Virus record (IMG/VR): IMGVR_UViG_3300044825_000703
Coordinates: 1-60,040 of that record
Reading direction: 5' to 3' (one strand)
Source: a virus
DNA: 60,040 nt
Below the pieces are notes generated by a model. It ran no database searches. It saw only the letters and a program-made list of their open reading frames with translations, and was not told where the DNA came from. This document shows positions 1 through 60,040 of the stretch, piece after piece. The stretch's first letter is position 1, and each line of letters begins with the position of its first letter. The position numbers and the translations under genes are program-made.

Positions 1-130
1 TGAAGAAGGATAGTCTCCGGGCCTGCTTGAGACGGCACAGGGCTTCTACTCTCGTGGCTATCAAGACGTATACGCCCCGTATCTTCAATCTCCGTATGCG
101 GGCGCTGGTCGCGTGGCTGGCTTGGAAACA
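1..130. repeat. Terminal overlap, left copy
   Basis: Identical to 59911-60040 except base 13 (G here, T at 59923). The right copy keeps the reading frame of a gene that spans the join; the left copy has an in-frame TAG at 11-13. This is most simply the overlap left when a circular or terminally redundant genome is assembled, with one error or variant base at the contig edge. A true short terminal repeat is possible but less likely, because it would lie inside a coding sequence. Confidence 0.9.
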
Positions 131-1207
131 GGTCCGGGCACGGCTGGTGGCCAGTTCTATAGCGGGATCATGGGGCTGACGCAACCTGGTGCATTTGGCG
201 CGGCACAGGGGTTGTTGGGCCAAGCTGGACAGGGCTTGGCGGGCGCTCTAGGGACGCAGTCGCAAAACGTAGCTGCACCATCGCTGACTCAGTATCAGAT
301 GGCACCCACGCAAATGGTTTCGCCCCAGCAGTTGCAGCAGTTTCAGATGGCTGCACCGGCGACCTTTGGTGAAGCGCAAGCCCAGCAGTACATGTCTCCG
401 TACATGCAGAACGTTGTGGATGTCGCCAAGCGGAAGGCGATGGAAGATGCACAGCGGGGACAGCTTCAGGCCAATCTCGGTGCGGGTCGCAGGGGCTCGC
501 TAGGATCCTCTGGTCAGCTTCTGGCGACGACTGAACGCGAGCGCAACCTAGGCACTCAACTGGGTGATATTCAGGCTCGCGGCCTTCAAGAGGCATACAC
601 CAGTGCTCAGACTCAGTTTGAGCGTGATCGTGCAGCGCAAATGCTCGCGCAACAAAGGAACCTTGAAGCCCAGCTTGGTGTTCAACAGTTGGGCTCTGGC
701 CAGGCATTGACCGCGCAACAGGCAAACCAACAAGCGGCCCTTGAGGCGGCTCGTCAGAATTTGTCAGCAGCACTGGGTGTTCAACAGCTTGGCGCAAGCC
801 AGTCATTGAGTGCTCAACAGGCGAATCAACAGGCGGCGCTTGAGGCAGCTCGTCAACGGATGGCGGCCGCACAGGGCCTTGGCTCTCTTGCATCACAGGC
901 TGGTCAACTAGGCACTCTTCAGCAGGCGGCAGACATTGACCGTCTCAAGATGCTCGGTGCGTATAGTGAGCTTGAGCGGGGCTTAGAGCAGCAGCGTCGT
1001 GATCTTGGGTATCAGGACCTGATGCGACAGGTTCAGTTCCCGGAACAGCAATTGATGGGTATGTCGAGCTTGCTTCGAGGAGTTCCGATGGGTGATCGTA
1101 TCGGTACCACCACTCAGGCAACGCCGCCTCCCAGTTTCTTGAGTCAGTTGTCTGGCCTAGGCTTGACTGGCCTGAGTCTCTACAATCTTGCTAATCCCAA
1201 TCGCTAA
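14..1207 (+). CDS. Gln/Ala-rich internal or structural protein, 3' part (5' part at 59822)
   Basis: Joined with 59822-60040 across the contig ends, this gives about 431 residues. The middle is rich in Gln and Ala and is predicted largely helical, with two consecutive 33-residue repeats (672-869). The C-terminus carries Gln-Gln and hydrophobic heptads. The family is not recognised by enzymatic motif. Its position before two other non-enzymatic late proteins and the polyvalent giant suggests an internal virion or tail-associated protein. The only oddity is the TAG at 11-13, which the other copy of the same bases reads as TAT (Tyr), so it is probably a contig-edge error. The next gene follows 9 bases after the stop. 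Confidence 0.75.
   Translation, partial: SPGLLETAQGFYSRGYQDVYAPYLQSPYAGAGRVAGLETGPGTAGGQFYSGIMGLTQPGAFGAAQGLLGQAGQGLAGALGTQSQNVAAPSLTQYQMAPTQMVSPQQLQQFQMAAPATFGEAQAQQYMSPYMQNVVDVAKRKAMEDAQRGQLQANLGAGRRGSLGSSGQLLATTERERNLGTQLGDIQARGLQEAYTSAQTQFERDRAAQMLAQQRNLEAQLGVQQLGSGQALTAQQANQQAALEAARQNLSAALGVQQLGASQSLSAQQANQQAALEAARQRMAAAQGLGSLASQAGQLGTLQQAADIDRLKMLGAYSELERGLEQQRRDLGYQDLMRQVQFPEQQLMGMSSLLRGVPMGDRIGTTTQATPPPSFLSQLSGLGLTGLSLYNLANPNR
672..869 (+). repeat. Two tandem 99-bp coding repeats
   Basis: Two in-frame 33-codon units (about 672-770 and 771-869) encode LGVQQLG..., then AQQANQQAALEAARQ. The protein is strongly conserved between units while third codon positions differ, so the duplication is old and kept under selection. 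Confidence 0.8.
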
Positions 1208-1216
1208 GGAATCGCT

Positions 1217-3070
1217 ATGAGCATTCTTGACGCTCTGCGAGTTCAACAGGCCGAGAATAGCTCGGTGCGTGATCTAGCCATGCTTCCCCAAGCGCAGATC
1301 ATCAAGCTCGCTCAGATGGGCCAGATCCCGCCTGCGGTGGTTCCTATCATCATCAGTGAGAAAGCCCGCATGTCGCAACAAGCGGCACAGATGCAGGCTG
1401 CTCAATCGCCAGCACCTCCGACGGTTTTGGAACAGGCTATGGCACAGAATGCCCAAGCTGAAGTTCCATTGACAGGCGTGGCCGCAATCCCAACGCAGAT
1501 GTTCAATGAGCAGAACTACGCATCGGGTGGGATCGTGGCGTTTGATGATGGCGGAGAGGTTCGGACCGGCGTCAGGAAAATGCCTAGTCCAACATTTGAT
1601 AAAGAAGAACAAGAGTTGATGGCGGAGTACCTTAAAAAGATCGACGATGGTCGTTTAATGGCCGCATTATCCAAGCGCGAAGGGATGCCAACTGTTGCAC
1701 AGCTTTTAGCAGCCAAGGCTCTTGGGGACGGCGAGGTTTCGGTAGGTGCAACTGGTACGCCCAAAGAGTTGCAGGCCATTATGGCAGGCTACTCGCGGCC
1801 GTTTGCAGGAGGACAATTGGGCGTCAATGCAGCCATTCCGGCAAGAAGCCCGAAAACTCCACAGTTGGGCTTGTCGTATGCAAGGCGGTTTAACAACGGT
1901 GGGATCGTAGCGTTTAGCCAGGGCGGTTTGTACTCCTCTCCCGGCGAAGCAGACATCTATGCCCCGAGCGAATCAGAGTACGTTGCACCGGGTCCTGCTG
2001 TAGGAAGTCTTGATGCCTACATCCGTGAAGCCGCAGCTCGTCGTGCTGAGGCGAGGAAGCCATCAGAAGCCATGCTGGCTCTTGAGAGGTCTCTAACAGA
2101 ACCCGGTCGTTTCCGTGAGGCCAAAGATGAAGCCCGTAACTTGGCGCTGTTGCAGGCCGGTCTAGGCATCCTCGGTGGCACATCACCGTATGCCCTCCAG
2201 AACATCGGCCGTGGTGCTGCGGGGGCCGTGGAGTCATACGGTACCCAGATGCGCGACATCCGTGGACAAGAGCGTGAAGCCTTGCGTCAACGTGCTGCAC
2301 TGGATCTGAAGAAGCAGGAGGCAGCTCTGGCCGACATCGCATCGGGTGAAGCCCAGTATACGGCTGCACAGAAGGCGGCTTTGGAAGAGAAGAAGCTGGC
2401 TTCGAGAGAAGAGATCGAACGCCAACGTGCCGAGTCTGCCGAGCGTCTTACAGAGCTGCGGAATGAAGCGCTCCTGCGCTCTATGGGTGGTGGCCGTGAA
2501 ACGGATCGCCGTGGCTTTGTGAGCGACTATGTGCAAGGAATGCGAGCAACAGGCGACACCAGGCCAGAGGAGATCCTGCGGCTTGAAGGGCAAAAGGAGT
2601 TCAATAACCAACAAGCTCGTTTTGGATTGGCCGAAACACAACTCCAAGCAACAATCATCAATCAAGTTGATAATGAGATTTTGCAGCGTCAACGCGAAAT
2701 GACCAGAAGCGATAAAGAGGCTCTGCGAGAATGGAAAAAGAGAGATGAAAACAATACAGCGGCTGATTACTGGAGAGCAGAACGAGATCGCAGGGTGACT
2801 GAAAAGTTTGCAGAACTTGCAGCTCGAACTGGTGCTGCACCTGCCGCTCAACCTGCTGCGCCAAGAACCCAACGCCAACCATCGAGTCAACCACCAGACT
2901 TCTCAAAGCTGCCAGGTTTCCCGCCGGGTGTCACTGCTGGAAAGTTTGTGCCAGGCAAAGGATGGGAAGTGCTTCAAAACGGCAAGCTGATTGGTCACGC
3001 TGAAGAAAGCCAGCCGATTCTTCCCGCAGAATCCAGCATCTCATCGTTTGTCAGAGGTCGAAAGGATTGA
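1217..3070 (+). CDS. Late structural protein with GGIVAF motifs and coiled coil
   Basis: 617 residues, ATG with GGAA upstream. Two short motifs recur: ASGGIVAFDDGG (near residue 100) and NNGGIVAFSQGG (near 225). Residues about 330-430 are Ala/Glu/Arg/Lys-rich and helical, probably coiled coil, then come a Pro/Ala/Gln linker and a C-terminal tail ILPAESSISSFVRGR. That tail is repeated near the N-terminus of the next protein (ILPPEASISSFVKGR), hinting at a shared docking or processing signal. No enzyme motif is seen. It is probably an internal virion or tail protein made with the polyvalent protein three bases downstream. Confidence 0.7.
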   Translation: MSILDALRVQQAENSSVRDLAMLPQAQIIKLAQMGQIPPAVVPIIISEKARMSQQAAQMQAAQSPAPPTVLEQAMAQNAQAEVPLTGVAAIPTQMFNEQNYASGGIVAFDDGGEVRTGVRKMPSPTFDKEEQELMAEYLKKIDDGRLMAALSKREGMPTVAQLLAAKALGDGEVSVGATGTPKELQAIMAGYSRPFAGGQLGVNAAIPARSPKTPQLGLSYARRFNNGGIVAFSQGGLYSSPGEADIYAPSESEYVAPGPAVGSLDAYIREAAARRAEARKPSEAMLALERSLTEPGRFREAKDEARNLALLQAGLGILGGTSPYALQNIGRGAAGAVESYGTQMRDIRGQEREALRQRAALDLKKQEAALADIASGEAQYTAAQKAALEEKKLASREEIERQRAESAERLTELRNEALLRSMGGGRETDRRGFVSDYVQGMRATGDTRPEEILRLEGQKEFNNQQARFGLAETQLQATIINQVDNEILQRQREMTRSDKEALREWKKRDENNTAADYWRAERDRRVTEKFAELAARTGAAPAAQPAAPRTQRQPSSQPPDFSKLPGFPPGVTAGKFVPGKGWEVLQNGKLIGHAEESQPILPAESSISSFVRGRKD

Positions 3071-3073
3071 GTT

Positions 3074-6000
3074 ATGCGCTTCGTTCCGCTTGATGCTGCT
3101 GAACAGTCGGTCACTCAATTTCGCTTCGTTCCACTTGATCAACCGGCTCCGGCAAAGGAGCCGCAGGTAATTGACCGTGCGCCAGAAGAGTTCCCGCCTG
3201 GTATTGCCAGTTCTAGCCCTATGCGGCTACCGAGAGATTTCTCAATCCCGGTAGAGACGCCTCCGGTCGCTGGGCTTCAGCCCGTTCAAGAGACGGAACC
3301 CATTCTGCCTCCAGAGGCCAGCATTTCGTCGTTCGTCAAAGGACGAGAGCCTGAGCTTACCGAGTACACGCCAACCCTCATGCAGCGGATTGCAGAGTTG
3401 CTGCCGAGCAACAGAGCAAGGGCGCTGAACGAATACATTGCACGTCAGATTGCCCGTGAACGCGGCATTCCTATTGAACAGGTCTACACCGAAGCGGGCG
3501 GCGCTCGGCCGATCTTCAACCCTGAAGGACGACCTCCAGTCACTGCGGCTGTTGAGGCGGCTGAAGTTGTTGCCAAGGAGATCCCAGAGATCCCGGCTGG
3601 TGCAGCCACGGCGGCATTGCGAGCGTATCGTGCGGGCGAGATTCCGGTTGCCGATCAATCATGGGTTGACCGTGCGATCACCGCGATGAACCCTGAGCGG
3701 CAGGGCAAACCGGACCCGAACTATCAAGCCTTCCAAGGTCTCGGGCCGTCTATTGGATTCAGTCTAGCCAACTTGGTTGCATCCGTTGTCGCTGGGTCTG
3801 CGGCCACCACTGTGACCGGCGGCAATCCTGTTGCCGGTGTTGCGGCCGGAATGGCGGCATCAGGGACTGTTGCTTATCGAGCAAGCAAGGATGAGTTCCT
3901 TGAGCGGGTCAAGAAGAAGCTCGATAAAGAATCAACAAACTTGTATGGCAAGCCACTGGGCAAAGATGACTGGGAGGCCGCAAAGGAAGAGTTTGACTCT
4001 GCTGCAACGCAATACGGCCTTTGGGAAGCCATTCCTGAAGCGGTCAGCAATGCGATCTTCCTGAAGGCGTTTTCCGGTCCTGCCAAGGGGATGTCGCAGT
4101 CGATGCTTGCGTCTGTTGGACAGAAAGCGGGTGCTCTCGCTGCGGAACAGGCTACCGAGACCGTCACGGCGCTCGGCCAGAACGCAGCCGAACGCAAGGC
4201 CAAGCTCACCGAACAAGAGCTGTCTGTTGCTGATGCCTTCCGTCAACAGTTCGTGCAAACCTTGTTGACCAGCGGCGTCATGGCTGGTGGCATGAAAGGC
4301 AAAGAGCTTGCCACTGATTTCTACCGGACCTATGTGGAGCCTCGCGTAGATCCGGCATCCGCGCTGGGTCGGGCAATTCAGGCCGATATTGAAGCAGTCG
4401 CTTTCAGTCCAGAGGCAATTCAACGGGAAGCGGCGTTCTTGATGGCCACAGGTGCTCGGCCACAAGGCTTGGCAGAGCTTGCTCGTGCAGTTGCTATACC
4501 TCCTGCCACCCCAGAAGAGCCAGAAGCCCCCGAGGCTCCTGAAGCGCCTGTTGTACGGGCTGAACCCACGCTGCCTGAAGTTACCCCCGAAGCGCCGGGC
4601 CGAGCTGAACCAACGCTTGAAACCGAGCCTACGGTTGACGGCCAGGCTGAACCTACTCTCCCGGCCGAAGAAGAGCCTGTTGTTCTCCGTCCTACCCGAC
4701 GAGGACCGCCGGTTGAAGAAGTCATTGAGGACGTTCCAGCCATTCCCGGAATGCCGAGCATTGAAGAACCGTCCTATGTGTTCACGCCGATTGATGGAGG
4801 TGTAACGCCTGTTGCACCAACGGCTGAAACGCCGCCTGCTGAGCCTTTAGTCACCCCTACCTCCGCCGCAGCAGCGGTTCCCGTAGAGCCGACTGTTCCA
4901 ACCTTCGTAAAAGCCAAGGAAACAGAACCCGAGCCGCCGAACCTTGAAGCGCAGGGTCTTGCTACGGTTGAAGTCCCACTCAACCAGCTCTCGCTATCCA
5001 AAGATGTTCCGCAGTTCAAGCTCGGGGCGACGGCCAAAGGCGTTGTTGAGCCTTTGGGTGGCAAGTTTGAGCGGACTGGTGTTGCACCGATTCAGGTCTG
5101 GCGCAGGCTGGACGGATCGCTTGAGGTGATCTCTGGTCGGCATCGGTTTGACTTGGCCCAGCGTAGTGGTGAGAAGACCATCCCGGCCCAGATTCACGAT
5201 GAAGCCCAAGGGTTTACCCGTGATCACGCAGCGGTACTCGACGCTGAACTAAACATTCGAGACGGACAAGGAAAGGCAAAAGACTATGTCAACTACTTCA
5301 AAGCGAGTGGCATCGACCGCGAGACAGCCGAGTCAAGAGGACTACTGGCAAGGGCGACGGGCAAGCGGGCTTACACAATCGCAACTCAAGGCAGTGATGA
5401 GCTCCTTGCCGCCCTTCGTGCCGACGCAATCCCAGAAGAAGCCGCGTTCTACATCGCGCTGAACGCTCCGAACGACTCTCGGATTCAGGCGGTCGGCATC
5501 AATGCCATGAACAATGGCAAGACGATGAACATGGCAGTCAACACCATGCAGGCCGTCCAGGCACTTGCGGGTGAGCAGGGTGTGACTGTAGACATGTTTG
5601 GGCTTGACGACAGTGCGATCCGCGAAGCTGAAGCGATGGCGAAGATCGCCTCACGCAAACAGCGAGAACTCCAAACTCGGCTATCAGCGATTACCGGTGC
5701 CTCAAAGAATCCGGCTCTTGCCAAGGCAGAAGGCATCGACATCAAGGATCCCGAAGCAGTCAAGCGTCGCATTGAAGAACTAAGGCAACAGAAGGCTGCG
5801 TGGGAGAACTGGCAGACCAATTCCGATTTGATTGCCGAGGTGCGTGCTGAACGCGGCACACCACCCCCGGAGCTTCAGCTTACCGGCGAAACGGAAGCAG
5901 AGATCAGGGCTCGTGAAGAAGCGGAACAAGCCGGTGCCACCGAAGCCGAGAAGAAGCGCCAAGCTGATCTTGCTCGGGATATGTTCGCGCTCGAAGGTGA

Positions 6001-9000
6001 AGCAGCCCCGACTGAGGTGAAGCCGCCTGAGCAAGCGGGCATGTTTGAGGAAACCCCGGTTATTGAACCAGTCGCGGAGCAAGCAGTGGAAGCTCCGGCC
6101 CCAGAAGCCCCCGCTGTTGCGCCCGAGATCGAGAGACTACAAAAGACCTACGACGACGCAAAGGCGGCACTAGACGCACTCGGCCCAGAGCCTCCCAAGC
6201 CTCGTACCGAGCGTCAGTTCTTCGGCAAGAATGGCCGAGAAGGTGCGGATCCCGAGACCGTCCGTCGATACGACGAGGGAGTGAAGAAGTACAACTCGTG
6301 GAAGCGTAAGTACGGCAAGCTCAAGAAGGACGAGGTTGATGCGAGTAACGCCTTGTTCCGTGCAACACAACCCACGAAGGCACAGGTCAAAGAAGAAACC
6401 AAACTCGTTGAAGACACAACCAAGGCCGTCCTTGAAGCCAAGCTCAATGACTTCATGGTGGGCGACCAAGTAAGGTTTGGTAATACTCCCGGAGTCGTGA
6501 TTGGTCTTGAAGGCGACTACGTTCGCTTCCGTCCTGATGCAGCTCGCTCGCCCAAAGCGTATCAGCGAGTGCCCAAGACATCCCTCACGATGGTCGCTCG
6601 ACCCGATACAACCAGTGAGGTTTCGTATTCAAAAGGCCAGGACAGCAAGTTTGGAGAAGAAGCGGGTCAACTGAATGCCGATATGGGCGGCTTGATCCAG
6701 TTGCTTGGCGCAAACATGTATGCGTCCAACTTGGCCGACGTCACCGTCAAGGAGCTGCTGCAAAACGCCTTCGATGCGGTCAAAGGTGCTGTGTCTTCCA
6801 AAAAAGGACCAGCGCTGTACAAGACCGGATCTATTGAGATCAAAGTTGACTCCGGTACGAGAACGATCTCAATCAAAGACAACGCTCGTGGCATGACGCC
6901 AGAGATTGTCCGTGATGCGTTCTTTACTATCGCCGGGTCAGAGAAGTCTGATCTTGATCCTAGCGAGCGCAGCGGTGGTCTTGGTCTAGCCAAGATGGGC
7001 TTCATGCTTGGATCGGATCGGCTTCAGCTTGATACGGTTCGAGACGGAGTTCGTATCAAGGTTGATACAACGGCCAAAGACATTGCAAACAACAACTTCA
7101 AGATTGTTAAGTCGCCCGCTCCAAAGAAAGAACACGGCACTACAGTGACCGTTACGATTCCTGAAAACTACACCGATCCAAGGACCGGAGAAGCAAAACC
7201 GATCTGGTTTCCGTGGAGTGTTCGTAGCATTTCGCCTCTGACCAAACCGTTGATTGGCCCAGTGAAGGTTGACGTTGACATCAATGGTGACAAGCAAACC
7301 CTTCCGGTAGGGACCAACTTTCCAGAAGACAAATATCAATCCTTCAAAGCAAACTTTGATTGGGGTTCAGCCGACATATACTTTGGAATCGAACGTAAGT
7401 CAGATACTTGGCAGACAAACCATCAAGTTCTTTCAAGCGGCGTTTATCAGTTTGATCAAGAATTCACGCTGAACAAAGAAAAGATTCCATACGACATCAT
7501 TGTCAATGTAAAACCAAATGTCGATGCAAAACACCCCGACTATCCGTTTGAGAACAGTCGAGAGCGGTTTAAGGGTAGGCTGAAAAACGACATTGGTTCG
7601 TTGACCAATTATCTCGGCACGATTGCCCGTGGCTATGAGGCTGCTGGACTACAGGAGTCTTTCAAGGGAATCGTCTCCATGCCTCGTGTCGAGGCTGGCG
7701 CTGACATAGCAGGGATGGCGGATAAGCTCAAGAAGAGCTTTGGCACACAGGGCGCTCAAGCCCCGTCAGAACTCAAGCCGTTGCCTAAAGAAGTCACCAT
7801 CACGCCTACTGAGGTGCGAGATACCAGAACTCAACAGGTTTTGGTAGACACCCAAAAAGCAGCAGAAAAAGAGAAGGCGTCCACATTCAAGGGTGAAAAG
7901 GTCAAAGAGTCCAAGGACTTTATGATCGACCTGAAGCAAGATCCAAAACTACCAATCTTCCACAACAACACCAACGTAGACTTCGTTGAGGTTGGTAGGG
8001 ACTATGGCGACCCTGAGCAGTTCTTTGCTGAACTCGGGACGCTGATGGTTGAGATGAAAGAGGATCTTGCCAAGAGCGGCATCTACGGCTACGAGAAGCT
8101 GTCACCTGACAACCTGTTCTTTGCTGGCATCTCGATTGACAAGGACTACGGTGGCGTACACATCAAGGTTCCGTACAAGGCCGTCTTGATCAATCCGTTC
8201 TATGACTGGGGTGCAAGAACCCTGTTTGGCGTTCGAGGCAACATCTTGAACACGATGATCCATGAGATCGCCCATACGGGTTCGATGGATCACGGCGTGG
8301 CTCACAACGGCCAGATGATCAAGGTCGAGCAGTACCTGAACGACGAAGGCTTGATGGATTACTATCGTGACGCGATCCTGGATGTGCTGCGTCGCCACGA
8401 GTCAACATTCACTGCAATGAGGGATGCTTATGGACGATCTACAACAAAGAACACTGCAAAGTCTCTTGAGGATGTCCAGAAAGACGCCGCCGCAGCATCG
8501 GCTAGAGGAGATCGAGGCCGGGGTGCGGACGAGGCTGGGACTGTACCGGCAGGAGAAGGACAAGGAAGGGGCGAAGGTGTACGAGCAACTGCTGCCAGTC
8601 GTGCTGAAGGCGAAGTCGGCGGCCGACCTGGAGAAGCTGGTCGCGTAGAGCCTGCCGACCAAGCAGAGCGCGAGCGTGTTGACGAGCTCCTAGATGAGTT
8701 CAACCGTCCCAAGGTGACTGGCCGAGAGCTGGAGACGGTTAAGTCTAGGCTGATGCCCAGCACATCGTCTATCCGATCCACCTTCAAGGAGATGGTTGAT
8801 AACCCGTCCCAAGCGGTCAACATGATCTTCGGGCCGTTGAATCGAGGGATTGCTCAGGCTCGGAACTATCTGTTCTTCTCCGGGGCCGGACTGGAAGAAG
8901 CCGATGCCAAGCGGTATGCAAATCAGGTCAGGACCGCCAACGATGAGGCCACGGCTACTTTGGCCCTCGACAACATGCTCCACGGCAACGGTATTGCCGT

Positions 9001-11482
9001 TCAGTTCCTGATGCAGGGTGGGCTTCGGTACAACCCGGAAACCAAGCGTATCGAAGCGCATCAAGCTGATGGCAGTATGCTCGATGTCTACATAAATGAG
9101 CGTGCGCTGAAGAACAAGCTCGGGGATGAGCGAGGGGCCATGCTGGCCCAGGGTTACTTTGAAGCCAAACGTTCCAAGAACATTCGTGATGAGATGGCCC
9201 AATTAGCCGAGGAGATCGAGGTCCAAAAAGAAGCTCTCGATGACGCCCGTGATCGTCTGCGTGAGCTTAAGAAGGAGAAGGCTGCTGATAGTGCAATCGA
9301 CCGACAACAGAAGGTCGTGGACCGTCTGGCTGATGAGTACAACGAGACCAAGACACAGCTCGATGAAATCGTTCGGATCAACGAAGAAAAGGTGTTGATG
9401 TCTGACGAAGAGATCGAGGCGTTCATTGATCAGGACGCCGTGTATCCCGAGCTTAGAAACATGATGGATGCTTGGATGGCAACCAATCGGCGGCTGCTGG
9501 GCATGATGCGACAAGTTCGCATGATCAGTGAAAAACGCTATAAGCGGCTCATGTCGATCAAGGACTATGTGCCCTGGCAGCGAGTCCAAGATGACGACGT
9601 AGACATTCACTACGTGGGGAATCCTCGGTCGGCTACGAACATCACGAAGGAAAGGGCGTTCAAAAAGGGCAAGGTCGAGCGTGCTGTTGCTTATATCCCA
9701 GACAACATGACGGACAACATCATCCGTCTGACTCAGAGCGTCCTGCGTCAGTACGCCGCTTTAAGGATAGTGGATGAGTACGCCACAAGGGACCCAGAGA
9801 CCGGGAAGATCAAGACCTTTGCCAAGGCAGACAGGAATAAAGGCCGATTCGACTACATCTCTGACGGTCGTCGAGTGGTTGTTGAGGTCAAAGATCCGGT
9901 GATTGCTGAAGCGGTGTATGGCCGGGATTCGGTGGATCTTCGAGCCCCAGAAGCGATTGCTGCGGCCACAAACTTCATGCGCCGGGCCATCACAATTGAC
10001 CCGTTCTTCCAGATGTCTCAGGTCATCAAGGATGCTCCTACTGCGGCCATTGTGACTGGTGTACGGAATCCTTGGGCTTTGATGGGCAGTGTGATGACGT
10101 CCTTTGCTAAGACGGTCGTCAATGCAGACCCTGTGGCAGACATCCTGCGGGCCAACGGTATCGGTGGCTTCCAAGCCATCACGCGGACGCCTGAAGCAGC
10201 GGTGAAACGGAAGAAGGGTCTGGTGAATCGGTCGGTGGGTGCCGCGACTCTGGAGTTGATGGATCACATTGGGGATGCGTCCGACTTCGCAGCCCGTATT
10301 GCGGCCTACAAGCGAACAATGGCTGAGACGGGTGATGAGGCGCTTGCTCTGTATCGAGCAGCTAATGTGATCAACTTCAACCGGCTTGGTTCGTCTGGTG
10401 CGATCAGGACGTTCGTGACCTACGTCAACTTTGCCAATGCCTACCTCCAGTCGATTGATACTCTGTTCACGGCTCTGACTGCACGAGGCGCACGGGGACG
10501 AGATACCAAGAAAGCTCTGGGCATCATGGCGGCAACGGTAGCTCAGCTCACAGCTCTGACCCTGGCATATAGCTGGCTGGTCGGTGGAGATGATGAGTAC
10601 GAGAAGCTGGACGACGCGACCAAGGTTCGTAACTTCTTCATCCCGAAGTCGGTCACTGGAACCGATAGTGGAATCCTGATTCCGATCAACACATCGGCGG
10701 CGTTCATCTTTAAGGCGATGCCTGAGCTGACCTACAACATGTTTGCCAGCCAGGCTACCAAAACGCCGATGGATGCGACTCGGTACAAGAAGGCTGTATC
10801 GGAAGCAGCGGCGGATGCGTTCTTTGGTCCTGAGCCTGTTCCGAGTGCTATCAGGCCGATCATTGAGATCGCCATGAACCGTAGCTTCTTCACCGAGCGC
10901 CCCCTGACCCCGCGCGGAACGGAGACCCTTGAGAAGTTCCAGCAGTTCACGGATCAAACCTCTGAGCTCGGCAAGTTGCTCGGCCAGGCTGGTGGCTTGA
11001 GTCCTATCGAGTGGGATCACTTGATCCGAGGAACCACCGGTGTCGCCGGGATGCTGGCCCAATACGGCTCCAACATGATCGGTGAGTATCTGAACGTCCG
11101 ACCCGAATCAACGGCCAAGCAGTTGCCGGGTGTTGGGAGGTTCATCGCCCCCGAGATTGGTCGCGGTCCTGAAGCTTTGTTCTACGATCTCCATGAAAGG
11201 GTTCGTAAGGCGACAGCAACCTACAAGGACCTGGAAGCAACGGGTCAGTACGAAAAGGCCGAGAAGTTTGATTCTGAGAAGAACCTGCTCATCGACCTGT
11301 CCCGTGAGATGAACCGGACTGAATCTAAGCTCAAGAAGATCAACGCCGAGATCCGAATGCTGTCGAGGGGTCGGGAAGAAGGGACGGCCAAGGAACGTCG
11401 CAGGGAAATCACGGAGCTTCAGAGAGACAAGCAGGAGCTGCTCGACGGGATTGAGATGCTGAGGAAGGAAGCGGGTCTGTAA
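3074..11482 (+). CDS. Giant polyvalent virion protein (ParB-like, GHKL ATPase, metallopeptidase, LPD38-like)
   Basis: 2802 residues. Order seen: FVPLD repeat and ILPPEASISSFVKGR near the N-terminus; a hydrophobic Gly/Ala segment at about 222-270; a Pro/Glu linker at about 470-610; a ParB/Srx-like domain at about 627-750 with ISGRHRFDLA; a helical region; a GHKL (HSP90/MutL-type) ATPase at about 1185-1420 with the N-box KELLQNAFDAV, DNARGMT and GGLGLAKMG; a Zn-peptidase motif HEIAH at 1730-1734; an Arg/Gly/Ala linker at about 1790-1860; a coiled coil at about 2040-2105; and a C-terminal region with NFNRLGSSGAIRTF resembling LPD38 of polyvalent proteins (family knowledge). Such proteins are thought to enter the host with phage DNA and counter or reprogram it; that role is inferred. 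The linker overlaps a convincing out-of-frame gene at 8430, so the protein may be a fusion. Confidence 0.85.
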   Translation: MRFVPLDAAEQSVTQFRFVPLDQPAPAKEPQVIDRAPEEFPPGIASSSPMRLPRDFSIPVETPPVAGLQPVQETEPILPPEASISSFVKGREPELTEYTPTLMQRIAELLPSNRARALNEYIARQIARERGIPIEQVYTEAGGARPIFNPEGRPPVTAAVEAAEVVAKEIPEIPAGAATAALRAYRAGEIPVADQSWVDRAITAMNPERQGKPDPNYQAFQGLGPSIGFSLANLVASVVAGSAATTVTGGNPVAGVAAGMAASGTVAYRASKDEFLERVKKKLDKESTNLYGKPLGKDDWEAAKEEFDSAATQYGLWEAIPEAVSNAIFLKAFSGPAKGMSQSMLASVGQKAGALAAEQATETVTALGQNAAERKAKLTEQELSVADAFRQQFVQTLLTSGVMAGGMKGKELATDFYRTYVEPRVDPASALGRAIQADIEAVAFSPEAIQREAAFLMATGARPQGLAELARAVAIPPATPEEPEAPEAPEAPVVRAEPTLPEVTPEAPGRAEPTLETEPTVDGQAEPTLPAEEEPVVLRPTRRGPPVEEVIEDVPAIPGMPSIEEPSYVFTPIDGGVTPVAPTAETPPAEPLVTPTSAAAAVPVEPTVPTFVKAKETEPEPPNLEAQGLATVEVPLNQLSLSKDVPQFKLGATAKGVVEPLGGKFERTGVAPIQVWRRLDGSLEVISGRHRFDLAQRSGEKTIPAQIHDEAQGFTRDHAAVLDAELNIRDGQGKAKDYVNYFKASGIDRETAESRGLLARATGKRAYTIATQGSDELLAALRADAIPEEAAFYIALNAPNDSRIQAVGINAMNNGKTMNMAVNTMQAVQALAGEQGVTVDMFGLDDSAIREAEAMAKIASRKQRELQTRLSAITGASKNPALAKAEGIDIKDPEAVKRRIEELRQQKAAWENWQTNSDLIAEVRAERGTPPPELQLTGETEAEIRAREEAEQAGATEAEKKRQADLARDMFALEGEAAPTEVKPPEQAGMFEETPVIEPVAEQAVEAPAPEAPAVAPEIERLQKTYDDAKAALDALGPEPPKPRTERQFFGKNGREGADPETVRRYDEGVKKYNSWKRKYGKLKKDEVDASNALFRATQPTKAQVKEETKLVEDTTKAVLEAKLNDFMVGDQVRFGNTPGVVIGLEGDYVRFRPDAARSPKAYQRVPKTSLTMVARPDTTSEVSYSKGQDSKFGEEAGQLNADMGGLIQLLGANMYASNLADVTVKELLQNAFDAVKGAVSSKKGPALYKTGSIEIKVDSGTRTISIKDNARGMTPEIVRDAFFTIAGSEKSDLDPSERSGGLGLAKMGFMLGSDRLQLDTVRDGVRIKVDTTAKDIANNNFKIVKSPAPKKEHGTTVTVTIPENYTDPRTGEAKPIWFPWSVRSISPLTKPLIGPVKVDVDINGDKQTLPVGTNFPEDKYQSFKANFDWGSADIYFGIERKSDTWQTNHQVLSSGVYQFDQEFTLNKEKIPYDIIVNVKPNVDAKHPDYPFENSRERFKGRLKNDIGSLTNYLGTIARGYEAAGLQESFKGIVSMPRVEAGADIAGMADKLKKSFGTQGAQAPSELKPLPKEVTITPTEVRDTRTQQVLVDTQKAAEKEKASTFKGEKVKESKDFMIDLKQDPKLPIFHNNTNVDFVEVGRDYGDPEQFFAELGTLMVEMKEDLAKSGIYGYEKLSPDNLFFAGISIDKDYGGVHIKVPYKAVLINPFYDWGARTLFGVRGNILNTMIHEIAHTGSMDHGVAHNGQMIKVEQYLNDEGLMDYYRDAILDVLRRHESTFTAMRDAYGRSTTKNTAKSLEDVQKDAAAASARGDRGRGADEAGTVPAGEGQGRGEGVRATAASRAEGEVGGRPGEAGRVEPADQAERERVDELLDEFNRPKVTGRELETVKSRLMPSTSSIRSTFKEMVDNPSQAVNMIFGPLNRGIAQARNYLFFSGAGLEEADAKRYANQVRTANDEATATLALDNMLHGNGIAVQFLMQGGLRYNPETKRIEAHQADGSMLDVYINERALKNKLGDERGAMLAQGYFEAKRSKNIRDEMAQLAEEIEVQKEALDDARDRLRELKKEKAADSAIDRQQKVVDRLADEYNETKTQLDEIVRINEEKVLMSDEEIEAFIDQDAVYPELRNMMDAWMATNRRLLGMMRQVRMISEKRYKRLMSIKDYVPWQRVQDDDVDIHYVGNPRSATNITKERAFKKGKVERAVAYIPDNMTDNIIRLTQSVLRQYAALRIVDEYATRDPETGKIKTFAKADRNKGRFDYISDGRRVVVEVKDPVIAEAVYGRDSVDLRAPEAIAAATNFMRRAITIDPFFQMSQVIKDAPTAAIVTGVRNPWALMGSVMTSFAKTVVNADPVADILRANGIGGFQAITRTPEAAVKRKKGLVNRSVGAATLELMDHIGDASDFAARIAAYKRTMAETGDEALALYRAANVINFNRLGSSGAIRTFVTYVNFANAYLQSIDTLFTALTARGARGRDTKKALGIMAATVAQLTALTLAYSWLVGGDDEYEKLDDATKVRNFFIPKSVTGTDSGILIPINTSAAFIFKAMPELTYNMFASQATKTPMDATRYKKAVSEAAADAFFGPEPVPSAIRPIIEIAMNRSFFTERPLTPRGTETLEKFQQFTDQTSELGKLLGQAGGLSPIEWDHLIRGTTGVAGMLAQYGSNMIGEYLNVRPESTAKQLPGVGRFIAPEIGRGPEALFYDLHERVRKATATYKDLEATGQYEKAEKFDSEKNLLIDLSREMNRTESKLKKINAEIRMLSRGREEGTAKERRREITELQRDKQELLDGIEMLRKEAGL
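8430..8648 (+). CDS. Nested 72-residue protein in the +1 frame of the polyvalent gene
   Basis: ATG at 8430 is preceded by GAGGG at 8419-8423 with 6 bases of spacing. The product is charged and helical (LEEIEAGVRTRLGLYRQEKD in its middle). From about codon 14 nearly every third base is G or C (CTG, GAG, AAG, GTG, GCC), while in the giant ORF's frame the same stretch has mostly A/T third bases and reads as low-complexity Arg/Gly/Ala/Glu. This is the signature of the nested frame being the one under codon selection. Function unknown. The alternative is that the giant ORF became fused by reading through a formerly separate small gene. Confidence 0.6.
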   Translation: MDDLQQRTLQSLLRMSRKTPPQHRLEEIEAGVRTRLGLYRQEKDKEGAKVYEQLLPVVLKAKSAADLEKLVA

Positions 11483-11507
11483 AAAAACGGAGGGTCCAGC
11501 CCTCCGT
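11481..11507 (-). terminator. Rho-independent terminator of the 11.5-13 kb leftward unit
   Basis: Perfect 8-bp stem ACGGAGGG/CCCTCCGT (11487-11494 with 11500-11507) and a 5-base loop. The seven A at 11481-11487 are a U-tract when read leftward. The end of the plus-strand giant gene overlaps it, but no U-tract follows in that direction, so it serves mainly the minus strand. Confidence 0.8.
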
Positions 11508-11533
11508 AAGACCACACAGCACCCGTAACACGT

Positions 11534-11881
11534 TCATTCTATGGGCGTGATCACTACGGTGCAAGATCCGCCCTTCTGAACCTCTTGCCGGATGAGATGT
11601 AGGTCATCTATGTCTGAGTCATCCTCGAAGCATCCAGCGTGCTGAAGTGCGTCCAGAAGAGCCTTGGTCACGTTATCGAGGTCTCGTGTCCTACGGTCGG
11701 GCGGATAGAGCGCCACGAAAACGGCGATCTTGCCCGTCATTGTTTGATACCCAGCCTCGGCTACACGCTCACTCACTTCCCTCCTGAACTCCATCCCTTT
11801 CTTCCCGACAAACCTCCGCATACCTTTCGTCCCCCAGTAGTGATTTACGGATGGCGGGTAAGGAAGCGTAAGGGTGATCAT
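11534..11881 (-). CDS. rusA: RusA-like Holliday junction resolvase
   Basis: 115 residues, starting at MITLTLPYPPSVNHYWG, which matches the usual RusA N-terminus; an upstream ATG would add a tail unlike the family. The acidic motif RTRDLDNVTKALLDAL carries the catalytic Asp residues, followed by D..D (DSDIDD). RusA enzymes cut four-way junctions and help resolve recombination or packaging intermediates. GGAG lies 8 bases before the ATG. It is the last gene before the leftward terminator. Confidence 0.9.
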   Translation of the reverse strand: MITLTLPYPPSVNHYWGTKGMRRFVGKKGMEFRREVSERVAEAGYQTMTGKIAVFVALYPPDRRTRDLDNVTKALLDALQHAGCFEDDSDIDDLHLIRQEVQKGGSCTVVITPIE

Positions 11882-11987
11882 TGAAGATGCTCCGAAGTTC
11901 TCGCAGGGCGAGCTTGGTGGATTCTGGGTACGCTCCTGACAATTCCTGATGTCGTTCAAGCAGCCTGATCAAGTCGATCACTAACAT
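11769..11987 (-). CDS. Small protein overlapping rusA
   Basis: 72 residues, MLVIDLIRLLERHQE..., no recognised family. The ATG lies within the end of the ParB-like gene and the stop lies 113 bases inside rusA in another frame. It fills the otherwise empty 74 bases before rusA and its N-terminal half looks protein-like; the C-terminal part may be passenger sequence. Confidence 0.45.
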   Translation of the reverse strand: MLVIDLIRLLERHQELSGAYPESTKLALRELRSIFNDHPYASLPAIRKSLLGDERYAEVCREERDGVQEGSE

Positions 11988-12786
11988 AGTTCAGCTTCCT
12001 CAGCCTGCTCTTCAGGCTCTTGATCGCAGACAGGAGTTCGGCGTTACGGTTCTGAAGATAGTCACGAGACTCGGTAAGTGTCTTCACTTCCAGCTCAAGC
12101 TCAACAATCCTCTTCCTCATCTCTTCCATACGCTCTTCGAGGTCGATCTTCTCGAACTCCGAACCATCGTATTGGCCGAGAGCGATCTTGTCCTTCAAAA
12201 CCTCGTTCTCACTGGCCAGGCTGTTAATCGTGTCTAGGAGCTCGTTTCCTTCCTGGGAAGGGGTAGGTACCACCTCGGTCTTTTCAACGTCTGGTAGAGG
12301 CTCTGAGATGGCCTTGGCTACCTCCTCGCGCTGCTTCTTTGGGATGCTGGCTGTGACGGCCACCATGCGCTTCTTGAGTCGGCCGATGGCGACGTCTGAG
12401 CAGTTGAGGTGCTTGGCGATCTGACGGTTGGACCATCCTTTCGTGACGGGGTGTTGCTCCATCTTCCGGAGGATGTTGATCTTGTCGTCCAAGGACAGGG
12501 ATAGGCCGCGCCGAGTGTTGGCAGCGAAGGCGAAGAGCCGCGCTTCTTCGAGCGTTCCCGTTTTGACTGTGGCCCCGATCTCAGTTGCGCCCGCCATTCG
12601 AGCGGCGAGAACCCGGTGGAATCCATCGGCCAGCCAGACGTCCTTCCCATCATTGAAGACAACGATGTCCTCGAAAGGAACACCGGTGAGCATCATCTGT
12701 GCAAAGTCTTCGACCTGCTCTTGGTCGATCTTCTTCCGTACCTGTGTATCGCCATCCAGCCGGATGATGGCCACATTAATCAGCAT
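11956..12786 (-). CDS. ParB-like nuclease-domain protein with C-terminal coiled coil
   Basis: 276 residues from the ATG at 12786 (AAGGAG about 6 bases upstream). Residues 1-90 form a ParB/Srx-like domain (DTQVRKKID..., WLADGFHRVLAARMAG). A helix-turn-helix follows (SNRQIAKHLNCSDVAIGRLKK, about 130-155). Residues about 180-270 are a long Glu/Leu-rich coiled coil. In phages such proteins act as DNA-binding regulators or nucleases; which applies here cannot be decided. It pairs with rusA, and a second ParB-like domain lies in the polyvalent protein. Confidence 0.8.
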   Translation of the reverse strand: MLINVAIIRLDGDTQVRKKIDQEQVEDFAQMMLTGVPFEDIVVFNDGKDVWLADGFHRVLAARMAGATEIGATVKTGTLEEARLFAFAANTRRGLSLSLDDKINILRKMEQHPVTKGWSNRQIAKHLNCSDVAIGRLKKRMVAVTASIPKKQREEVAKAISEPLPDVEKTEVVPTPSQEGNELLDTINSLASENEVLKDKIALGQYDGSEFEKIDLEERMEEMRKRIVELELEVKTLTESRDYLQNRNAELLSAIKSLKSRLRKLNYVSDRLDQAA

Positions 12787-12788
12787 CG

Positions 12789-12956
12789 CTACTCCTTGAA
12801 AGTGTCGCCCGTCCAAAGCGGGTCGTCTGGGAACAGTACGTCAAAAAGGTCGAGTTCCACTATAGGGGTAATCCCGTAGTGAACAAAATAAAGTTTTTGC
12901 TTGCCTTTTAAACGCAAAACGGAATGACGGCCAACGACGCAGTTACTGTAAGTCAC
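12789..12956 (-). CDS. Small protein upstream of the ParB-like gene
   Basis: 55 residues if it starts at GTG 12956 (VTYSNCVVGRHSVL...). It ends two bases before the next ATG. The C-terminal half (LYFVHYGITPIVELDLFDVLF) looks like a folded protein, whereas the in-frame extension upstream is Arg/Lys/His-rich and unconvincing. No family recognised. Confidence 0.45.
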   Translation of the reverse strand: MTYSNCVVGRHSVLRLKGKQKLYFVHYGITPIVELDLFDVLFPDDPLWTGDTFKE

Positions 12957-13469
12957 GTTGCGTCGCCTTTGCTTTTGCCCTCGCAACCATTGGAAGTGAC
13001 CTGTCGTGTGTTGGAAGTGACGTTTGGCCTTGCGTGTTCGCGGAATGTAAGTTTTTGCTCGCTTTTCCGCTGGCCCGCTTCCTCTTCGGCCAAACTCGGG
13101 CAAAAGTCAGCCTAAGGGTGAGTGTTAGTTTATAACATCCCACCACCCGACTTTTTCCCGGTAAACCCGGTATGCGTCTCAGGGCAACTTATAACGCACT
13201 CAGGAGCTTTTCACCGTTGCCGGTGCCTACCACGGCCCCCTGCCAGTCCGCACTCCCCGATGCCATTCCGCCCCGGATGCGTCCTGAAACTCACCGCTTG
13301 CGCCTGGTTCTTCTGTGCGCTTACCTTGACAGCCAGAACGTTGAAGGATCCGACGCTTTCCGGCCTACCCCGACTCTGCGGCATCCACCGCTGCGGGTTC
13401 CTCCAGTAGCCCCCTACCATACCTAGCCCGATAGACTCTGCCAAGACCCAGCTACCTGCTGGGGAGGTT
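12957..13469. other. 513-base stretch without a convincing gene
   Basis: ORFs of 60-95 codons exist on both strands but none reads like a protein. Visible here: TTGGAAGTGAC twice (12990-13000, 13011-13021), 21 bases apart, operator-like; TTATAAC twice (near 13129 and 13189); CCCGGTA twice near 13160; and a small stem CCCAGC/GCTGGG (13447-13463) just after the stop of the next leftward gene. It probably contains the promoter of the leftward rusA unit, but no clean -35/-10 pair was found. Confidence 0.5.
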
Positions 13470-13742
13470 TTACTTCATAGGCTCATCCACCAACTTGCCG
13501 CGCTCAATACCGACTCGGTGTTTGATCTCGACGGCGTAATAGGTGAAGTCAAGATGGCCGTGGCTTACAGCGTTGGCTGCAAACTCACGGCACTTCTCGA
13601 TAGCCGTATCCATGCTTTCATGAAGGTACTTGAACTTTGCCGAGTGCCCAGAAGGAGAACGCATAAACACTGCGTACTTGGGATCGGTCGCTTCGTGCAG
13701 TTGATGCACGGCCTTCTTACGAGAACGAAATGCGCCTTCCAT
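13470..13742 (-). CDS. Small protein downstream of the structured RNA
   Basis: 90 residues, MEGAFRSRKKAVHQLHEATD..., basic N-terminus, ending YYAVEIKHRVGIERGKLVDEP. AAAGGAC lies 6 bases before the ATG. No family recognised. Its ATG is about 30 bases beyond the strong terminator of the RNA at 13774-13906, so it may be controlled by readthrough (attenuation). Confidence 0.7.
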   Translation of the reverse strand: MEGAFRSRKKAVHQLHEATDPKYAVFMRSPSGHSAKFKYLHESMDTAIEKCREFAANAVSHGHLDFTYYAVEIKHRVGIERGKLVDEPMK

Positions 13743-13773
13743 GACTGTCCTTTGTTAGGGCGTGGAAGAGGCG

Positions 13774-13906
13774 AAAAAAAACCTTCTAGAATGACCCCGG
13801 AGAGAGAACCCTTTCGGGCTACCCCATTCGGGGTCGGAGTCGTTCTAGAAGGCTCTTAGTCAGTCTCTCTCACTAACTATGCTTCGCGTTGGTTTCGACA
13901 CCAACG
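13774..13906 (-). ncRNA. Structured RNA (sRNA or attenuator leader) ending in a U8 terminator
   Basis: Read leftward from a near-consensus promoter. Helices: P1 CGTTGGT/ACCAACG with a 6-base loop; P2 TAGTTAGT/ACTGACTA (one G-U) with loop GAGAGAG; P3 CCTTCTAGAA/TTCTAGAAGG enclosing P4 ACCCC/GGGGT and P5 CCC/GGG capped by GAAA. The P2 loop plus the next base (GAGAGAGA) is an exact complement of TCTCTCTC inside P3, so a pseudoknot is possible. GACCCCG can pair either locally (P4) or with CGGGGTC across the domain, giving two exclusive states. Eight U follow P3. No coding potential seen. Not a family I recognise. Confidence 0.65.
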
Positions 13907-13912
13907 GGATGA

Positions 13913-13941
13913 ATCATACCCACCCATCAACGACCCGTCAA
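13913..13941 (-). promoter_or_regulatory. Sigma-70-type promoter for the structured RNA
   Basis: On the minus strand TTGACG (13941-13936), a 17-base spacer, then TATGAT (13918-13913). An A/T-rich tract (13951-13966), part of the 97-bp repeat, sits just upstream like an UP element. Predicted start is near 13906. Confidence 0.65.
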
Positions 13942-13950
13942 GATGGGGAC

Positions 13951-14047
13951 AAAAAACTTGAAATTTAGAAAACGCCTCTGTAAGTCATTGAAAACAAACC
14001 ACAAAAGAGTGCAACATTGTTGCACCCCTACGACGAGTGTGGTTATT
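13951..14047. repeat. 97-bp inverted repeat, copy A
   Basis: Aligns without gaps to the reverse complement of 30146-30242; by hand count about 72 of 97 bases agree. Best-kept parts are AAAAAACTTGAAATTTA, AAGTCATTGA, the palindrome GTGCAACATTGTTGCAC followed by CCCTACG, and GGTTATT at the edge. It lies between the endolysin stop and the structured-RNA promoter. Confidence 0.85.
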
Positions 14048-14625
14048 TAGACTTCATCCTTGAAGGCGACGAGGGCGATTTCGTACTGCTTCTGCCGCTC
14101 TTTGAGGTGCATTAGGGCTGGTCCGTTCACGATGCGGGTGACCTTAGTCATGTCGTCTGCGACCTCGTTGCAACCGTTCTCGTGCCAGAACCATGCGGCC
14201 GAGAGTGCCGCGTACTCCGGGGTTTTGAGGAGCTTCGGCTCGGCTACGAAGTCCACACCGAGGGCGTCACTACAGGCTTTGTAGTTTTTCTCCCAAGTGA
14301 GCTGGATCATGCCTCTGCCGTGATAGCCGTTGTAGAGCTTCTCGCTCAGGGCTAGGGGGTTCTCAACATACGGCGCTGCGGCCTTCGGGTCTCCGTTGAA
14401 GACACGCTTGAAGATGTTTGCCAGGCGATTCGCGTTCCGGTAGAAGAGGTTCTCCTCCATCCATCTGAGGCCACCGGTCTCGATGGTGATGGTGGCGATG
14501 AATGCGGCCTTCTGCTCCGGCGTGGAGATATTGAACCGTTCCATAGCGGCATTGAGCGGCTCAACGTACTTCTCGCAGGCCCACTGTGATGCGCCTGTGG
14601 CTTGCATCAGTTGCTCAAGCGTCAT
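14047..14625 (-). CDS. GH19 (chitinase-like) endolysin
   Basis: 192 residues from MTLEQLMQATGAS (AGGAA upstream, ATGA overlap with the holin stop). Glycoside hydrolase 19 features: TIETGGLRWMEENLFYRNA with the catalytic Glu region, YHGRGMIQLTWEKNY and WFWHENGCNEVAD. These phage enzymes cut peptidoglycan glycan strands. There is no signal peptide, so export depends on the adjacent holin. It is the last gene of the 14-25.7 kb leftward unit. Confidence 0.9.
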   Translation of the reverse strand: MTLEQLMQATGASQWACEKYVEPLNAAMERFNISTPEQKAAFIATITIETGGLRWMEENLFYRNANRLANIFKRVFNGDPKAAAPYVENPLALSEKLYNGYHGRGMIQLTWEKNYKACSDALGVDFVAEPKLLKTPEYAALSAAWFWHENGCNEVADDMTKVTRIVNGPALMHLKERQKQYEIALVAFKDEV

Positions 14626-15035
14626 GATTTGTTCCTGATGTTGAAGATCTTCTCTACCGTCCTGCCTCCAAAGTACGCCAGCATGATGAGCTGACCCCAT
14701 TCGCCCAGCAGCTTGACGTAAGACTCGTTGACGCTCCATCCAAACGCAGAGGCGGAGGCAAACGTGAAGTAGGCACACAGGATCGCTATGAGGGTCATGG
14801 GACGGATGTTTTTAGATAGCCAGCTATCCGACCCCATGTCTGACTGCCAGCGCTCCGTGGTGTTCTTTTCCTCGACCTCGAAGAGCTTGGTTTCGTTGGC
14901 AATCCGCGCCAGCTCGCCCGCTTGATGAAGCTGCTCAAGCTCGGCCTGCGCTTTGGCCTTGGCTTCCGGGTCTGGTAGGACCTTATCAAGAATCTTCCCT
15001 GCGAACGGTAGCAAGGCGGTCAGTGCAGGTAGCAT
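14622..15035 (-). CDS. Holin of the 3TM type
   Basis: About 137 residues. Of two adjacent ATGs (15038, 15035) the second has the better spacing from AAGGAG. The N-terminal LPALTALLPFAGKILDKVLPDPEAKAKAQ, an amphipathic helix, then SWLSKNIRPMTLIAILCAYF and GEWGQLIMLAYFGGRTVEKIF match phage holins of the 3TM family. It opens the inner membrane for the GH19 endolysin, to which it is coupled by ATGA. Confidence 0.85.
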   Translation of the reverse strand: MLPALTALLPFAGKILDKVLPDPEAKAKAQAELEQLHQAGELARIANETKLFEVEEKNTTERWQSDMGSDSWLSKNIRPMTLIAILCAYFTFASASAFGWSVNESYVKLLGEWGQLIMLAYFGGRTVEKIFNIRNKS

Positions 15036-15053
15036 CATGCGCTCCTTCAAATG

Positions 15054-15075
15054 AAAACCCCGGCCGAAGCCGGGG
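15054..15075 (-). terminator. Hairpin upstream of the lysis pair
   Basis: CCCCGGC/GCCGGGG stem (15058-15064 with 15069-15075), loop CGAA, four U on the minus strand. A partial terminator that would lower readthrough from the early genes into holin and endolysin. Confidence 0.6.
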
Positions 15076-15126
15076 CGAGGATGACCACTGCCAGGAGGTC
15101 ATGCCGAAGGGGTCGGCCCGTCAACT

Positions 15127-15450
15127 CTATAGAACCAGTCCATCACTGTCAACAGGCTTCATAGAGACAACGAGGTGACCCTGCTCCAGGAGTCGCCTAA
15201 GTGTTCGCGCGTTCATCCTCTCGGCAAATTCGCGTTTTTCGTATCTGCTCATTTGGCGTCCCTGGTCGTACTCGGCGTGGCACTGGTGACACAGGTGCAT
15301 GATCGTGGCGTCAGAGGCTTTGATGCCCATGCCTTTGCCGTGATTTGAATGTGCGCTGACAACGGTGCCGTCACGGGTGCCACAGTTTACGCACGACTGA
15401 CCTTCGGCCAGTTGCAAGAGCTTAGGGTTTCTGTATGTTGTTGGCTTCAT
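15127..15450 (-). CDS. DUF1364-type Cys/His putative nuclease
   Basis: 107 residues from MKPTTYRNPKLLQLAEGQSC. CVNCG, SAHSNHGKGMGIKASD and LCHQCHAEYD are the Cys/His pattern of the DUF1364 family, found next to recombination genes in lambdoid-type phages and considered HNH-like. The exact activity is not established. It overlaps the end of the upstream gene by 29 bases. 15076-15126 holds no gene except a 25-codon plus-strand ORF preceded by CACTGCCA and GGAGG, probably chance. Confidence 0.75.
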   Translation of the reverse strand: MKPTTYRNPKLLQLAEGQSCVNCGTRDGTVVSAHSNHGKGMGIKASDATIMHLCHQCHAEYDQGRQMSRYEKREFAERMNARTLRRLLEQGHLVVSMKPVDSDGLVL

Positions 15451-16111
15451 GGTGAACCTTGTAGTCGTGAAGTACCAGTCCATTCTTTTTGAAGTCACCG
15501 ACTCGACACGGCTTCACCCAGACGCGACGGCCTTTGACAACTCGCCAGTGTCCTCGGCGCTCATGCGCTCTCGGGCTGGCATGGGTTCCCGTAGAAACGC
15601 CACTTTGTTTGGGGTTGCGAGCTTTGACAGTAACGGTGCGCCACTCAAAGGACGGCGCTTTTCCTTTGGCGAGTTTGCGTTGATTGGTGAATGTTTTACG
15701 GACCTCCGTTTTGTATGCAGTCATGTCGTTGGTATCAAGACGTGAGACTAGCAATTGGATGACACCAACAATCTTAAGATTTTCTTCTCGGCTACCGACT
15801 GTGTTGTCGCGCCGATACACGCCTAGGTTGCCTTCTGGAGTTAGATTGCATATCAACGCCGGAAGTCGAACAAACTTGGGGGTTAGGGCAAAGCCTGCCG
15901 CAACGATTTGATTTGTGCCCGAGGATGCTGCAAAGATTACAAACGGCCCGCTTAGTCCTCGGCCAACGATATTGATGTTGTCAAATGGAAGGTGCGTGAT
16001 AAGTTCCGGATCAAGTTCGAACTCAAAAGTGTCCAGGCTTCCAACATCAAACCAGGTTCCCTTGTGCGGCTCGGGAACCAGCTTCCACATTGATTGAATG
16101 AGTGGTGTCAT
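15422..16111 (-). CDS. Conserved phage protein with R-H-RRGHWR tail
   Basis: 229 residues. The N-terminal half is a globular alpha/beta protein of unknown type. The C-terminus has SPRAHERRGHWRVVKGRRVWVKP, a basic motif seen in many phage hypothetical proteins and likely nucleic-acid binding (inference). Function unknown. Confidence 0.75.
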   Translation of the reverse strand: MTPLIQSMWKLVPEPHKGTWFDVGSLDTFEFELDPELITHLPFDNINIVGRGLSGPFVIFAASSGTNQIVAAGFALTPKFVRLPALICNLTPEGNLGVYRRDNTVGSREENLKIVGVIQLLVSRLDTNDMTAYKTEVRKTFTNQRKLAKGKAPSFEWRTVTVKARNPKQSGVSTGTHASPRAHERRGHWRVVKGRRVWVKPCRVGDFKKNGLVLHDYKVHHEANNIQKP

Positions 16112-16141
16112 GCTTCCTCCTACCAGGGCGCGTCGCCTACA

Positions 16142-16684
16142 TCAGACGATTGCCGAAAACCAGCTTTGCTGGGTGATCGTCCGCTTCGGTGGTTTAGTGG
16201 GACGTGTGAGGTTCTGGGCATAGCCATCAGTTCCTCGACGGTCGGGAAAGGCCACATGGGGGTTGCGCCGCCACGAGACGGGATCGTTGGGTGTGGCTGC
16301 TTTGTTTCGGATGAGGTAGCTTTTTGCTGTGAGTTCATTGAGTGCCTTTTTGATGGTTGCAGCGTGAAGGTTGAGGATTTTGGCTAAATCGGCCGCGGTG
16401 CGGGACAGGAAGTCTTTGGCGAAGATTTCGAATAGCGCTTGCTCGGTACTATTCCAGCGCTCCTTGGTGTCCTCGCCGGGTCCAAAGGCGTAGACTGCCG
16501 AGTATTGGCTGTCATGGAAGTCCCACCACACGATGTGAGCTAGCCCTTCCTTGTGCATGGCCTCGCAGAAGAGGTGCACGCCGTCACGACCGAGGCCGGT
16601 CACTTCAATCAGCTCCATGGCGCTGCGGGGCTGCTCCATCAGGGCCTTGAGTAGCTTGGGTAGCGTTGTAGCGGAGAGTCTCAC
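16142..16684 (-). CDS. Putative double winged-helix regulator
   Basis: 180 residues from a GTG at 16684 that overlaps the preceding stop (GTGA) with GGAGG 9 bases upstream. Two wHTH-like segments are visible: LLKALMEQPRSAMELIEVTGLGRDGV (about 10-35) and ALFEIFAKDFLSRTAADLAKILNLHAATIKKALNEL (about 85-120). The C-terminus is basic. Probably DNA-binding; target unknown. Confidence 0.65.
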   Translation of the reverse strand: MRLSATTLPKLLKALMEQPRSAMELIEVTGLGRDGVHLFCEAMHKEGLAHIVWWDFHDSQYSAVYAFGPGEDTKERWNSTEQALFEIFAKDFLSRTAADLAKILNLHAATIKKALNELTAKSYLIRNKAATPNDPVSWRRNPHVAFPDRRGTDGYAQNLTRPTKPPKRTITQQSWFSAIV

Positions 16685-16890
16685 TGTCGCTTTCCTCCGG
16701 GGTTGATGGGGTCGAACTGGTCCATATTTAGACTCATGATCGGAATCTCGTAAGAGCCGAATGTCAGTCCGCATCCGGTGCAAGTCCTCCTGCGATAGGT
16801 GAAACCGTATCGTGTATCCATCCTCGTCTCGCGGACCTCGGACCCGGTGCCTTGTGGGCAGTCGCATTCTGGGTGATCAAGTCGCTTCAT
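16681..16890 (-). CDS. NrdR/Ogr-like zinc-ribbon protein
   Basis: 69 residues. CDC near the N-terminus, GSEVRETRMDTRYGFTYRRR and CTGCGLTFGSYE match the zinc-ribbon layout of NrdR-type proteins, but the ATP-cone is missing. Probably a small DNA-binding regulator. Coupled by GTGA to the winged-helix gene. Confidence 0.7.
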   Translation of the reverse strand: MKRLDHPECDCPQGTGSEVRETRMDTRYGFTYRRRTCTGCGLTFGSYEIPIMSLNMDQFDPINPGGKRQ

Positions 16891-17125
16891 TCTTCTCCTT
16901 CAGCTTTGCTTCGATAGTTTCAAGCCCGTTAATCCAAGCATCGAGCCTACTGTGCAGCTCGTCTCGTGTTGCTTGTCCAATAGTACGTCCGTCGGAGATC
17001 TTCAATTGGTTGTTTATATGCTCCTCAAACAACGGTCCTTTTTCAAATGTGATGTAAGACAAATCTTTTGCAGTCTTAATAGTGTATTCATGCCCTTCAA
17101 GGCTGATTCCCATTTCCGTATTCAT
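16877..17125 (-). CDS. Small hypothetical protein
   Basis: 82 residues, acidic, no known family. Its tail IEAKLKEKN is identical to that of the gene at 17122, and the DNA behind it is almost the same (16890-16914 and 17128-17152), a small duplication at a gene boundary. Confidence 0.65.
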   Translation of the reverse strand: MNTEMGISLEGHEYTIKTAKDLSYITFEKGPLFEEHINNQLKISDGRTIGQATRDELHSRLDAWINGLETIEAKLKEKNEAT

Positions 17126-17490
17126 CGGTTCTTCTCCTTCAGTTTTGCTTCAATCTGATCAAATAACTTTCTCGTATATCCTTTGATCGGAGTCTCGCCC
17201 CACGGTCCGATGATCTCTTTGATTTCGTCGTCAGCCAGTCCGACCCATTGGCGCGGTGCGGTGTAAAACGGAACGCCTTCGCTGCTATCACGGTTCTGTA
17301 CCCACGCATCAAAATGCGGCGCGTACTGAAAATATCCAAACGGCTCCTGCTTCTCTGCCTGTTCGATAGCGGTGCGGAGGGCGGTTACAGCACCAATGGC
17401 TTTCTGCATTGCGGTGTCATAGTCGCCAGAAACCTGACCCAATCCCATTTCCAACGCCTCCAGCGCCTGCTTCATTGCGTCAATGCTCAT
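17122..17490 (-). CDS. Small protein, MSI-AMKQ paralogue 1
   Basis: 122 residues from ATG 17490 (AAGGA 9 bases upstream). The N-terminal segment MSIDAMKQALEALE...RTAIEQAEKQEP is shared with the next gene; the middle (WVGLADDEI) is a common phage small-protein motif. Linked by ATGA overlaps on both sides. Function unknown. Confidence 0.7.
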   Translation of the reverse strand: MSIDAMKQALEALEMGLGQVSGDYDTAMQKAIGAVTALRTAIEQAEKQEPFGYFQYAPHFDAWVQNRDSSEGVPFYTAPRQWVGLADDEIKEIIGPWGETPIKGYTRKLFDQIEAKLKEKNR

Positions 17491-17768
17491 GCTTTGCATT
17501 CCTTATAAATTCTTTCCCACCGTTCTGGATGCCGATCAACGTCCGCAGGTCGATGCGTTATGACAACCCCCTCGATTTGATTGTGCATCCAACCGACCGG
17601 CTCAACTGGTAAGTAATTCTTACCAGTTGGATCCTGCTTCTCTGCCTGTTCGATGGCGGTGCGCCCTGCGCTCAGGGCTTCAAGCATCCTCGCCGTGTGC
17701 GGAATGTTGAACAGCTTGAGGTCGGCCTCGACAGCCTCGACCATCTGCTTCATTGCTTCAATGCTCAT
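17487..17768 (-). CDS. Small protein, MSI-AMKQ paralogue 2
   Basis: 93 residues from ATG 17768 (GGAGGAG upstream). The N-terminus MSIEAMKQMVEAVE...RTAIEQAEKQDP parallels its neighbour, but the C-terminus (ITHRPADVDRHPERWERIY) differs, so a helical N-terminal module has been joined to different ends. Function unknown. Confidence 0.7.
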   Translation of the reverse strand: MSIEAMKQMVEAVEADLKLFNIPHTARMLEALSAGRTAIEQAEKQDPTGKNYLPVEPVGWMHNQIEGVVITHRPADVDRHPERWERIYKECKA

Positions 17769-17896
17769 CCTCTTCTCCTCCACAAAAAGCTCAGTGTCAT
17801 ACCGTCGATCACGGCTCGTTTGAACCGCGTCTCAGGTGCCCAGATCAGATAGCCGACCGCTATACCTGCTGCGTAGACTAGTAGGGTTTCAGTCAT
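17765..17896 (-). CDS. Small single-span membrane protein
   Basis: 43 residues: MTETLLVYAAGIAVGYLIWA is a transmembrane helix, followed by a basic tail ending WRRRG. ATG 17896 is preceded by AAAGGTGAGAG. The stop overlaps the next ATG (ATGA). Inner-membrane location predicted; function unknown. Confidence 0.6.
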   Translation of the reverse strand: MTETLLVYAAGIAVGYLIWAPETRFKRAVIDGMTLSFLWRRRG

Positions 17897-17899
17897 CTC

Positions 17900-18139
17900 T
17901 CACCTTTGCTTAAAACCAAGACGCCGTATCCCGAGTTCGATCAGCATGGCTGCGTCCTCAAGACCGTTGTCTGAACTGCTGAATCCAGTCTGCCATTCGC
18001 CACCGATCCGCTTGCCAATCAGCCCAACAGAAATCAGTTCTCCGTTCTTGGCGTCCTCCAGCCACTGCTCAAGCATTGCAATCGCGTCGGAGTTGTCGGG
18101 CGTAGTGGCTTTGATAAATGGTTTGATGTTGTCGGTCAT
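17900..18139 (-). CDS. Small hypothetical protein
   Basis: 79 residues, MTDNIKPFIKATTPDNSDAI..., no recognised family. AGAGG 6 bases before the ATG lies inside the 3' end of the upstream gene (ATGA overlap). It ends in AAAGGTGAGAG, the junction sequence repeated through this cassette. Confidence 0.65.
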   Translation of the reverse strand: MTDNIKPFIKATTPDNSDAIAMLEQWLEDAKNGELISVGLIGKRIGGEWQTGFSSSDNGLEDAAMLIELGIRRLGFKQR

Positions 18140-18465
18140 TTCTCACCTCTTGTTCGGATGGCATAAGCAATTGTGTGCCCGATCAACCAGTTCTCTGCCA
18201 CCTTCGCACACGCCTCACGTTCATCCATTTCCGCCAAATTGACAAGCCAGTACAAAAAGTCAATGTTGTCCATGATGGTTTTTTCGTGATGACCAAATCC
18301 AGTTATCTTTCCATCCTCAGCAGAAAGCCTTATAGCTCTGGATGCCAAATCCCTGATGCGTCGTTCGAGGTGCTCTTGCAACCCCTCACGGTGTTCATTT
18401 CCGCTGTCCCACCAAACATCAATGCCAGCCTCTCGCGCCATCTTGATGATGTCATCTCGTGTCAT
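18136..18465 (-). CDS. MT-DDII-MAREAG family protein, copy 1
   Basis: 109 residues. The N-terminus MTRDDIIKMAREAGID is shared with the gene at 19377. It ends IRTRGEK, whose codons contain the ribosome site of the next gene. This N-terminal segment is common among small proteins of Betaproteobacteria phages; function unknown. Confidence 0.7.
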   Translation of the reverse strand: MTRDDIIKMAREAGIDVWWDSGNEHREGLQEHLERRIRDLASRAIRLSAEDGKITGFGHHEKTIMDNIDFLYWLVNLAEMDEREACAKVAENWLIGHTIAYAIRTRGEK

Positions 18466-18683
18466 TTCTCACCCCTTGCTTCAAGCATGGCGTCTGCCAT
18501 TACCCAGCTTGCCTCTGCTAGTGTTTTTACCGGCTCTTCTTGGCGTTCCATAAATCGACGAGCATCGCGGTCAAGACCCGCAAGCAAGCCCTGCATCGCC
18601 TTCGCCGCAAAATAATCGCGCAGCGTCATGCCTTGATATGCCGTCCCCGTTGGAAACGCTGGGCCTCCTGTTGGTTTACTCAT
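18462..18683 (-). CDS. GMTLRDYFAAKAMQ family small protein
   Basis: 73 residues with GMTLRDYFAAKAMQGLL, a motif frequent in small proteins of proteobacterial phages, function unknown. Ends in LEARGEK, so AAGGGG (codons for Ala-Arg-Gly) is the ribosome site of the next gene. Confidence 0.75.
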   Translation of the reverse strand: MSKPTGGPAFPTGTAYQGMTLRDYFAAKAMQGLLAGLDRDARRFMERQEEPVKTLAEASWVMADAMLEARGEK

Positions 18684-18937
18684 CTCTCACCCCTTGCTTT
18701 CTTCAACGCCGCCCGCGCTCGTGTAAACGTCGCATCAAGATGCTCCCATCCCGTATCAGTCGCATCGACGATCTCCTTGAGTGCTTCGTATAGATCAGGC
18801 GCGGCTGCGATCAGACGGGCGTCGGCTGCTTTGACATCGCCGGTCGTGTAGTTCACGTTTTCTCCGATCCTCACGAAGCGGAGCTTTTTCCCCCACATAG
18901 ACGGCCTGTGCTTCCACGGCCCCGGTGTGTAGTTCAT
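18680..18937 (-). CDS. YTPGPW...ARLIAAAPDLYEAL family protein
   Basis: 85 residues from ATG 18937 (GGAGG 5 bases upstream). NYTPGPWKH at the N-terminus and DARLIAAAPDLYEALKEIVD define a widespread phage family of unknown function. Ends KKARGER, with the AAGGGGTGAG junction. Confidence 0.8.
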   Translation of the reverse strand: MNYTPGPWKHRPSMWGKKLRFVRIGENVNYTTGDVKAADARLIAAAPDLYEALKEIVDATDTGWEHLDATFTRARAALKKARGER

Positions 18938-18952
18938 TTGCGCCTCCAAGTG

Positions 18953-19099
18953 TCAAGTAATACTTGACGGTTGATCCAGCGTTTTTTCCTTGCACCATTT
19001 ACAGATAAAACCCGTTCGAGTAGCAAACGCAGACACGCCATATCTGTTTTTGCACTTACGGCATACGCGGGTTGCCTTGGATCTAAAATGTGCGCTCAT
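18953..19099 (-). CDS. Small zinc-ribbon protein
   Basis: 48 residues. Two CxxC pairs (CRKCKNRYG and FICKWCKEK) form a probable zinc ribbon. ATG 19099 overlaps the stop of the upstream gene (ATGA), with AAGGGG just upstream. It could bind nucleic acid; no partner is known. Confidence 0.6.
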   Translation of the reverse strand: MSAHFRSKATRVCRKCKNRYGVSAFATRTGFICKWCKEKTLDQPSSIT

Positions 19100-19380
19100 T
19101 GGTTTCCCCTTGCTCTGATGGCTTCGGCGATGGCTGCATACTTTTCTTCAGTGGTATGCCCATCCCACGGTTTTGTGTAAGGCGGCAAATGTGCAAACAT
19201 CTGCTCATCGTCTGAGTGGTAGTGCCATGAAGCCTGCCCCCAAGGGAAGTCAATGTAAACACACCCGTGCCACGCCTCGTCCCAGCCCTCAATGGCGGTC
19301 TTGGCCTTGCCTGATGGAAACAACGTGGACAACAAAGCCACCAATTGGTTGCGCTCTTTGTAGACTGAATCGCAGTTCAT
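19096..19380 (-). CDS. Conserved small phage protein (YKERNQLVALLS)
   Basis: 94 residues with YKERNQLVALLSTLFPSG and YIDFPWGQASWHYH, a combination found in many proteobacterial phages, function unknown. Ends in IRARGNQ; the AAGGGG within serves the next gene. Confidence 0.75.
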   Translation of the reverse strand: MNCDSVYKERNQLVALLSTLFPSGKAKTAIEGWDEAWHGCVYIDFPWGQASWHYHSDDEQMFAHLPPYTKPWDGHTTEEKYAAIAEAIRARGNQ

Positions 19381-19595
19381 GCTTCACCCCTTGCTCGGAT
19401 GGCTTTTGCGGCTTCTTCCTTGGTAATCCAGTTTCCATTGCGCTCAAAATTTTCGACCAACTTCGCACACGCCTCACGTTCGGCAGCCGCGACAAGGGCG
19501 GCGAAGCGTTCCATTGCAGCCCAATACATCCAGTCGGATTCAGGCTCATCAATTCCAGCCTCACGCGCCATCCGGATGATGTCGTCTTGTGTCAT
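19377..19595 (-). CDS. MT-DDII-MAREAG family protein, copy 2
   Basis: 72 residues from ATG 19595, which overlaps the thyX stop. It starts MTQDDIIRMAREAGID like the 18136 gene and ends IRARGEA. The central AEREACAKLVENF resembles EREACAKVAENW of copy 1, so the two are duplicates that diverged in the middle. Confidence 0.7.
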   Translation of the reverse strand: MTQDDIIRMAREAGIDEPESDWMYWAAMERFAALVAAAEREACAKLVENFERNGNWITKEEAAKAIRARGEA

Positions 19596-20230
19596 TCCCC
19601 ATCTCCAAAGAACGCGCTCATCGTGATCGGAGCGACCGTACGAAGCTCCCTCAATACCGACTCGGCTAGCAATCGGTGTTCCTTCTGTGTGGTCGGATCT
19701 AACCTCTGCTTGAGGTAAAAGATCCACGAGCGCATGTTGCCGTTCATGTACATCCTGCTCGGCGTCAGACCCTCCGGCAACAAAGCTCTTGCTTGTTCCT
19801 TGGCGATGCCAGCAAGGAGGGCAGACCTGTAATACGCGTTGGCCTGCTCGTACACCTCGCGCTGCAATCGCTCCCATCGGTCTCGCAAGACTTGGTCGTT
19901 TGTCTCAATGCTGTTCTGACGGTTTGTCGGATCTTGTAGTCGGGCCTCCCGTAGAGCGACCGGCGTCAACTGCGACGCATCCGCATATCTCTGTGAGAAC
20001 TCCTGAAATGAAAACGATCTGTGCCGCAGGATCTGCCTCCCGATGTCTCGTGTGGTCTCGATCTCAAGGCAGACATTTGCCATCTCAAACGGGCTGACGT
20101 GACCATGCTCCATCAGATATCGCATAAGTCCTGTCTTGCCTGATGATTGGTTATCAGGGTTCGAGACCCTTGCGATATACAAGAGCTGCTGATCAAGATC
20201 AGGCGTCGCCCACTGAATCTTTACGTTCAT
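19592..20230 (-). CDS. thyX: Flavin-dependent thymidylate synthase
   Basis: 212 residues. The ThyX signature RHRSFSFQEFSQRY is complete, and LPEGLTPSRMYMNGNMRSW follows the family pattern. The enzyme makes dTMP from dUMP using FAD, NADPH and methylene-tetrahydrofolate, feeding phage DNA synthesis. Its neighbour two genes away is a MazG-like pyrophosphohydrolase, consistent with nucleotide-pool control. Confidence 0.93.
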   Translation of the reverse strand: MNVKIQWATPDLDQQLLYIARVSNPDNQSSGKTGLMRYLMEHGHVSPFEMANVCLEIETTRDIGRQILRHRSFSFQEFSQRYADASQLTPVALREARLQDPTNRQNSIETNDQVLRDRWERLQREVYEQANAYYRSALLAGIAKEQARALLPEGLTPSRMYMNGNMRSWIFYLKQRLDPTTQKEHRLLAESVLRELRTVAPITMSAFFGDGE

Positions 20231-20528
20231 CTCTCAGCTCCTTCATGTAGTACTTCATCTCAACAATCCGGGCGCACTCACGCAGCTTCCCGATGTTCGT
20301 CCGCTTCATTACTTCTATTGCAATCGCAACGAAGGTCTCGACCTCGGCCCGCTCGTCGTCGCCCCACCCGATCAGCGTCGCAATACAAGCCTTCAGACGC
20401 TCGTCTTTCATCCGCTCGACCTTCTCGACCAGATAGGACATATCGTCTTCGGGCAGTGCGGCCCTCATCTGAAGCAGCTCACGCATGCGCCGAGCTTGCT
20501 CTTCGACGAAGTGTTTGTCGGGTTTCAT
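20199..20528 (-). CDS. Helical hypothetical protein
   Basis: 109 residues from MKPDKHFVEEQARRMREL (ATGA overlap with the MazG-like stop). Highly charged and helical, no recognised family. Its end overlaps the thyX start by 32 bases. Confidence 0.65.
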   Translation of the reverse strand: MKPDKHFVEEQARRMRELLQMRAALPEDDMSYLVEKVERMKDERLKACIATLIGWGDDERAEVETFVAIAIEVMKRTNIGKLRECARIVEMKYYMKELRDERKDSVGDA

Positions 20529-20830
20529 TCTTCTTTCACGAACACGCCGTTGGGCATGAGGAACCCTTTGCGGTCCTTGATTTCGTTGTAGGCCCCTTCC
20601 AGGCACTTCACGATGTCTAGGCCCGAGAGTTCACAGAAGTTGATCAGGCAGACCAGAACGTCGCCCACAGCGTCGGCGGTGGCACCGATGTCCTTTTTAG
20701 CCAAAGCATCGGCCAGTTCTCCCATCTCAGATGCGGCCTTCAGGTACTGGGCCGTTGCCGTGCTGTTCGGGATGATCTGCCGGTCTCGGCTCCACTTGAT
20801 CACGCGCACGTGCAGTTCATCAAAGGTCAT
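20525..20830 (-). CDS. MazG-like nucleotide pyrophosphohydrolase
   Basis: 101 residues. KAASEMGELADAL supplies the EMGE metal-binding helix and DAVGDVLVCLINFCE the paired helix with Asp. Enzymes of this all-alpha NTP pyrophosphohydrolase family hydrolyse NTPs or dNTPs. The single-domain length suits a phage type. Confidence 0.8.
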   Translation of the reverse strand: MTFDELHVRVIKWSRDRQIIPNSTATAQYLKAASEMGELADALAKKDIGATADAVGDVLVCLINFCELSGLDIVKCLEGAYNEIKDRKGFLMPNGVFVKEE

Positions 20831-21053
20831 TGCAAAGCTCCTCTTCGATCCGTTGAATGTCTTTGTCTGTCATTTTTGCTTCGAGCCACGGTGCGGGGCG
20901 GCCACGTTGATCAAGCACAGTGAATGACTCCACTTCAACCCAGCCGTGATAATCCCAGTCACTCGGTGCGTTTCGGCTATACGAACCCGTTTGGACATGG
21001 ACCTGTGCCTCAATCAGGCAGGGAATCCCGGCGATTCGCGTTTCTATGATCAT
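20820..21053 (-). CDS. Small hypothetical protein
   Basis: 77 residues, beta-rich, with YHGWVEVESFTVLDQRGRPAPWLEAKMT. A conserved phage type without known function. Overlaps the MazG-like start by 11 bases. Confidence 0.65.
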   Translation of the reverse strand: MIIETRIAGIPCLIEAQVHVQTGSYSRNAPSDWDYHGWVEVESFTVLDQRGRPAPWLEAKMTDKDIQRIEEELCNDL

Positions 21054-21055
21054 CT

Positions 21056-21295
21056 TCAGTCTCCAAGAAGGTTGCCGATGTTTGTTTTGTAGCTCGGCTC
21101 TACCAGCTCGCGGATTTCAGGAGGGATCTTAGGTAGCGGATACCAGCCTACGAACCATTTGTCTTTCCCGTCCCACCATCCGGTGCTCGCAATTCCAGCT
21201 TTGTTCAAGAGCAATACCTTTGGTCCAGTCGGGCAGTCATCCATGCTTCGGAAGAAGAGACCTGGATCTGTGATGGCGTCCTTGTTGGTGGTCAT
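21056..21295 (-). CDS. Small hypothetical protein
   Basis: 79 residues, with GPKVLLLNKAGIASTGWWDG. No family known. A GC hairpin GGAGGGG/CCCCTCC (21307-21324) lies just before its AGGAG ribosome site, without a U-tract, so it may affect RNA stability rather than terminate. Confidence 0.65.
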   Translation of the reverse strand: MTTNKDAITDPGLFFRSMDDCPTGPKVLLLNKAGIASTGWWDGKDKWFVGWYPLPKIPPEIRELVEPSYKTNIGNLLGD

Positions 21296-21328
21296 AAGGA
21301 TCTCCTGGAGGGGTTTCCCCCTCCGTGT

Positions 21329-21553
21329 TTACGCTGCGATTGCGGCCGGTGCGGATACGGCCACTGCCACCTTGGAGGCATTCTTCCTGCCAGGCGGACG
21401 GCCACGGCGTTTTGCGGGCTTGATTGCTACCGGCTTGGGTTTGGCAACCGCCGGGCTTTCCACCATATCCACGATTGATCGGTCGGTGTAATCGCGCAGT
21501 GCTTTGACGATGATGGGTAGCAGCTCAGAATCAATTTTCAATGTGACTTTCAT
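21329..21553 (-). CDS. AT-hook DNA-binding small protein
   Basis: 74 residues from MKVTLKIDSELLPIIVKAL. A helical N-terminal half is followed by AKRRGRPPGRK, an AT-hook (Gly-Arg-Pro core flanked by basic residues) that would bind the minor groove of A/T-rich DNA. The tail is Ala/Val-rich. A possible nucleoid-like or regulatory factor. Confidence 0.75.
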   Translation of the reverse strand: MKVTLKIDSELLPIIVKALRDYTDRSIVDMVESPAVAKPKPVAIKPAKRRGRPPGRKNASKVAVAVSAPAAIAA

Positions 21554-21804
21554 GATTGTCCTTTCTGTAAAAATGTTCCAAAGAGTGACTGTGCTTCTTT
21601 GTCTATCGTGCTCATAACCTCCTGAGATAAAACATCGGTTAAAGTCCACTGCTTGCCAGAATGCTCGATCCACACCTTTTCAAGCATTACGCAGTAGGTG
21701 TCGCTTTCTTCCCGGTAAAACACGCCGACTTGTGCATGACATGGCGTGTCGCACTTAGGAAGTTTGTAATCAAAGACAAACGTATGCGGTCCAAGCCAGT
21801 TCAT
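21550..21804 (-). CDS. Small hypothetical protein
   Basis: 84 residues from MNWLGPHTFVFDYKLPKCDT. Beta-rich N-terminal half; no family recognised. ATGA overlaps on both sides. Confidence 0.6.
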   Translation of the reverse strand: MNWLGPHTFVFDYKLPKCDTPCHAQVGVFYREESDTYCVMLEKVWIEHSGKQWTLTDVLSQEVMSTIDKEAQSLFGTFLQKGQS

Positions 21805-21968
21805 TTGTCGGTCGCCTGTATCGTGATTTGATGATTCACGGATCGGGTCTCGACAATAATGGCTAGACACAAGTCTCTTGCCTTGGCGTATTCATTGTTC
21901 CGACAAGCCTCTTCCAGCTCTGCCAAGTTCTTTCTGATCGCCAAGATGCCTTCGATGTAATCAACCAT
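21801..21968 (-). CDS. Small helical protein
   Basis: 55 residues, MVDYIEGILAIRKNLAELEEACRN..., helical and charged. Overlaps the upstream gene by 8 bases and the downstream one by ATGA. Function unknown. Confidence 0.55.
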   Translation of the reverse strand: MVDYIEGILAIRKNLAELEEACRNNEYAKARDLCLAIIVETRSVNHQITIQATDK

Positions 21969-22143
21969 TTGATGCTCCGATCTTTGTTGGTTCTTTTGCT
22001 TTCTTCCACTTCTCTTGATAGGCCGGGTCCTGTGAGGGCGGCTCCCAGCCGAATCGCTTCCAAGTTTCAGCGACATCGGTGGCGGCGCTGATCTTGTAAA
22101 ACACATCGGTGGAAAAGTCATTTTGATAATCATGGTCTCTCAT
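21961..22143 (-). CDS. Small hypothetical protein
   Basis: 60 residues, with VAETWKRFGWEPPSQDPAYQEKWKK, a pattern found in small phage proteins. Starts inside the end of the methyltransferase gene. Function unknown. Confidence 0.6.
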   Translation of the reverse strand: MRDHDYQNDFSTDVFYKISAATDVAETWKRFGWEPPSQDPAYQEKWKKAKEPTKIGASNG

Positions 22144-22732
22144 ACTTGCCTCCTAGTTTTTGAACAACCATGTGATACCCAAGAAACACAACCTGCATCT
22201 CATCTCCGAACAACATCATGAAAGCGTCAATAGCTGCTTTGGGGCGGTGCAGCACATCCCGAGGATGGCCCCATAAATAGTCATCCCATACCAGGAAACC
22301 GCTTTTGTTTAACAGTTTCCAAGCCATGCACGAATCTGTCAGCACATCTTTGGCTTGGTGAGAGCCGTCGATGTAGATGAAGTCATAGCTGTATCCGCCG
22401 CTGATCAACTCGGCCATTGCCATGTGGGATAGTTGCTTGATCTTATGGACGTTGCGCTCTGGAAACTTCTTTTGTGCGACCGCGACGTTTCGATCAAAGC
22501 GAAGTTCGACTTGCCGCATATCATCTGCTTCATGCTCTTCGCCGCCAGCCCAAGTGTCGATGCAGGTGATCTCTCCGCCGTCGCCCATCATGTGTTCAAC
22601 GGTCCAGACAGTTGACCTGCCTTCGTATGATCCGATCTCCAAGAAGTTCATGTTCTTGGACATCATCTTGCGGACCTCGGGCCACACATGCTCGCCGGTC
22701 TTGAACCAGTCACGGGTAAACTCGTATTTAAT
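22130..22732 (-). CDS. Class I SAM-dependent methyltransferase, probable ATT start
   Basis: 200 residues if read from ATT 22732. FLEIGSYEGRSTVW is the SAM-binding motif I, CIDTWAGG motif II, and YDFIYIDGSHQAKDVLTD the motif IV region of the Methyltransf_24 type. The only in-frame standard start (GTG 22687) would remove KYEFTRDWFKTGEH, which resembles the N-terminus of related enzymes. The ATT is preceded by GGAG with 5 bases of spacing, so a rare ATT start is proposed; a frameshift from the upstream RHH gene is the alternative. The substrate is not deducible. Confidence 0.75.
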   Translation of the reverse strand: MKYEFTRDWFKTGEHVWPEVRKMMSKNMNFLEIGSYEGRSTVWTVEHMMGDGGEITCIDTWAGGEEHEADDMRQVELRFDRNVAVAQKKFPERNVHKIKQLSHMAMAELISGGYSYDFIYIDGSHQAKDVLTDSCMAWKLLNKSGFLVWDDYLWGHPRDVLHRPKAAIDAFMMLFGDEMQVVFLGYHMVVQKLGGKYERP

Positions 22733-23013
22733 TTGGGCTCCAATGCAATGATCTGTTTGTGCAGGAGTTGGCCGAGGTCTTTGTTCTCGACCCGAAGCAT
22801 CTTGGCGTGGGTGTTGTTGCTCACAATGTGAGCGGCGTCTGCCAGTCCAGCTTTGTATCCAGTTTTGTAGACATCCGAGCCATCCAGGATCATTGCGATG
22901 GCATTGCGTACTAGGGTGGACGCCTGACGATTCTTTCCAGCTTTTTTGAGCTTGGCGTGGATGTCAGGCGGCAGATATACCGAGTACGGTATCAGCCGTT
23001 TTTTTGCTTCCAT
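22663..23013 (-). CDS. Ribbon-helix-helix-like DNA-binding protein
   Basis: 116 residues. IPYSVYLPPDIHAKLKKAGKNRQASTLVRNAIAMILDG fits a ribbon-helix-helix fold; a charged helical tail follows. The last 25 residues overlap the methyltransferase and look like passenger sequence. Probably a regulator of the early unit. Confidence 0.65.
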   Translation of the reverse strand: MEAKKRLIPYSVYLPPDIHAKLKKAGKNRQASTLVRNAIAMILDGSDVYKTGYKAGLADAAHIVSNNTHAKMLRVENKDLGQLLHKQIIALEPKLNTSLPVTGSRPASMCGPRSAR

Positions 23014-23414
23014 GACATGAAGTCCTTGTTGACGCGAGCCAGTAAGTCACGGGCGGTTGCGTTGGTTTTGAGTTCGGATCTTGAGGAGACGTTCAGGAAG
23101 TCGCGCAGCCATTCAGTTGCGGCCTCCTCGCTCTCCTCGAAGACCAGTGCTTCATCGTTCAAGTAAGCCCAGAACTCAGGGTCACGGCACAGAACTCCGG
23201 CCAGTCGGACAGCCTTTGTGCCGTCAAACTCGTGACGATCCATAGGCTGTTCTTCGCCGTTCAGTCGAACCATGACGACCTGATACCTTGATCCAACGAA
23301 GTCCCTGAGAAGATCCTCGGGGGCGTCGTCGGGGTGTAGGCACAAGGTCAGGATGTACCCGTCCTTGTTTTGTTTGAGGGCCACCTTCACGGCCTCGAAC
23401 TGGATGGTTTTCAT
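22992..23414 (-). CDS. Hypothetical protein MKTIQFEAVKVALKQNKDG
   Basis: 140 residues. N-terminal half IQFEAVKVALKQNKDGYIL then LHPDDAPEDLLRDFVGSRYQVVMVRL is a pattern seen next to recombination genes in proteobacterial phages. Function unknown. The start overlaps the stop of the membrane protein upstream (TAATG). Confidence 0.7.
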   Translation of the reverse strand: MKTIQFEAVKVALKQNKDGYILTLCLHPDDAPEDLLRDFVGSRYQVVMVRLNGEEQPMDRHEFDGTKAVRLAGVLCRDPEFWAYLNDEALVFEESEEAATEWLRDFLNVSSRSELKTNATARDLLARVNKDFMSWKQKNG

Positions 23415-23578
23415 TACCACAGCCCAAACCAGATGCCGGTGCCGTGAACCCAAGCTACAGGGAAGAAGATCGCGCCCGCAATCAGAAACCCCCAAGATCC
23501 TTCGATCAAACAGGTTCCAACGTGTGTAATCCACGCGGCCACAACCCACACCAATATTGATACGCCAATCCAACTCAT
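23414..23578 (-). CDS. Small two-span membrane protein
   Basis: 54 residues: WIGVSILVWVVAAWITHVG and GFLIAGAIFFPVAWVHG are two transmembrane helices; Trp-rich. TAATG coupling to the next gene and a gap-free position support it. Inner-membrane location predicted; function unknown. Confidence 0.6.
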   Translation of the reverse strand: MSWIGVSILVWVVAAWITHVGTCLIEGSWGFLIAGAIFFPVAWVHGTGIWFGLW

Positions 23579-23587
23579 GTGAGTCTC

Positions 23588-23854
23588 CTAAAAAGGCAGG
23601 TCTTCTTCGTCTTCCTGTGCCTTCGGGGCTGACTTTACGTATGGCTCCGAGATAGACAGGGACAGGGCTTTCTTGCCAGCAATCTCTTTCCTCCAGCCCG
23701 ATACGGAGAGCTTGACCTGCTCGCCATCGGCCTGGGAGATGAGCTTCTTCAGCAGAGAGATCTCGACAAAGATGTCGCCGCGAACGTCGGGGTGGTTATC
23801 TGAGCGCTTCTCATTGGGCCAAAGGGTGCCGGTGTTAGGACGGGGAACGAACAT
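23588..23854 (-). CDS. SSB-like protein with acidic PF tail
   Basis: 88 residues from MFVPRPNTGTLWPNEKR. The body is a compact beta protein (VRGDIFVEISLLKKLI, VKLSVSGWRKEI, ALSLSISEPY) consistent with an OB-type fold. The C-terminus EDEEDLPF mimics the acidic tail with final Pro-Phe by which SSB recruits partner proteins. It sits directly after the ERF annealing gene, which fits a single-strand-binding partner. The fold assignment is inference. Confidence 0.6.
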   Translation of the reverse strand: MFVPRPNTGTLWPNEKRSDNHPDVRGDIFVEISLLKKLISQADGEQVKLSVSGWRKEIAGKKALSLSISEPYVKSAPKAQEDEEDLPF

Positions 23855-23856
23855 GC

Positions 23857-24534
23857 TTACTCCTTGACGAACTTCTTTTTGGTTTCGGTGAACGTGGACA
23901 TCAGGGACTTCCACAGGGATGCGTCGGCTTCTTTGACCAGATCGAACAATTGCTTGTTGACCTTGAAGATAGACATGACATCGGCCTCGCTTGTAGCCAT
24001 ATCGAGCGCGGTCTGCACTGCACCCGGCACGGAATCAAGCCATTCCGGTTCTTCGCCAACACCTTCAACCGTGATCTGCCACGGACCGGCTTTTCCTTCG
24101 ACCTTCTTCGGAAGCTTGGGTTCGGGCTTCGGCTCCGCTTTTTTGGGTCGATCTACCGTGACATCGGTAGCGGAATCAAGGGCATCGTGCTCTACGATCT
24201 CGAAGGCATTTGTCCAAAGGTACCGACGCAAATAGGTCTGCACTGCACCCAGGTTCTGAACATCGTGGCAACCTTTGAGTTCAGCCTTGGCCATAGGGGA
24301 GGTGAACTCAATGAACACTCCGCTTTCCACGTCGAAGATGGCAAGCTTGGCTTCGTCGCTGGTAAAGGTCACAACGCCACACAGACCGACCTCGTTGCAG
24401 ATCTCCTGAATGCGAGGCAGGAAGTCACCCAGCTCAAAGTATTCGTAGCCTGCGAACTTGTTCTTGCCGCTCTTGGTGAGCTTCGATCCTTGCAGCTTTA
24501 CGCGAGCTGCTTGAAGCTTTTGATAGACAGTCAT
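23857..24534 (-). CDS. erf: ERF-family single-strand annealing protein
   Basis: 225 residues. The N-terminus YQKLQAARVKLQ and KFAGYEYFELGDFLPRIQEI, then NLGAVQTYLRRYLWTNAFEI, match the ERF superfamily of phage annealing recombinases. A Lys/Pro-rich linker (about 128-148) separates a helical C-terminal domain. It anneals complementary strands in recombination-dependent replication. It lies between an SSB-like gene and a PD-(D/E)XK nuclease, a typical recombination set. Confidence 0.85.
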   Translation of the reverse strand: MTVYQKLQAARVKLQGSKLTKSGKNKFAGYEYFELGDFLPRIQEICNEVGLCGVVTFTSDEAKLAIFDVESGVFIEFTSPMAKAELKGCHDVQNLGAVQTYLRRYLWTNAFEIVEHDALDSATDVTVDRPKKAEPKPEPKLPKKVEGKAGPWQITVEGVGEEPEWLDSVPGAVQTALDMATSEADVMSIFKVNKQLFDLVKEADASLWKSLMSTFTETKKKFVKE

Positions 24535-24806
24535 CCTTGTACCTCTTTCAGTTTCTGAATGTAGTGACGAGCCTTCTCAGCGTCGTCAGATCCTTTCAAG
24601 CCTTGCCGCATTGCGTACTTGATTGCGGATCCTTTCAAGAACCCAATGAACTCTTCTCGTGTCAACAATCCCTCCATGACTTCCCACGGCTCGATGCCGA
24701 GCTTCTTGTAGTGATCCCCGCCCACCTGCCGGGTGTTTGCGGCAACGTATTTCCAAGCCTCCTCCTCGGCTTCGCTAATATCGAACTCTTCTTTCAGCGT
24801 TGTCAT
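24531..24806 (-). CDS. DUF3310 protein
   Basis: 91 residues. QVGGDHYKKLGIEPWEVM, FLKGSAIKYAMRQGLKG and DAEKARHYIQKLKE are the DUF3310 pattern, found near replication genes in many phages; function unproven. ATGA overlaps with both neighbours. Confidence 0.85.
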   Translation of the reverse strand: MTTLKEEFDISEAEEEAWKYVAANTRQVGGDHYKKLGIEPWEVMEGLLTREEFIGFLKGSAIKYAMRQGLKGSDDAEKARHYIQKLKEVQG

Positions 24807-25696
24807 GCTTGCTCCTTTTCAAATCGAACGCCGTCTTGGTAATCGCGCCACTGGGCGCACCATGTGTTGACCGGACAAAAGTTTGCACAGCGTGTGCGCT
24901 CTCCATGCCGGGTCTGAACTTCGTAATCTCCGCCGAGTCTGTTGGCTTCAGAGATGGCCGAGAGTTCGTCTCCGAAAAGAGCCTTGGCCCTCACGCCACC
25001 TTTCTTCATCACAGCCCAGACCGTTGGCTTTTCCCACATCTCCTCCGGGGTGCAAGGCGGCAGAAGCTCTTCAGCCTCAAGCGCGAAGTCAGCCTCGGCG
25101 TGTTTGTGGATCCTCTCAGCTACGAATGCCTCACGTTCCTCAAAAGTCCACAGCTTGATCGGGAGTTCCTTGATCGGTGCCTGCGGATACTCTTCCTTGC
25201 GCTCGGCCTCCCGGCGGCTCCAGTCGCGGATGATTGCCACGATACCGATGTCCAAAACTTGGACACCCTTGACCTTCTCGACCAGCCAAGCGTAGAGATT
25301 GAGCTGTTGCTCCCACTCGATCTTTTCGTTCATCACAGACCAGGATGAGCAGGTCTTGTAGTCCCGGATTGAGACGCCGCCCTCGCGTTTGATCTGAAGA
25401 TCGATAGCACCGGAGATCGTCCATCCATCCACTACAGCAGACAGGCGCTCCTCAATGACGTGCGTGTCGTCTTTGCCGTGCTCCAGAACCTTGTGAACAG
25501 CAGAGCCGAAGAGTGACCAGACCATATCGGCCACGTCAGATTCGATCTCGTCCTGGAACCGTTCAGTCAATGCTACGATCTTTGGGGAGTTGATGAGCTG
25601 CGTCACCGAGCGGTGAGCCTTGCCCTTGGAATAGGTCGGCCTCCGAAGGACATTGACAAATGTCTCAGGGATGCCATGCTTATTGGTGAGCTTCAT
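24803..25696 (-). CDS. PD-(D/E)XK nuclease, possible Fe-S type
   Basis: 297 residues from MKLTNKHGIPETFVNVL. FGSAVHKVLEHG supplies the N-terminal His helix, GAIDLQIKREGGVSIRDYKTC the D...D-x-K catalytic core, and EWEQQLNLYAWL the QxxxY motif of RecB/Cas4-like nucleases. Cys residues at RCANFCPVNTWC, with a further Cys upstream, could hold an Fe-S cluster as in Cas4/AddB. Likely the exonuclease that works with ERF. First gene of the leftward unit; CACTGCCA followed by CGGAG precedes its ATG. Confidence 0.82.
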   Translation of the reverse strand: MKLTNKHGIPETFVNVLRRPTYSKGKAHRSVTQLINSPKIVALTERFQDEIESDVADMVWSLFGSAVHKVLEHGKDDTHVIEERLSAVVDGWTISGAIDLQIKREGGVSIRDYKTCSSWSVMNEKIEWEQQLNLYAWLVEKVKGVQVLDIGIVAIIRDWSRREAERKEEYPQAPIKELPIKLWTFEEREAFVAERIHKHAEADFALEAEELLPPCTPEEMWEKPTVWAVMKKGGVRAKALFGDELSAISEANRLGGDYEVQTRHGERTRCANFCPVNTWCAQWRDYQDGVRFEKEQA

Positions 25697-25848
25697 GTTG
25701 ACTCCGTTGGCAGTGGAGCTTTGATGGTGACAGCTTTTTTCTGGCATGTCAACACATTGTTCCCATGCCATCTCATGTGTGGTATTGTATCGCTAGGTGC
25801 TCACAGCACCGGCCCAAGCCGAGGGGATCTCGGTCGTTAGGAGAGATG
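25697..25848. promoter_or_regulatory. Divergent promoter region between leftward and rightward early units
   Basis: 152 bases between two divergent starts. Stem-forming GGTGCT/AGCACC near 25797-25811 and CCGAG/CTCGG before the helicase ATG would fold in its leader. AACACATTGTT (25751-25761) resembles the core of the palindrome in the 97-bp repeats. A minus-strand TTGACA (25750-25745) has no good -10; a minus-strand TACAAT lies near 25790. Control signals must be here, but exact promoters cannot be assigned. Confidence 0.5.
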
Positions 25849-28308
25849 ATGGATCTTCAACTTAGACCGCACCAGATGAAGTGCGTTGAGGAGCTTCGAG
25901 AGGGGTTCCGAGCTGGTCATAGGGTGCAATTGCTCTATGCCCCAACAGGATTCGGGAAGTGCTTAGGTCGAGACACGCCCGTGATGATGGCGGACGGCAC
26001 GATCAAGGCCGTTCAGGATGTCGTGACGGGCGACTGTGTGATGTCTCCCACCGGAGAGCCGAGGCGTGTGTATGGCACGACCAAGGGCGTCTCAATGCTC
26101 TATCGGGTTACGCCCACCAAAGGATCTCCATACGTCGTCAATGACGAGCACATCTTGTCTCTGAGAATGACTCAGACGGGCGAGATCGTGAACGTATCCA
26201 TCAAGGATTACTTCTCTCGCAGTGCGACCTTCAGGCATGAGGCTAAGGGTTGGCGAGCAGATGCGCTGCCCTTCGAGGAGAGAGAGCTTCTCATCGATCC
26301 GTACATCTTCGGCGTCTGGCTTGGGGATGGGACTTCAAAAGAACCGGCCATCACAACGGCTGACGAAGAGGTTGTCAAAGCCATAGAGGAGTATTCGGCC
26401 CGTACAGGAGGCCGAGTGAGTGTATCTCCTGGCCGGGGGTGCAACACCTATCGGCTGTGCGGTGGGTTGGTTCTGGATGCCTTGAGAGAGCTTAATGTTC
26501 TCGGTAACAAGCACATCCCGCATGAGTACAAAACGGCATCTATCGAGCAGCGGCTCCAGTTGCTCGCCGGGATTGTTGATGCTGACGGGTATCTCAATAG
26601 ATCCGGCTATGAGCTTACCTTCGTGCATGAAAGGCTGGCCGAGGATGTGGCGTTTTTGGCGAGATCGTTAGGCTTTGCGGCCTACGTCAAGCCGTGCAAG
26701 AAAGGGATTCGTTCTACTGGATTCGAGGGTACGTACTACAGAATCTCTATCAGTGGACACGCGGATAAGATTCCTTGCAAGGTAGCACGTCGCAAGGCTA
26801 AGCCAAGAAAGATCAACAAGAACGTCTTGAACGTCGGCATCACTGTCGAGAGGATTGGCGAGGGCGAATACTTCGGGTTCGCTATTGACGGACCGGACAA
26901 GCTCTTCTTGCTTGGTGACTTTACGGTCACACACAATACCGAAGTAGCGATCTATCTCATGAAAGCCGCCGCAGAGAAAATGTCTCGGACTGCGATCATT
27001 ATGGATCGTATCGTGCTGGTGGATCAGACGAGCGACCGGCTAACCCGGTACGCTATCCCTCATGGCGTCTTGCAGGCAAGCCACTGGAACTATGCACCGA
27101 AAAGATTGATCCAAGTCTGTTCGGCGCAAACGCTTGAGAGCCGCGACGAGTTTCCAGAGTTCTCACTGGCAATCATTGATGAGTGTCATTTGGCCCGCAA
27201 GTCAATTACGAACTTCATACGCGAACGTCCAAACATGAAGGTTATCGGCTTGACGGCCACACCGTTTACCAAGGGCCTCGGGCAGATCTATGAGCATGTT
27301 GTCACGGGTGCGAGCACAGAGTTCCTGGTGACAAAGGAATGGCTTGCCCCTCTGAAGGTCTACATCGCCAAGCAGATCGACATGACGGGTGCGAAGAAGG
27401 TGGCAGGCGAATGGTCTCAGGATGTGGCTACAGAGCGCGGCATGAAGCTCACGGGCGACATTGTGGCCGAGTGGATCAAGAAGACCCACGAGATATTTGA
27501 CGGGCCTCGTAAGACGATTGTGTTCTGTTCTGGCGTCGCTCACGGTGCAGACCTTGCCCAGCAGTTCGCCAAGCAGGGCTATCAATTCATCCCGATCTCG
27601 TATAAAGACAACGACGAGTTCAAAAGGGAAGCAATTGCTGACTTTTCCAAGCCGGATACTAAGATCAATGGGCTGATTGCAACTGACATCCTGACCCGAG
27701 GGTTTGATGTGCCGGATGTGATGATCGGCGTATCGGCGAGGCCATTCTCAAAGTCTTTGTCCAGTCACATCCAGCAGCTTGGCCGCGTGATGAGATCGCA
27801 TCCCTCGAAGAAGTTCGGTGTGTGGCTTTGTCACAGCGGGAACTTCATGCGGTTTATGGATACCTGGGATGACGTCTATTCCAACGGCGTTCACGAATTG
27901 AAGGATGATGCTGAGAAGCCTCGACGGGAGCCGACTGATGCCGAGAAGTACAAGTCCAAGTGCCCCAAATGCGGCTTGCTCTGGGTCAAAGGTGCGTTGA
28001 CGTGTGCGGGGTGTGGTTACGAGAAGAAGCCCCCGAGGAGTCAAATCGAGTCTGTAGCGGGCCGAATGGAAGAGCTGGCACGTTGGCACAAGGCAAACGA
28101 TTGGAACCCGCAGAAGTTCTATAGCGAGCTTCTGTGGTACGCCCAGCAGAAGAACTACAACCCCAACTGGGCAGCACACAAGTTCAAAGAGAAATTCGGC
28201 AACTGGCCGAGGGGTTTGAGCACGCAGCCTTCGCCGCCGTCGGCTCAGACCGTGGGATGGATTCGTTCGAGAATGATTGCATATGCCAAATCGAGGAGAT
28301 TCGCGTGA
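25849..28308 (+). CDS. SF2 DNA helicase split by an intein
   Basis: 819 residues as translated; about 493 after removal of the 326-residue intein. Start ATG 25849 (AGGAG 5 bases upstream). Motifs: Q-like LRPHQ; Walker A APTGFGK-T, with the intein between Lys and Thr; Walker B IIDECHLARK; motif III GLTATPF; motif V IATDILTRGFDVPDV; motif VI QQLGRVMRS; and a C-terminal zinc ribbon CPKCG...CAGCG. RecQ/RadD-like SF2 architecture. It probably unwinds the origin or fork for the primase two genes downstream. Activity requires splicing, because the intein interrupts the ATP-binding loop. Confidence 0.9.
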   Translation: MDLQLRPHQMKCVEELREGFRAGHRVQLLYAPTGFGKCLGRDTPVMMADGTIKAVQDVVTGDCVMSPTGEPRRVYGTTKGVSMLYRVTPTKGSPYVVNDEHILSLRMTQTGEIVNVSIKDYFSRSATFRHEAKGWRADALPFEERELLIDPYIFGVWLGDGTSKEPAITTADEEVVKAIEEYSARTGGRVSVSPGRGCNTYRLCGGLVLDALRELNVLGNKHIPHEYKTASIEQRLQLLAGIVDADGYLNRSGYELTFVHERLAEDVAFLARSLGFAAYVKPCKKGIRSTGFEGTYYRISISGHADKIPCKVARRKAKPRKINKNVLNVGITVERIGEGEYFGFAIDGPDKLFLLGDFTVTHNTEVAIYLMKAAAEKMSRTAIIMDRIVLVDQTSDRLTRYAIPHGVLQASHWNYAPKRLIQVCSAQTLESRDEFPEFSLAIIDECHLARKSITNFIRERPNMKVIGLTATPFTKGLGQIYEHVVTGASTEFLVTKEWLAPLKVYIAKQIDMTGAKKVAGEWSQDVATERGMKLTGDIVAEWIKKTHEIFDGPRKTIVFCSGVAHGADLAQQFAKQGYQFIPISYKDNDEFKREAIADFSKPDTKINGLIATDILTRGFDVPDVMIGVSARPFSKSLSSHIQQLGRVMRSHPSKKFGVWLCHSGNFMRFMDTWDDVYSNGVHELKDDAEKPRREPTDAEKYKSKCPKCGLLWVKGALTCAGCGYEKKPPRSQIESVAGRMEELARWHKANDWNPQKFYSELLWYAQQKNYNPNWAAHKFKEKFGNWPRGLSTQPSPPSAQTVGWIRSRMIAYAKSRRFA
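25960..26937 (+). mobile_element. Class 1 intein with intact LAGLIDADG endonuclease
   Basis: 326 residues in the helicase Walker A. It begins Cys (CLGRDTPVMMADG, block A), has block B with HIL, and ends FTVTHN before Thr (Cys1, terminal His-Asn, Thr+1), the standard class 1 set. Both endonuclease motifs look intact: FGVWLGDGT and LLAGIVDADG keep the catalytic Asp residues, so it may still be able to home. Confidence 0.92.
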
Positions 28309-29078
28309 TTACGAACATGCAAGAGCTGATTGTTGCGCTGCGGAAAAAGAACGCTGAAAACCAAACGTCGATCATGCTGGCCGTGCCGATGTTCGGGGGC
28401 ATGTGTCACGGCGACTTCGCGTTGTCGCTGATGCACTCGATTCAGAAGCTTACGGCTTGCGGGTATCACGTTTGCATCGAGGTCATGATGGGGGATTCTT
28501 TGATCCCTCGGGCGCGGAACAGCCTGGCGAAGAAGTTTCTTGATTCCGACATGGATTACCTGATGTTCCTGGATGCTGACATAGTGTTCAATGAGTGGGA
28601 CATATTAAAGCTAATACTTGCAAATCGTGAGTTGTGCGCCGCGAGCTACCCCCGGAAGCGGCTGAATCTTGAGGCATACAAAGAGGCTGTTTTGAAGCTG
28701 AAAGACAGCCCGGAGGATTGGCTTGGGTCATATATCTTCAAGCCCGTTGGACTTGAGGATTCTGACGATGATGGAATGATCGAGGTTAGTCATGCGCCGA
28801 CCGGATTTATGTTGATTCATTCGAGCGTGTTTGAAACGCTGTCCAAGGTTGCAACCCCTTATCAAGATGTGGTGGACGGCCAACTGATCGACGGGTTTGA
28901 TTTCTTTCCCGCTGGGCCAGGGCCGAATGGTATGTACACCTCGGAGGATTACGGCTTCTGCAATCTGTGGACACAGACCGGGGGCAAGATCTACCTCAAT
29001 CCATTTATCCGGCTGAAGCACATTGGATCGTATGCGTTTGACGGTAGCCTTGCGCGACAGGGTTCGGAGGCGCTATGA
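28305..29078 (+). CDS. Glycosyltransferase-like protein, copy 1
   Basis: 257 residues from GTG 28305 (GAGGAG 6 bases upstream, overlapping the helicase stop). A GT-A-type fold is suggested by IMLAVPMFGG, SLIPRARNSLAKKFL and YLMFLDADIVF, with DAD as the metal-binding DxD, and by APTGFMLIHSSVF and SEDYGFCNLW. A paralogue is at 44759. Both might glycosylate phage DNA, a virion protein or host surface; the substrate is unknown. Its place between helicase and primase suggests a link with DNA. Confidence 0.75.
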   Translation: MITNMQELIVALRKKNAENQTSIMLAVPMFGGMCHGDFALSLMHSIQKLTACGYHVCIEVMMGDSLIPRARNSLAKKFLDSDMDYLMFLDADIVFNEWDILKLILANRELCAASYPRKRLNLEAYKEAVLKLKDSPEDWLGSYIFKPVGLEDSDDDGMIEVSHAPTGFMLIHSSVFETLSKVATPYQDVVDGQLIDGFDFFPAGPGPNGMYTSEDYGFCNLWTQTGGKIYLNPFIRLKHIGSYAFDGSLARQGSEAL

Positions 29079-29902
29079 CCTTCCAAGAGTTTGCGACCTC
29101 GTTCGGGTTGATCTTGGGGCCGCTTGAGATTGGTCGCTGGGTCTCTGTGCCGACCTTGGACCATCCTCACAAAAAAAATGGCCGATATAAGTTCCTTGGG
29201 GATCGCGGTTGGGTTCAGAACTGGGCGCAGATGATGGAGCCGCAGATGTGGAGGGGCGAATCCTCGGAAGCCGTGGACTTTCGCCGGATCACGGCCAGAG
29301 TTGAGGCCGAGCGCAAATATGCGGCAGAAAGGGCGGCACGAAAGGCCGCGTGGATACTGCACCAGGCCAAGCGCGAAACCCACCCTTATCTGGCATCAAA
29401 GGGCTTTCCGCAAGAACTCGGCCCGGTATGGAACGGCCTCCTATGCGTCCCAATGAGATTGAGCGGTCGGCTTGTTGGTTGTCAGTTCATCACCGACCAG
29501 GGGGAAAAACGTTTCCTCAAGGGTCAGGTCACGAAGGGGGCAAGCCTCACATTCGACGCAGGCGGGGTCGATGTCTTTTGCGAGGGCTTTGCGACCGGCC
29601 TTAGCATCCGCGCTGCCCTCAAAGGGGCAAAGATCCGCTATCGTCTCCACGTCTGCTTTTCCGCAGGGAACATGCAGTTTATAGCGAAGGGCTTCGAGCG
29701 GGGGTTCATAGTGGCTGACCATGATCCGCATGGTGCCGGGGAACTCGCTGCTCGGCTGACAGGTCACCCATATTGGATTTCGCCCGCACTCGGCGAGGAT
29801 TTCAACGATTTTCAGCATCGGGTTGGTCTCTTTTCGTCGGCACAATCCCTACTTGAACGCCTACCGCTGCAACACGGAGAAACTGCTCTTCAATCTGCCT
29901 GA
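29075..29902 (+). CDS. TOPRIM primase-like protein
   Basis: 275 residues. HPYLASKGFP opens the TOPRIM region; VDVFCEGFATGLSI carries the conserved Glu and GFIVADHDPHGAGELAAR the D-x-D. An N-terminal CHC2 zinc finger is absent. Such proteins act as primases or primase subunits in phages. ATGA overlap with the glycosyltransferase and close to the helicase support a replication role. The last 100 bases overlap the opposing HTH gene. Confidence 0.8.
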   Translation: MTFQEFATSFGLILGPLEIGRWVSVPTLDHPHKKNGRYKFLGDRGWVQNWAQMMEPQMWRGESSEAVDFRRITARVEAERKYAAERAARKAAWILHQAKRETHPYLASKGFPQELGPVWNGLLCVPMRLSGRLVGCQFITDQGEKRFLKGQVTKGASLTFDAGGVDVFCEGFATGLSIRAALKGAKIRYRLHVCFSAGNMQFIAKGFERGFIVADHDPHGAGELAARLTGHPYWISPALGEDFNDFQHRVGLFSSAQSLLERLPLQHGETALQSA

Positions 29903-30119
29903 CCCGCTCGGCGGTCATGCCGTATGCGTTGGCGATCTCCCACAGTGTAGCCCCGTTCGCTCGCATTCTGAGAATGTGCCAATTGCGCTCAGTGTGCCGC
30001 GCCTGCTTCTTGAATAGCTTCCTGAAGTCGTCAAACTCGGGGAACGGTACGAATCGGAACGGTCGATCTGGGCTGCGCTGGGGGATCGGGATCAGCCCGT
30101 TACACTTTCTAAGGTGCAT
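29802..30119 (-). CDS. Sigma-region-4-like HTH protein
   Basis: 105 residues. WHILRMRANGATLWEIANAYGMTAERVRQIEEQFLR is a sigma-70 region-4-like helix-turn-helix. The basic N-terminus (HLRKCNGL...) is short and no region 2 is present. AGAGGCG lies 5 bases before ATG 30119. It faces the end of the primase gene and lies beside the 97-bp repeat copy B, whose palindrome sits 50-70 bases upstream of its start, so it may bind that element (inference). Confidence 0.75.
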   Translation of the reverse strand: MHLRKCNGLIPIPQRSPDRPFRFVPFPEFDDFRKLFKKQARHTERNWHILRMRANGATLWEIANAYGMTAERVRQIEEQFLRVAAVGVQVGIVPTKRDQPDAENR

Positions 30120-30145
30120 TTTTCGCCTCTACTTTAGGGTGCGAC

Positions 30146-30242
30146 AATAACCCTACGGAGCGTAGGGGTGCAACAATGTTGCACTGAAAAACCCTTGCGA
30201 ATCAATGACTTGCAAGGGTGTTTTTTAAATTTCAAGTTTTTT
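30146..30242. repeat. 97-bp inverted repeat, copy B
   Basis: Ungapped match to the reverse complement of 13951-14047. It holds the palindrome GTGCAACAATGTTGCAC (30168-30184), the small palindrome CCCTACG/CGTAGGG (30151-30167), and the hairpin annotated separately. It covers the stop of the 56-residue gene and the upstream region of the HTH gene. Confidence 0.85.
30187..30226. terminator. Bidirectional terminator within repeat copy B
   Basis: Stem ACCCTTGC/GCAAGGGT (30191-30198 with 30212-30219) with a 13-base loop. Rightward it is followed by G and six T; leftward by five T. It would end the rightward helicase-primase transcripts and the leftward small-gene unit. Confidence 0.75.
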
Positions 30243-30402
30243 TCCGCTCCGGCTCGGCCTCGATCAGGGTAGATCGGAGGGCGTGTTCGATGTCGCGCCA
30301 CGCCTCGAATAGTTCTTGTTCTGAGGGTCCGCCTTCTGGTCGGTGCCGTGATACGAGGTTCACGCACCACAGAGCGGTTGCTAGGGCTTTTGCGTTGATC
30401 AT
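30232..30402 (-). CDS. Small hypothetical protein
   Basis: 56 residues, MINAKALATALWCVNLVSRH..., ending ERKKT. AAAGGCGG precedes the ATG. The stop codon lies in repeat copy B. No family recognised. Confidence 0.6.
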   Translation of the reverse strand: MINAKALATALWCVNLVSRHRPEGGPSEQELFEAWRDIEHALRSTLIEAEPERKKT

Positions 30403-30425
30403 GTTTTCCGCCTTTGCTCGGCTAT

Positions 30426-30452
30426 AAAAAAGGGTGCGCCCCCGGAGGGGCG
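30426..30452 (-). terminator. Internal leftward terminator
   Basis: CGCCCC/GGGGCG stem (30437-30442 with 30447-30452), loop CGGA, and six U on the minus strand five bases beyond. It separates the 56-residue gene from the rest of the small-gene unit. Confidence 0.65.
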
Positions 30453-30459
30453 GGCGTGT

Positions 30460-30675
30460 TCACAGTGTTGCGCGGTCCGCGAGGGCGTCGGAAATCTCGC
30501 CGGTGCGGTGCAAGTGGTCTACAAAGTCGCAGAAGGCCGCGCGAATATCGGCGGGGCATTCGTTGTGTGTGGCGTACCGGTAGAGTCCGGGCCGGGTTTC
30601 GATCAGTGGGCGGCGTAGTCCGGTTGATTGCCAGAAGGCCGCTCTAACTTGGCGTTGGGTTGTGTGTGTGTACAT
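30460..30675 (-). CDS. Small hypothetical protein
   Basis: 71 residues from ATG 30675 (AGGA 9 bases upstream; a GTG at 30681 is possible). MYTHTTQRQVRAAFWQSTG..., GC-rich codons. No family recognised; the ECPADIRAAFCDFVDHLHR part looks helical. Confidence 0.65.
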   Translation of the reverse strand: MYTHTTQRQVRAAFWQSTGLRRPLIETRPGLYRYATHNECPADIRAAFCDFVDHLHRTGEISDALADRATL

Positions 30676-30677
30676 GG

Positions 30678-31112
30678 TCACATGTCCTGAATGGCGGCTT
30701 GAATCTTGGCGCGGGTTTCGGGGCTAAATTGCTGGCGAAGGTGTTTCGCAATGTCGCAGCATGCCTTGTAGGTATTCAGGGCCTTGATTGAGTCGTCCGA
30801 ATAGCCCAAGTTATCGCACCAATCCGAAAAGCTTTCGTCTGCCGCGCTCGCGTCATTGAATAGACTATGCAGGACATCCGCCACAGTGGGCCGGACTGGT
30901 CGACCGGTGCGCTTGTTGCGTAGGCCGGTCCCGGTGTAATAGGTCGTAACCCATTGCCCCGCCTTATTGCTCCATTCCTTGCCGACGGTGACCTTCCAGG
31001 CGTCAACGGTGCTCGGCTTGTCATCGCTCCACGGGCTTGGCATTTCCCCGATTAGGTCAATTTTTACGGGCAAGGCTTCAAGGTCGAAAGCGGTTTCGGT
31101 TGTGTGTGTCAT
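30678..31112 (-). CDS. Hypothetical protein
   Basis: 144 residues from MTHTTETAFDLEALPVKIDL. The central WKVTVGKEWSNKAGQWVTTYYTGTG suggests a beta-rich fold, followed by a helical C-terminus. No known family. Part of the GC-rich 30.4-33.1 kb unit. Confidence 0.65.
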   Translation of the reverse strand: MTHTTETAFDLEALPVKIDLIGEMPSPWSDDKPSTVDAWKVTVGKEWSNKAGQWVTTYYTGTGLRNKRTGRPVRPTVADVLHSLFNDASAADESFSDWCDNLGYSDDSIKALNTYKACCDIAKHLRQQFSPETRAKIQAAIQDM

Positions 31113-31116
31113 GATG

Positions 31117-31407
31117 TCATTCCCCTTTGTTGATGAAATCAGCGAACAGCCAGACGGATGCGGGAACCCCGCTTGAATCGTGGCGCAAATGCTCGGCGGG
31201 TTTGTCGGTCCCCAGCGGGAAGGTGACCAATCGGGAGCAGGTGAACCCGTGCCGCTCCAGCTCGGCCATGGTGGCCCCGAGGCGGGTCCGTCCGATTGCA
31301 ACCCGGAACCCGTTCGGCAGTCGCTCATAGAATGCGGAGCCCGCAGCGGCGCAGGCGTCCATGATCGCGCTGCGCTCCGGCCAGGGTCGATCAGCGTAGG
31401 CGGTCAT
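31117..31407 (-). CDS. Hypothetical protein
   Basis: 96 residues. RSAIMDACAAAGSAFYERLPNGFRVAIGRTRLG... gives an alpha/beta domain; no family recognised. Its start overlaps the upstream stop (ATGA). Confidence 0.65.
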   Translation of the reverse strand: MTAYADRPWPERSAIMDACAAAGSAFYERLPNGFRVAIGRTRLGATMAELERHGFTCSRLVTFPLGTDKPAEHLRHDSSGVPASVWLFADFINKGE

Positions 31408-31712
31408 TCTGCGGCTTCCAAGTTTGCAAGGGCAGTCCTAGCATGATCGAGGGCGCTGCGCTCGGCGTGACTCAATCCGCCCGACCCGGTCGGACGCATC
31501 GTTACCGCTAAATGCAAGCCCCTCAGTGCTGCGGCCGCGTTTGAGTAGTTGTCCATTGCGACGGCCAATCGCATCAACTCGGCGCGGGCGGCGGCGGATT
31601 CGTCGCCATAGTCACCGTTCCGGGCTATTGAGTCGATCAATAGCGGCATGACCGCTGTCCAGGTCGGGCAGATAAACCACGGGCGGGCCGTGATGCTGTC
31701 TTTCGTTTCCAT
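31404..31712 (-). CDS. Hypothetical protein
   Basis: 102 residues from METKDSITARPWF; helical and Ala-rich. The ATG is preceded by CACTGCCA, then AAGGGG, a motif shared with several leftward genes. No family recognised. Confidence 0.65.
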   Translation of the reverse strand: METKDSITARPWFICPTWTAVMPLLIDSIARNGDYGDESAAARAELMRLAVAMDNYSNAAAALRGLHLAVTMRPTGSGGLSHAERSALDHARTALANLEAAE

Positions 31713-31737
31713 GTGATCCCCTTTGGCAGTGAGGCGC

Positions 31738-31780
31738 AAAACACGCCCGAGAGCACCCCGCGAGGCGCTCCCGGTCGGGC
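31738..31780 (-). terminator. Three-arm GC hairpin, copy 1
   Basis: Minus-strand RNA folds as outer stem GCCCGA/TCGGGC enclosing GAGCGCC/GGTGCTC, then GUGUUUU. A similar element lies at 32292-32323, in each case between a stop codon and CACTGCCA plus the next start. A weak terminator or processing element. Confidence 0.5.
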
Positions 31781-31781
31781 T

Positions 31782-31958
31782 TTACTCCAGCTCGGCGGCG
31801 TAGTCCTCCAGGCTAGTGACCAGTCCGTCGAAATCTTCGGACGGTCCCAGCATTGTGGCCATGAGGTAGACCGTGCGCGGGTCAAGCCCCAGCTCGTCGG
31901 CGAGTGAATCGAGATAGTCGCGGCGGGTCTGAAATCCGTTTTCCTGATAGATCGTCAT
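31782..31958 (-). CDS. Small acidic protein
   Basis: 58 residues, MTIYQENGFQTRRDYLDSLADELGL..., acidic with a helix-turn-helix-like middle (LADELGLDPRTVYLMATML). ATGA overlap with the membrane protein upstream. Function unknown. Confidence 0.6.
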   Translation of the reverse strand: MTIYQENGFQTRRDYLDSLADELGLDPRTVYLMATMLGPSEDFDGLVTSLEDYAAELE

Positions 31959-32101
31959 TTGGCAGTGCTCCAGAGTTTGCGCGCGCCAGTGGCGGCGAGG
32001 GTTAGCCCGATGAGGGCGAGGGGTGCTACAAGGGACAGAGGCGCATGGTCGGCATCAACGGCGGCCATACAAAGCACGACGCCGAGAATGAGCCGGATCA
32101 T
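31955..32101 (-). CDS. Small membrane protein
   Basis: 48 residues with two hydrophobic segments (MIRLILGVVLCMAAV and LSLVAPLALIGLTLAATGA) and a basic C-terminus. ATGA overlaps at both ends. Probably inner-membrane; could be a minor holin or superinfection protein, without evidence for either. Confidence 0.6.
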   Translation of the reverse strand: MIRLILGVVLCMAAVDADHAPLSLVAPLALIGLTLAATGARKLWSTAK

Positions 32102-32259
32102 TGCGCCACCTCGAATCGCGGAAGGCGTCGAATCCACGCGTCGCCGTCGCGGTAGCTGTAGGGCGTTATCGTGTCGGCTATCCCGAGAGATTGAAGGCGG
32201 TGCATGTCGGCGGCAATCCAGCCGTGACCGGGGTCCTGTACATAGTCCAGTGTCATCAT
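32098..32259 (-). CDS. Small hypothetical protein
   Basis: 53 residues, MMTLDYVQDPGHGWIAADMH..., ending LPRFEVAQ. CACTGCCA then GAGGAAA precede the paired ATGs. No family recognised. Confidence 0.6.
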   Translation of the reverse strand: MMTLDYVQDPGHGWIAADMHRLQSLGIADTITPYSYRDGDAWIRRLPRFEVAQ

Positions 32260-32291
32260 GGTTTCCTCGTGGCAGTGTGACGCAAGGCGCG

Positions 32292-32323
32292 CCCGTGTGC
32301 CCCCGAAGGGGCAAGCGGTCGGG
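32292..32323 (-). terminator. Three-arm GC hairpin, copy 2
   Basis: TGCCCC/GGGGCA with a 4-base loop inside CCCG/CGGG. Same layout as the element at 31738 but with no clear U-tract, so processing or structural insulation is as likely as termination. Confidence 0.45.
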
Positions 32324-32325
32324 TC

Positions 32326-32574
32326 TTACATGTAAACGGCGTGGATCGTGACGCAGGCGCCCATAATGCCGGTGGCCTCGCATCGCGCGAACTCGTCGCG
32401 GTCATCTGTGACGCGCCAGTGCGAGAATGAGAGCTCTCCGGGGGCGTTATCCATGGCGTACGCTTCCAGCCCTTCAATCGCGGCTGTTTCCTCGTCGGTC
32501 AGGTCGGCCTCGCCGTAGGCAATCCACGGGATGAAGTATTCACCGATGCGATAAGCAATGGTCTCTGTGGTCAT
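32326..32574 (-). CDS. MTTETIAYRIGEYFIP family protein
   Basis: 82 residues from ATG 32574 (GGAGG 7 bases upstream). The N-terminus MTTETIAYRIGEYFIPWI followed by DLTDEE is a known phage small-protein type without assigned function. Confidence 0.7.
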   Translation of the reverse strand: MTTETIAYRIGEYFIPWIAYGEADLTDEETAAIEGLEAYAMDNAPGELSFSHWRVTDDRDEFARCEATGIMGACVTIHAVYM

Positions 32575-32576
32575 GA

Positions 32577-32888
32577 TCAAGCCTCCGGGTTAAGGTGGGC
32601 GCGGAGTTCGGCGCGGGTGACGGGTTCACCGTACAGCATAATCGTCCAGGTACAGTCGCGGCCGTCCGCCGCCATATACATGCCGGCCGTGGCATCGCCG
32701 TCGGTGTACTGGTAGGCGATTGCATCCCATGCCCAAGTGTCACCGAGCCACTCCGCGAGCGTGGCGGCGTGTTCGTCATCAAGGTGAGGAATGACTTCCT
32801 CGATCCACTCGGGCCGGGAGATCTCCACAGGGACGCAGGTCAAGGGGAGAGCAAGGGTCCGATGCTCGCACGTCAAGTACAGGTACAT
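32577..32888 (-). CDS. Hypothetical protein
   Basis: 103 residues from MYLYLTCEHRTLALPL (GGGA 6 bases upstream). Acidic, Trp-rich centre (LGDTWAWDAIAYQYTDGDA). Function unknown. Confidence 0.65.
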   Translation of the reverse strand: MYLYLTCEHRTLALPLTCVPVEISRPEWIEEVIPHLDDEHAATLAEWLGDTWAWDAIAYQYTDGDATAGMYMAADGRDCTWTIMLYGEPVTRAELRAHLNPEA

Positions 32889-32890
32889 GA

Positions 32891-33088
32891 TCATTCCCTC
32901 TCATGGATGAAGTGCCAGACTTGCGAAGGGTGAACCGTCCGAGTCTCGTATTCCGTCCGGGGCTCTAGGTTCCCTGTACGAATGAATACAGGATCCAGAA
33001 CCCGAATGTATCCAGGCAGAACAGTAGAGGGGGAAGCACGATACCCAGCACGATGAAGGGCAGCTATAGCGTCAGCGATTGTCATCAT
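32891..33088 (-). CDS. Small hypothetical protein
   Basis: 65 residues from MMTIADAIAALHRAGYRASP. CACTGCCA and CTGGAG precede the ATG. First gene of the leftward 30-33 kb unit, so its promoter must lie in 33089-33250. Function unknown. Confidence 0.65.
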   Translation of the reverse strand: MMTIADAIAALHRAGYRASPSTVLPGYIRVLDPVFIRTGNLEPRTEYETRTVHPSQVWHFIHERE

Positions 33089-33543
33089 GAACTCCAGTTG
33101 GCAGTGGAAACGATAGTGTGCCACAAAATTGTGCAAAAGGTTGAAATTTCAAGGGTTCGACCGCATAGGGGAAACCCTAAGAAAAATGTTGTTTTTGCAC
33201 AACACTTTTGCCCCTTTCGTCTCACATTGTGATACTCAACTGCCCCCTGAAACCGTCACGGTATTGTCTGGCGATACCTTGCCTGTTCGCGTTGTGTGGT
33301 CATGTTTCAAGTGAAACAGTGTCGTGTTATGCCGTCGCAGTGGTAGCCGGGGCGATGGCAGACAGTCGCTGGGCAGGCAATGCAACGCGTATTGTGTGGC
33401 GATACCGTCAGACAGTCGCGGCATGCGTCGCGTCATGATGCGTGGCGGCGGACCGGGGACGTCATGCGGGAGGCGGGGACGGAGACCCCACCGGAGGGGG
33501 ACCCCGTCGTGCGCCCGCGCCTGCGCCCACCCGTATACATTGG

Positions 33544-33720
33544 AATCCGCACACTTGATGTTCAATATGTACTGACTGGGTCCGCACATTCGACGTCTTA
33601 CTTTTGTCAACTTAGATCCGCGCACTTGATGCTTAACCTTTGTTGATATGGCCTGCCCGTCATCCAAGACGACTTGATACTTGTGTATCCGCATCTACTA
33701 CCTTGGTATTGTTTCTTGAT
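33544..33720 (+). repeat. Degenerate tandem repeats of about 35.5 bp
   Basis: TCCGC occurs at 33546, 33581, 33617 and 33688, spacings 35, 36 and 71. Consensus is roughly TCCGCNCACTTGATG, then TTAA and TTTGTTGATAT in the later part of each unit. The unit expected near 33653 is decayed. The period is not a whole number of helical turns. Possible iterons or activator sites for the late genes. Confidence 0.65.
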
Positions 33721-33723
33721 ATT

Positions 33724-33753
33724 TTGACAGTTGGTACGTTCCGATGGGAATAT
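33724..33753 (+). promoter_or_regulatory. Candidate late promoter
   Basis: Consensus TTGACA at 33724-33729 with a poor -10 (GAATAT at 33748-33753, spacer 18), immediately after the tandem repeats and about 20 bases before the small terminase ATG. The weak -10 would fit an activated promoter. Confidence 0.45.
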
Positions 33754-33771
33754 TCGGAGTGGAGGTGTTGT

Positions 33772-34140
33772 ATGAGTAAGTGGAAGGAGGTGTTGGAGAG
33801 TGCGGAGCCGTTGAATCCTGTGCAGATACGGGCGTTGGTGGTGGAGCGTTTGTTGCAACATGCTGTGGATGAAGAGATTAGTCCGGCGCAGAGGTTGAAG
33901 GCTTTGGGGATGTTGGGGAAGGTTACGGAGGTAGGGGCCTTTACTGAGAGGAAGCAGGTAGAGCATGTGAAGGATCCTGGGGTGGTGAAGGATGAGTTGA
34001 TTAGTGCGTTGAGGGCTGCGTTGAAGAATCCGCAGAAAGCGTTGGAGGGGTTGAGGAGGGAGGAGAACAGGGATGTTGTGATAGACCCCCCTCCCCCTGA
34101 AGAAGTTGTGGATGTAGACCCCACCACCCCTGAGAAGTGA
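33772..34140 (+). CDS. terS: Putative terminase small subunit
   Basis: 122 residues from ATG 33772 (GGAGGTG upstream). Helical, acidic C-terminus with Pro runs (DPPPPEE). No sequence family can be assigned; the role is inferred from its place before the large terminase and from its size. Codon use is unusual, with many TTG and GTG codons, unlike neighbouring genes. Confidence 0.55.
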   Translation: MSKWKEVLESAEPLNPVQIRALVVERLLQHAVDEEISPAQRLKALGMLGKVTEVGAFTERKQVEHVKDPGVVKDELISALRAALKNPQKALEGLRREENRDVVIDPPPPEEVVDVDPTTPEK

Positions 34141-34159
34141 AATAGGCCCCCTTGTGGAT

Positions 34160-34366
34160 ATGACACCCCGTCAAAAGGAACTGTATGTTGCTATACAGGC
34201 GTTTTGGGATCAGTACGGTTATGGTCCTTCTGTGGATGAGTTACAGAGGATGATTGGGGCCAGGAGTAGGGGCTGGGTGTATGCAACGATGATGAAGCTC
34301 GTTGATCGAGGGCACTGCACGTATTTGAAGAACCAACACCGATCCATCCGGCCAGTCAATGGATAA
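34160..34366 (+). CDS. LexA-like N-terminal winged-helix protein
   Basis: 68 residues. MTPRQKELYVAIQAFWDQYGYGPSVDEL and GARSRGWVYATMMKLVDRGHC follow the LexA DNA-binding domain (helix-turn-helix with PS-x-x-E). No protease domain. It may regulate late transcription or subvert SOS-type sites. Overlaps the terminase start by 8 bases; the ribosome site is weak. Confidence 0.7.
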   Translation: MTPRQKELYVAIQAFWDQYGYGPSVDELQRMIGARSRGWVYATMMKLVDRGHCTYLKNQHRSIRPVNG

Positions 34367-36854
34367 AGACCTCGTACAAATCCTGAAAGGTCTGGATGAG
34401 AGCAAGCTCCCGGACTTTGTAGAACAACTCCCTGCTATTGAGAGACAGATACTGCTCAATACACTGAAGGAGTATCAGGAGCTTACAGAGAGGGAGAAGA
34501 GCCAGCAGGACTTCATGTCGTATGTGAAGACGGTCTGGCCAGCGTTTATACCGGGCAGACATCACTCCATCATCGCCTCGAAGTTCGAGGAGATCGCCGA
34601 AGGAAAGAAAAAGCGCCTGATCATCTGCCTCCCACCTCGGCATGCTCTTCTTACATCTACAAAGATCCCCACAACAGAAGGCTTCAAACGCCTCTCAGAA
34701 CTTCAAGTGGGAGATCACGTCTTCGGCCCAGACGGCAAACCTACCAAGGTCATCGGAAAATCTGAAGTCTTCAAGAACAGAACGCTCTATAGAGTGATTA
34801 CAGACGACGGAGCGTTCCTTGATGTGGACGGAGAACACCTCTGGACAGTAGGCAACGTCACCAAACCCCTCGAAGTCACTATGACCACCGAGGAACTCTA
34901 TAAGAGACAGCAGTCAGGAAAGGTCAGCAAACCTAGACTGCCGTATGTAGAGCCCGTCGAGTACCCCAAGAAAAGACTCCCAATCGACCCATACGTCCTC
35001 GGCGTGTTCTTGGGAGACCACCATCCTCTGTATGGAAGCATCCGACACAAACTCAAAGACGCCCCGTATATCAGGAAAGAGATCCTCCGAAGAAAGTACA
35101 AGATCGAAAAGCAGTTTCGGTTCCACAACTACCACCTCGAACGCTTCAAACCCCACATCGCCAAGCTACAGGTGATGCGAAGAAAACATATCCCACCGGC
35201 CTATCTCACAGCTTCTATTGAACAGAGAAAAGACCTGCTGATGGGATTGATTGATAACCGCAGTGTCGTGAACCACAAAGGCCAGATATTCATCGGCCAA
35301 ACTCAAAAACAAATGGTGCTCGACCTGTGTCAGTTGTTATCAAGTCTTGGTATCAAGCCCCATGTTTATAAGATCAAGGTCAACAAACCAAACAAAGATT
35401 ATGGTGAGTTGTGGCGGGTTATGTTCTATGCACCGGGATTAACTAAGATCCCGAGAAAGCTAGAACGAATGAGGGAGCCTGACAAAATAGGCCGATATAT
35501 TCGAGTTGAGAAACTACATACTACTGGTGATGTCCAGTGTATTAAGGTTGATCGAAGGGATGGATTATTCCTGGCTGGAGAGGAATATATCTGCACACAT
35601 AATACCAAGAGTGAGTTTGCGAGCTATTTATTACCTGCTTGGTATTTGGGAAAGTACCCAGACAAGAAGATTATCCAGTGCTCAAACACAGCCGAACTTG
35701 CAGTGGGCTTTGGGCGGAAAGTCAGGAACCTTGTAAACAGTGATCTGTACGCCAAGGTGTTCCCTGGTGTGAAGCTGAGACAGGACTCTAAAGCGGCAGG
35801 TAGGTGGTCTACGAACGCCAACGGTGAGTATTTTGCTATTGGTGCTGGGGGCACGGTGACGGGCAAGGGCGCGGATCTGTTGATCATTGACGACCCACAC
35901 TCTGAGCAGGAGGCCGCACTGGCCGCTCATGATCCGAAGGTCTACGACAAGGTGTATGAGTGGTACACCTCTGGCCCTCGTCAGCGTTTACAGCCTGGCG
36001 GGGCCATCATCGTGGTCATGACTCGATGGGGGAAGCGGGATCTGGTGGGTCAGGTTTTGAAGGCCGCCGCACAAAGGGGTGGTGAAGACTGGGAGGTGGT
36101 GGAGTTCCCAGCAATCATGCCATCCGGCAAGCCTGTGTGGCCTGAGTTCTGGAGTTTGAAGGAACTCGAAGCCCTCCGAGAAGAGCTGCCTAACAGTAAG
36201 TGGCAAGCCCAGTATCAGCAGAACCCGGTCTCAGAAGAGGCTGCGGTCATCAAACGAGAGTGGTGGCAGCGATGGGAGGATGAAGATCCGCCAAGCTGTG
36301 AGTTCGTGCTGCAAGCGTGGGATACAGCTTTTGAGAAACACCAGCGGGCTGACTACTCGGCCTGTACAACATGGGGCGTCTTTTATAGAGCCGATGATCA
36401 CGGTGAGACTCAGGCCAACATCATCCTGTTGAATGCTGTCAGGGACAAGGTTGAGTTCCCTGATTTGAAGAAAATGGTGATGGAGCAGTACAAGGAATGG
36501 GATCCTGACTCTGTGATCATTGAGAAACGTGCTTCTGGCGCTCCATTGATCTATGAGTTGCGAGCCATGAATGTGATGGTTCAAGAGTTTACGCCCGCGA
36601 AGGGGAACGATAAGATAAGTCGGCTGAATGCCGTTTCAGACATCTTTGCTTCTGGACGAGTTTGGGCTCCTAACACTTCATGGGCAGAAGAGGTAATCGA
36701 CGAAGTGGCCGGTTTTCCTAACTCTGAACACGATGACTATGTGGATACAGTCTCGTTGGCACTCATGAGATTTCGTCGTGGAGGGTACATTCGTACCGCT
36801 ATGGACGAAGATGATGAGCCCTCCTACAACCGTAGACGCCCTGCGTACTACTAA
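34359..36854 (+). CDS. terL: Large terminase subunit split by an intein
   Basis: 831 residues translated, 511 after splicing. Walker A is LPPRH joined to TKSE (residues 91-95 with 416-419). Walker B LLIIDDPHSEQEA lies near 505. The C-terminal RNase H-like nuclease has LQAWDTAFEK, VIIEKRASGAP and HDDYVDTVSLAL supplying Asp, Glu and Asp. The motor pumps DNA into the procapsid and the nuclease cuts the concatemer. The intein interrupts the ATP-binding loop, so packaging depends on splicing. Confidence 0.93.
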   Translation: MDKDLVQILKGLDESKLPDFVEQLPAIERQILLNTLKEYQELTEREKSQQDFMSYVKTVWPAFIPGRHHSIIASKFEEIAEGKKKRLIICLPPRHALLTSTKIPTTEGFKRLSELQVGDHVFGPDGKPTKVIGKSEVFKNRTLYRVITDDGAFLDVDGEHLWTVGNVTKPLEVTMTTEELYKRQQSGKVSKPRLPYVEPVEYPKKRLPIDPYVLGVFLGDHHPLYGSIRHKLKDAPYIRKEILRRKYKIEKQFRFHNYHLERFKPHIAKLQVMRRKHIPPAYLTASIEQRKDLLMGLIDNRSVVNHKGQIFIGQTQKQMVLDLCQLLSSLGIKPHVYKIKVNKPNKDYGELWRVMFYAPGLTKIPRKLERMREPDKIGRYIRVEKLHTTGDVQCIKVDRRDGLFLAGEEYICTHNTKSEFASYLLPAWYLGKYPDKKIIQCSNTAELAVGFGRKVRNLVNSDLYAKVFPGVKLRQDSKAAGRWSTNANGEYFAIGAGGTVTGKGADLLIIDDPHSEQEAALAAHDPKVYDKVYEWYTSGPRQRLQPGGAIIVVMTRWGKRDLVGQVLKAAAQRGGEDWEVVEFPAIMPSGKPVWPEFWSLKELEALREELPNSKWQAQYQQNPVSEEAAVIKREWWQRWEDEDPPSCEFVLQAWDTAFEKHQRADYSACTTWGVFYRADDHGETQANIILLNAVRDKVEFPDLKKMVMEQYKEWDPDSVIIEKRASGAPLIYELRAMNVMVQEFTPAKGNDKISRLNAVSDIFASGRVWAPNTSWAEEVIDEVAGFPNSEHDDYVDTVSLALMRFRRGGYIRTAMDEDDEPSYNRRRPAYY
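34644..35603 (+). mobile_element. Ala1, WCT-type (class 3) intein with decayed LAGLIDADG domain
   Basis: 320 residues, terminase residues 96-415. It begins ALLTSTKIPTTEG (Ala1, no N-terminal nucleophile); block B GEHLWTVG has the Trp, VQCIKVDRRDGLFLAG the Cys, and CTHN the Thr before His-Asn, followed by Thr+1. This is the WCT set of class 3 inteins. The endonuclease motifs are damaged: YVLGVFLGDHH keeps Asp but loses Gly, and LLMGLIDNRSV has Arg where the catalytic Asp should be. The N-terminal half has C-ending codons unlike the extein, suggesting transfer. Confidence 0.9.
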
Positions 36855-36863
36855 GGAAACACA

Positions 36864-39272
36864 ATGATTGACAAGTCGTTTTACCAAGCGCCCCAAGGCA
36901 TGATTGACTTGGAAGAGCCAGAAGTTGAGATTGTTATTGAGGATCCCGAGTCGGTTGGCATCAAAATCGGCGATGTTGAACTGTCCATTGAAAAGGAAGA
37001 ACCCGACTTTGGCGAGAATCTAGCCGAAAGCATGGATTCTCAGGCACTGGCTCATCTTGCCGGTGAGTTGCTGAGCGACTTTGAAATGGATCTTTCGTCC
37101 AGAAAAGACTGGATCCAGACGTATGTAGACGGCCTCGAACTCCTTGGCATGAAGATCGAGGACCGGACGGAGCCTTGGCCTGGTGCTTGTGGCGTCTACC
37201 ACCCACTTCTGGCTGAAACGCTTGTGAAGTTCCAAGCAGAAACGATCATGGAGACCTTCCCGGCTCAGGGTCCGGTCAAGACACAGATCATCGGCAAGGA
37301 AACGCCCGAGAAAAAAGATGCAGCGGTTCGTGTCAAAGATGACATGAACTACCGTTTGACGGATCAGATGGCCGAATACCGGCCTGAACACGAGCGAATG
37401 CTGTGGGGCCTGGGTCTCGCGGGTAATGCTTTCAAAAAGGTCTACTACGATCCGAACTTTGAGCGGCCCGTGGCCACCTTTGTTCCGGCCGAAGACATGG
37501 TTGTGCCATACGGCGCATCTAGTCTTGCGACGGCAGAGCGTGTTACCCATGTAATGCGGAAGACGAAGAACGAGATTGTGCGTCTTCAGGCAGCAGGGTT
37601 CTATCGTGACGTGGAACTGGGTGATCCCGTTGCAACACTGGACGAGGTGGAGAAGAAGATTGCCGAGAAGATGGGCTTCCAGGCCACCTCGGATGACCGC
37701 TTCAAGCTCCTTGAGATGCACGTCAACCTGGATCTTCCGGGATATGAAGACATGGAAGACGGAGAGCCGACTGGCATTGCTCTTCCGTATGTGGTCACCC
37801 TAGAGAAGAACACTCAAACGATTCTGGCCATTCGACGGAACTGGCACCCGGATGATCCGCTGCAACTCAAGCGCAATCACTTTGTCCACTACGGCTATGT
37901 TCCTGGATTCGGCTTCTATCATTTCGGCCTGATCCATCTCATCGGGGCGTTTGCCAAGTCAGGCACATCTCTCATCCGGCAATTGGTCGATGCCGGAACG
38001 CTCTCGAATCTGCCCGGTGGATTCAAAACCCGTGGTCTGCGAGTCAAAGGCGATGACACCCCAATCTCTCCGGCAGAGTGGCGAGACGTGGATGTTGCTT
38101 CCGGGACGATCAAAGACAACATCCTGCCGCTTCCATACAAGGAGCCCAGTCAGGTTTTGGCAGGATTGCTGGACAAGATCATTGATGAGGGACGGAGGTT
38201 TGCGTCTGCGGCCGATCTAAAGGTTGCGGACATGTCAGCGCAGAGTCCTGTTGGGACGACGCTGGCGATTCTGGAGCGGACCCTCAAGATCATGTCCGCC
38301 ATTCAGGCCCGTATTCACTACTCAATGAAGCAGGAGTTCAAGCTCCTGAAGGACATCATTCGGGACTACACACCGGAAGAGTATGACTATCAGCCGGTAG
38401 AAGGAACGCCGAGGGCCAAGAAGGCGGACTACGACCAGGTTGACGTGATTCCTGTGTCCGATCCAAACGCTGCAACGATGTCGCAGAAGGTGGTTCAGTA
38501 TCAGGCGGTGTTGCAGCTAGCTCAATCGGCTCCTCAGTTGTACGACTTGGCTCAGCTACATCGTCAGATGTTGGATGTCTTGGGGGTCAAGAACGCATCC
38601 AAGCTCGTCAAAGTTGAAGATGACGAAAAACCGACAGATCCGATCACCGAGAACATGAACATGCTTCGTATGAAGCCGCTCAAGGCGTTCTCGTTCCAAG
38701 ACCAAGACGCTCATATTGCAGCGCACCAAGCGTTCTTGCAGGATCCGAAGACGGCCCAGATGATCGGCCAGAATCCGTTGGCCAATCAGATGATGGCGGC
38801 GATGCAGGCTCACATTGCAGAGCACTACGCCTTCTCGTACAGGAACATGATTGAGCAGCAAGTGGGTGGACCGTTGCTCCAGACCGGTGAGGATGAGCCT
38901 CTGCCGCCGGATATGGAGAACGCCGTCGCACGGATGGTTGCCCAAGCGGCCCAGCAGCTTACACAGAAGCACATGGCCGAAGCCCAGCAACAGCAGGCGC
39001 AGCAACAAGCACAAGATCCGATCATTCAGATGCAGATGCAGGAACTCCAGCTCAAAGGACAGGAGATCCAGCGTAAAGCACAGAAAGATCAGATTGATGC
39101 ACAACTTAGGATGCAGCAACAACAGATCGAGCAGGAGCGCATTGCCTCACAGGAAAGGCAGGCGACCGCAGCAATGCAGTCCCGAGAAGAGATCGAGGGG
39201 CTAAAGATTGGCGTAGACATCGCCAAAAGCACCGAAGCCAGACCGGCTAAGGGCACAACCGAGGAGCGTTAA
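36864..39272 (+). CDS. Portal protein
   Basis: 802 residues. ELLSDFEMDLSSRKDWIQTYVDGLELLG and WPGACGVYHPLLAETLVKFQAETI near the N-terminus, and a long Gln/Ala/Met coiled-coil C-terminus (about 680-780), match the large portal proteins of uncultured podovirus-like phages. It forms the dodecameric DNA channel and anchors terminase. The TAATG join with the next gene and the order terminase-portal-scaffold-capsid support it. Confidence 0.88.
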   Translation: MIDKSFYQAPQGMIDLEEPEVEIVIEDPESVGIKIGDVELSIEKEEPDFGENLAESMDSQALAHLAGELLSDFEMDLSSRKDWIQTYVDGLELLGMKIEDRTEPWPGACGVYHPLLAETLVKFQAETIMETFPAQGPVKTQIIGKETPEKKDAAVRVKDDMNYRLTDQMAEYRPEHERMLWGLGLAGNAFKKVYYDPNFERPVATFVPAEDMVVPYGASSLATAERVTHVMRKTKNEIVRLQAAGFYRDVELGDPVATLDEVEKKIAEKMGFQATSDDRFKLLEMHVNLDLPGYEDMEDGEPTGIALPYVVTLEKNTQTILAIRRNWHPDDPLQLKRNHFVHYGYVPGFGFYHFGLIHLIGAFAKSGTSLIRQLVDAGTLSNLPGGFKTRGLRVKGDDTPISPAEWRDVDVASGTIKDNILPLPYKEPSQVLAGLLDKIIDEGRRFASAADLKVADMSAQSPVGTTLAILERTLKIMSAIQARIHYSMKQEFKLLKDIIRDYTPEEYDYQPVEGTPRAKKADYDQVDVIPVSDPNAATMSQKVVQYQAVLQLAQSAPQLYDLAQLHRQMLDVLGVKNASKLVKVEDDEKPTDPITENMNMLRMKPLKAFSFQDQDAHIAAHQAFLQDPKTAQMIGQNPLANQMMAAMQAHIAEHYAFSYRNMIEQQVGGPLLQTGEDEPLPPDMENAVARMVAQAAQQLTQKHMAEAQQQQAQQQAQDPIIQMQMQELQLKGQEIQRKAQKDQIDAQLRMQQQQIEQERIASQERQATAAMQSREEIEGLKIGVDIAKSTEARPAKGTTEER

Positions 39273-39466
39273 TGAGCAAAGACCTTCTAATGTATCTCTC
39301 AAAAAAGATACAGGAAGAGATGGAGCAGATTGAAAACGACCTACCGATGGGCACAGCAAAGGACATCAGCGACTACAAATATGCGTGTGGTGTCTACCGT
39401 GGCTTGATGGTAGCCAACAACATCTTGGCCGAAACCGCAGAACGGTGGGAGAGCATAGATGAGTGA
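39272..39466 (+). CDS. Small head-module protein
   Basis: 64 residues, MSKDLLMYLSKKIQEEMEQIE..., helical, with YACGVYRGLMVANNILAE. A type often found after phage portal genes; possibly a minor capsid or assembly factor. Confidence 0.65.
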   Translation: MSKDLLMYLSKKIQEEMEQIENDLPMGTAKDISDYKYACGVYRGLMVANNILAETAERWESIDE

Positions 39467-39869
39467 ACTTCTAATCGGGACAGACCCCGACAATCCAGAG
39501 GCTGCAACGGTGTTACCTGACACCGCAGAACGCAAAGCGAAGCAGTTGCCCGATCCGTCAGGCTACCGAATCCTTTGTGCCATTCCTGAAATTGAGGACA
39601 AGTTTGATAGCGGTATTGTCAAAGCCGACGTCACGATGCAGCACGAAGAGTTGCTTACGACCGTGTTGTTTGTGGTGAAGCTTGGACCGGACTGCTACAA
39701 GGATGAGAAGCGTTTTCCAAGTGGTCCTTGGTGCAAAGAGGGCGACTTCGTGTTGGTGCGCCCCCATGCTGGCACTCGGCTCAAGATCCACGGCCGAGAG
39801 TTCAGGATTATCAACGACGATTCTGTCGAGGGGGTTGTTGAAGATCCTCGCGGCATTAGTCGCAAATAA
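39459..39869 (+). CDS. GroES-like co-chaperonin protein
   Basis: 136 residues. GYRILCAIPEIEDKFDSGIVKAD, TTVLFVVKLGPDCY, WCKEGDFVLVRPHAGTRLKIHG and FRIINDDSVEGVVEDP follow the GroES beta-barrel, including the mobile-loop position. In phage T4 the analogue gp31 replaces GroES for capsid folding; here the place between portal and scaffold/capsid fits the same use (inference). Confidence 0.75.
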   Translation: MSELLIGTDPDNPEAATVLPDTAERKAKQLPDPSGYRILCAIPEIEDKFDSGIVKADVTMQHEELLTTVLFVVKLGPDCYKDEKRFPSGPWCKEGDFVLVRPHAGTRLKIHGREFRIINDDSVEGVVEDPRGISRK

Positions 39870-39878
39870 GGAGTGACG

Positions 39879-40760
39879 ATGAATACAAAGCCCATCCCTG
39901 ACATTGATGTTGAGATCGAAGAGACTCAAATCGAGATTGAAGACGACACTCCTCCTGAAGACCGAGGACGCGAGCCCCTGCCCGGTGAGATTGTGCAGGA
40001 GCTTGAGAAGGACGACCTTGAGGACTACTCGGAAAAGGTTAAGGTTCGCCTGAAGCAGATGAAGAAGGTTTGGCATGACGAACGTCGCGCCAAAGAGGCC
40101 GCAGATCGTGAGCGCCAAGAGGCAATTGCCTTTGCTCAACGGGTTTTGGCCGAGAATCAAAAGCTGAAAGAGCGGGTATCAGACTCAACCAAGGAGCGCA
40201 TCGAGCGCGAATTGGAGAAGGCCCGACAGGAGCATCAAGAGGCGTTTGCGGCTGGTGACAGTGAAAGATTGTCCGAAGCTAGCGAGAAACTCGCCCTGGC
40301 CCGAGTTCGGATGGAGAGTATTAAAGAGGCACCCTCTTTACAAGAAACCGAAGTTGATGTAAATACTCAGCCACAGGTTCCAGTTCCTGATCAAAAAGCG
40401 TTGACGTGGCAAGAGCGTAATCGCTGGTTTGGTACAAACCGTCTTATGACGGGTATGGCACTGGGTCTTCACGAGGAGCTTGTGCAGCAACACGGACCTG
40501 CCTATGCTTCGACTGATGAGTATTACGCGCGTATTGACAAAGCAATGCGCGAGAGGTTTCCCGAGCAGTTTCGGGAAGAAACGCAGACTGGGGGCGGCAA
40601 GCCTAGTCAGCGCACACCTGCCAATGTAGTAGCTCCGGCTTCGCGTAGCACCGCCCCCAAAAAGGTGATGTTGAAGCAAAGCCAAGTTGAGTTGGCCCGC
40701 AAACTTGGAATCCCTCCCGAAGCTTATGCTCGGGAATATGCAAAGCTGATGGAGCGTTGA
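39879..40760 (+). CDS. Scaffolding protein
   Basis: 293 residues from ATG 39879 (GGAG 5 bases upstream). Acidic N-terminus, long charged helical middle (about 60-150) and basic C-terminus (VMLKQSQVELARKLGIPPEAYAREYAKLME) form the usual scaffolding pattern in podoviruses, and its position just before the capsid genes agrees. Confidence 0.8.
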   Translation: MNTKPIPDIDVEIEETQIEIEDDTPPEDRGREPLPGEIVQELEKDDLEDYSEKVKVRLKQMKKVWHDERRAKEAADRERQEAIAFAQRVLAENQKLKERVSDSTKERIERELEKARQEHQEAFAAGDSERLSEASEKLALARVRMESIKEAPSLQETEVDVNTQPQVPVPDQKALTWQERNRWFGTNRLMTGMALGLHEELVQQHGPAYASTDEYYARIDKAMRERFPEQFREETQTGGGKPSQRTPANVVAPASRSTAPKKVMLKQSQVELARKLGIPPEAYAREYAKLMER

Positions 40761-40761
40761 A

Positions 40762-41211
40762 ATGGCAGAAAATAGACTTGCACGCAGTGTAGAAACCCGA
40801 GAGTCATCCATGCGGTTGGAATCGTGGCGTCGTCCAGAGGCGCTTCCTGAGCCCGACAAGCAGCCTGGATACAACTATCGGTGGATTCGGGTGACGTATC
40901 TCAATCGTCCCGATACCAAGAACATCTCGGCTAAGCTGCGAGAAGGTTGGGAACCGGTGCGTATTGAAGAGCAGCCCAAGTTCAAGTTTTTCCTTGACCC
41001 TGATAGTCGATTCAAAGACAACATCGAGGTCGCTGGACTGTTGCTCTGCAAGATGCCGGAAGAGTTTGTTGAACAACGTAGTGCTTACTACGCGAAGCAT
41101 ACGAAGGACAACATGACGGCAGTGGACAACAACTTTATGAAGGAAAGCGATCCTAGGATGCCTCTGTTCGCAGAGAAGCAGACCAAGGTACGCTTTGGCA
41201 AAGGCAATTAA
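40762..41211 (+). CDS. Head-module protein
   Basis: 149 residues. GYNYRWIRVTYLNRPDTKNISAKLREGWEPV is a pattern of conserved head proteins of uncultured podoviruses; function unknown, perhaps a capsid accessory protein. Confidence 0.7.
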   Translation: MAENRLARSVETRESSMRLESWRRPEALPEPDKQPGYNYRWIRVTYLNRPDTKNISAKLREGWEPVRIEEQPKFKFFLDPDSRFKDNIEVAGLLLCKMPEEFVEQRSAYYAKHTKDNMTAVDNNFMKESDPRMPLFAEKQTKVRFGKGN

Positions 41212-41224
41212 CAAGGAGTCTTAA

Positions 41225-41854
41225 ATGGCTTACCCTTCCGTTGAAGGCCCTTACGGGCTGATTCCGATCAATCTGATCGGCGGTCAGGTGTTTGCCGGTG
41301 CAACTCGCCAGATCCCCATTTCGGCCAGTTCGGCCACCGCCATTTACTATGGTGACGTGGTTAAGCTGACGGATGCGGGTACGCTGGGCAAGGAAACCGG
41401 TACCGCCACCGCTACCCCTGTTGGCGTGTTCCTCGGCTGTTCATACACCGATCCGACGTTCGGCAAGGTTTTCCGGCAGTATTACCCCGGTGGCCTGTCC
41501 GCAACCGACATCATGGCGTATGTGCAAGATGACCCGGATGCGCTGTTCAAAGTTGCTGTGACGAGTGCTGGCACTTCGACCATCAGCTTTGTGAATCGCA
41601 CGGCTGTTGGCAACAACTCTGCGCTGATTCAAGGCACGGGCTCGACGACCACTGGCAACTCGGCTGTTTCTATCAGCGCGACGACTGCGACTGCGGCTAC
41701 GCTGCCGGTTCGTATCATCGACGTTGTGCCTGAGACGGCGATTGCTGGATTCCCCGGCTCGTACACGGAAGTGATCGTGAAGTGGAACGCACCTAACGTC
41801 ACTGGTCAAACTGTCGCGGGCGGGCATCAGTATCTGAACCCGACCGGCGTTTAA
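41225..41854 (+). CDS. Head decoration-type structural protein
   Basis: 209 residues, small and beta-rich, with Ala/Thr/Ser-rich stretches. ISASSATAIYYGDVVKLTDAGTL and VGVFLGCSYTDPTFGKV are seen in proteins encoded just before major capsid genes of related phages. Probably a capsid-stabilising or decoration protein. Confidence 0.7.
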   Translation: MAYPSVEGPYGLIPINLIGGQVFAGATRQIPISASSATAIYYGDVVKLTDAGTLGKETGTATATPVGVFLGCSYTDPTFGKVFRQYYPGGLSATDIMAYVQDDPDALFKVAVTSAGTSTISFVNRTAVGNNSALIQGTGSTTTGNSAVSISATTATAATLPVRIIDVVPETAIAGFPGSYTEVIVKWNAPNVTGQTVAGGHQYLNPTGV

Positions 41855-41864
41855 GGAGTGACAC

Positions 41865-42773
41865 ATGGCTATTTCACGCGCACAACTGCTGAAAGAGCTG
41901 CTCCCTGGACTGAACGCACTGTTCGGTATGGAGTACGCTCGCTATGGTGAAGAGCACAAGGAGATTTTCGATACGGAAAGCTCCGAGCGTTCGTTTGAAG
42001 AGGAAACCAAACTGTCTGGCTTCTCCGCCGCTCCGGTGAAGAACGAGGGCAGCGCGATTGCCTACGATAACGGCCAAGAGGCTTGGACCGCTCGCTACAC
42101 GCACGAGACCATTGCGCTCGGTTTCTCGCTGACGGAAGAGGCTATTGAGGACAACCTCTATGACTCGCTGTCGTCGCGTTACACGAAGGCGCTGGCCCGT
42201 GCGATGGCGTACACCAAGCAGACCAAAGCTGCTGCGGTTCTGAACAACGGCTTCAACTCCACCTACAAGGGTGGCGATGGTGTCGAGCTGTTCAGCACGC
42301 TGCACCCGCTGGTGTCTGGTGGTACGAACTCCAACGAGCCCTCGACCCCGGCTGACCTGAACGAAACCTCCCTTGAGGCGGCTGTCATTCAGATCGCTGG
42401 CTGGACCGATGAGCGTGGTCTGCTGATCGCGGCCAAACCGCGTAAGCTGATCGTCCCCCCGTCGCTTCAGTTCGTCGCAACCCGTCTGCTCGAAACCGAG
42501 CTGCGCGTTGGTACGACTGACAACGACGTGAACGCTCTGAAGACCAACGGGTCGATCCCCGAAGGCTACCGTGTCAACCACTTCCTGACCGACCCGGACG
42601 CGTGGTTCCTCACCACCGACGTTCCCAACGGTCTGAAGCACTTCGTCCGTACCCCGATGAGCACCTCGATGGACGGCGACTTCGATACCGGTAACGTGCG
42701 CTACAAGGCACGTGAGAGGTATTCATTCGGTTGGTCGGACCCGTTGGGGGTCTTTGGAAGCCCTGGCGCTTGA
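41865..42773 (+). CDS. Major capsid protein
   Basis: 302 residues. LLPGLNALFGMEYARYGEEHKEIFDTESSERSFEEE, TIALGFSLTEEAIEDNLYDSLSSRYTKALARAM and FSTLHPLVSGG match Mu gpT-type major heads (HK97-like fold). Codons are strongly biased to G/C endings, as expected for a highly expressed gene. The stop is part of the -35 of the next gene's promoter. Confidence 0.9.
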   Translation: MAISRAQLLKELLPGLNALFGMEYARYGEEHKEIFDTESSERSFEEETKLSGFSAAPVKNEGSAIAYDNGQEAWTARYTHETIALGFSLTEEAIEDNLYDSLSSRYTKALARAMAYTKQTKAAAVLNNGFNSTYKGGDGVELFSTLHPLVSGGTNSNEPSTPADLNETSLEAAVIQIAGWTDERGLLIAAKPRKLIVPPSLQFVATRLLETELRVGTTDNDVNALKTNGSIPEGYRVNHFLTDPDAWFLTTDVPNGLKHFVRTPMSTSMDGDFDTGNVRYKARERYSFGWSDPLGVFGSPGA

Positions 42774-42798
42774 GTACACAGGGATTTGACGCTACAAT
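42770..42798 (+). promoter_or_regulatory. Promoter of the HNH endonuclease gene
   Basis: TTGAGT (42770-42775), a 17-base spacer, TACAAT (42793-42798). The -35 overlaps the capsid stop codon. It would give the inserted endonuclease its own host-type transcription. Confidence 0.6.
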
Positions 42799-42822
42799 AG
42801 TCCATAGTGCTCAGGAGGTGCT

Positions 42823-43689
42823 ATGGACTACAAAGAGTGTTCAGAACTAGGGTGTACAAACCATGTGTTTGCGAGAGGTATTTGTCGCAAGCACTACGAA
42901 CAGGTGCGGTTGGAAACAGCCGCACCTTGTTCTTTTGAGGGGTGCACAGCGCCGTCGTATCGAGGCGACTTGTGTTCTACCCATTACCGTCTATTTACTC
43001 TTAGCAAGCGGCCCAAGTGCATCATTCCAGGCTGCAATGACCCGCAACACAGTCTCTCCAAAGGTCTGTGCAACAAGCATGACTTTCGGATGAGACGGCA
43101 TGGTCACGCCGAACAAACTAGGCAAGTGGATTGGGGTGCCAGAGAAAGCCATCCGTTGTACTCAAGCTGGGTATGGCACAAGCGTCGCGGTGCGGCTGGA
43201 ATGTGTGATGAGTGGCGGAACAACTTCTGGGCTTTTGTTGAGGCTGTACAGGCTAGACCTGCCAATCATCATCTTCTCAAGCTAGACATCCATAAGCCAA
43301 TCGGCCCAGGCAATTGGCACTGGAGCGAAAAGATACAGTCTGCGGACAAGGCTGCCCGTCAGAGAGAATGGCGCAAAAGAAACATAGAGAAAGCAACCGG
43401 TTATGATCTAAAACGCCGGTTTGGTTTGTCTATAGCTCAGTATGAGGCTATGGCAGATACTCAGAACGGTGTCTGTGCTATCTGCAAACAGCCTGAGCGT
43501 TCGCTGGACAAGGACGGTGGTCCTCGCCGAATGCCGGTAGACCATTGTCACACTACAGGCAAGGTTCGTGGCTTACTTTGCACCGCATGCAATCGTGCGC
43601 TAGGACTATTCAAGGATAGTCCTGACATCTTAGCAAGCGCGATCTCCTACCTAAACAACTCGCTTGACACTAGCCTGCAAACCAAGTAA
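42823..43689 (+). CDS. Free-standing HNH (endonuclease VII-type) homing endonuclease
   Basis: 288 residues, AGGAGG before the ATG. The N-terminus has three Cys/His repeats (C..C then GLC..H, about 5-90) that could bind zinc and DNA. The C-terminus has CAICKQPE, MPVDHCHTTGKVRGLLCTACNRALGLF, the recombination-endonuclease-VII/HNH core with DHCH. Such genes invade conserved loci of phages; here it interrupts the capsid-tail order with its own promoter. Codon use differs from the capsid genes. Confidence 0.88.
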   Translation: MDYKECSELGCTNHVFARGICRKHYEQVRLETAAPCSFEGCTAPSYRGDLCSTHYRLFTLSKRPKCIIPGCNDPQHSLSKGLCNKHDFRMRRHGHAEQTRQVDWGARESHPLYSSWVWHKRRGAAGMCDEWRNNFWAFVEAVQARPANHHLLKLDIHKPIGPGNWHWSEKIQSADKAARQREWRKRNIEKATGYDLKRRFGLSIAQYEAMADTQNGVCAICKQPERSLDKDGGPRRMPVDHCHTTGKVRGLLCTACNRALGLFKDSPDILASAISYLNNSLDTSLQTK

Positions 43690-43709
43690 AAGGTTAGAAA
43701 CTAGGTATT

Positions 43710-43766
43710 GCTTGCATCGACTGGCCTAGCAGACGTTGTAGAGACGATGCGAGCGAGTGCTACAAC
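43710..43766 (+). other. Two interlocked inverted repeats before the next structural gene
   Basis: GCTTGCATCG/CGATGCGAGC (43710-43719 with 43745-43754, one mismatch) and GTTGTAG/CTACAAC (43735-43741 with 43760-43766) overlap, so the RNA can form only one at a time or a pseudoknot. It lies in the leader of the 43778 gene. Confidence 0.5.
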
Positions 43767-43777
43767 ACGAGGTCAAA

Positions 43778-44266
43778 ATGAGTGTACGTCCTTCTACCAC
43801 GCAGGGCATCTGGCGTTCGGGTGCTGATGCGTCGCGTCAAGCCTATTGCGGTTCGATGGTGATGACGGCCCAGTTCTACATCGCTGATGTAGGCCCCGCC
43901 GCTACCGCCCGCGTCAAAGTTTCTTCTGCTACTGGTGCCCCCGATCTCATCCTCCCGGCCAATGCCGTTGTGATGTCGGTCGTGGTGAGCGCGGTGACTG
44001 ACGCCACTGGCACCTTCGATCTCGGCTGGGCCACCGTGTCTGGTGATGCCTCGGATACCGATGGTCTGGTTGATGGCTACACCAGTGCTGTGGGTACCGT
44101 GACTGTTGGCACCGCTACCACGGCCGGTAATGATCTCGGTCTTGCGATGGATACCACCGAGAACGTGTATATAACCGTGACGGATGGCACGTCGGGTGGT
44201 GGCACGGCGTCGGGTTACTTGGTGTACTACGTCATTGACCCGCTGGTCGGCCAGCAAAGCGCCTGA
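43778..44266 (+). CDS. Structural protein, beta-rich
   Basis: 162 residues from MSVRPSTTQGIWRSGADASRQ (GAGG 5 bases upstream). Small-residue-rich beta pattern with GTVTVGTATTAG; likely a head or tail surface protein. G/C-ending codons as in the capsid gene indicate high expression. Confidence 0.7.
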   Translation: MSVRPSTTQGIWRSGADASRQAYCGSMVMTAQFYIADVGPAATARVKVSSATGAPDLILPANAVVMSVVVSAVTDATGTFDLGWATVSGDASDTDGLVDGYTSAVGTVTVGTATTAGNDLGLAMDTTENVYITVTDGTSGGGTASGYLVYYVIDPLVGQQSA

Positions 44267-44278
44267 TAGGAGGCTGTT

Positions 44279-44755
44279 ATGCCTTCAATGCAGTATGACG
44301 TAAAGTCACAACACGCCGGCGCGTCCGGCTTGATGGTGCCTTATCGAGTTCGTCTAAAGGGTGCGGTGATGTTCCCCTTTTCTGGGGTAACGGAATACAC
44401 AACCTTTGTGAACGACGTAAGCGCCGCTGGGACTTACGCACGCGCAACAACCACGGCGACCATTACGCTTGCTAATCATGGTTTGCGTACTGGTCAGTGG
44501 GTGTATCTTGACTGGAATCTGGCTGACAATCCTTATCAGGTCACGGTTGTAGACGCAAATTCATTCACTGTCACGGTCGCTGATACTGGCGGTGCAAGTG
44601 GGAATGTAACGGTTTGGTATGAGGTGCTTCTGCAAGCAGATGCCTCCAATCAGACCGCTTACAGCATTTTGATTCCCGGCGAGGGCATCTTGGCAGAGCA
44701 AGGCATCCGCGTGTTTCTGCCAGCGAATATGCACTGCACAGTCTTCTATGGGTGA
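44279..44755 (+). CDS. Structural protein, beta-rich
   Basis: 158 residues. GLRTGQWVYLDWNL and DANSFTVTVADTGGASGNV are turns of a beta-sandwich or fibre-like domain. Function not assigned. Confidence 0.65.
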   Translation: MPSMQYDVKSQHAGASGLMVPYRVRLKGAVMFPFSGVTEYTTFVNDVSAAGTYARATTTATITLANHGLRTGQWVYLDWNLADNPYQVTVVDANSFTVTVADTGGASGNVTVWYEVLLQADASNQTAYSILIPGEGILAEQGIRVFLPANMHCTVFYG

Positions 44756-44758
44756 CCC

Positions 44759-45484
44759 ATGCAGAACAACAAGAGTTACACGCTCTCGGGACGAAAGCTT
44801 TTCATAGCGATTCCCGCGTATGACTTCAAGGTTTCCTTGAAGCTTGCAATCTCGTTGGCGCATTTTGCTCAGCAGGCTGGGCAGTACGGCATCGAGATTC
44901 AGATCGGCAGTATCTGTGGATGTTCTGTCGTATCGAGGGCGCGTAACCTGTTGGTCAAGGACTTGATGGAGTCCGATTGCACGGATCTCCTGTTTATCGA
45001 CGCCGACATCAACTTCAAAGCGGACGACGTGTTCCGTTTATTGGCCTGGGCGTCTGATCCCAAGAAAGGCATTGTTGCCGGGGTTCCTAGGACCCGCAAG
45101 GCTGACAAGGTGTACATCGCCACATTGGATCAGGATGACCAAGGTCTCACGATGAACGGGATGGGTTTGGTACGCGCCAAACGTGTTGCCACGGCCTTCA
45201 TGATGGTTCGCCGGGAAGTCTTTGAGAAGATGATCGAGGCTCACCCTGAGTGGAACTACTTCGACAATAACTCCGGGCGACACCTTCACGCTGTCTTTGA
45301 TTTCAAAGTCACGGAAGAGGGTTACATGGGCGAGGACTTCTTGTTTTGTGACCGTGCCCGTGAGATGGGATATGAAGTTTGGATTGACCCGACGATCAAG
45401 CTGGGTCACATGGGCGTACAGGAGTACGAAGGCGACTTCGGTCGTGACTGCCTGTATCCCATGATTGTTCCGCAGGCGGCGTGA
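44759..45484 (+). CDS. Glycosyltransferase-like protein, copy 2
   Basis: 241 residues. KLFIAIPAYDFKVSLKLAI, SVVSRARNLLVKDLM, LLFIDADINF (DxD) and GEDFLFCDRAREMGYEVW give a GT-A-type fold like the protein at 28305. Its place inside the head-tail module suggests modification of a virion component; the substrate is unknown. The two copies are only distantly alike, so they probably have different targets. Confidence 0.75.
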   Translation: MQNNKSYTLSGRKLFIAIPAYDFKVSLKLAISLAHFAQQAGQYGIEIQIGSICGCSVVSRARNLLVKDLMESDCTDLLFIDADINFKADDVFRLLAWASDPKKGIVAGVPRTRKADKVYIATLDQDDQGLTMNGMGLVRAKRVATAFMMVRREVFEKMIEAHPEWNYFDNNSGRHLHAVFDFKVTEEGYMGEDFLFCDRAREMGYEVWIDPTIKLGHMGVQEYEGDFGRDCLYPMIVPQAA

Positions 45485-45485
45485 C

Positions 45486-45770
45486 GTGGCTAAGAAAGGC
45501 ATGGGCATAGCCACCTCTGTGAAGTCGGGCAACTTCCGTCCGACGAAACAAGGCGCTGGCATGACTGAGAAAGGCGTCAAAGCCTATCGAAAAGCCAACC
45601 CAGGCTCTAAGCTACAAACTGCGGTGACGGAAGACAAACCGTCACCTGAACGAGCAAAGCGTCGAAAGTCCTTCTGTGCGCGATCTGCTGGCCAGATGAA
45701 GATGTTTCCCGAAGCTGCAAAAGATCCCAACAGCCGTATTCGGCAAGCACGACGTAGATGGAAGTGTTGA
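45486..45770 (+). CDS. Small basic protein
   Basis: 94 residues from GTG 45486. GVKAYRKANPGSKLQTAVTE and ERAKRRKSFCARSAGQM are conserved in phage small basic proteins. Many Lys/Arg; one of a run of basic proteins that may bind DNA or be packaged. Confidence 0.75.
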   Translation: MAKKGMGIATSVKSGNFRPTKQGAGMTEKGVKAYRKANPGSKLQTAVTEDKPSPERAKRRKSFCARSAGQMKMFPEAAKDPNSRIRQARRRWKC

Positions 45771-45771
45771 C

Positions 45772-45978
45772 ATGAGCGATATAAACCCAAAGGAGTTTGG
45801 TGCCTTGGAAGCTGACGTTCGTAACCTGATGAACGAAATTCATCTTCTGCGGCAAGACATGAAGGTCATGAAGGAAACGATTGACCAGACCAAGGGTGGT
45901 ATCTGGGTCGTGATGGCTATTGCCGGTACGGTCGGCAGTGCTATTACGCTGGGCCTCAAACGTTTGTTTGGTGGGTGA
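45772..45978 (+). CDS. XhlA-like small membrane protein
   Basis: 68 residues. A helical N-terminus (EADVRNLMNEIHLLRQDMKVMKETID) is followed by one transmembrane helix (GIWVVMAIAGTVGSAITLGL) and basic residues. Resembles haemolysin XhlA-type or holin-associated phage proteins; possibly a second lysis or membrane factor in the late unit. Confidence 0.6.
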   Translation: MSDINPKEFGALEADVRNLMNEIHLLRQDMKVMKETIDQTKGGIWVVMAIAGTVGSAITLGLKRLFGG

Positions 45979-45979
45979 C

Positions 45980-46366
45980 GTGGTGCCTTCCAAGACCCGG
46001 AAGCAACACATGTTCATGGAGGCCGTGTCTCACAACCCGGCCTTTGCCAAGAAAGTGGGCGTTCCACAATCGGTGGGGCGTGAATTCGTCAGGGCCGACA
46101 AAGGCCGCAAATTTGCAGAGGGTGGTGAAATGAAAGAGTCCAAGGCGATGGTCAAGAAAGAGATTGCTGCCATGAAACGCGGCAAGGCTCCGGCTGCTCT
46201 CATCAAGCATGAGATGGCCGAGATGAAGGGCATGAAATACGGTGGCAAGGTCAAGAAGATGGCTTCTGGTGGCCTTGCTGCGGGTCACAAGAGTGCCGAC
46301 GGTGTTGCTCACAAAGGCAAGACCAAAGGCATGCAAGTGAAGATGCGTAAAGGCGGGATGTGCTGA
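45980..46366 (+). CDS. Small basic protein (QHMFMEAVSHNPAFAKKVG family)
   Basis: 128 residues from GTG 45980 (45983 also possible). TRKQHMFMEAVSHNPAFAKKVGVPQSVGREFV is a conserved phage motif. FAEGGEMK, KYGGKVKKM, MASGGLAAGHK and a Lys/Gly tail with SADGVAHKGKTKG follow. Probably a packaged or assembly protein; function unknown. Confidence 0.75.
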   Translation: MVPSKTRKQHMFMEAVSHNPAFAKKVGVPQSVGREFVRADKGRKFAEGGEMKESKAMVKKEIAAMKRGKAPAALIKHEMAEMKGMKYGGKVKKMASGGLAAGHKSADGVAHKGKTKGMQVKMRKGGMC

Positions 46367-46367
46367 C

Positions 46368-46685
46368 ATGTCTGATAAACGCAAACCTCGCGTTGTAGGC
46401 CCTTTCCAAGGGGTCACGCCGCCTGCGATGGGTGCAGATGAACTCGCGGCTCGCAATCGTCGCCCTGTTGCTGACACGCAACAAATGACTCCTGCTAACC
46501 AACGGATGATGGAGCAAATGCTTCGTGATCAAGAGGAGCAGGAAGCAGCAGATCGTGCGGCCGAGATCTCCCGTAGAAGCTCGATGGGGACGTTGAAGAA
46601 GGCCAAGGGCGGGATGGTGAATTCGGCATCCAAGCGGGCTGACGGCTGTGCAATGCGCGGCAAAACTCGCGGGAAGATGGTGTAA
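46368..46685 (+). CDS. Small basic protein with SKRADGCAMRGKTRGKMV tail
   Basis: 105 residues. Gln/Glu-rich helical middle and a conserved tail SKRADGCAMRGKTRGKMV like that of the preceding gene. AKGGMVNSAS is another A-x-GG motif. Function unknown. Confidence 0.75.
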   Translation: MSDKRKPRVVGPFQGVTPPAMGADELAARNRRPVADTQQMTPANQRMMEQMLRDQEEQEAADRAAEISRRSSMGTLKKAKGGMVNSASKRADGCAMRGKTRGKMV

Positions 46686-46687
46686 CC

Positions 46688-46960
46688 ATGCGAGTGTCTC
46701 GTGGCATGGGGAAGATCAACCCCGCCAAGATTCGCGCTATCAAGAAGCGTGATGGTAATGAGCCTGTGACGTTGTTCGCTGAAGGCGGCGAGTCGCGGGT
46801 GAATGAGGCGGGGAACTACACCAAGCCGGGGATGCGGAAGCGACTGTTTGAGTCAATCAAGGCTGGCGGCAAGGGTGGTGCTCCGGGTCAATGGAGCGCA
46901 CGTAAGGCGCAGATGTTGGCCAAGCAGTACAAGAGTCAGGGCGGAGGGTATCGTGGCTGA
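46688..46960 (+). CDS. Small basic protein (DUF5872-like)
   Basis: 90 residues. PGQWSARKAQMLAKQYKSQGGGY is the motif of DUF5872-type small proteins; LFAEGGESRVNEAGNYTKPGMRKRLF precedes it. Function unknown; part of the basic-protein run. Confidence 0.75.
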   Translation: MRVSRGMGKINPAKIRAIKKRDGNEPVTLFAEGGESRVNEAGNYTKPGMRKRLFESIKAGGKGGAPGQWSARKAQMLAKQYKSQGGGYRG

Positions 46961-47126
46961 GAAGTGGATTCAGAAGGCGATCTCGAAGAAGGGTGCTCTG
47001 CGTAAGGCGTTGGGTGTCAAGGCTGGAGCTACTATTCCTGCCAAGAAGCTCGAAGCAGCAGCAAAGAAGCCTGGCAAGCTTGGGCAGCGGGCAAGGCTGG
47101 CAAAGACGCTCAAGAGCTTCAAGTGA
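46953..47126 (+). CDS. Small basic protein AEKWIQKAISKKGALRKALG
   Basis: 57 residues from GTG 46953, overlapping the previous gene by 8 bases. AEKWIQKAI..KKGALRKALGV and RARLAKTLKSF form a conserved phage type, Lys-rich. Function unknown. Confidence 0.75.
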   Translation: MAEKWIQKAISKKGALRKALGVKAGATIPAKKLEAAAKKPGKLGQRARLAKTLKSFK

Positions 47127-47410
47127 AGCCTCCGAAGTTTCCAGTCTTTGCGGGTGGCTGCAACGTGTTTGACTGGATTTTGGTTGAGGCTCAGAAGCTG
47201 AGGGTCGTGCGCCAACAGGAGAACTGGAATGCTGCGAAAGCCGCAAAAGAGTCTGAAAAACTGGAGCTCAGAAAACTGGCGCACAAAGAGCGGCAAGCCG
47301 TCGACGCAGGGACCGCAAGCTACCGGCGAGCGTTATCTTCCCGCTTCAGCAATCAAGGCTCTGAGTCCGCAGGAGTACGCGGCAACAACCCGAGCCAAGC
47401 GAGCGGGTAA
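47123..47410 (+). CDS. Possible overlapping protein
   Basis: 95 residues from a GTG overlapping the preceding stop (GTGA). Residues 1-60 (KPPKFPVFAGGCNVFDWILVEAQKLRVV..., charged helix) look like protein and fill the 100-base gap before 47229; the last third overlaps the better-supported gene there and is low in information. Either a real overlapping gene or a short one extended by chance. Confidence 0.4.
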   Translation: MKPPKFPVFAGGCNVFDWILVEAQKLRVVRQQENWNAAKAAKESEKLELRKLAHKERQAVDAGTASYRRALSSRFSNQGSESAGVRGNNPSQASG

Positions 47411-47480
47411 GGCGGCAGGCAAGCAGTTTGTAGCGCAGCCCAAGGGCATCGCCAAGAAGACGGCAAAGTTTAGGAGCTAA
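47229..47480 (+). CDS. Small basic protein (DUF6321-like)
   Basis: 83 residues, GGAG 7 bases before the ATG. MLRKPQKSLKNW, WRTKSGKPSTQG, GERYLPASAIKAL and EYAATTRAKRAGKAAGKQFV are a widely conserved set in uncultured phages. Very basic; role unknown. Confidence 0.8.
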   Translation: MLRKPQKSLKNWSSENWRTKSGKPSTQGPQATGERYLPASAIKALSPQEYAATTRAKRAGKAAGKQFVAQPKGIAKKTAKFRS

Positions 47481-47482
47481 CT

Positions 47483-48082
47483 GTGTTTGGGTTTCCAATG
47501 TTCAATCCGATGATGGGTGGGTACGGCCAGATGCCTGCCTATGGAAACCCGTATGTTGGCCTAGGTTCGCTCGGGTTCAATCCAATGATGGGTCAGCAGT
47601 TCATGCAGCCCTACGGTGTATACGGCGGCGGATACGGCGGCGGGTATGGTGGTTTTAACATGCAGCCGCTCATGCAGCCCGCGTATGGTGGATATGGTCA
47701 AGGCCAGATGGGTGGTTTCTTTGGGAACAACCCCCAAGGTCAGTTCAATACCCAACAGCCAGCGCAACAGTCAGTTCAGCCACCACCTCCTCCGCAAGAG
47801 TTTATGGATCTTCAGCGTAGCGTGTTTGAGCGTAGTCGCCAGGGCCAGGGACCGACCCCAGAAGAGATCCAGAGACTTCAGCAGATGCAGAATCAGCACT
47901 TCAACAGCCCTGAGTATCAAAAGGCTCGTGATCAATACATGAGCCAGCAGTTTTCCAGCCCCATGGGATACGGAATCGGGATGCTTGGCATGTCGAGATT
48001 CGCTCCGCAGAACGCCATGGGTCCGATTAACAATCAGGCTATGATGAGTCAAATCCAGTCCTTCTTGTCGAGAATGAGATAA
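47483..48082 (+). CDS. Gly/Tyr/Met/Gln-rich low-complexity protein
   Basis: 199 residues from GTG 47483. The first 80 residues consist of Gly, Tyr, Met, Pro and Gln repeats with prion-like composition (YGGGYGGGYGGF); a Gln-Pro linker and a helical C-terminal domain (EEIQRLQQMQNQHF) follow. Possibly a flexible adhesive or internal virion protein. Confidence 0.7.
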   Translation: MFGFPMFNPMMGGYGQMPAYGNPYVGLGSLGFNPMMGQQFMQPYGVYGGGYGGGYGGFNMQPLMQPAYGGYGQGQMGGFFGNNPQGQFNTQQPAQQSVQPPPPPQEFMDLQRSVFERSRQGQGPTPEEIQRLQQMQNQHFNSPEYQKARDQYMSQQFSSPMGYGIGMLGMSRFAPQNAMGPINNQAMMSQIQSFLSRMR

Positions 48083-48084
48083 GC

Positions 48085-48996
48085 ATGTCTACATCAGGAA
48101 CCACCTCATTCAACCTTGACCTGAATAATCTGGTCGAGGAGGCGTTTGAACGCGCCGGTCGAGAGGTGCGTTCTGGGTATGACATGCGTACTGCCCGTCG
48201 CAGTCTGAACCTGATGACGGTGGAATGGGCAAACCGTGGCATTAACCTGTGGACCATTGAGCAGGGAACGATACCTCTCAATCAGTCTCAGATCACCTAC
48301 GCGCTCCCGATTGATACGATTGATCTCTTGGATCACGTTGTTCGCACTCAGACTGGCCTTAATCAGACCGACATCAACATCACCCGGATCAGCGTATCGA
48401 CCTACGCCACGATCCCAAACAAAAACGCTCAGGGACGACCCATTCAGGTTTGGATCAACCGGCAGTCTGGCTCGACCAGTGCAACCACACTTACATTGGC
48501 TGCTGACATTAGTGCAAGTGACACGACAATCACGTTGAGTGCAACGGATGGGCTGTCGGCGGTGGGCTATGTGCGGATTGGTGCAGAAATCATCAGCTAT
48601 ACCGGAAAGACTGCAACGACGCTTACCGGGTGTCTGAGAGGTCAGGCCGATACCACTGCGGCCGGTCATTTGACTGGTGCTTCTGTGTCAGTGCCCTATC
48701 TTCCGAACATCAACGTCTGGCCGTCCCCGGATCAGAGCAACTTTTACACATTTGTGTACTGGCGTTTGAAGAGGATCCAGGATGCTGGAAATGGTCCAAC
48801 CGACCAGCAGATCCCGTTCCGGTTCTTGAATTGCATGGTGGCGGGCTTGGCGTACTACATTGCCATGAAGATTCCCGAAGGCCAGGACAAGCTGGATCGG
48901 TTGAAGATGGACTATGCCGAGCAGTGGATGCTGGCGGCTGATGAAGACCGGGAGAAGGCTGCGCTTCGGCTTGCTCCAAGGCAGATGTTCATCTAA
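48085..48996 (+). CDS. Head-tail adaptor (P22 gp4/T7 gp11-like)
   Basis: 303 residues. LNNLVEEAFERAGREVRSGYDMRTARRSLNLMTVEWANRGINLWTIEQG and the C-terminal ADEDREKAALRL match podovirus connector proteins. A beta insertion lies at about 130-215. It probably docks on the portal and gates DNA. Confidence 0.8.
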   Translation: MSTSGTTSFNLDLNNLVEEAFERAGREVRSGYDMRTARRSLNLMTVEWANRGINLWTIEQGTIPLNQSQITYALPIDTIDLLDHVVRTQTGLNQTDINITRISVSTYATIPNKNAQGRPIQVWINRQSGSTSATTLTLAADISASDTTITLSATDGLSAVGYVRIGAEIISYTGKTATTLTGCLRGQADTTAAGHLTGASVSVPYLPNINVWPSPDQSNFYTFVYWRLKRIQDAGNGPTDQQIPFRFLNCMVAGLAYYIAMKIPEGQDKLDRLKMDYAEQWMLAADEDREKAALRLAPRQMFI

Positions 48997-48998
48997 TC

Positions 48999-49433
48999 AT
49001 GCCGAACAGGTTTGCGTCAGGGCGCTGGGCGATTGCCCAATGTGATCGCTGTAATTTTCGCTACAAACTGAAAGAGTTGAAGCAACTGGTCATCAAGACC
49101 AAGAATGTGAACTTGTTGGTGTGTCCGTCGTGCTGGGAGCCGGATCAACCGCAGCTTCAGTTGGGTATGTATCCGGTGGATGATCCGCAGGCGTTGCGTA
49201 ATCCTCGGCCTGATAACAGCTACGTCACGTCTGGATTGAATGGGTTGCAGACGGATCCGTTGACAGCACCACCAACCAGTACGGCGGCATTTGGCACACC
49301 GGAGGGTGGCAGTAGGATCATTCAGTGGGGCTGGAATCCTGTGGGCTTGAACAATCCATTGCAACTTGCTGGATTGGAGGATAATCTCCAAGCACAAGGT
49401 TCAGTGGGAACCGTGACCATAACGGTCAGTTAG
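48999..49433 (+). CDS. Structural protein with zinc-ribbon-like CxxC pairs
   Basis: 144 residues. CDRCNFRY and CPSCWEPDQP form two Cys pairs near the N-terminus; the tail reads GSVGTVTITVS, like single units of the repeat protein at 51299. Common in uncultured podoviruses between the adaptor genes. Confidence 0.75.
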   Translation: MPNRFASGRWAIAQCDRCNFRYKLKELKQLVIKTKNVNLLVCPSCWEPDQPQLQLGMYPVDDPQALRNPRPDNSYVTSGLNGLQTDPLTAPPTSTAAFGTPEGGSRIIQWGWNPVGLNNPLQLAGLEDNLQAQGSVGTVTITVS

Positions 49434-49441
49434 GAGTGATC

Positions 49442-49618
49442 ATGAAGAAGTACATGTCTGGTGGCGATGTTAAGAAGGTGAAGAAGATCGCCAAGGCCGA
49501 GGTTGAGGGCCACGAGAAGCGGATGCACAAGTTTGCCAAGGGCGGTGTGACGAATGCCCAGCGCAAACAGTACGGTCGCAATATGGCTCGCGTCATGAAC
49601 CAGCGGAGCAGCTCATGA
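49442..49618 (+). CDS. Small basic protein with A/S-x-GG motifs
   Basis: 58 residues from ATG 49442 (GGAG 6 bases upstream). KKYMSGGDVKKVKKIAKAEVEGHEKRMHKFAKGGVTNAQRKQYGRNMARV: Lys-rich, with two -GG motifs. Function unknown. Confidence 0.7.
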   Translation: MKKYMSGGDVKKVKKIAKAEVEGHEKRMHKFAKGGVTNAQRKQYGRNMARVMNQRSSS

Positions 49619-49815
49619 GCAAGGCAAACGATCAGTGCCACTTCTTCCCTGCGGAGACTAAGGATCCGATTGGGAAGTACACGCAGCCTCGTCCGTACAC
49701 CGATACGATGGGTAAGAATGGCTATCCGAACGCCATTCCTAACACTCAAACTTTGCGTACCCGTGGGACGAAGAACACTACCCGTGGGAACAGCAGCTCG
49801 ACCAAGATGGGTTGA
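49615..49815 (+). CDS. Small polar protein
   Basis: 66 residues, ATGA overlap with the preceding stop; Thr/Asn/Lys-rich, disordered. Function unknown. Confidence 0.65.
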   Translation: MSKANDQCHFFPAETKDPIGKYTQPRPYTDTMGKNGYPNAIPNTQTLRTRGTKNTTRGNSSSTKMG

Positions 49816-49817
49816 AC

Positions 49818-50498
49818 GTGAACTACGCGACGCTCTTTGAGACGATCAAAGGATTCCTTGAGAATGATTTTCCAAGCACGACCTGGACAAATTCGGCTGA
49901 AACCGGAACGGTAACGTTTTCGTCTACTGAGCAGATCAACACGTTTATTCGTCAGGCCGAGCAGCGGATCTACAACACGGTACAGCTTCCAGCACTTCGC
50001 AAGAATGTGACTGGCAACTGCACGATCAACAACAAGTACCTAGCCATGCCGTCTGACTGGCTGGCGATGTACTCGTTATCTGTGATCCGTTCTGACGGTT
50101 CCCAGCATTTCCTGTTGAACAAAGACGTTGAGTACATCCGCGAGTCTTTCCCGAATCCATCGGACAAGGGCGAGCCCACGCATTACGCCATCTTTGACAA
50201 CGATACGATGATTCTTGGCCCTACCCCGGATGATTCGTACAGCATGGAGATGCACTACTACTATTACCCAGAGTCGATTGTGACCGCAAACACAACGTGG
50301 CTGGGTGATCACTTTGACAGCACGTTGCTTTATGGGTCGCTGGTTGAGGGATACACATTCATGAAGGGCGAGCCCGACATGGTTGCGTTGTACTCAAAGC
50401 GATACGAAGAGGCAATGCTGCTGCTCAAGAAACTTGGCGATGGCAAGGATCGTCAAGACACCTATCGGTCTGGACAAGTGAGGTATCAAGTCACATGA
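49818..50498 (+). CDS. Phage adaptor/connector protein
   Basis: 226 residues from GTG 49818 (VNYATLFETIKGFLENDFP). STEQINTFIRQAEQRIYNTVQLPALRKNV and YLAMPSDWLAMYSLSVI belong to the phage adaptor family near podovirus tails; YYYYPESIV is typical. It probably forms the connector next to the portal or tail hub. Confidence 0.8.
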   Translation: MNYATLFETIKGFLENDFPSTTWTNSAETGTVTFSSTEQINTFIRQAEQRIYNTVQLPALRKNVTGNCTINNKYLAMPSDWLAMYSLSVIRSDGSQHFLLNKDVEYIRESFPNPSDKGEPTHYAIFDNDTMILGPTPDDSYSMEMHYYYYPESIVTANTTWLGDHFDSTLLYGSLVEGYTFMKGEPDMVALYSKRYEEAMLLLKKLGDGKDRQDTYRSGQVRYQVT

Positions 50499-50785
50499 TT
50501 ATGAATGACGTTGGGGTTCTCCTTGGAGGGCTCGTTCAAGTACAAACGACACAAAACCGTGGGCTTACAGCCGAGGAAGTTGCGGAGCGTGCCGTTGATC
50601 GAATCATTTCCGTGGGCCAGAATTCCCACCCGGCCATTCGTGATCAAGCTCATGCGTTCAGGGAACACATTCAAGCGGTAGTATCCTTCTACATGAAGGA
50701 AGCGATCAAAAACGATCGGGCTACGCTTGCCATCCGGCTTAGAGATGCGGGGCATCCTGAGCTTGTCAAACTCTTGGAGAACTAA
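50495..50785 (+). CDS. Conserved small late protein (LTAEEVAERAVDRIISV)
   Basis: 96 residues. LTAEEVAERAVDRIISV, HPAIRDQAHAFREHI and KNDRATLAIRLRDAGHPEL are conserved in many podovirus-like phages just after the adaptor gene. Helical; function unknown, perhaps a chaperone or connector. Confidence 0.75.
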   Translation: MIMNDVGVLLGGLVQVQTTQNRGLTAEEVAERAVDRIISVGQNSHPAIRDQAHAFREHIQAVVSFYMKEAIKNDRATLAIRLRDAGHPELVKLLEN

Positions 50786-50786
50786 C

Positions 50787-51224
50787 ATGCCGTTTACCGG
50801 AAACTTTATGTGCACCAGCTTCAAAGTCGAGCTGATGCGCAGTATTCACAACTTCACCGCCAGCACGGGCAACACGTTCAAGCTGGCGCTCTACACCAAC
50901 AGTGCATCGTTCACTGCTGCTACGACCGCGTATACGACCACCAACGAAGTCACCGCTTCGGGTTCTTATGCGGCTGGTGGTGGCACACTGACCAACGTGA
51001 CTCCGACTTCGAGCGGTACCACGGCGTTCACCGACTTTGCGGACATTAGCTTTACTACGGCCACCATCACGGCTCGTGGTGCGCTGATTTACAATGACAC
51101 GGCTACGGGTGACCCGACGGTTGTGGTGTTGGACTTCGGTTCAGACAAGACCTCGACCTCGGGAACCTTCCAGGTCATCTTCCCGACTGCGGACAGTTCT
51201 AGTGCCATTATAAGGATTGCATGA
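50787..51224 (+). CDS. Tail protein, beta-sandwich
   Basis: 145 residues. KVELMRSIHNFTASTGNTFKLALYT and GGGTLTNVTPTSSGTTAFTDFADI are seen in tail or fibre-tip proteins of related phages. G/C-ending codons indicate high expression. Confidence 0.7.
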   Translation: MPFTGNFMCTSFKVELMRSIHNFTASTGNTFKLALYTNSASFTAATTAYTTTNEVTASGSYAAGGGTLTNVTPTSSGTTAFTDFADISFTTATITARGALIYNDTATGDPTVVVLDFGSDKTSTSGTFQVIFPTADSSSAIIRIA

Positions 51225-51254
51225 GATTGCATTAATTGTGTAAATGTCTATAAC

Positions 51255-51278
51255 GGCGGCCTTCTACGGAAGGTCGCC
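51255..51278 (+). terminator. Stem-loop before the repeat protein
   Basis: GGCGGCCTTC/GAAGGTCGCC (one G-U pair) with loop TACG, followed by AGTTTGT. The U-tract is weak, so it is a partial terminator or leader hairpin. Confidence 0.45.
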
Positions 51279-51298
51279 AGTTTGTCGTGGGAGTGTAA

Positions 51299-53530
51299 GT
51301 GGCCGATGTCAACGTCGGGTTTACTGGTTGGGGTGCGTCTGGCGTAACCTGGGGTGAAGACCCTTGGGGCCAGAGCGTTGCATCCTTACCGACCGGAACC
51401 GGGCAGGTTGGCAGTGTCACTGTTGCGGCAAATGCCAATGTAACTGTTACGGGCCTGTCTGCTACCGGGCAGGTCGGCAGCGTTACGGTTACTGGTTCTG
51501 CCAATGTCACGTTGACGGGCGTATCTGCCACAGGCAACGTTGGCAGCGTCACCGTTACAGGTGATTCCAATACAAACGTCACCGGCCTGTCTGCGACCGG
51601 ACAGGTTGGTTCGGTCACGGTTACTGCTGACTCAAATACTGATGTCACGGGCCTGTCCGCAACGGGCCAGGTTGGTACTGTTGCGGTCACGGGTGATTCC
51701 AATACTACCGTTACAGGGGTCTCGGGCACAGGAGAAACCGGCACTGTTAATGTAGACGCCAGTGCTGATGTACCGGTAACTGGTTTGTCTGCAACCGGAG
51801 AGGTTGGGACCGTCGCAGTCACGGGCGACGCGAATGTTGACGTGACTGGCGTGTTTGGCACGGGCCAAGTCGGCCAGGTTGATGTTGTCGCCACTCAAGA
51901 CGTTGATGTCAACCTGACGGGCGCTTCTGCGACTGGCCAGGTTGGAACGGTTGCGTTAACCGGCGATGCTAATGTCGATGTCACTGGTGTGTTCGGCACC
52001 GGTCAAGTCGGCACCGTCGCGGTTACTGGAGACGCCAATACCAACGTCACGGGACTATCAGCAACTGGCCAAGTAGGGTCAGTCACGGTTGAAGCAAGCG
52101 CTGATGTTCCAGTTACGGGCCTGTCTGCTACCGGGCAAGTCGGCTCCGTCACCGTCACAGGCGACGCCAATACTGATGTCACCGGACTTCAAGCGACTGG
52201 TTTGGTGGGCTCTGTTGCCGTCCAAGGTGACGCCAATGTGCCCGTCACGGGTCTGAGCGCCACGGGTCAGGTTGGCTCTGTCACGGTGACAGCCGATTCC
52301 AATGTACCGGTGACTGGCCTGTCTGCTACAGGGCAAGTTGGATCAGTCACTGTCACGGGTGACGCCAATGTCAGCGTTACAGGCGTCTTTGGAACCGGCC
52401 AAGTTGGGACTGTAACTGTCGCGGGCGATGCGATTGTCCCGGTGACAGGTCTGTCTGCTACTGGTCAAGTTGGGACGGTTGTAGTTGAAGCGGGCGCTGG
52501 AGTAAATGTCACCGGCCTGGTAGCCACTGGCAATGTAGGAAGTGTCACGGTTTCGGCTGGTGCGAATGTTGATGCCACCGGTTCGGCTGGCACCGGTCAG
52601 GTTGGCAGCGTCACGATTGAGCTCACCACGCCAGTCAACGTGACTGGTGTATCGGCCACAGGACAGGTTGGATCTGCGAATGCCACCGGAGGTGCGGATG
52701 TCACAGCTACCGGCCTGTCGGCTACTGGGCAAGTTGGTACAGTGCAGATCAACACTGGGGCAATTGTTGACGTTACGGGTGTTGCCGGTTCTGGTCAGGT
52801 TGGATCTGTTGCTATTGCCGGTAATGCAGATGTTTCGGCAACCGGACTAAGCGCGACGGGTTTGGTTGGTTCAGTAACAGTCACAGGTGACGCAAATGTT
52901 GACGTGACTGGCGTGACAGGAACAGGCGCTGTTGGATCGGTCACGGTTGATGCGGGTACACAGGTTGAGGTGTCTGGGCTATCTGCAACCGGATCGGTGA
53001 GAAGCGTTACGGTTACAGGCTCGGCGGATGTCAGTCTTACGGGGTCATCGGCTACAGGTCAGGTCGGAACGGTTGATGTTGAGGTTGGTGTTGTTGTTGA
53101 CCTGACCGGCGTATCTGCAAGCGGCTTGGTTGGCGATGTTGCCATCTCAGGCAATGCCAATGTCGATGTCTTTGGCGTCTCGGTCACTGGTTCGGTTGGT
53201 GATGTTGCGGTTGGTATTAATGCCGCAGTTGATGTCACCGGTGTAGAGGCGACAGGAGCGGTTGGATCGGTTACAGTAGGCATTGGGCCTGATGTTGAAG
53301 TGACCGGTGTTTCAGCAACTGGCACGGTTGGGTCCGTTGTTGTAACTGGAGACTGTAATGTCTTCCCGGTCGGCGTTGCTGGCATCGGACAAGTAGGAAC
53401 AGTCTTGGTCTGGGGTTTGATTGATGAGAATCAGACGCCAAACTGGATTAACATCAACGACAGTCAAGGTTCCACTTGGACCGCTGTCAACGAAGCTCAG
53501 GTTCCCGATTGGGAAGAGATATTAGCGTAG
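51299..53530 (+). CDS. Protein built of about 30 22-residue Gly/Val/Thr repeats
   Basis: 743 residues from GTG 51299 (GGGAG upstream). After about 35 residues, units of the form GLSATGQVGSVTVTGDANVDVT repeat with a 22-residue (66-base) period to about residue 700; a Trp-rich tail closes it. The pattern suits a long beta-solenoid or stacked beta structure in a tail spike or fibre shaft. Repeat DNA is well diverged, so not a recent expansion. The antisense Pro/Thr ORF over it is a by-product. Confidence 0.75.
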   Translation: MADVNVGFTGWGASGVTWGEDPWGQSVASLPTGTGQVGSVTVAANANVTVTGLSATGQVGSVTVTGSANVTLTGVSATGNVGSVTVTGDSNTNVTGLSATGQVGSVTVTADSNTDVTGLSATGQVGTVAVTGDSNTTVTGVSGTGETGTVNVDASADVPVTGLSATGEVGTVAVTGDANVDVTGVFGTGQVGQVDVVATQDVDVNLTGASATGQVGTVALTGDANVDVTGVFGTGQVGTVAVTGDANTNVTGLSATGQVGSVTVEASADVPVTGLSATGQVGSVTVTGDANTDVTGLQATGLVGSVAVQGDANVPVTGLSATGQVGSVTVTADSNVPVTGLSATGQVGSVTVTGDANVSVTGVFGTGQVGTVTVAGDAIVPVTGLSATGQVGTVVVEAGAGVNVTGLVATGNVGSVTVSAGANVDATGSAGTGQVGSVTIELTTPVNVTGVSATGQVGSANATGGADVTATGLSATGQVGTVQINTGAIVDVTGVAGSGQVGSVAIAGNADVSATGLSATGLVGSVTVTGDANVDVTGVTGTGAVGSVTVDAGTQVEVSGLSATGSVRSVTVTGSADVSLTGSSATGQVGTVDVEVGVVVDLTGVSASGLVGDVAISGNANVDVFGVSVTGSVGDVAVGINAAVDVTGVEATGAVGSVTVGIGPDVEVTGVSATGTVGSVVVTGDCNVFPVGVAGIGQVGTVLVWGLIDENQTPNWININDSQGSTWTAVNEAQVPDWEEILA
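51400..53400 (+). repeat. About 30 in-frame 66-bp repeats
   Basis: Recurring TCTGCNACNGGNCAGGTNGG core every 66 bases inside the repeat protein. Units vary most in third positions and at the loop (GDAN/ADSN/EASA). Confidence 0.85.
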
Positions 53531-53539
53531 GGGTTCAAC

Positions 53540-55324
53540 ATGGCGATCAATTACACCACCCTCCTCGGCCTCGCCCAACCCGTTACCGGCACCGAATCCG
53601 GTGTGTGGGGCGATGTCGTCAACAACCAGATCACCTCGTTGTTGGAAGATGCAATCGCAAACGCAGCAACCATCAACGTTACGAGCGCAAACGTCACGCT
53701 GACCGATAACAACGGCGCGGCCGACCAATCTCGCATGGCGATCCTGCTTGTGACGGGCACTCCCGGCACTACGCGCAATATCGTGGCACCAAGCACGAGC
53801 AAGTGGTACATCGTCAGGAACGGATCGAACGCAGCGGTGGTCATTAAGGGATCAGCTACCACGGGCGTAACCATCCCTACCGGCTCAGATGCTCTGGTCT
53901 TCTGGAACGGATCAGACTTTGAAGTAGGTGCCGTAGCAGGCCCCGCAAGCTCTACCGATAACGCAGTAGTACGGTACGACGGCACCACAGGGAAGGTTGT
54001 TCAGAACTCTGGCGTCACGATTGACGACTCGAACAATGTGGGTGGTCTGGCTAACCTGAACTTCTCTGGGACAGGAAACAGGATAACCGGCGACTTTAGT
54101 AATGCTACTGCTGCTAATCGTGTGATGTTTCAGACTAGCACAAGCAACAGCAACACAATTTTAAGCGCGATACCGACCGGAACGGGCAACACATCTGCGC
54201 TTCGGTTGTTCAACGCGGCTGATTCCGCTAACAGTGCGAGCGCTTTGATTTCTGTGTCTTCGACGGCAGCAACGCTTGAGTCTCAAATCTCCGGCACAGG
54301 AACTTACGTACCGCTTATTTTTTCCACCGGTGGCTCCGAGCGCGTCAGGGTAAGTACGTCAGGTAATGTAGGGATTGGGACGAGTACCTCGACAAGCCCT
54401 CTATCGGTAAAAACAGATTCCGATTTTGTGATTTCGATGCGTACAACTGCTGCTTCAACTGGTGCGCGTGTTGTTGCGTTAAATCTTGCTGAGAATGCGT
54501 ACAAAGATCTTGTAGTAGACGGGACAACAGTTCAAATAGCTACGGGCGGCACAGAACGCATGCGTATCACGTCTGGCGGCGATGTCGGGATAGGAGTTAC
54601 TTCGACAGCAGCTAAGCTGGATGTTTTAGGAGCAGCGACCGCCCCCGGACTTCGTATTCTAGGCGGTGGCAATAGTGGCATCAATATTGCAACATTTGCT
54701 GACGCAGGCGGGGCAGGACAAGTTACGATAAACCCAAGTGGGAACCTTTTGGTTGGGACGACGACTTCCGCCGGCAAGTTAACTGTTACAACATCTTCAG
54801 GTCAGGGAGGGCATTTTTCAGTATCCGGCGGGACTGGTTTCCCAGTTGTAGCCAGTGTTAATTTTGTGTCTAGCACAGCAACCGCAGGAGTGCGTGTTCT
54901 TAAATATGACAACAACACAACAACATCACAAGTTTTTGTTCAGTTTGCTGTTAATCAAGACGGCGCAAATTGTGGGCAAATCAACGCAAACGGGACTAAC
55001 ACAGCGGCGTTTGGCACATATTCAGACGCTCGGTTAAAAGAAAACATTACCGATCTGCCGTCCCAGTTAGCCAGCATATTGGCACTCAGGCCGGTGGAGT
55101 TTGACTACATTCAATCCGAAGGCGGCGGGCACCAGATTGGATTCATTGCTCAGGAGATGGAGCAGGTATACCCGGACGTTGTTGGAGAGCGGGCAGATGG
55201 TATGAAAACCATTACTGCTTGGAGCAAGACGGAAGCTCGGTTGGTTAAAGCCATCCAAGAACAGCAAGCCATCATCGAACAACTTACGCAGCGCATTGCT
55301 GCACTTGAGAACAAAGGAGCCTAA
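53540..55324 (+). CDS. Tail fibre with S74 intramolecular chaperone
   Basis: 594 residues. N-terminal LLGLAQPVTGTESGVWGDVVNNQIT anchors it; a long variable shaft follows. The C-terminus starts YSDARLKENI (Ser495, Lys500) and has LRPVEFDYI and IGFIAQEMEQVYPDVV, the S74 domain. By analogy with endosialidases it trimerises the fibre and cuts itself off before Ser495. A C-terminal coiled coil (LVKAIQEQQAIIEQLTQRI) helps trimer formation. Host-receptor binding is the likely role. Confidence 0.9.
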   Translation: MAINYTTLLGLAQPVTGTESGVWGDVVNNQITSLLEDAIANAATINVTSANVTLTDNNGAADQSRMAILLVTGTPGTTRNIVAPSTSKWYIVRNGSNAAVVIKGSATTGVTIPTGSDALVFWNGSDFEVGAVAGPASSTDNAVVRYDGTTGKVVQNSGVTIDDSNNVGGLANLNFSGTGNRITGDFSNATAANRVMFQTSTSNSNTILSAIPTGTGNTSALRLFNAADSANSASALISVSSTAATLESQISGTGTYVPLIFSTGGSERVRVSTSGNVGIGTSTSTSPLSVKTDSDFVISMRTTAASTGARVVALNLAENAYKDLVVDGTTVQIATGGTERMRITSGGDVGIGVTSTAAKLDVLGAATAPGLRILGGGNSGINIATFADAGGAGQVTINPSGNLLVGTTTSAGKLTVTTSSGQGGHFSVSGGTGFPVVASVNFVSSTATAGVRVLKYDNNTTTSQVFVQFAVNQDGANCGQINANGTNTAAFGTYSDARLKENITDLPSQLASILALRPVEFDYIQSEGGGHQIGFIAQEMEQVYPDVVGERADGMKTITAWSKTEARLVKAIQEQQAIIEQLTQRIAALENKGA

Positions 55325-55326
55325 TC

Positions 55327-55638
55327 ATGGCAACGTGGATTATTGAATGGATGAACACCACGCCGTCTACTGCCACTCCCGCCGAGCGTGTTATTACGGC
55401 CGGATGGAGATGCAACGGTGAGCAGGGTGGTTTCACCGCCACCGTCTACGGATCGGCTGGATTCACTTACACCGAAGGCGAACCGTTCACGCCGTTCAAC
55501 CAACTGACCCAAGAGCAAGTGCTTGGCTGGGTATGGGCGAGCGGTGTAGACAAGGCCGAGGTCGAGGCGAACATCCAGCGTCAACTTGACGATCAAATCA
55601 ACCCGCCGATTATTCAACCGCCGCTGCCGTGGGCTTAA
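55327..55638 (+). CDS. Small tail-associated protein (DUF7936-like)
   Basis: 103 residues. YTEGEPFTPFNQLTQEQVLGWVWASG and INPPIIQPPLPW are a conserved pattern in phage proteins encoded after fibre genes. Function unknown. Confidence 0.7.
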   Translation: MATWIIEWMNTTPSTATPAERVITAGWRCNGEQGGFTATVYGSAGFTYTEGEPFTPFNQLTQEQVLGWVWASGVDKAEVEANIQRQLDDQINPPIIQPPLPWA

Positions 55639-55639
55639 C

Positions 55640-55855
55640 ATGATCAAGATGGTAGAAGCGCACGACAAGGGTGAGTCAATCGAGCCCAAGCACACCGTGG
55701 AGATTCTGTGTCCAGCGTGTGATCGGGATGTTGACGCCCAAGAGTTGTTCGACCTGAAGTGCAATGACTGCGGACAAGACCTGTCAGAGCCGAAGCAGAA
55801 CGTAGCAATCTTTGCGACGACCGTTCCGGCAGCCGGAGGCGGTACGTTGCTCTAA
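55640..55855 (+). CDS. Small zinc-ribbon protein
   Basis: 71 residues from ATG 55640. CPACDRDVDAQELFDLKCNDCGQDL carries two CxxC pairs. Function unknown; a similar ribbon protein occurs in the 48999 gene. Confidence 0.65.
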   Translation: MIKMVEAHDKGESIEPKHTVEILCPACDRDVDAQELFDLKCNDCGQDLSEPKQNVAIFATTVPAAGGGTLL

Positions 55856-55868
55856 AGGAAGCTGAGGG

Positions 55869-57779
55869 ATGGCCTTCATCAAACTCCAGTTTCGACCGGG
55901 CTTGAATCGAGATCAGACGAACTACACGAACGAGGGTGGTTGGTTTGACTGCGACAAGATTCGGTTTCGTTCCGGGTATCCACAGAAGCTTGGTGGATGG
56001 GTTGCGGCCACCTCTCAGACCTTCCTGGGTGTGTGTCGTCAGTTGTTTGGGTGGATCACAAGCTTCGGCGACAACCTGCTCGCTTTAGGAACGAGCAAGA
56101 AGGTCTACATCGAGGTTGGTGCTCAGTATTACGACATCACGCCGTATGAGAGCATCACCTCGGCTGGAGATGTGACGTTTGCTGCTACGAACGGCAGCTC
56201 ATCCATCACTGTGTACGACACCAATGCCAATCCTGTTGTGGGCAACTATGTGACGTTCAGCGGGGCGACGTCTCTTGGTGGCAACATCACGGCCGCTGTG
56301 CTCAATCAGAACTACGAGATCGCTACGGTTGTAGATGCTGATGAGTACACGATCATCGCCAAAAGCCCAACAACCGGGGCGGCTGTTACGGCTAATGCGT
56401 CCGACACTGGAAATGGTGGTGCGGCTACTGTTGGATCGTATGAGATCGACGTAGGGTATGACTTTGCCACCTTTGGTTATGGATGGGGTACGTCAACATG
56501 GGGAACGGTGCCTTGGGGGCTAGGATCCGCGTCACCCATCATCCTGCCACAACGCGACTGGTTCTTCGATCAGTTCGACAATGATCTGGTGATGAACTAT
56601 CGGAATGGGCCGATGTTCTACTGGGCGCGTGGCACAGGCGGCATTGATCCGTCCTTGAATACGAGGGCAGTCTTCATTTCCGATCTTCCTGGTGCGGCTG
56701 ATGTTCCGGGACAGGTCATGCAGTGCCTAGTCTCCCAGAACGATAGGCATTTGTTGGCATTTGGCTGCATCCCGTATGGCTCCACGTCAAACGTCGACTT
56801 TGATCCGATGCTGATTCGCTGGGCCTCTCAGGACGCCCCGGAGTTCTGGACGCCTGGGTTTGTTACCGTGCCTTCTACAGGAACTCTCAGCAGCGCCGGG
56901 TTCCGTCGTGTATCGCGTGGTTCTCGAATCGTCCGGGCGATTCCAACTCGGCAAACGATTCTAGTCTTCACTGATACCCACCTCTACTCTTTACAGTTTC
57001 TTGGAACAACAGACGTCTTTGACCTCCAAGAGTACGCAGACAACATCTCCATCATCAGTCCACGGGCTGTATCGACGGCCAGCAACGTGACGTACTGGAT
57101 GGGGACGGATAAGTTCTACGCCTACGGTGGTGTTGTTGATACATTGCCTTGCACGCTCAGGAATCATGTATTCAACAACCTGAACTACGACCAGACGGAT
57201 CAGATTGTTTCTGGAACCAATGAAGGATTCCACGAGATCTGGTGGTTCTATCCTAGTGCGAATGCCCAGTACAACGACAGCTACGTTGTGTACAACTATC
57301 TGGAGAAGATTTGGTACTTTGGGTCGATTGATAGGACGGCCTGGCTCGATGCAGCCCAGCGTGAGTTCCCGCAGGCTGTAGGGACTGAGAACATCCTCTA
57401 CGATCACGAGAGGGGCGTGGATGCCAACGGTGGTCCGATGGAGGCTTACATCCAGTCCTCAGACTTCGATATTGGTGACGGCGAGAACTTCATGTTGAGC
57501 CGACGGGTGATCCCGGACATCAACTTCACCGGCTCTACTGCCGCAACCCCGGAAGTGGACTTCATTATCCGGCCGCGTAACTTCCCTGGATCTCAGTTCC
57601 AAAGCGATTCGTTTGACAATCAACCGGTTGTTCAGAGTTCCGTGAATGTCTATACCGATCAGATATTCATACGAGCCCGAGCGCGTCAAATGGCGTTGAA
57701 GATCCAGTCGGATGGTTTGGGTGTGACATGGCAGTTGGGTTCGCCTCGACTTGATGTGACGAAAGACGGACGGCGGTAA
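55869..57779 (+). CDS. Large tail/connector protein (T7 gp12/P22 gp10-like candidate)
   Basis: 636 residues. IKLQFRPGLNRDQTNYTNEGGWFDCDKIRFRSGYPQKLGGW, repeated WG/GWGTSTWGTVPWGLG turns and YADNISIISPRAVSTASNVTYWMGTDKFYAYGG suggest a beta-propeller like those of podovirus tail-tube or plug proteins. The exact role is inferred from the conserved N-terminus and position. Confidence 0.7.
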   Translation: MAFIKLQFRPGLNRDQTNYTNEGGWFDCDKIRFRSGYPQKLGGWVAATSQTFLGVCRQLFGWITSFGDNLLALGTSKKVYIEVGAQYYDITPYESITSAGDVTFAATNGSSSITVYDTNANPVVGNYVTFSGATSLGGNITAAVLNQNYEIATVVDADEYTIIAKSPTTGAAVTANASDTGNGGAATVGSYEIDVGYDFATFGYGWGTSTWGTVPWGLGSASPIILPQRDWFFDQFDNDLVMNYRNGPMFYWARGTGGIDPSLNTRAVFISDLPGAADVPGQVMQCLVSQNDRHLLAFGCIPYGSTSNVDFDPMLIRWASQDAPEFWTPGFVTVPSTGTLSSAGFRRVSRGSRIVRAIPTRQTILVFTDTHLYSLQFLGTTDVFDLQEYADNISIISPRAVSTASNVTYWMGTDKFYAYGGVVDTLPCTLRNHVFNNLNYDQTDQIVSGTNEGFHEIWWFYPSANAQYNDSYVVYNYLEKIWYFGSIDRTAWLDAAQREFPQAVGTENILYDHERGVDANGGPMEAYIQSSDFDIGDGENFMLSRRVIPDINFTGSTAATPEVDFIIRPRNFPGSQFQSDSFDNQPVVQSSVNVYTDQIFIRARARQMALKIQSDGLGVTWQLGSPRLDVTKDGRR

Positions 57780-58504
57780 TGGCGCTGGAGAATTTCAGAG
57801 CACCTCCGCTTCCTCTGCCTGGGGATCAGTACGACAAGCGGTACGTACAGCAGTTGATTCGTGCATTGACGCTGTACTTCAACCTATTGGACTCTGCGGC
57901 TCCGAACCAGGCGCAGTCGTACAGAGCAGATGCGTTCTACGGCGGGGTATTTGAAGGCGACGGCCGAGGCATATCTCGGCCTCACGGAAGCTACTTCAGT
58001 AATGTTGATCAGGCGATAGCCGCGATTAACACGCCGTATCCAGTCACAGTCAACCAGGTGGAGTCTGAGATTGGCGTGATTGTTCAAGATGGATCTAAGG
58101 TCGTCGTACCCTATGACGGGGTGTACAACTTCGAGTTTTCGGCGCAGGTGGTCAAGGCGTCTGGCAGTGCTGGCAAGGTGTACTTTTGGCCTCGGATCAA
58201 CGGGGTGGATGTTCCAAGCTCCAACACAGAGATTACGGTTCAAGGGTCCAGTGCGTCGGCGGTGGCGGCATGGAACTTCATGTTGACTATGAATGCCGGG
58301 GAGTTTTTTCAGCTCATGTGGGCTGGGGATGCCACAGACATTACGTTAGAGCATAACGATACTCCGACAGTTGGGCCTGCGATTCCGTCTGTCATTTTGA
58401 CGGTCGATATGGTCTCCAGCCTGACCACTCCGTCTCTGTTTGCCGAACCGATTGGGACCGTATCTGCTGGACTTGTGGGCAGAGTAACGGTGACAATTAC
58501 ATAG
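57779..58504 (+). CDS. C1q/TNF-like structural protein
   Basis: 241 residues. The C-terminal half (VVPYDGVYNFEFSAQVVKASG, MLTMNAGEFFQLMWAGD, SVILTVDMV) follows the jelly-roll of BclA/C1q-like proteins; the tail GLVGRVTVTIT echoes the 22-residue repeats. Likely part of a tail fibre or spike trimer. TAATG join with the previous gene. Confidence 0.7.
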   Translation: MALENFRAPPLPLPGDQYDKRYVQQLIRALTLYFNLLDSAAPNQAQSYRADAFYGGVFEGDGRGISRPHGSYFSNVDQAIAAINTPYPVTVNQVESEIGVIVQDGSKVVVPYDGVYNFEFSAQVVKASGSAGKVYFWPRINGVDVPSSNTEITVQGSSASAVAAWNFMLTMNAGEFFQLMWAGDATDITLEHNDTPTVGPAIPSVILTVDMVSSLTTPSLFAEPIGTVSAGLVGRVTVTIT

Positions 58505-58527
58505 TGAGATCAAGAAGGGATTTAGAC

Positions 58528-59811
58528 ATGATGTATTACCAAGGACGGCCAGGGCCGTTGTTTGCAGGTGGTGGACTAGCCAGTCTTGCAGCCAAGGGGC
58601 GTGGCGGCGACTCCATTTTGGTTCACATGTCGCCCGATGAGGTGATGAATCTTCAGCAGATGGCCCGTATGCGAGGCCAGACGATGACGATCAATCCTGA
58701 TACCGGGCTCCCCGAGGCGTTCAAACTACGGAAACTGCTTCGTGGTCTCGCCACCCTCGCGCCGATTGCTGCGGCGTTCTTCCCTCCCCTTGCGGCGGCG
58801 CTTCCAGCTCTCGCCACACCGTTGGGTGCTGGTGCGGCGGGTGCGATTGCGGGCGGACTATCGGGTGATAAGGGGTTTGATCTCAAACGTGGTTTGACGG
58901 GTGGCCTGTTGTCGTATGGCCTGAGCTCAGCCATGCAGGGATTGAAAGCGGCTGGTGGTGTAGGTGAAGCGGCAGGTGCAGCGGCAGGTGATACAACGGC
59001 GGCGGCTACCTTGGCGGGGCAGGAAGCTGGGATTGCAGGACTGCAAGGGGTGAGCGGTGCTCCTGTGCCCATGACAGTGGCTCCGGTGCCGGCATCGACC
59101 GGCCCCCAATTCACAGCATCTGAGCTCTCGTCCCTTAGCCCGCAAGCTCGGGCAGCAGTCGCCAGTGCGCCCGCATCGTCAGCGGTAATGGGTAGCCCGA
59201 TTGATGGGATTAGCAACCTTATGTCGAGCGATGCGGCAACCCGTTCTGCGGCGCAACAAGCGTTCTCAACTCAGTTTGGGCGTGGTGCATTGATGGCGAC
59301 TGGTGTTGGTGCACTTGGAACAATGGCGCTAGATGAACAAGAGAAGTTTGCCAAACAGGCGCTGGCCGAGGGTAAGATTGCACAGGCCGAGTACGATGCC
59401 ATGATGGCACGTATCAATGCCGCCCGTTCAAACGCCGAACGCGCAATGCAAGCGAATCCGTACCGGCTGTATGCTGCCGGTGGTGATGTTGGTGATGACC
59501 AAGAAGATCCGATGTTCAACCCGGTAAGCTTCCGTCGTGGTGGTCTTGGCTCTCTTCCTCCTCGATACATTGACGGCAAGGGCGACGGAATGAGCGACTC
59601 CGTGCCTGCTGTGATTTCCAACAAACAACCCGCAAGACTGGCCGATGGGGAGTTCGTCATCCCGGCAGACGTGGTCAGTCATCTCGGCAACGGGTCAAGC
59701 AAAGCCGGGGCCAAACAGCTCTACTCCATGATGGATCGTGTTCGTAAAGCCAGGACCGGCAACCCGCGTCAAGGGAAGGCAATCAATGCTCCCCGAATGA
59801 TGCCCGCGTGA
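58528..59811 (+). CDS. Virion protein with GRGGDSILVHMSPDEV and hydrophobic segments
   Basis: 427 residues from ATG 58528 (AAGGG 8 bases upstream; a coupled GTG at 58504 is possible). FAGGGLASLAAKGRGGDS, INPDTGLPEAFKLRK, a Gly/Ala/Leu hydrophobic stretch at about 75-125, and the tail RLADGEFVIPADVVSHLGNGS with AGAKQLYSMMDRVRKAR are conserved in uncultured podoviruses. Probably an internal or ejected protein that inserts in the membrane (inference). Confidence 0.75.
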   Translation: MMYYQGRPGPLFAGGGLASLAAKGRGGDSILVHMSPDEVMNLQQMARMRGQTMTINPDTGLPEAFKLRKLLRGLATLAPIAAAFFPPLAAALPALATPLGAGAAGAIAGGLSGDKGFDLKRGLTGGLLSYGLSSAMQGLKAAGGVGEAAGAAAGDTTAAATLAGQEAGIAGLQGVSGAPVPMTVAPVPASTGPQFTASELSSLSPQARAAVASAPASSAVMGSPIDGISNLMSSDAATRSAAQQAFSTQFGRGALMATGVGALGTMALDEQEKFAKQALAEGKIAQAEYDAMMARINAARSNAERAMQANPYRLYAAGGDVGDDQEDPMFNPVSFRRGGLGSLPPRYIDGKGDGMSDSVPAVISNKQPARLADGEFVIPADVVSHLGNGSSKAGAKQLYSMMDRVRKARTGNPRQGKAINAPRMMPA

Positions 59812-59821
59812 GAGGTACACA

Positions 59822-60040
59822 ATGAGTAACGGAACCACCACTACAGTTCGTGAGCTGAATGCCATCCCGGCAGAACTACAGCCGTTCTTTGTAAGCTCAA
59901 AAAAACCGGGTGAAGAAGGATATTCTCCGGGCCTGCTTGAGACGGCACAGGGCTTCTACTCTCGTGGCTATCAAGACGTATACGCCCCGTATCTTCAATC
60001 TCCGTATGCGGGCGCTGGTCGCGTGGCTGGCTTGGAAACA
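59822..60040 (+). CDS. 5' part of the Gln/Ala-rich protein completed at 131-1207
   Basis: ATG 59822 has AGAGG 6 bases upstream. 73 codons run open to the contig end and continue in frame at 131. Begins MSNGTTTTVRELNAIPAEL. Here the codon at 59921-59923 is TAT, while the left copy has TAG. Confidence 0.85.
   Translation, partial: MSNGTTTTVRELNAIPAELQPFFVSSKKPGEEGYSPGLLETAQGFYSRGYQDVYAPYLQSPYAGAGRVAGLET
59911..60040. repeat. Terminal overlap, right copy
   Basis: Matches 1-130 but for T at 59923 (G at 13). This copy keeps the gene open and is likely the correct version. Confidence 0.9.

Follow-up and report, generated by a model that had tools for sequence, protein, structure and literature searches.

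Introduction

Several described RNA systems resemble parts of the locus reported here. GOLLD and ROOL are phage- or prophage-encoded structured RNAs of unassigned function, often located near tRNAs, and in them a covarying pairing between a loop and a joining strand proved to be an intermolecular kissing bridge (PMC12286853). In the phi29-type pRNA, the primary sequence diverges widely among phages while the fold and the loop complementarity are retained (PMC12670572). Type III toxin-antitoxin systems and AbiF are laid out as a promoter, a pseudoknotted or otherwise structured RNA, a terminator, and a promoterless gene (PMC8860590, PMC12373285), and in AbiF the short RNA dominates and the read-through mRNA is minor (PMC12373285). 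Immediately after its early promoters, phage HK022 encodes the structured put RNAs, which need no phage protein to act (PMC9378689).

The locus considered here lies in IMG/VR record IMGVR_UViG_3300044825_000703, and "the window" refers to the whole stretch analysed, positions 1 to 60,040. It encodes RNA-1, which opens a cassette with the order promoter, RNA-1, terminator, optional small gene, and RNA-2; the window has every part. RNA-1 differs from GOLLD and ROOL in its length of ~130 nt and its built-in terminator, and the evidence on it is comparative. RNA-2 is similar to them in style, and one RNA-2 copy (L038) holds a tRNA. The GOLLD model (RF02032) matched RNA-1 or RNA-2 in 0 of 12 records at E<=10, and GOLLD and other Rfam families were ruled out as the identity of these RNAs for want of a match. 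Like the pRNA, RNA-1 keeps fold and complementarity despite sequence change (PMC12670572), but its fold and place differ, cargo lies behind it, it ends in a terminator, and the phages that carry it have large terminases of the usual type. As in type III toxin-antitoxin loci, RNA, terminator, and gene follow one promoter, yet RNA-1 has neither a repeat array nor a toxin-like protein, and its cargo is usually RNA-2, with the gene optional. HK022 put shares with RNA-1 its structured nature and its place immediately after an early phage promoter; put itself is not a terminator, and no common sequence or fold with RNA-1 was detected.

Results

The RNA-1 unit lies on the minus strand and comprises a sigma70 promoter, an RNA of ~130 nt, and a U8 terminator, with the RNA spanning 13906-13774 and transcription predicted to start near 13906. 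Its features are as follows.

13913..13941 (-): sigma70-like promoter of RNA-1 (TTGACG 13941-13936, 17 nt, TATGAT 13918-13913; 10/12 match)
13774..13906 (-): RNA-1, window subtype of type A, ~130 nt (from fold, descriptor, and covariance model)
13888..13905 (-): extra 5' hairpin GUUGGUGUCGAAACCAAC, only in the window copy and absent in relatives; resembles a second copy of the P1 hairpin
13859..13877 (-): hairpin P1 (S1: GUUAG/CUGAC), whose loop bears a pseudoknot strand
13864..13871 (-): 5' strand of pseudoknot S2, GAGAGAGA, pairing with 13807-13800 (covariation)
13782..13852 (-): P2 terminator stem (13852-13835 with 13799-13782), enclosing P3, P4, and the 3' pseudoknot strand
13834-13821 (-): P3, inside P2
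13820-13807 (-): P4, inside P2
13800..13807 (-): 3' strand of pseudoknot S2, UCUCUCUC, directly 5' of the terminator's 3' arm (covariation)
13774..13781 (-): U8 tract, intrinsic terminator of RNA-1 (from sequence; U4 to U9 in all relatives)

The segment 13941-13772 folds at -71.5 kcal/mol (z = -4.5), and 0 of 200 shuffles were as stable. It lies outside coding sequence, as the upstream lysozyme frame stops at 14047 and the next gene begins at 13742. The strand GAGAGAGA at 13871-13864 complements UCUCUCUC at 13807-13800 exactly; the terminator forms the base of the fold, and the pseudoknot is compatible with it, so that both can form together. A descriptor that combined a 7-bp pseudoknot with U5 and a terminator stem of 7 bp or more had no other match in the window and none in 40 dinucleotide-shuffled versions, both strands included. 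No Rfam 15 family reached its curated cut-off in the window, and relatives searched against Rfam up to E=1-3 gave only tRNAs in the flanks and weak sub-threshold matches outside RNA-1. The first-pass annotation of this DNA had described a compact, non-coding transcript of about 130 bases and of no known family, with a TTGACG-17-TATGAT promoter, an 8-base complementarity that might form a pseudoknot, and a U8 terminator, and each of these elements is borne out. It had also proposed a covariance search with relatives and a check of homologues for compensatory changes; the former recovers the site and the latter yields such changes in abundance, as described below.

A covariance model built without the window matches the window RNA at 13885-13775 (E=1.8e-17). 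The relatives, all of them uncultivated phages, add a large structured-RNA family from well over 150 viral contigs, with one RNA-1 copy per record and three structural types. In type A, S1 (5 bp), one loop base, and S2 (7 bp) are followed by P2, which encloses one or two hairpins and the 3' strand of S2; this predicted geometry is ideal for an intramolecular H-type pseudoknot. The static fold of P2, P3, and pseudoknot is conserved across type A, and P2 shows two-sided changes in 10 of 17 pairs with 90% of cells paired in the type A alignment. Neither a conserved unpaired or ligand pocket nor a conserved loop sequence able to contact polymerase is visible in type A. Type C follows the logic of type A with a pseudoknot of 10-13 bp. 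A covariance model that includes the window also picks up type C RNAs, which makes it probable that A and C belong to one family. Type B (~150 nt) has the conserved bases UGGUAAC, GGCUUCGUCAA, and GGCAA(A)CCAAGCCYAAAGC, and its pseudoknot is a 6-7 bp pairing between two hairpin loops; it may be homologous to types A and C or only convergent with them. A promoter match of at least 9/12 lies upstream of 77% of type B relatives vs 11% in shuffles. Pattern scans of viral contigs returned at least 120 type B and 44 type C matches, and three further type B matches in genome contigs were judged to be chance in view of their wide spacing and unrelated hosts. The cassette was not found in cultured phages or in plasmids, and two Manatee Spring virome genomes carry it. 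Rfam 15 has no entry for the family and no paper on it was found in the open-access literature, so family and cassette appear to be new, although what the RNA does at the molecular level may turn out to be of a known kind.

Plain MAFFT alignments, whether of type A as a whole or of just the window subtype, set the pseudoknot strands out of register, so that pair counts from the P2 alignment understate this helix and row-by-row tests were used for it. In a swap test, the best pairing of each RNA's own two strands was compared with that of strands exchanged between RNAs. All 29 diverse RNAs compared (type A plus further subtypes) have the pseudoknot, with completely different sequences, and their own-partner pairing amounts to 7.79 bp vs 4.58 bp when swapped (0/20000 permutations); for 84 type B RNAs the values are 6.00 bp vs 4.57 bp (0/10000 permutations). 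The type C pseudoknot measures 10-13 bp in 28 of 29 RNAs, with 99.3% of cells paired and 14 pairs changed on both sides, values of which neither was reached in 500 shuffles (0/500). Its helix shows zero one-sided (G-U) changes, while the type C P2 helix has many G-U pairs. Covariation of this kind indicates that the GAGAGAGA/UCUCUCUC pairing is a true H-type pseudoknot, with the proviso that covariation does not separate intramolecular from intermolecular pairing.

The pairing sequence itself, which we call the barcode, changes fast. Across 124 close pairs of type B RNAs it differs at 0.37 per nt, compared with 0.09 in the stem of the barcode-bearing hairpin, 0.06 in P1, and 0.006-0.015 in the terminator arms; the pairs were selected for similarity outside the barcode, which inflates the contrast and leaves the ranking clear. 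The type B RNAs L038 and L080 differ by a single change outside the barcode and in 3 of 6 pairs inside it, and 93 type B RNAs carry 63 distinct barcodes. Such turnover is what a private pairing under diversifying selection would look like; a more sober alternative is that it may reflect weak constraint on base identity. A link between barcode and kind of RNA-2 was ruled out, as near-identical RNA-1s have different RNA-2s. A trans target within 900 nt on either side was likewise ruled out, as barcode matches there showed no enrichment above chance. Because the fold is invariant while its key pairing differs between phages, RNA self-recognition can be put to a clear test.

Behind the terminator, the window carries a small gene and a second RNA.

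13470..13742 (-): P90, optional cargo gene, 90 aa (ribosome site AAAGGA at 13753-13748)
13179..13439 (-): RNA-2 kind i, conserved structured non-coding RNA (nhmmer E=3.3e-20, profile from 11 other phages)

RNA-2 is a large structured RNA of which at least 10 kinds (clusters) occur among the cassettes, none of them in Rfam; in the window it lies just past P90. The fold energy of the window copy is ordinary (z -0.9), and the case for RNA-2 therefore rests on conservation and covariation, with two-sided changes in 34 of 49 consensus pairs of kind i. RNA-1 lies just upstream of the kind-i motif in 34 of 35 contigs, the exception being L212, where the match is probably chance in coding sequence. 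Kind i was also seen in L041, L042, L054, L207, and others. In L038:1667-1782 (+) a tRNA (Rfam, 33.7 bits) sits inside a longer stem of an RNA-2 of kind ii (GUGAUUGAUGAUGG...CCAUCAUCAAUCAC).

The cargo behind the terminator may be P90, another small gene, or RNA-2 directly, and at most RNA-1 loci RNA-2 follows directly without P90 or any other gene, as in the complete circular virome phage MW202426, where both RNAs lie beside primase and helicase. Directly after the RNA-1 terminator, where the window has P90, L143, L165, and L196 carry members of another small protein family (MLSQKLFLPMSN...), with an RNA-2 of kind iii behind them. For 28 P90 phages besides that of the window, what follows the P90 stop codon aligns to RNA-2 regions of other cassettes: L010, beginning 38 nt past the stop, aligns over 613 nt and at 96% to L178, beginning 15 nt into its region, and the match between L027 and L108 reaches 99%, with only short matches for L033, L034, and L030. 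When P90 is removed, RNA-2 aligns directly to the RNA-1 loci of other phages. P90 is accordingly an insertion between two RNAs. A promoter between terminator and cargo was not found above chance (4.4% vs 4.6% in shuffles), so RNA-2 and P90 rely on read-through or on a transcript begun further upstream. Different phages carry unrelated cargo, its modules exchanging freely in the manner of accessory loci, and many of the cassettes are located in early or replication regions. A single locus thereby opens onto a catalogue of undescribed phage RNAs, with at least 10 kinds of large RNA-2, and gives context to small-gene families such as P90.

P90 starts 30 nt beyond the RNA-1 terminator and has relatives at 37 IMG/VR loci, with 50-81% identity. 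It has no match in Pfam, PHROG, NCBIfam, or PDB and no fold match at E<=0.001, and its predicted model (pLDDT 77) has the order beta-beta-alpha-beta-beta-beta. No prophage or host copy was found in 84,980 species genomes. The family is a highly conserved orphan ending in ...YYAVEIKHRVGIERGK.VDEP. Every P90-family contig with upstream sequence has a promoter, a folded RNA, and a U-tract terminator before the gene, and these RNAs are hardly alike in sequence; in L037 an extended N terminus of the protein leaves the RNA ~290 nt upstream. The type of RNA-1 changes freely beside a P90 that keeps to its 50-81% identity. These comparisons indicate that RNA-1 is not a dedicated leader of P90, because P90 is simply inserted between RNA-1 and RNA-2.

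Discussion

We consider it rather likely that RNA-1 is a phage non-coding RNA forming the first module of a two-RNA cassette, serving as a stable RNA and a leaky leader and perhaps recognising itself. Most transcripts would stop at the terminator and yield a stable RNA of ~130 nt, and a minority would read through and allow expression of P90 and RNA-2. RNA-1 would thus be a product in itself and, as a leaky leader, would also set the ratio. With less assurance, the fast-changing and always self-complementary pairing might let RNA-1 recognise only its own kind, which would serve to build homo-oligomers or to lock the fold privately, like the kissing loops of other phage RNAs; by analogy, GOLLD and ROOL are the best precedent for the barcode. 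Against this, an intramolecular pseudoknot explains the pairing equally well, and RNA-1 could act wholly in trans. A more specific version, in which a barcoded RNA-1 that recognises itself or its own phage controls or partners a modular RNA-2 and the barcodes avoid cross-reaction during co-infection, is possible, though we are inclined to doubt it. If true, this would be a previously undescribed phage system of paired RNAs whose pairing sequences are diversified against co-infecting phages.

The position of RNA-1 before a gene invites two further explanations. It could serve as the antitoxin in a pair of the type III or AbiF kind, binding and silencing the P90 protein, given that the AbiF/ToxIN-like layout of promoter, structured RNA of ~130 nt, terminator, and promoterless gene reached by read-through is present (PMC12373285) and that the P90 family always carries RNA-1. 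Most RNA-1 loci, however, have RNA-2 in place of P90 or any other gene, and the antitoxin reading fits the P90 subset only, because the cargo is mostly another RNA. RNA-1 has no tandem repeats and is a single unit in all aligned members, its type varies freely beside a P90 of 50-81% identity, and P90 is unlike any toxin family by sequence or fold: matches to ToxN, CptN, TenpN, or Abi_2-like proteins were sought in Pfam, NCBIfam, PHROG, PDB, and by fold, and none was obtained. We regard this explanation as quite unlikely. Still less probable, in our view, is a two-state riboswitch or attenuator controlling P90, for which the leader position with its terminator speaks. The first-pass annotation had suggested both a switchable leader of the 90-residue gene and two mutually exclusive pairings of GACCCCG. 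The second pairing, with CGGGGUC, does exist in the window subtype, but it is lost in most other type A relatives, across which it is the static fold that is conserved, and the two-state switch is not upheld. The leader role fails as well, for most relatives lack the gene and, where present, it is an insertion before RNA-2. That pseudoknot and terminator can co-form, that type A has no conserved unpaired pocket, and that the cargo is unrelated between phages also argue against a switch.

Other readings do not involve P90. RNA-1 might be a cis-acting element like put, by which polymerase reads through its own and later terminators; the structured HK022 put RNAs, which are located just after early promoters and need no phage proteins (PMC9378689), and the location of many cassettes in early or replication regions would agree with this. 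The RNA-1 terminator, however, is the base of the fold and not a later signal, and type A offers no conserved loop sequence for contact with polymerase, so that we rate a put-like role as very unlikely. Alternatively, the target of RNA-1 might be the host or a competing phage, on which it would act in trans as a decoy, antisense, or anti-defence RNA, with other accessory factors as its cargo. A stand-alone transcript with a fast-evolving, exposed pairing and freely swapped cargo modules is consistent with such a role. Nevertheless, barcode matches are not enriched in the 900 nt to either side, and both halves of the pairing lie inside RNA-1, leaving no free antisense arm; we consider action in trans unlikely.

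Some further features were seen in the flanks and elsewhere in the window. Upstream of RNA-1 in L005, L208, L209, L217, L234, and others, the recurrent hairpins CAACACGCATGGGGATTGG...CAGTCCCCAGCCGTGTTGG and GTTGGCG...GGGTTAGCGCC...CACTGCTTTATGTGAGCGCCAAC occur; these are possibly a small mobile or regulatory element. Sub-threshold matches to an anti-hemB sRNA lie just upstream of RNA-1 at L010:3674-3750 (+) (28.5 bits) and L008:3726-3807 (+) (22.1 bits). In the window, one open frame of 2802 residues occupies 3074-11482 (+), and a helicase gene at 25765-28308 (+) is split by an intein with Hint and LAGLIDADG domains.
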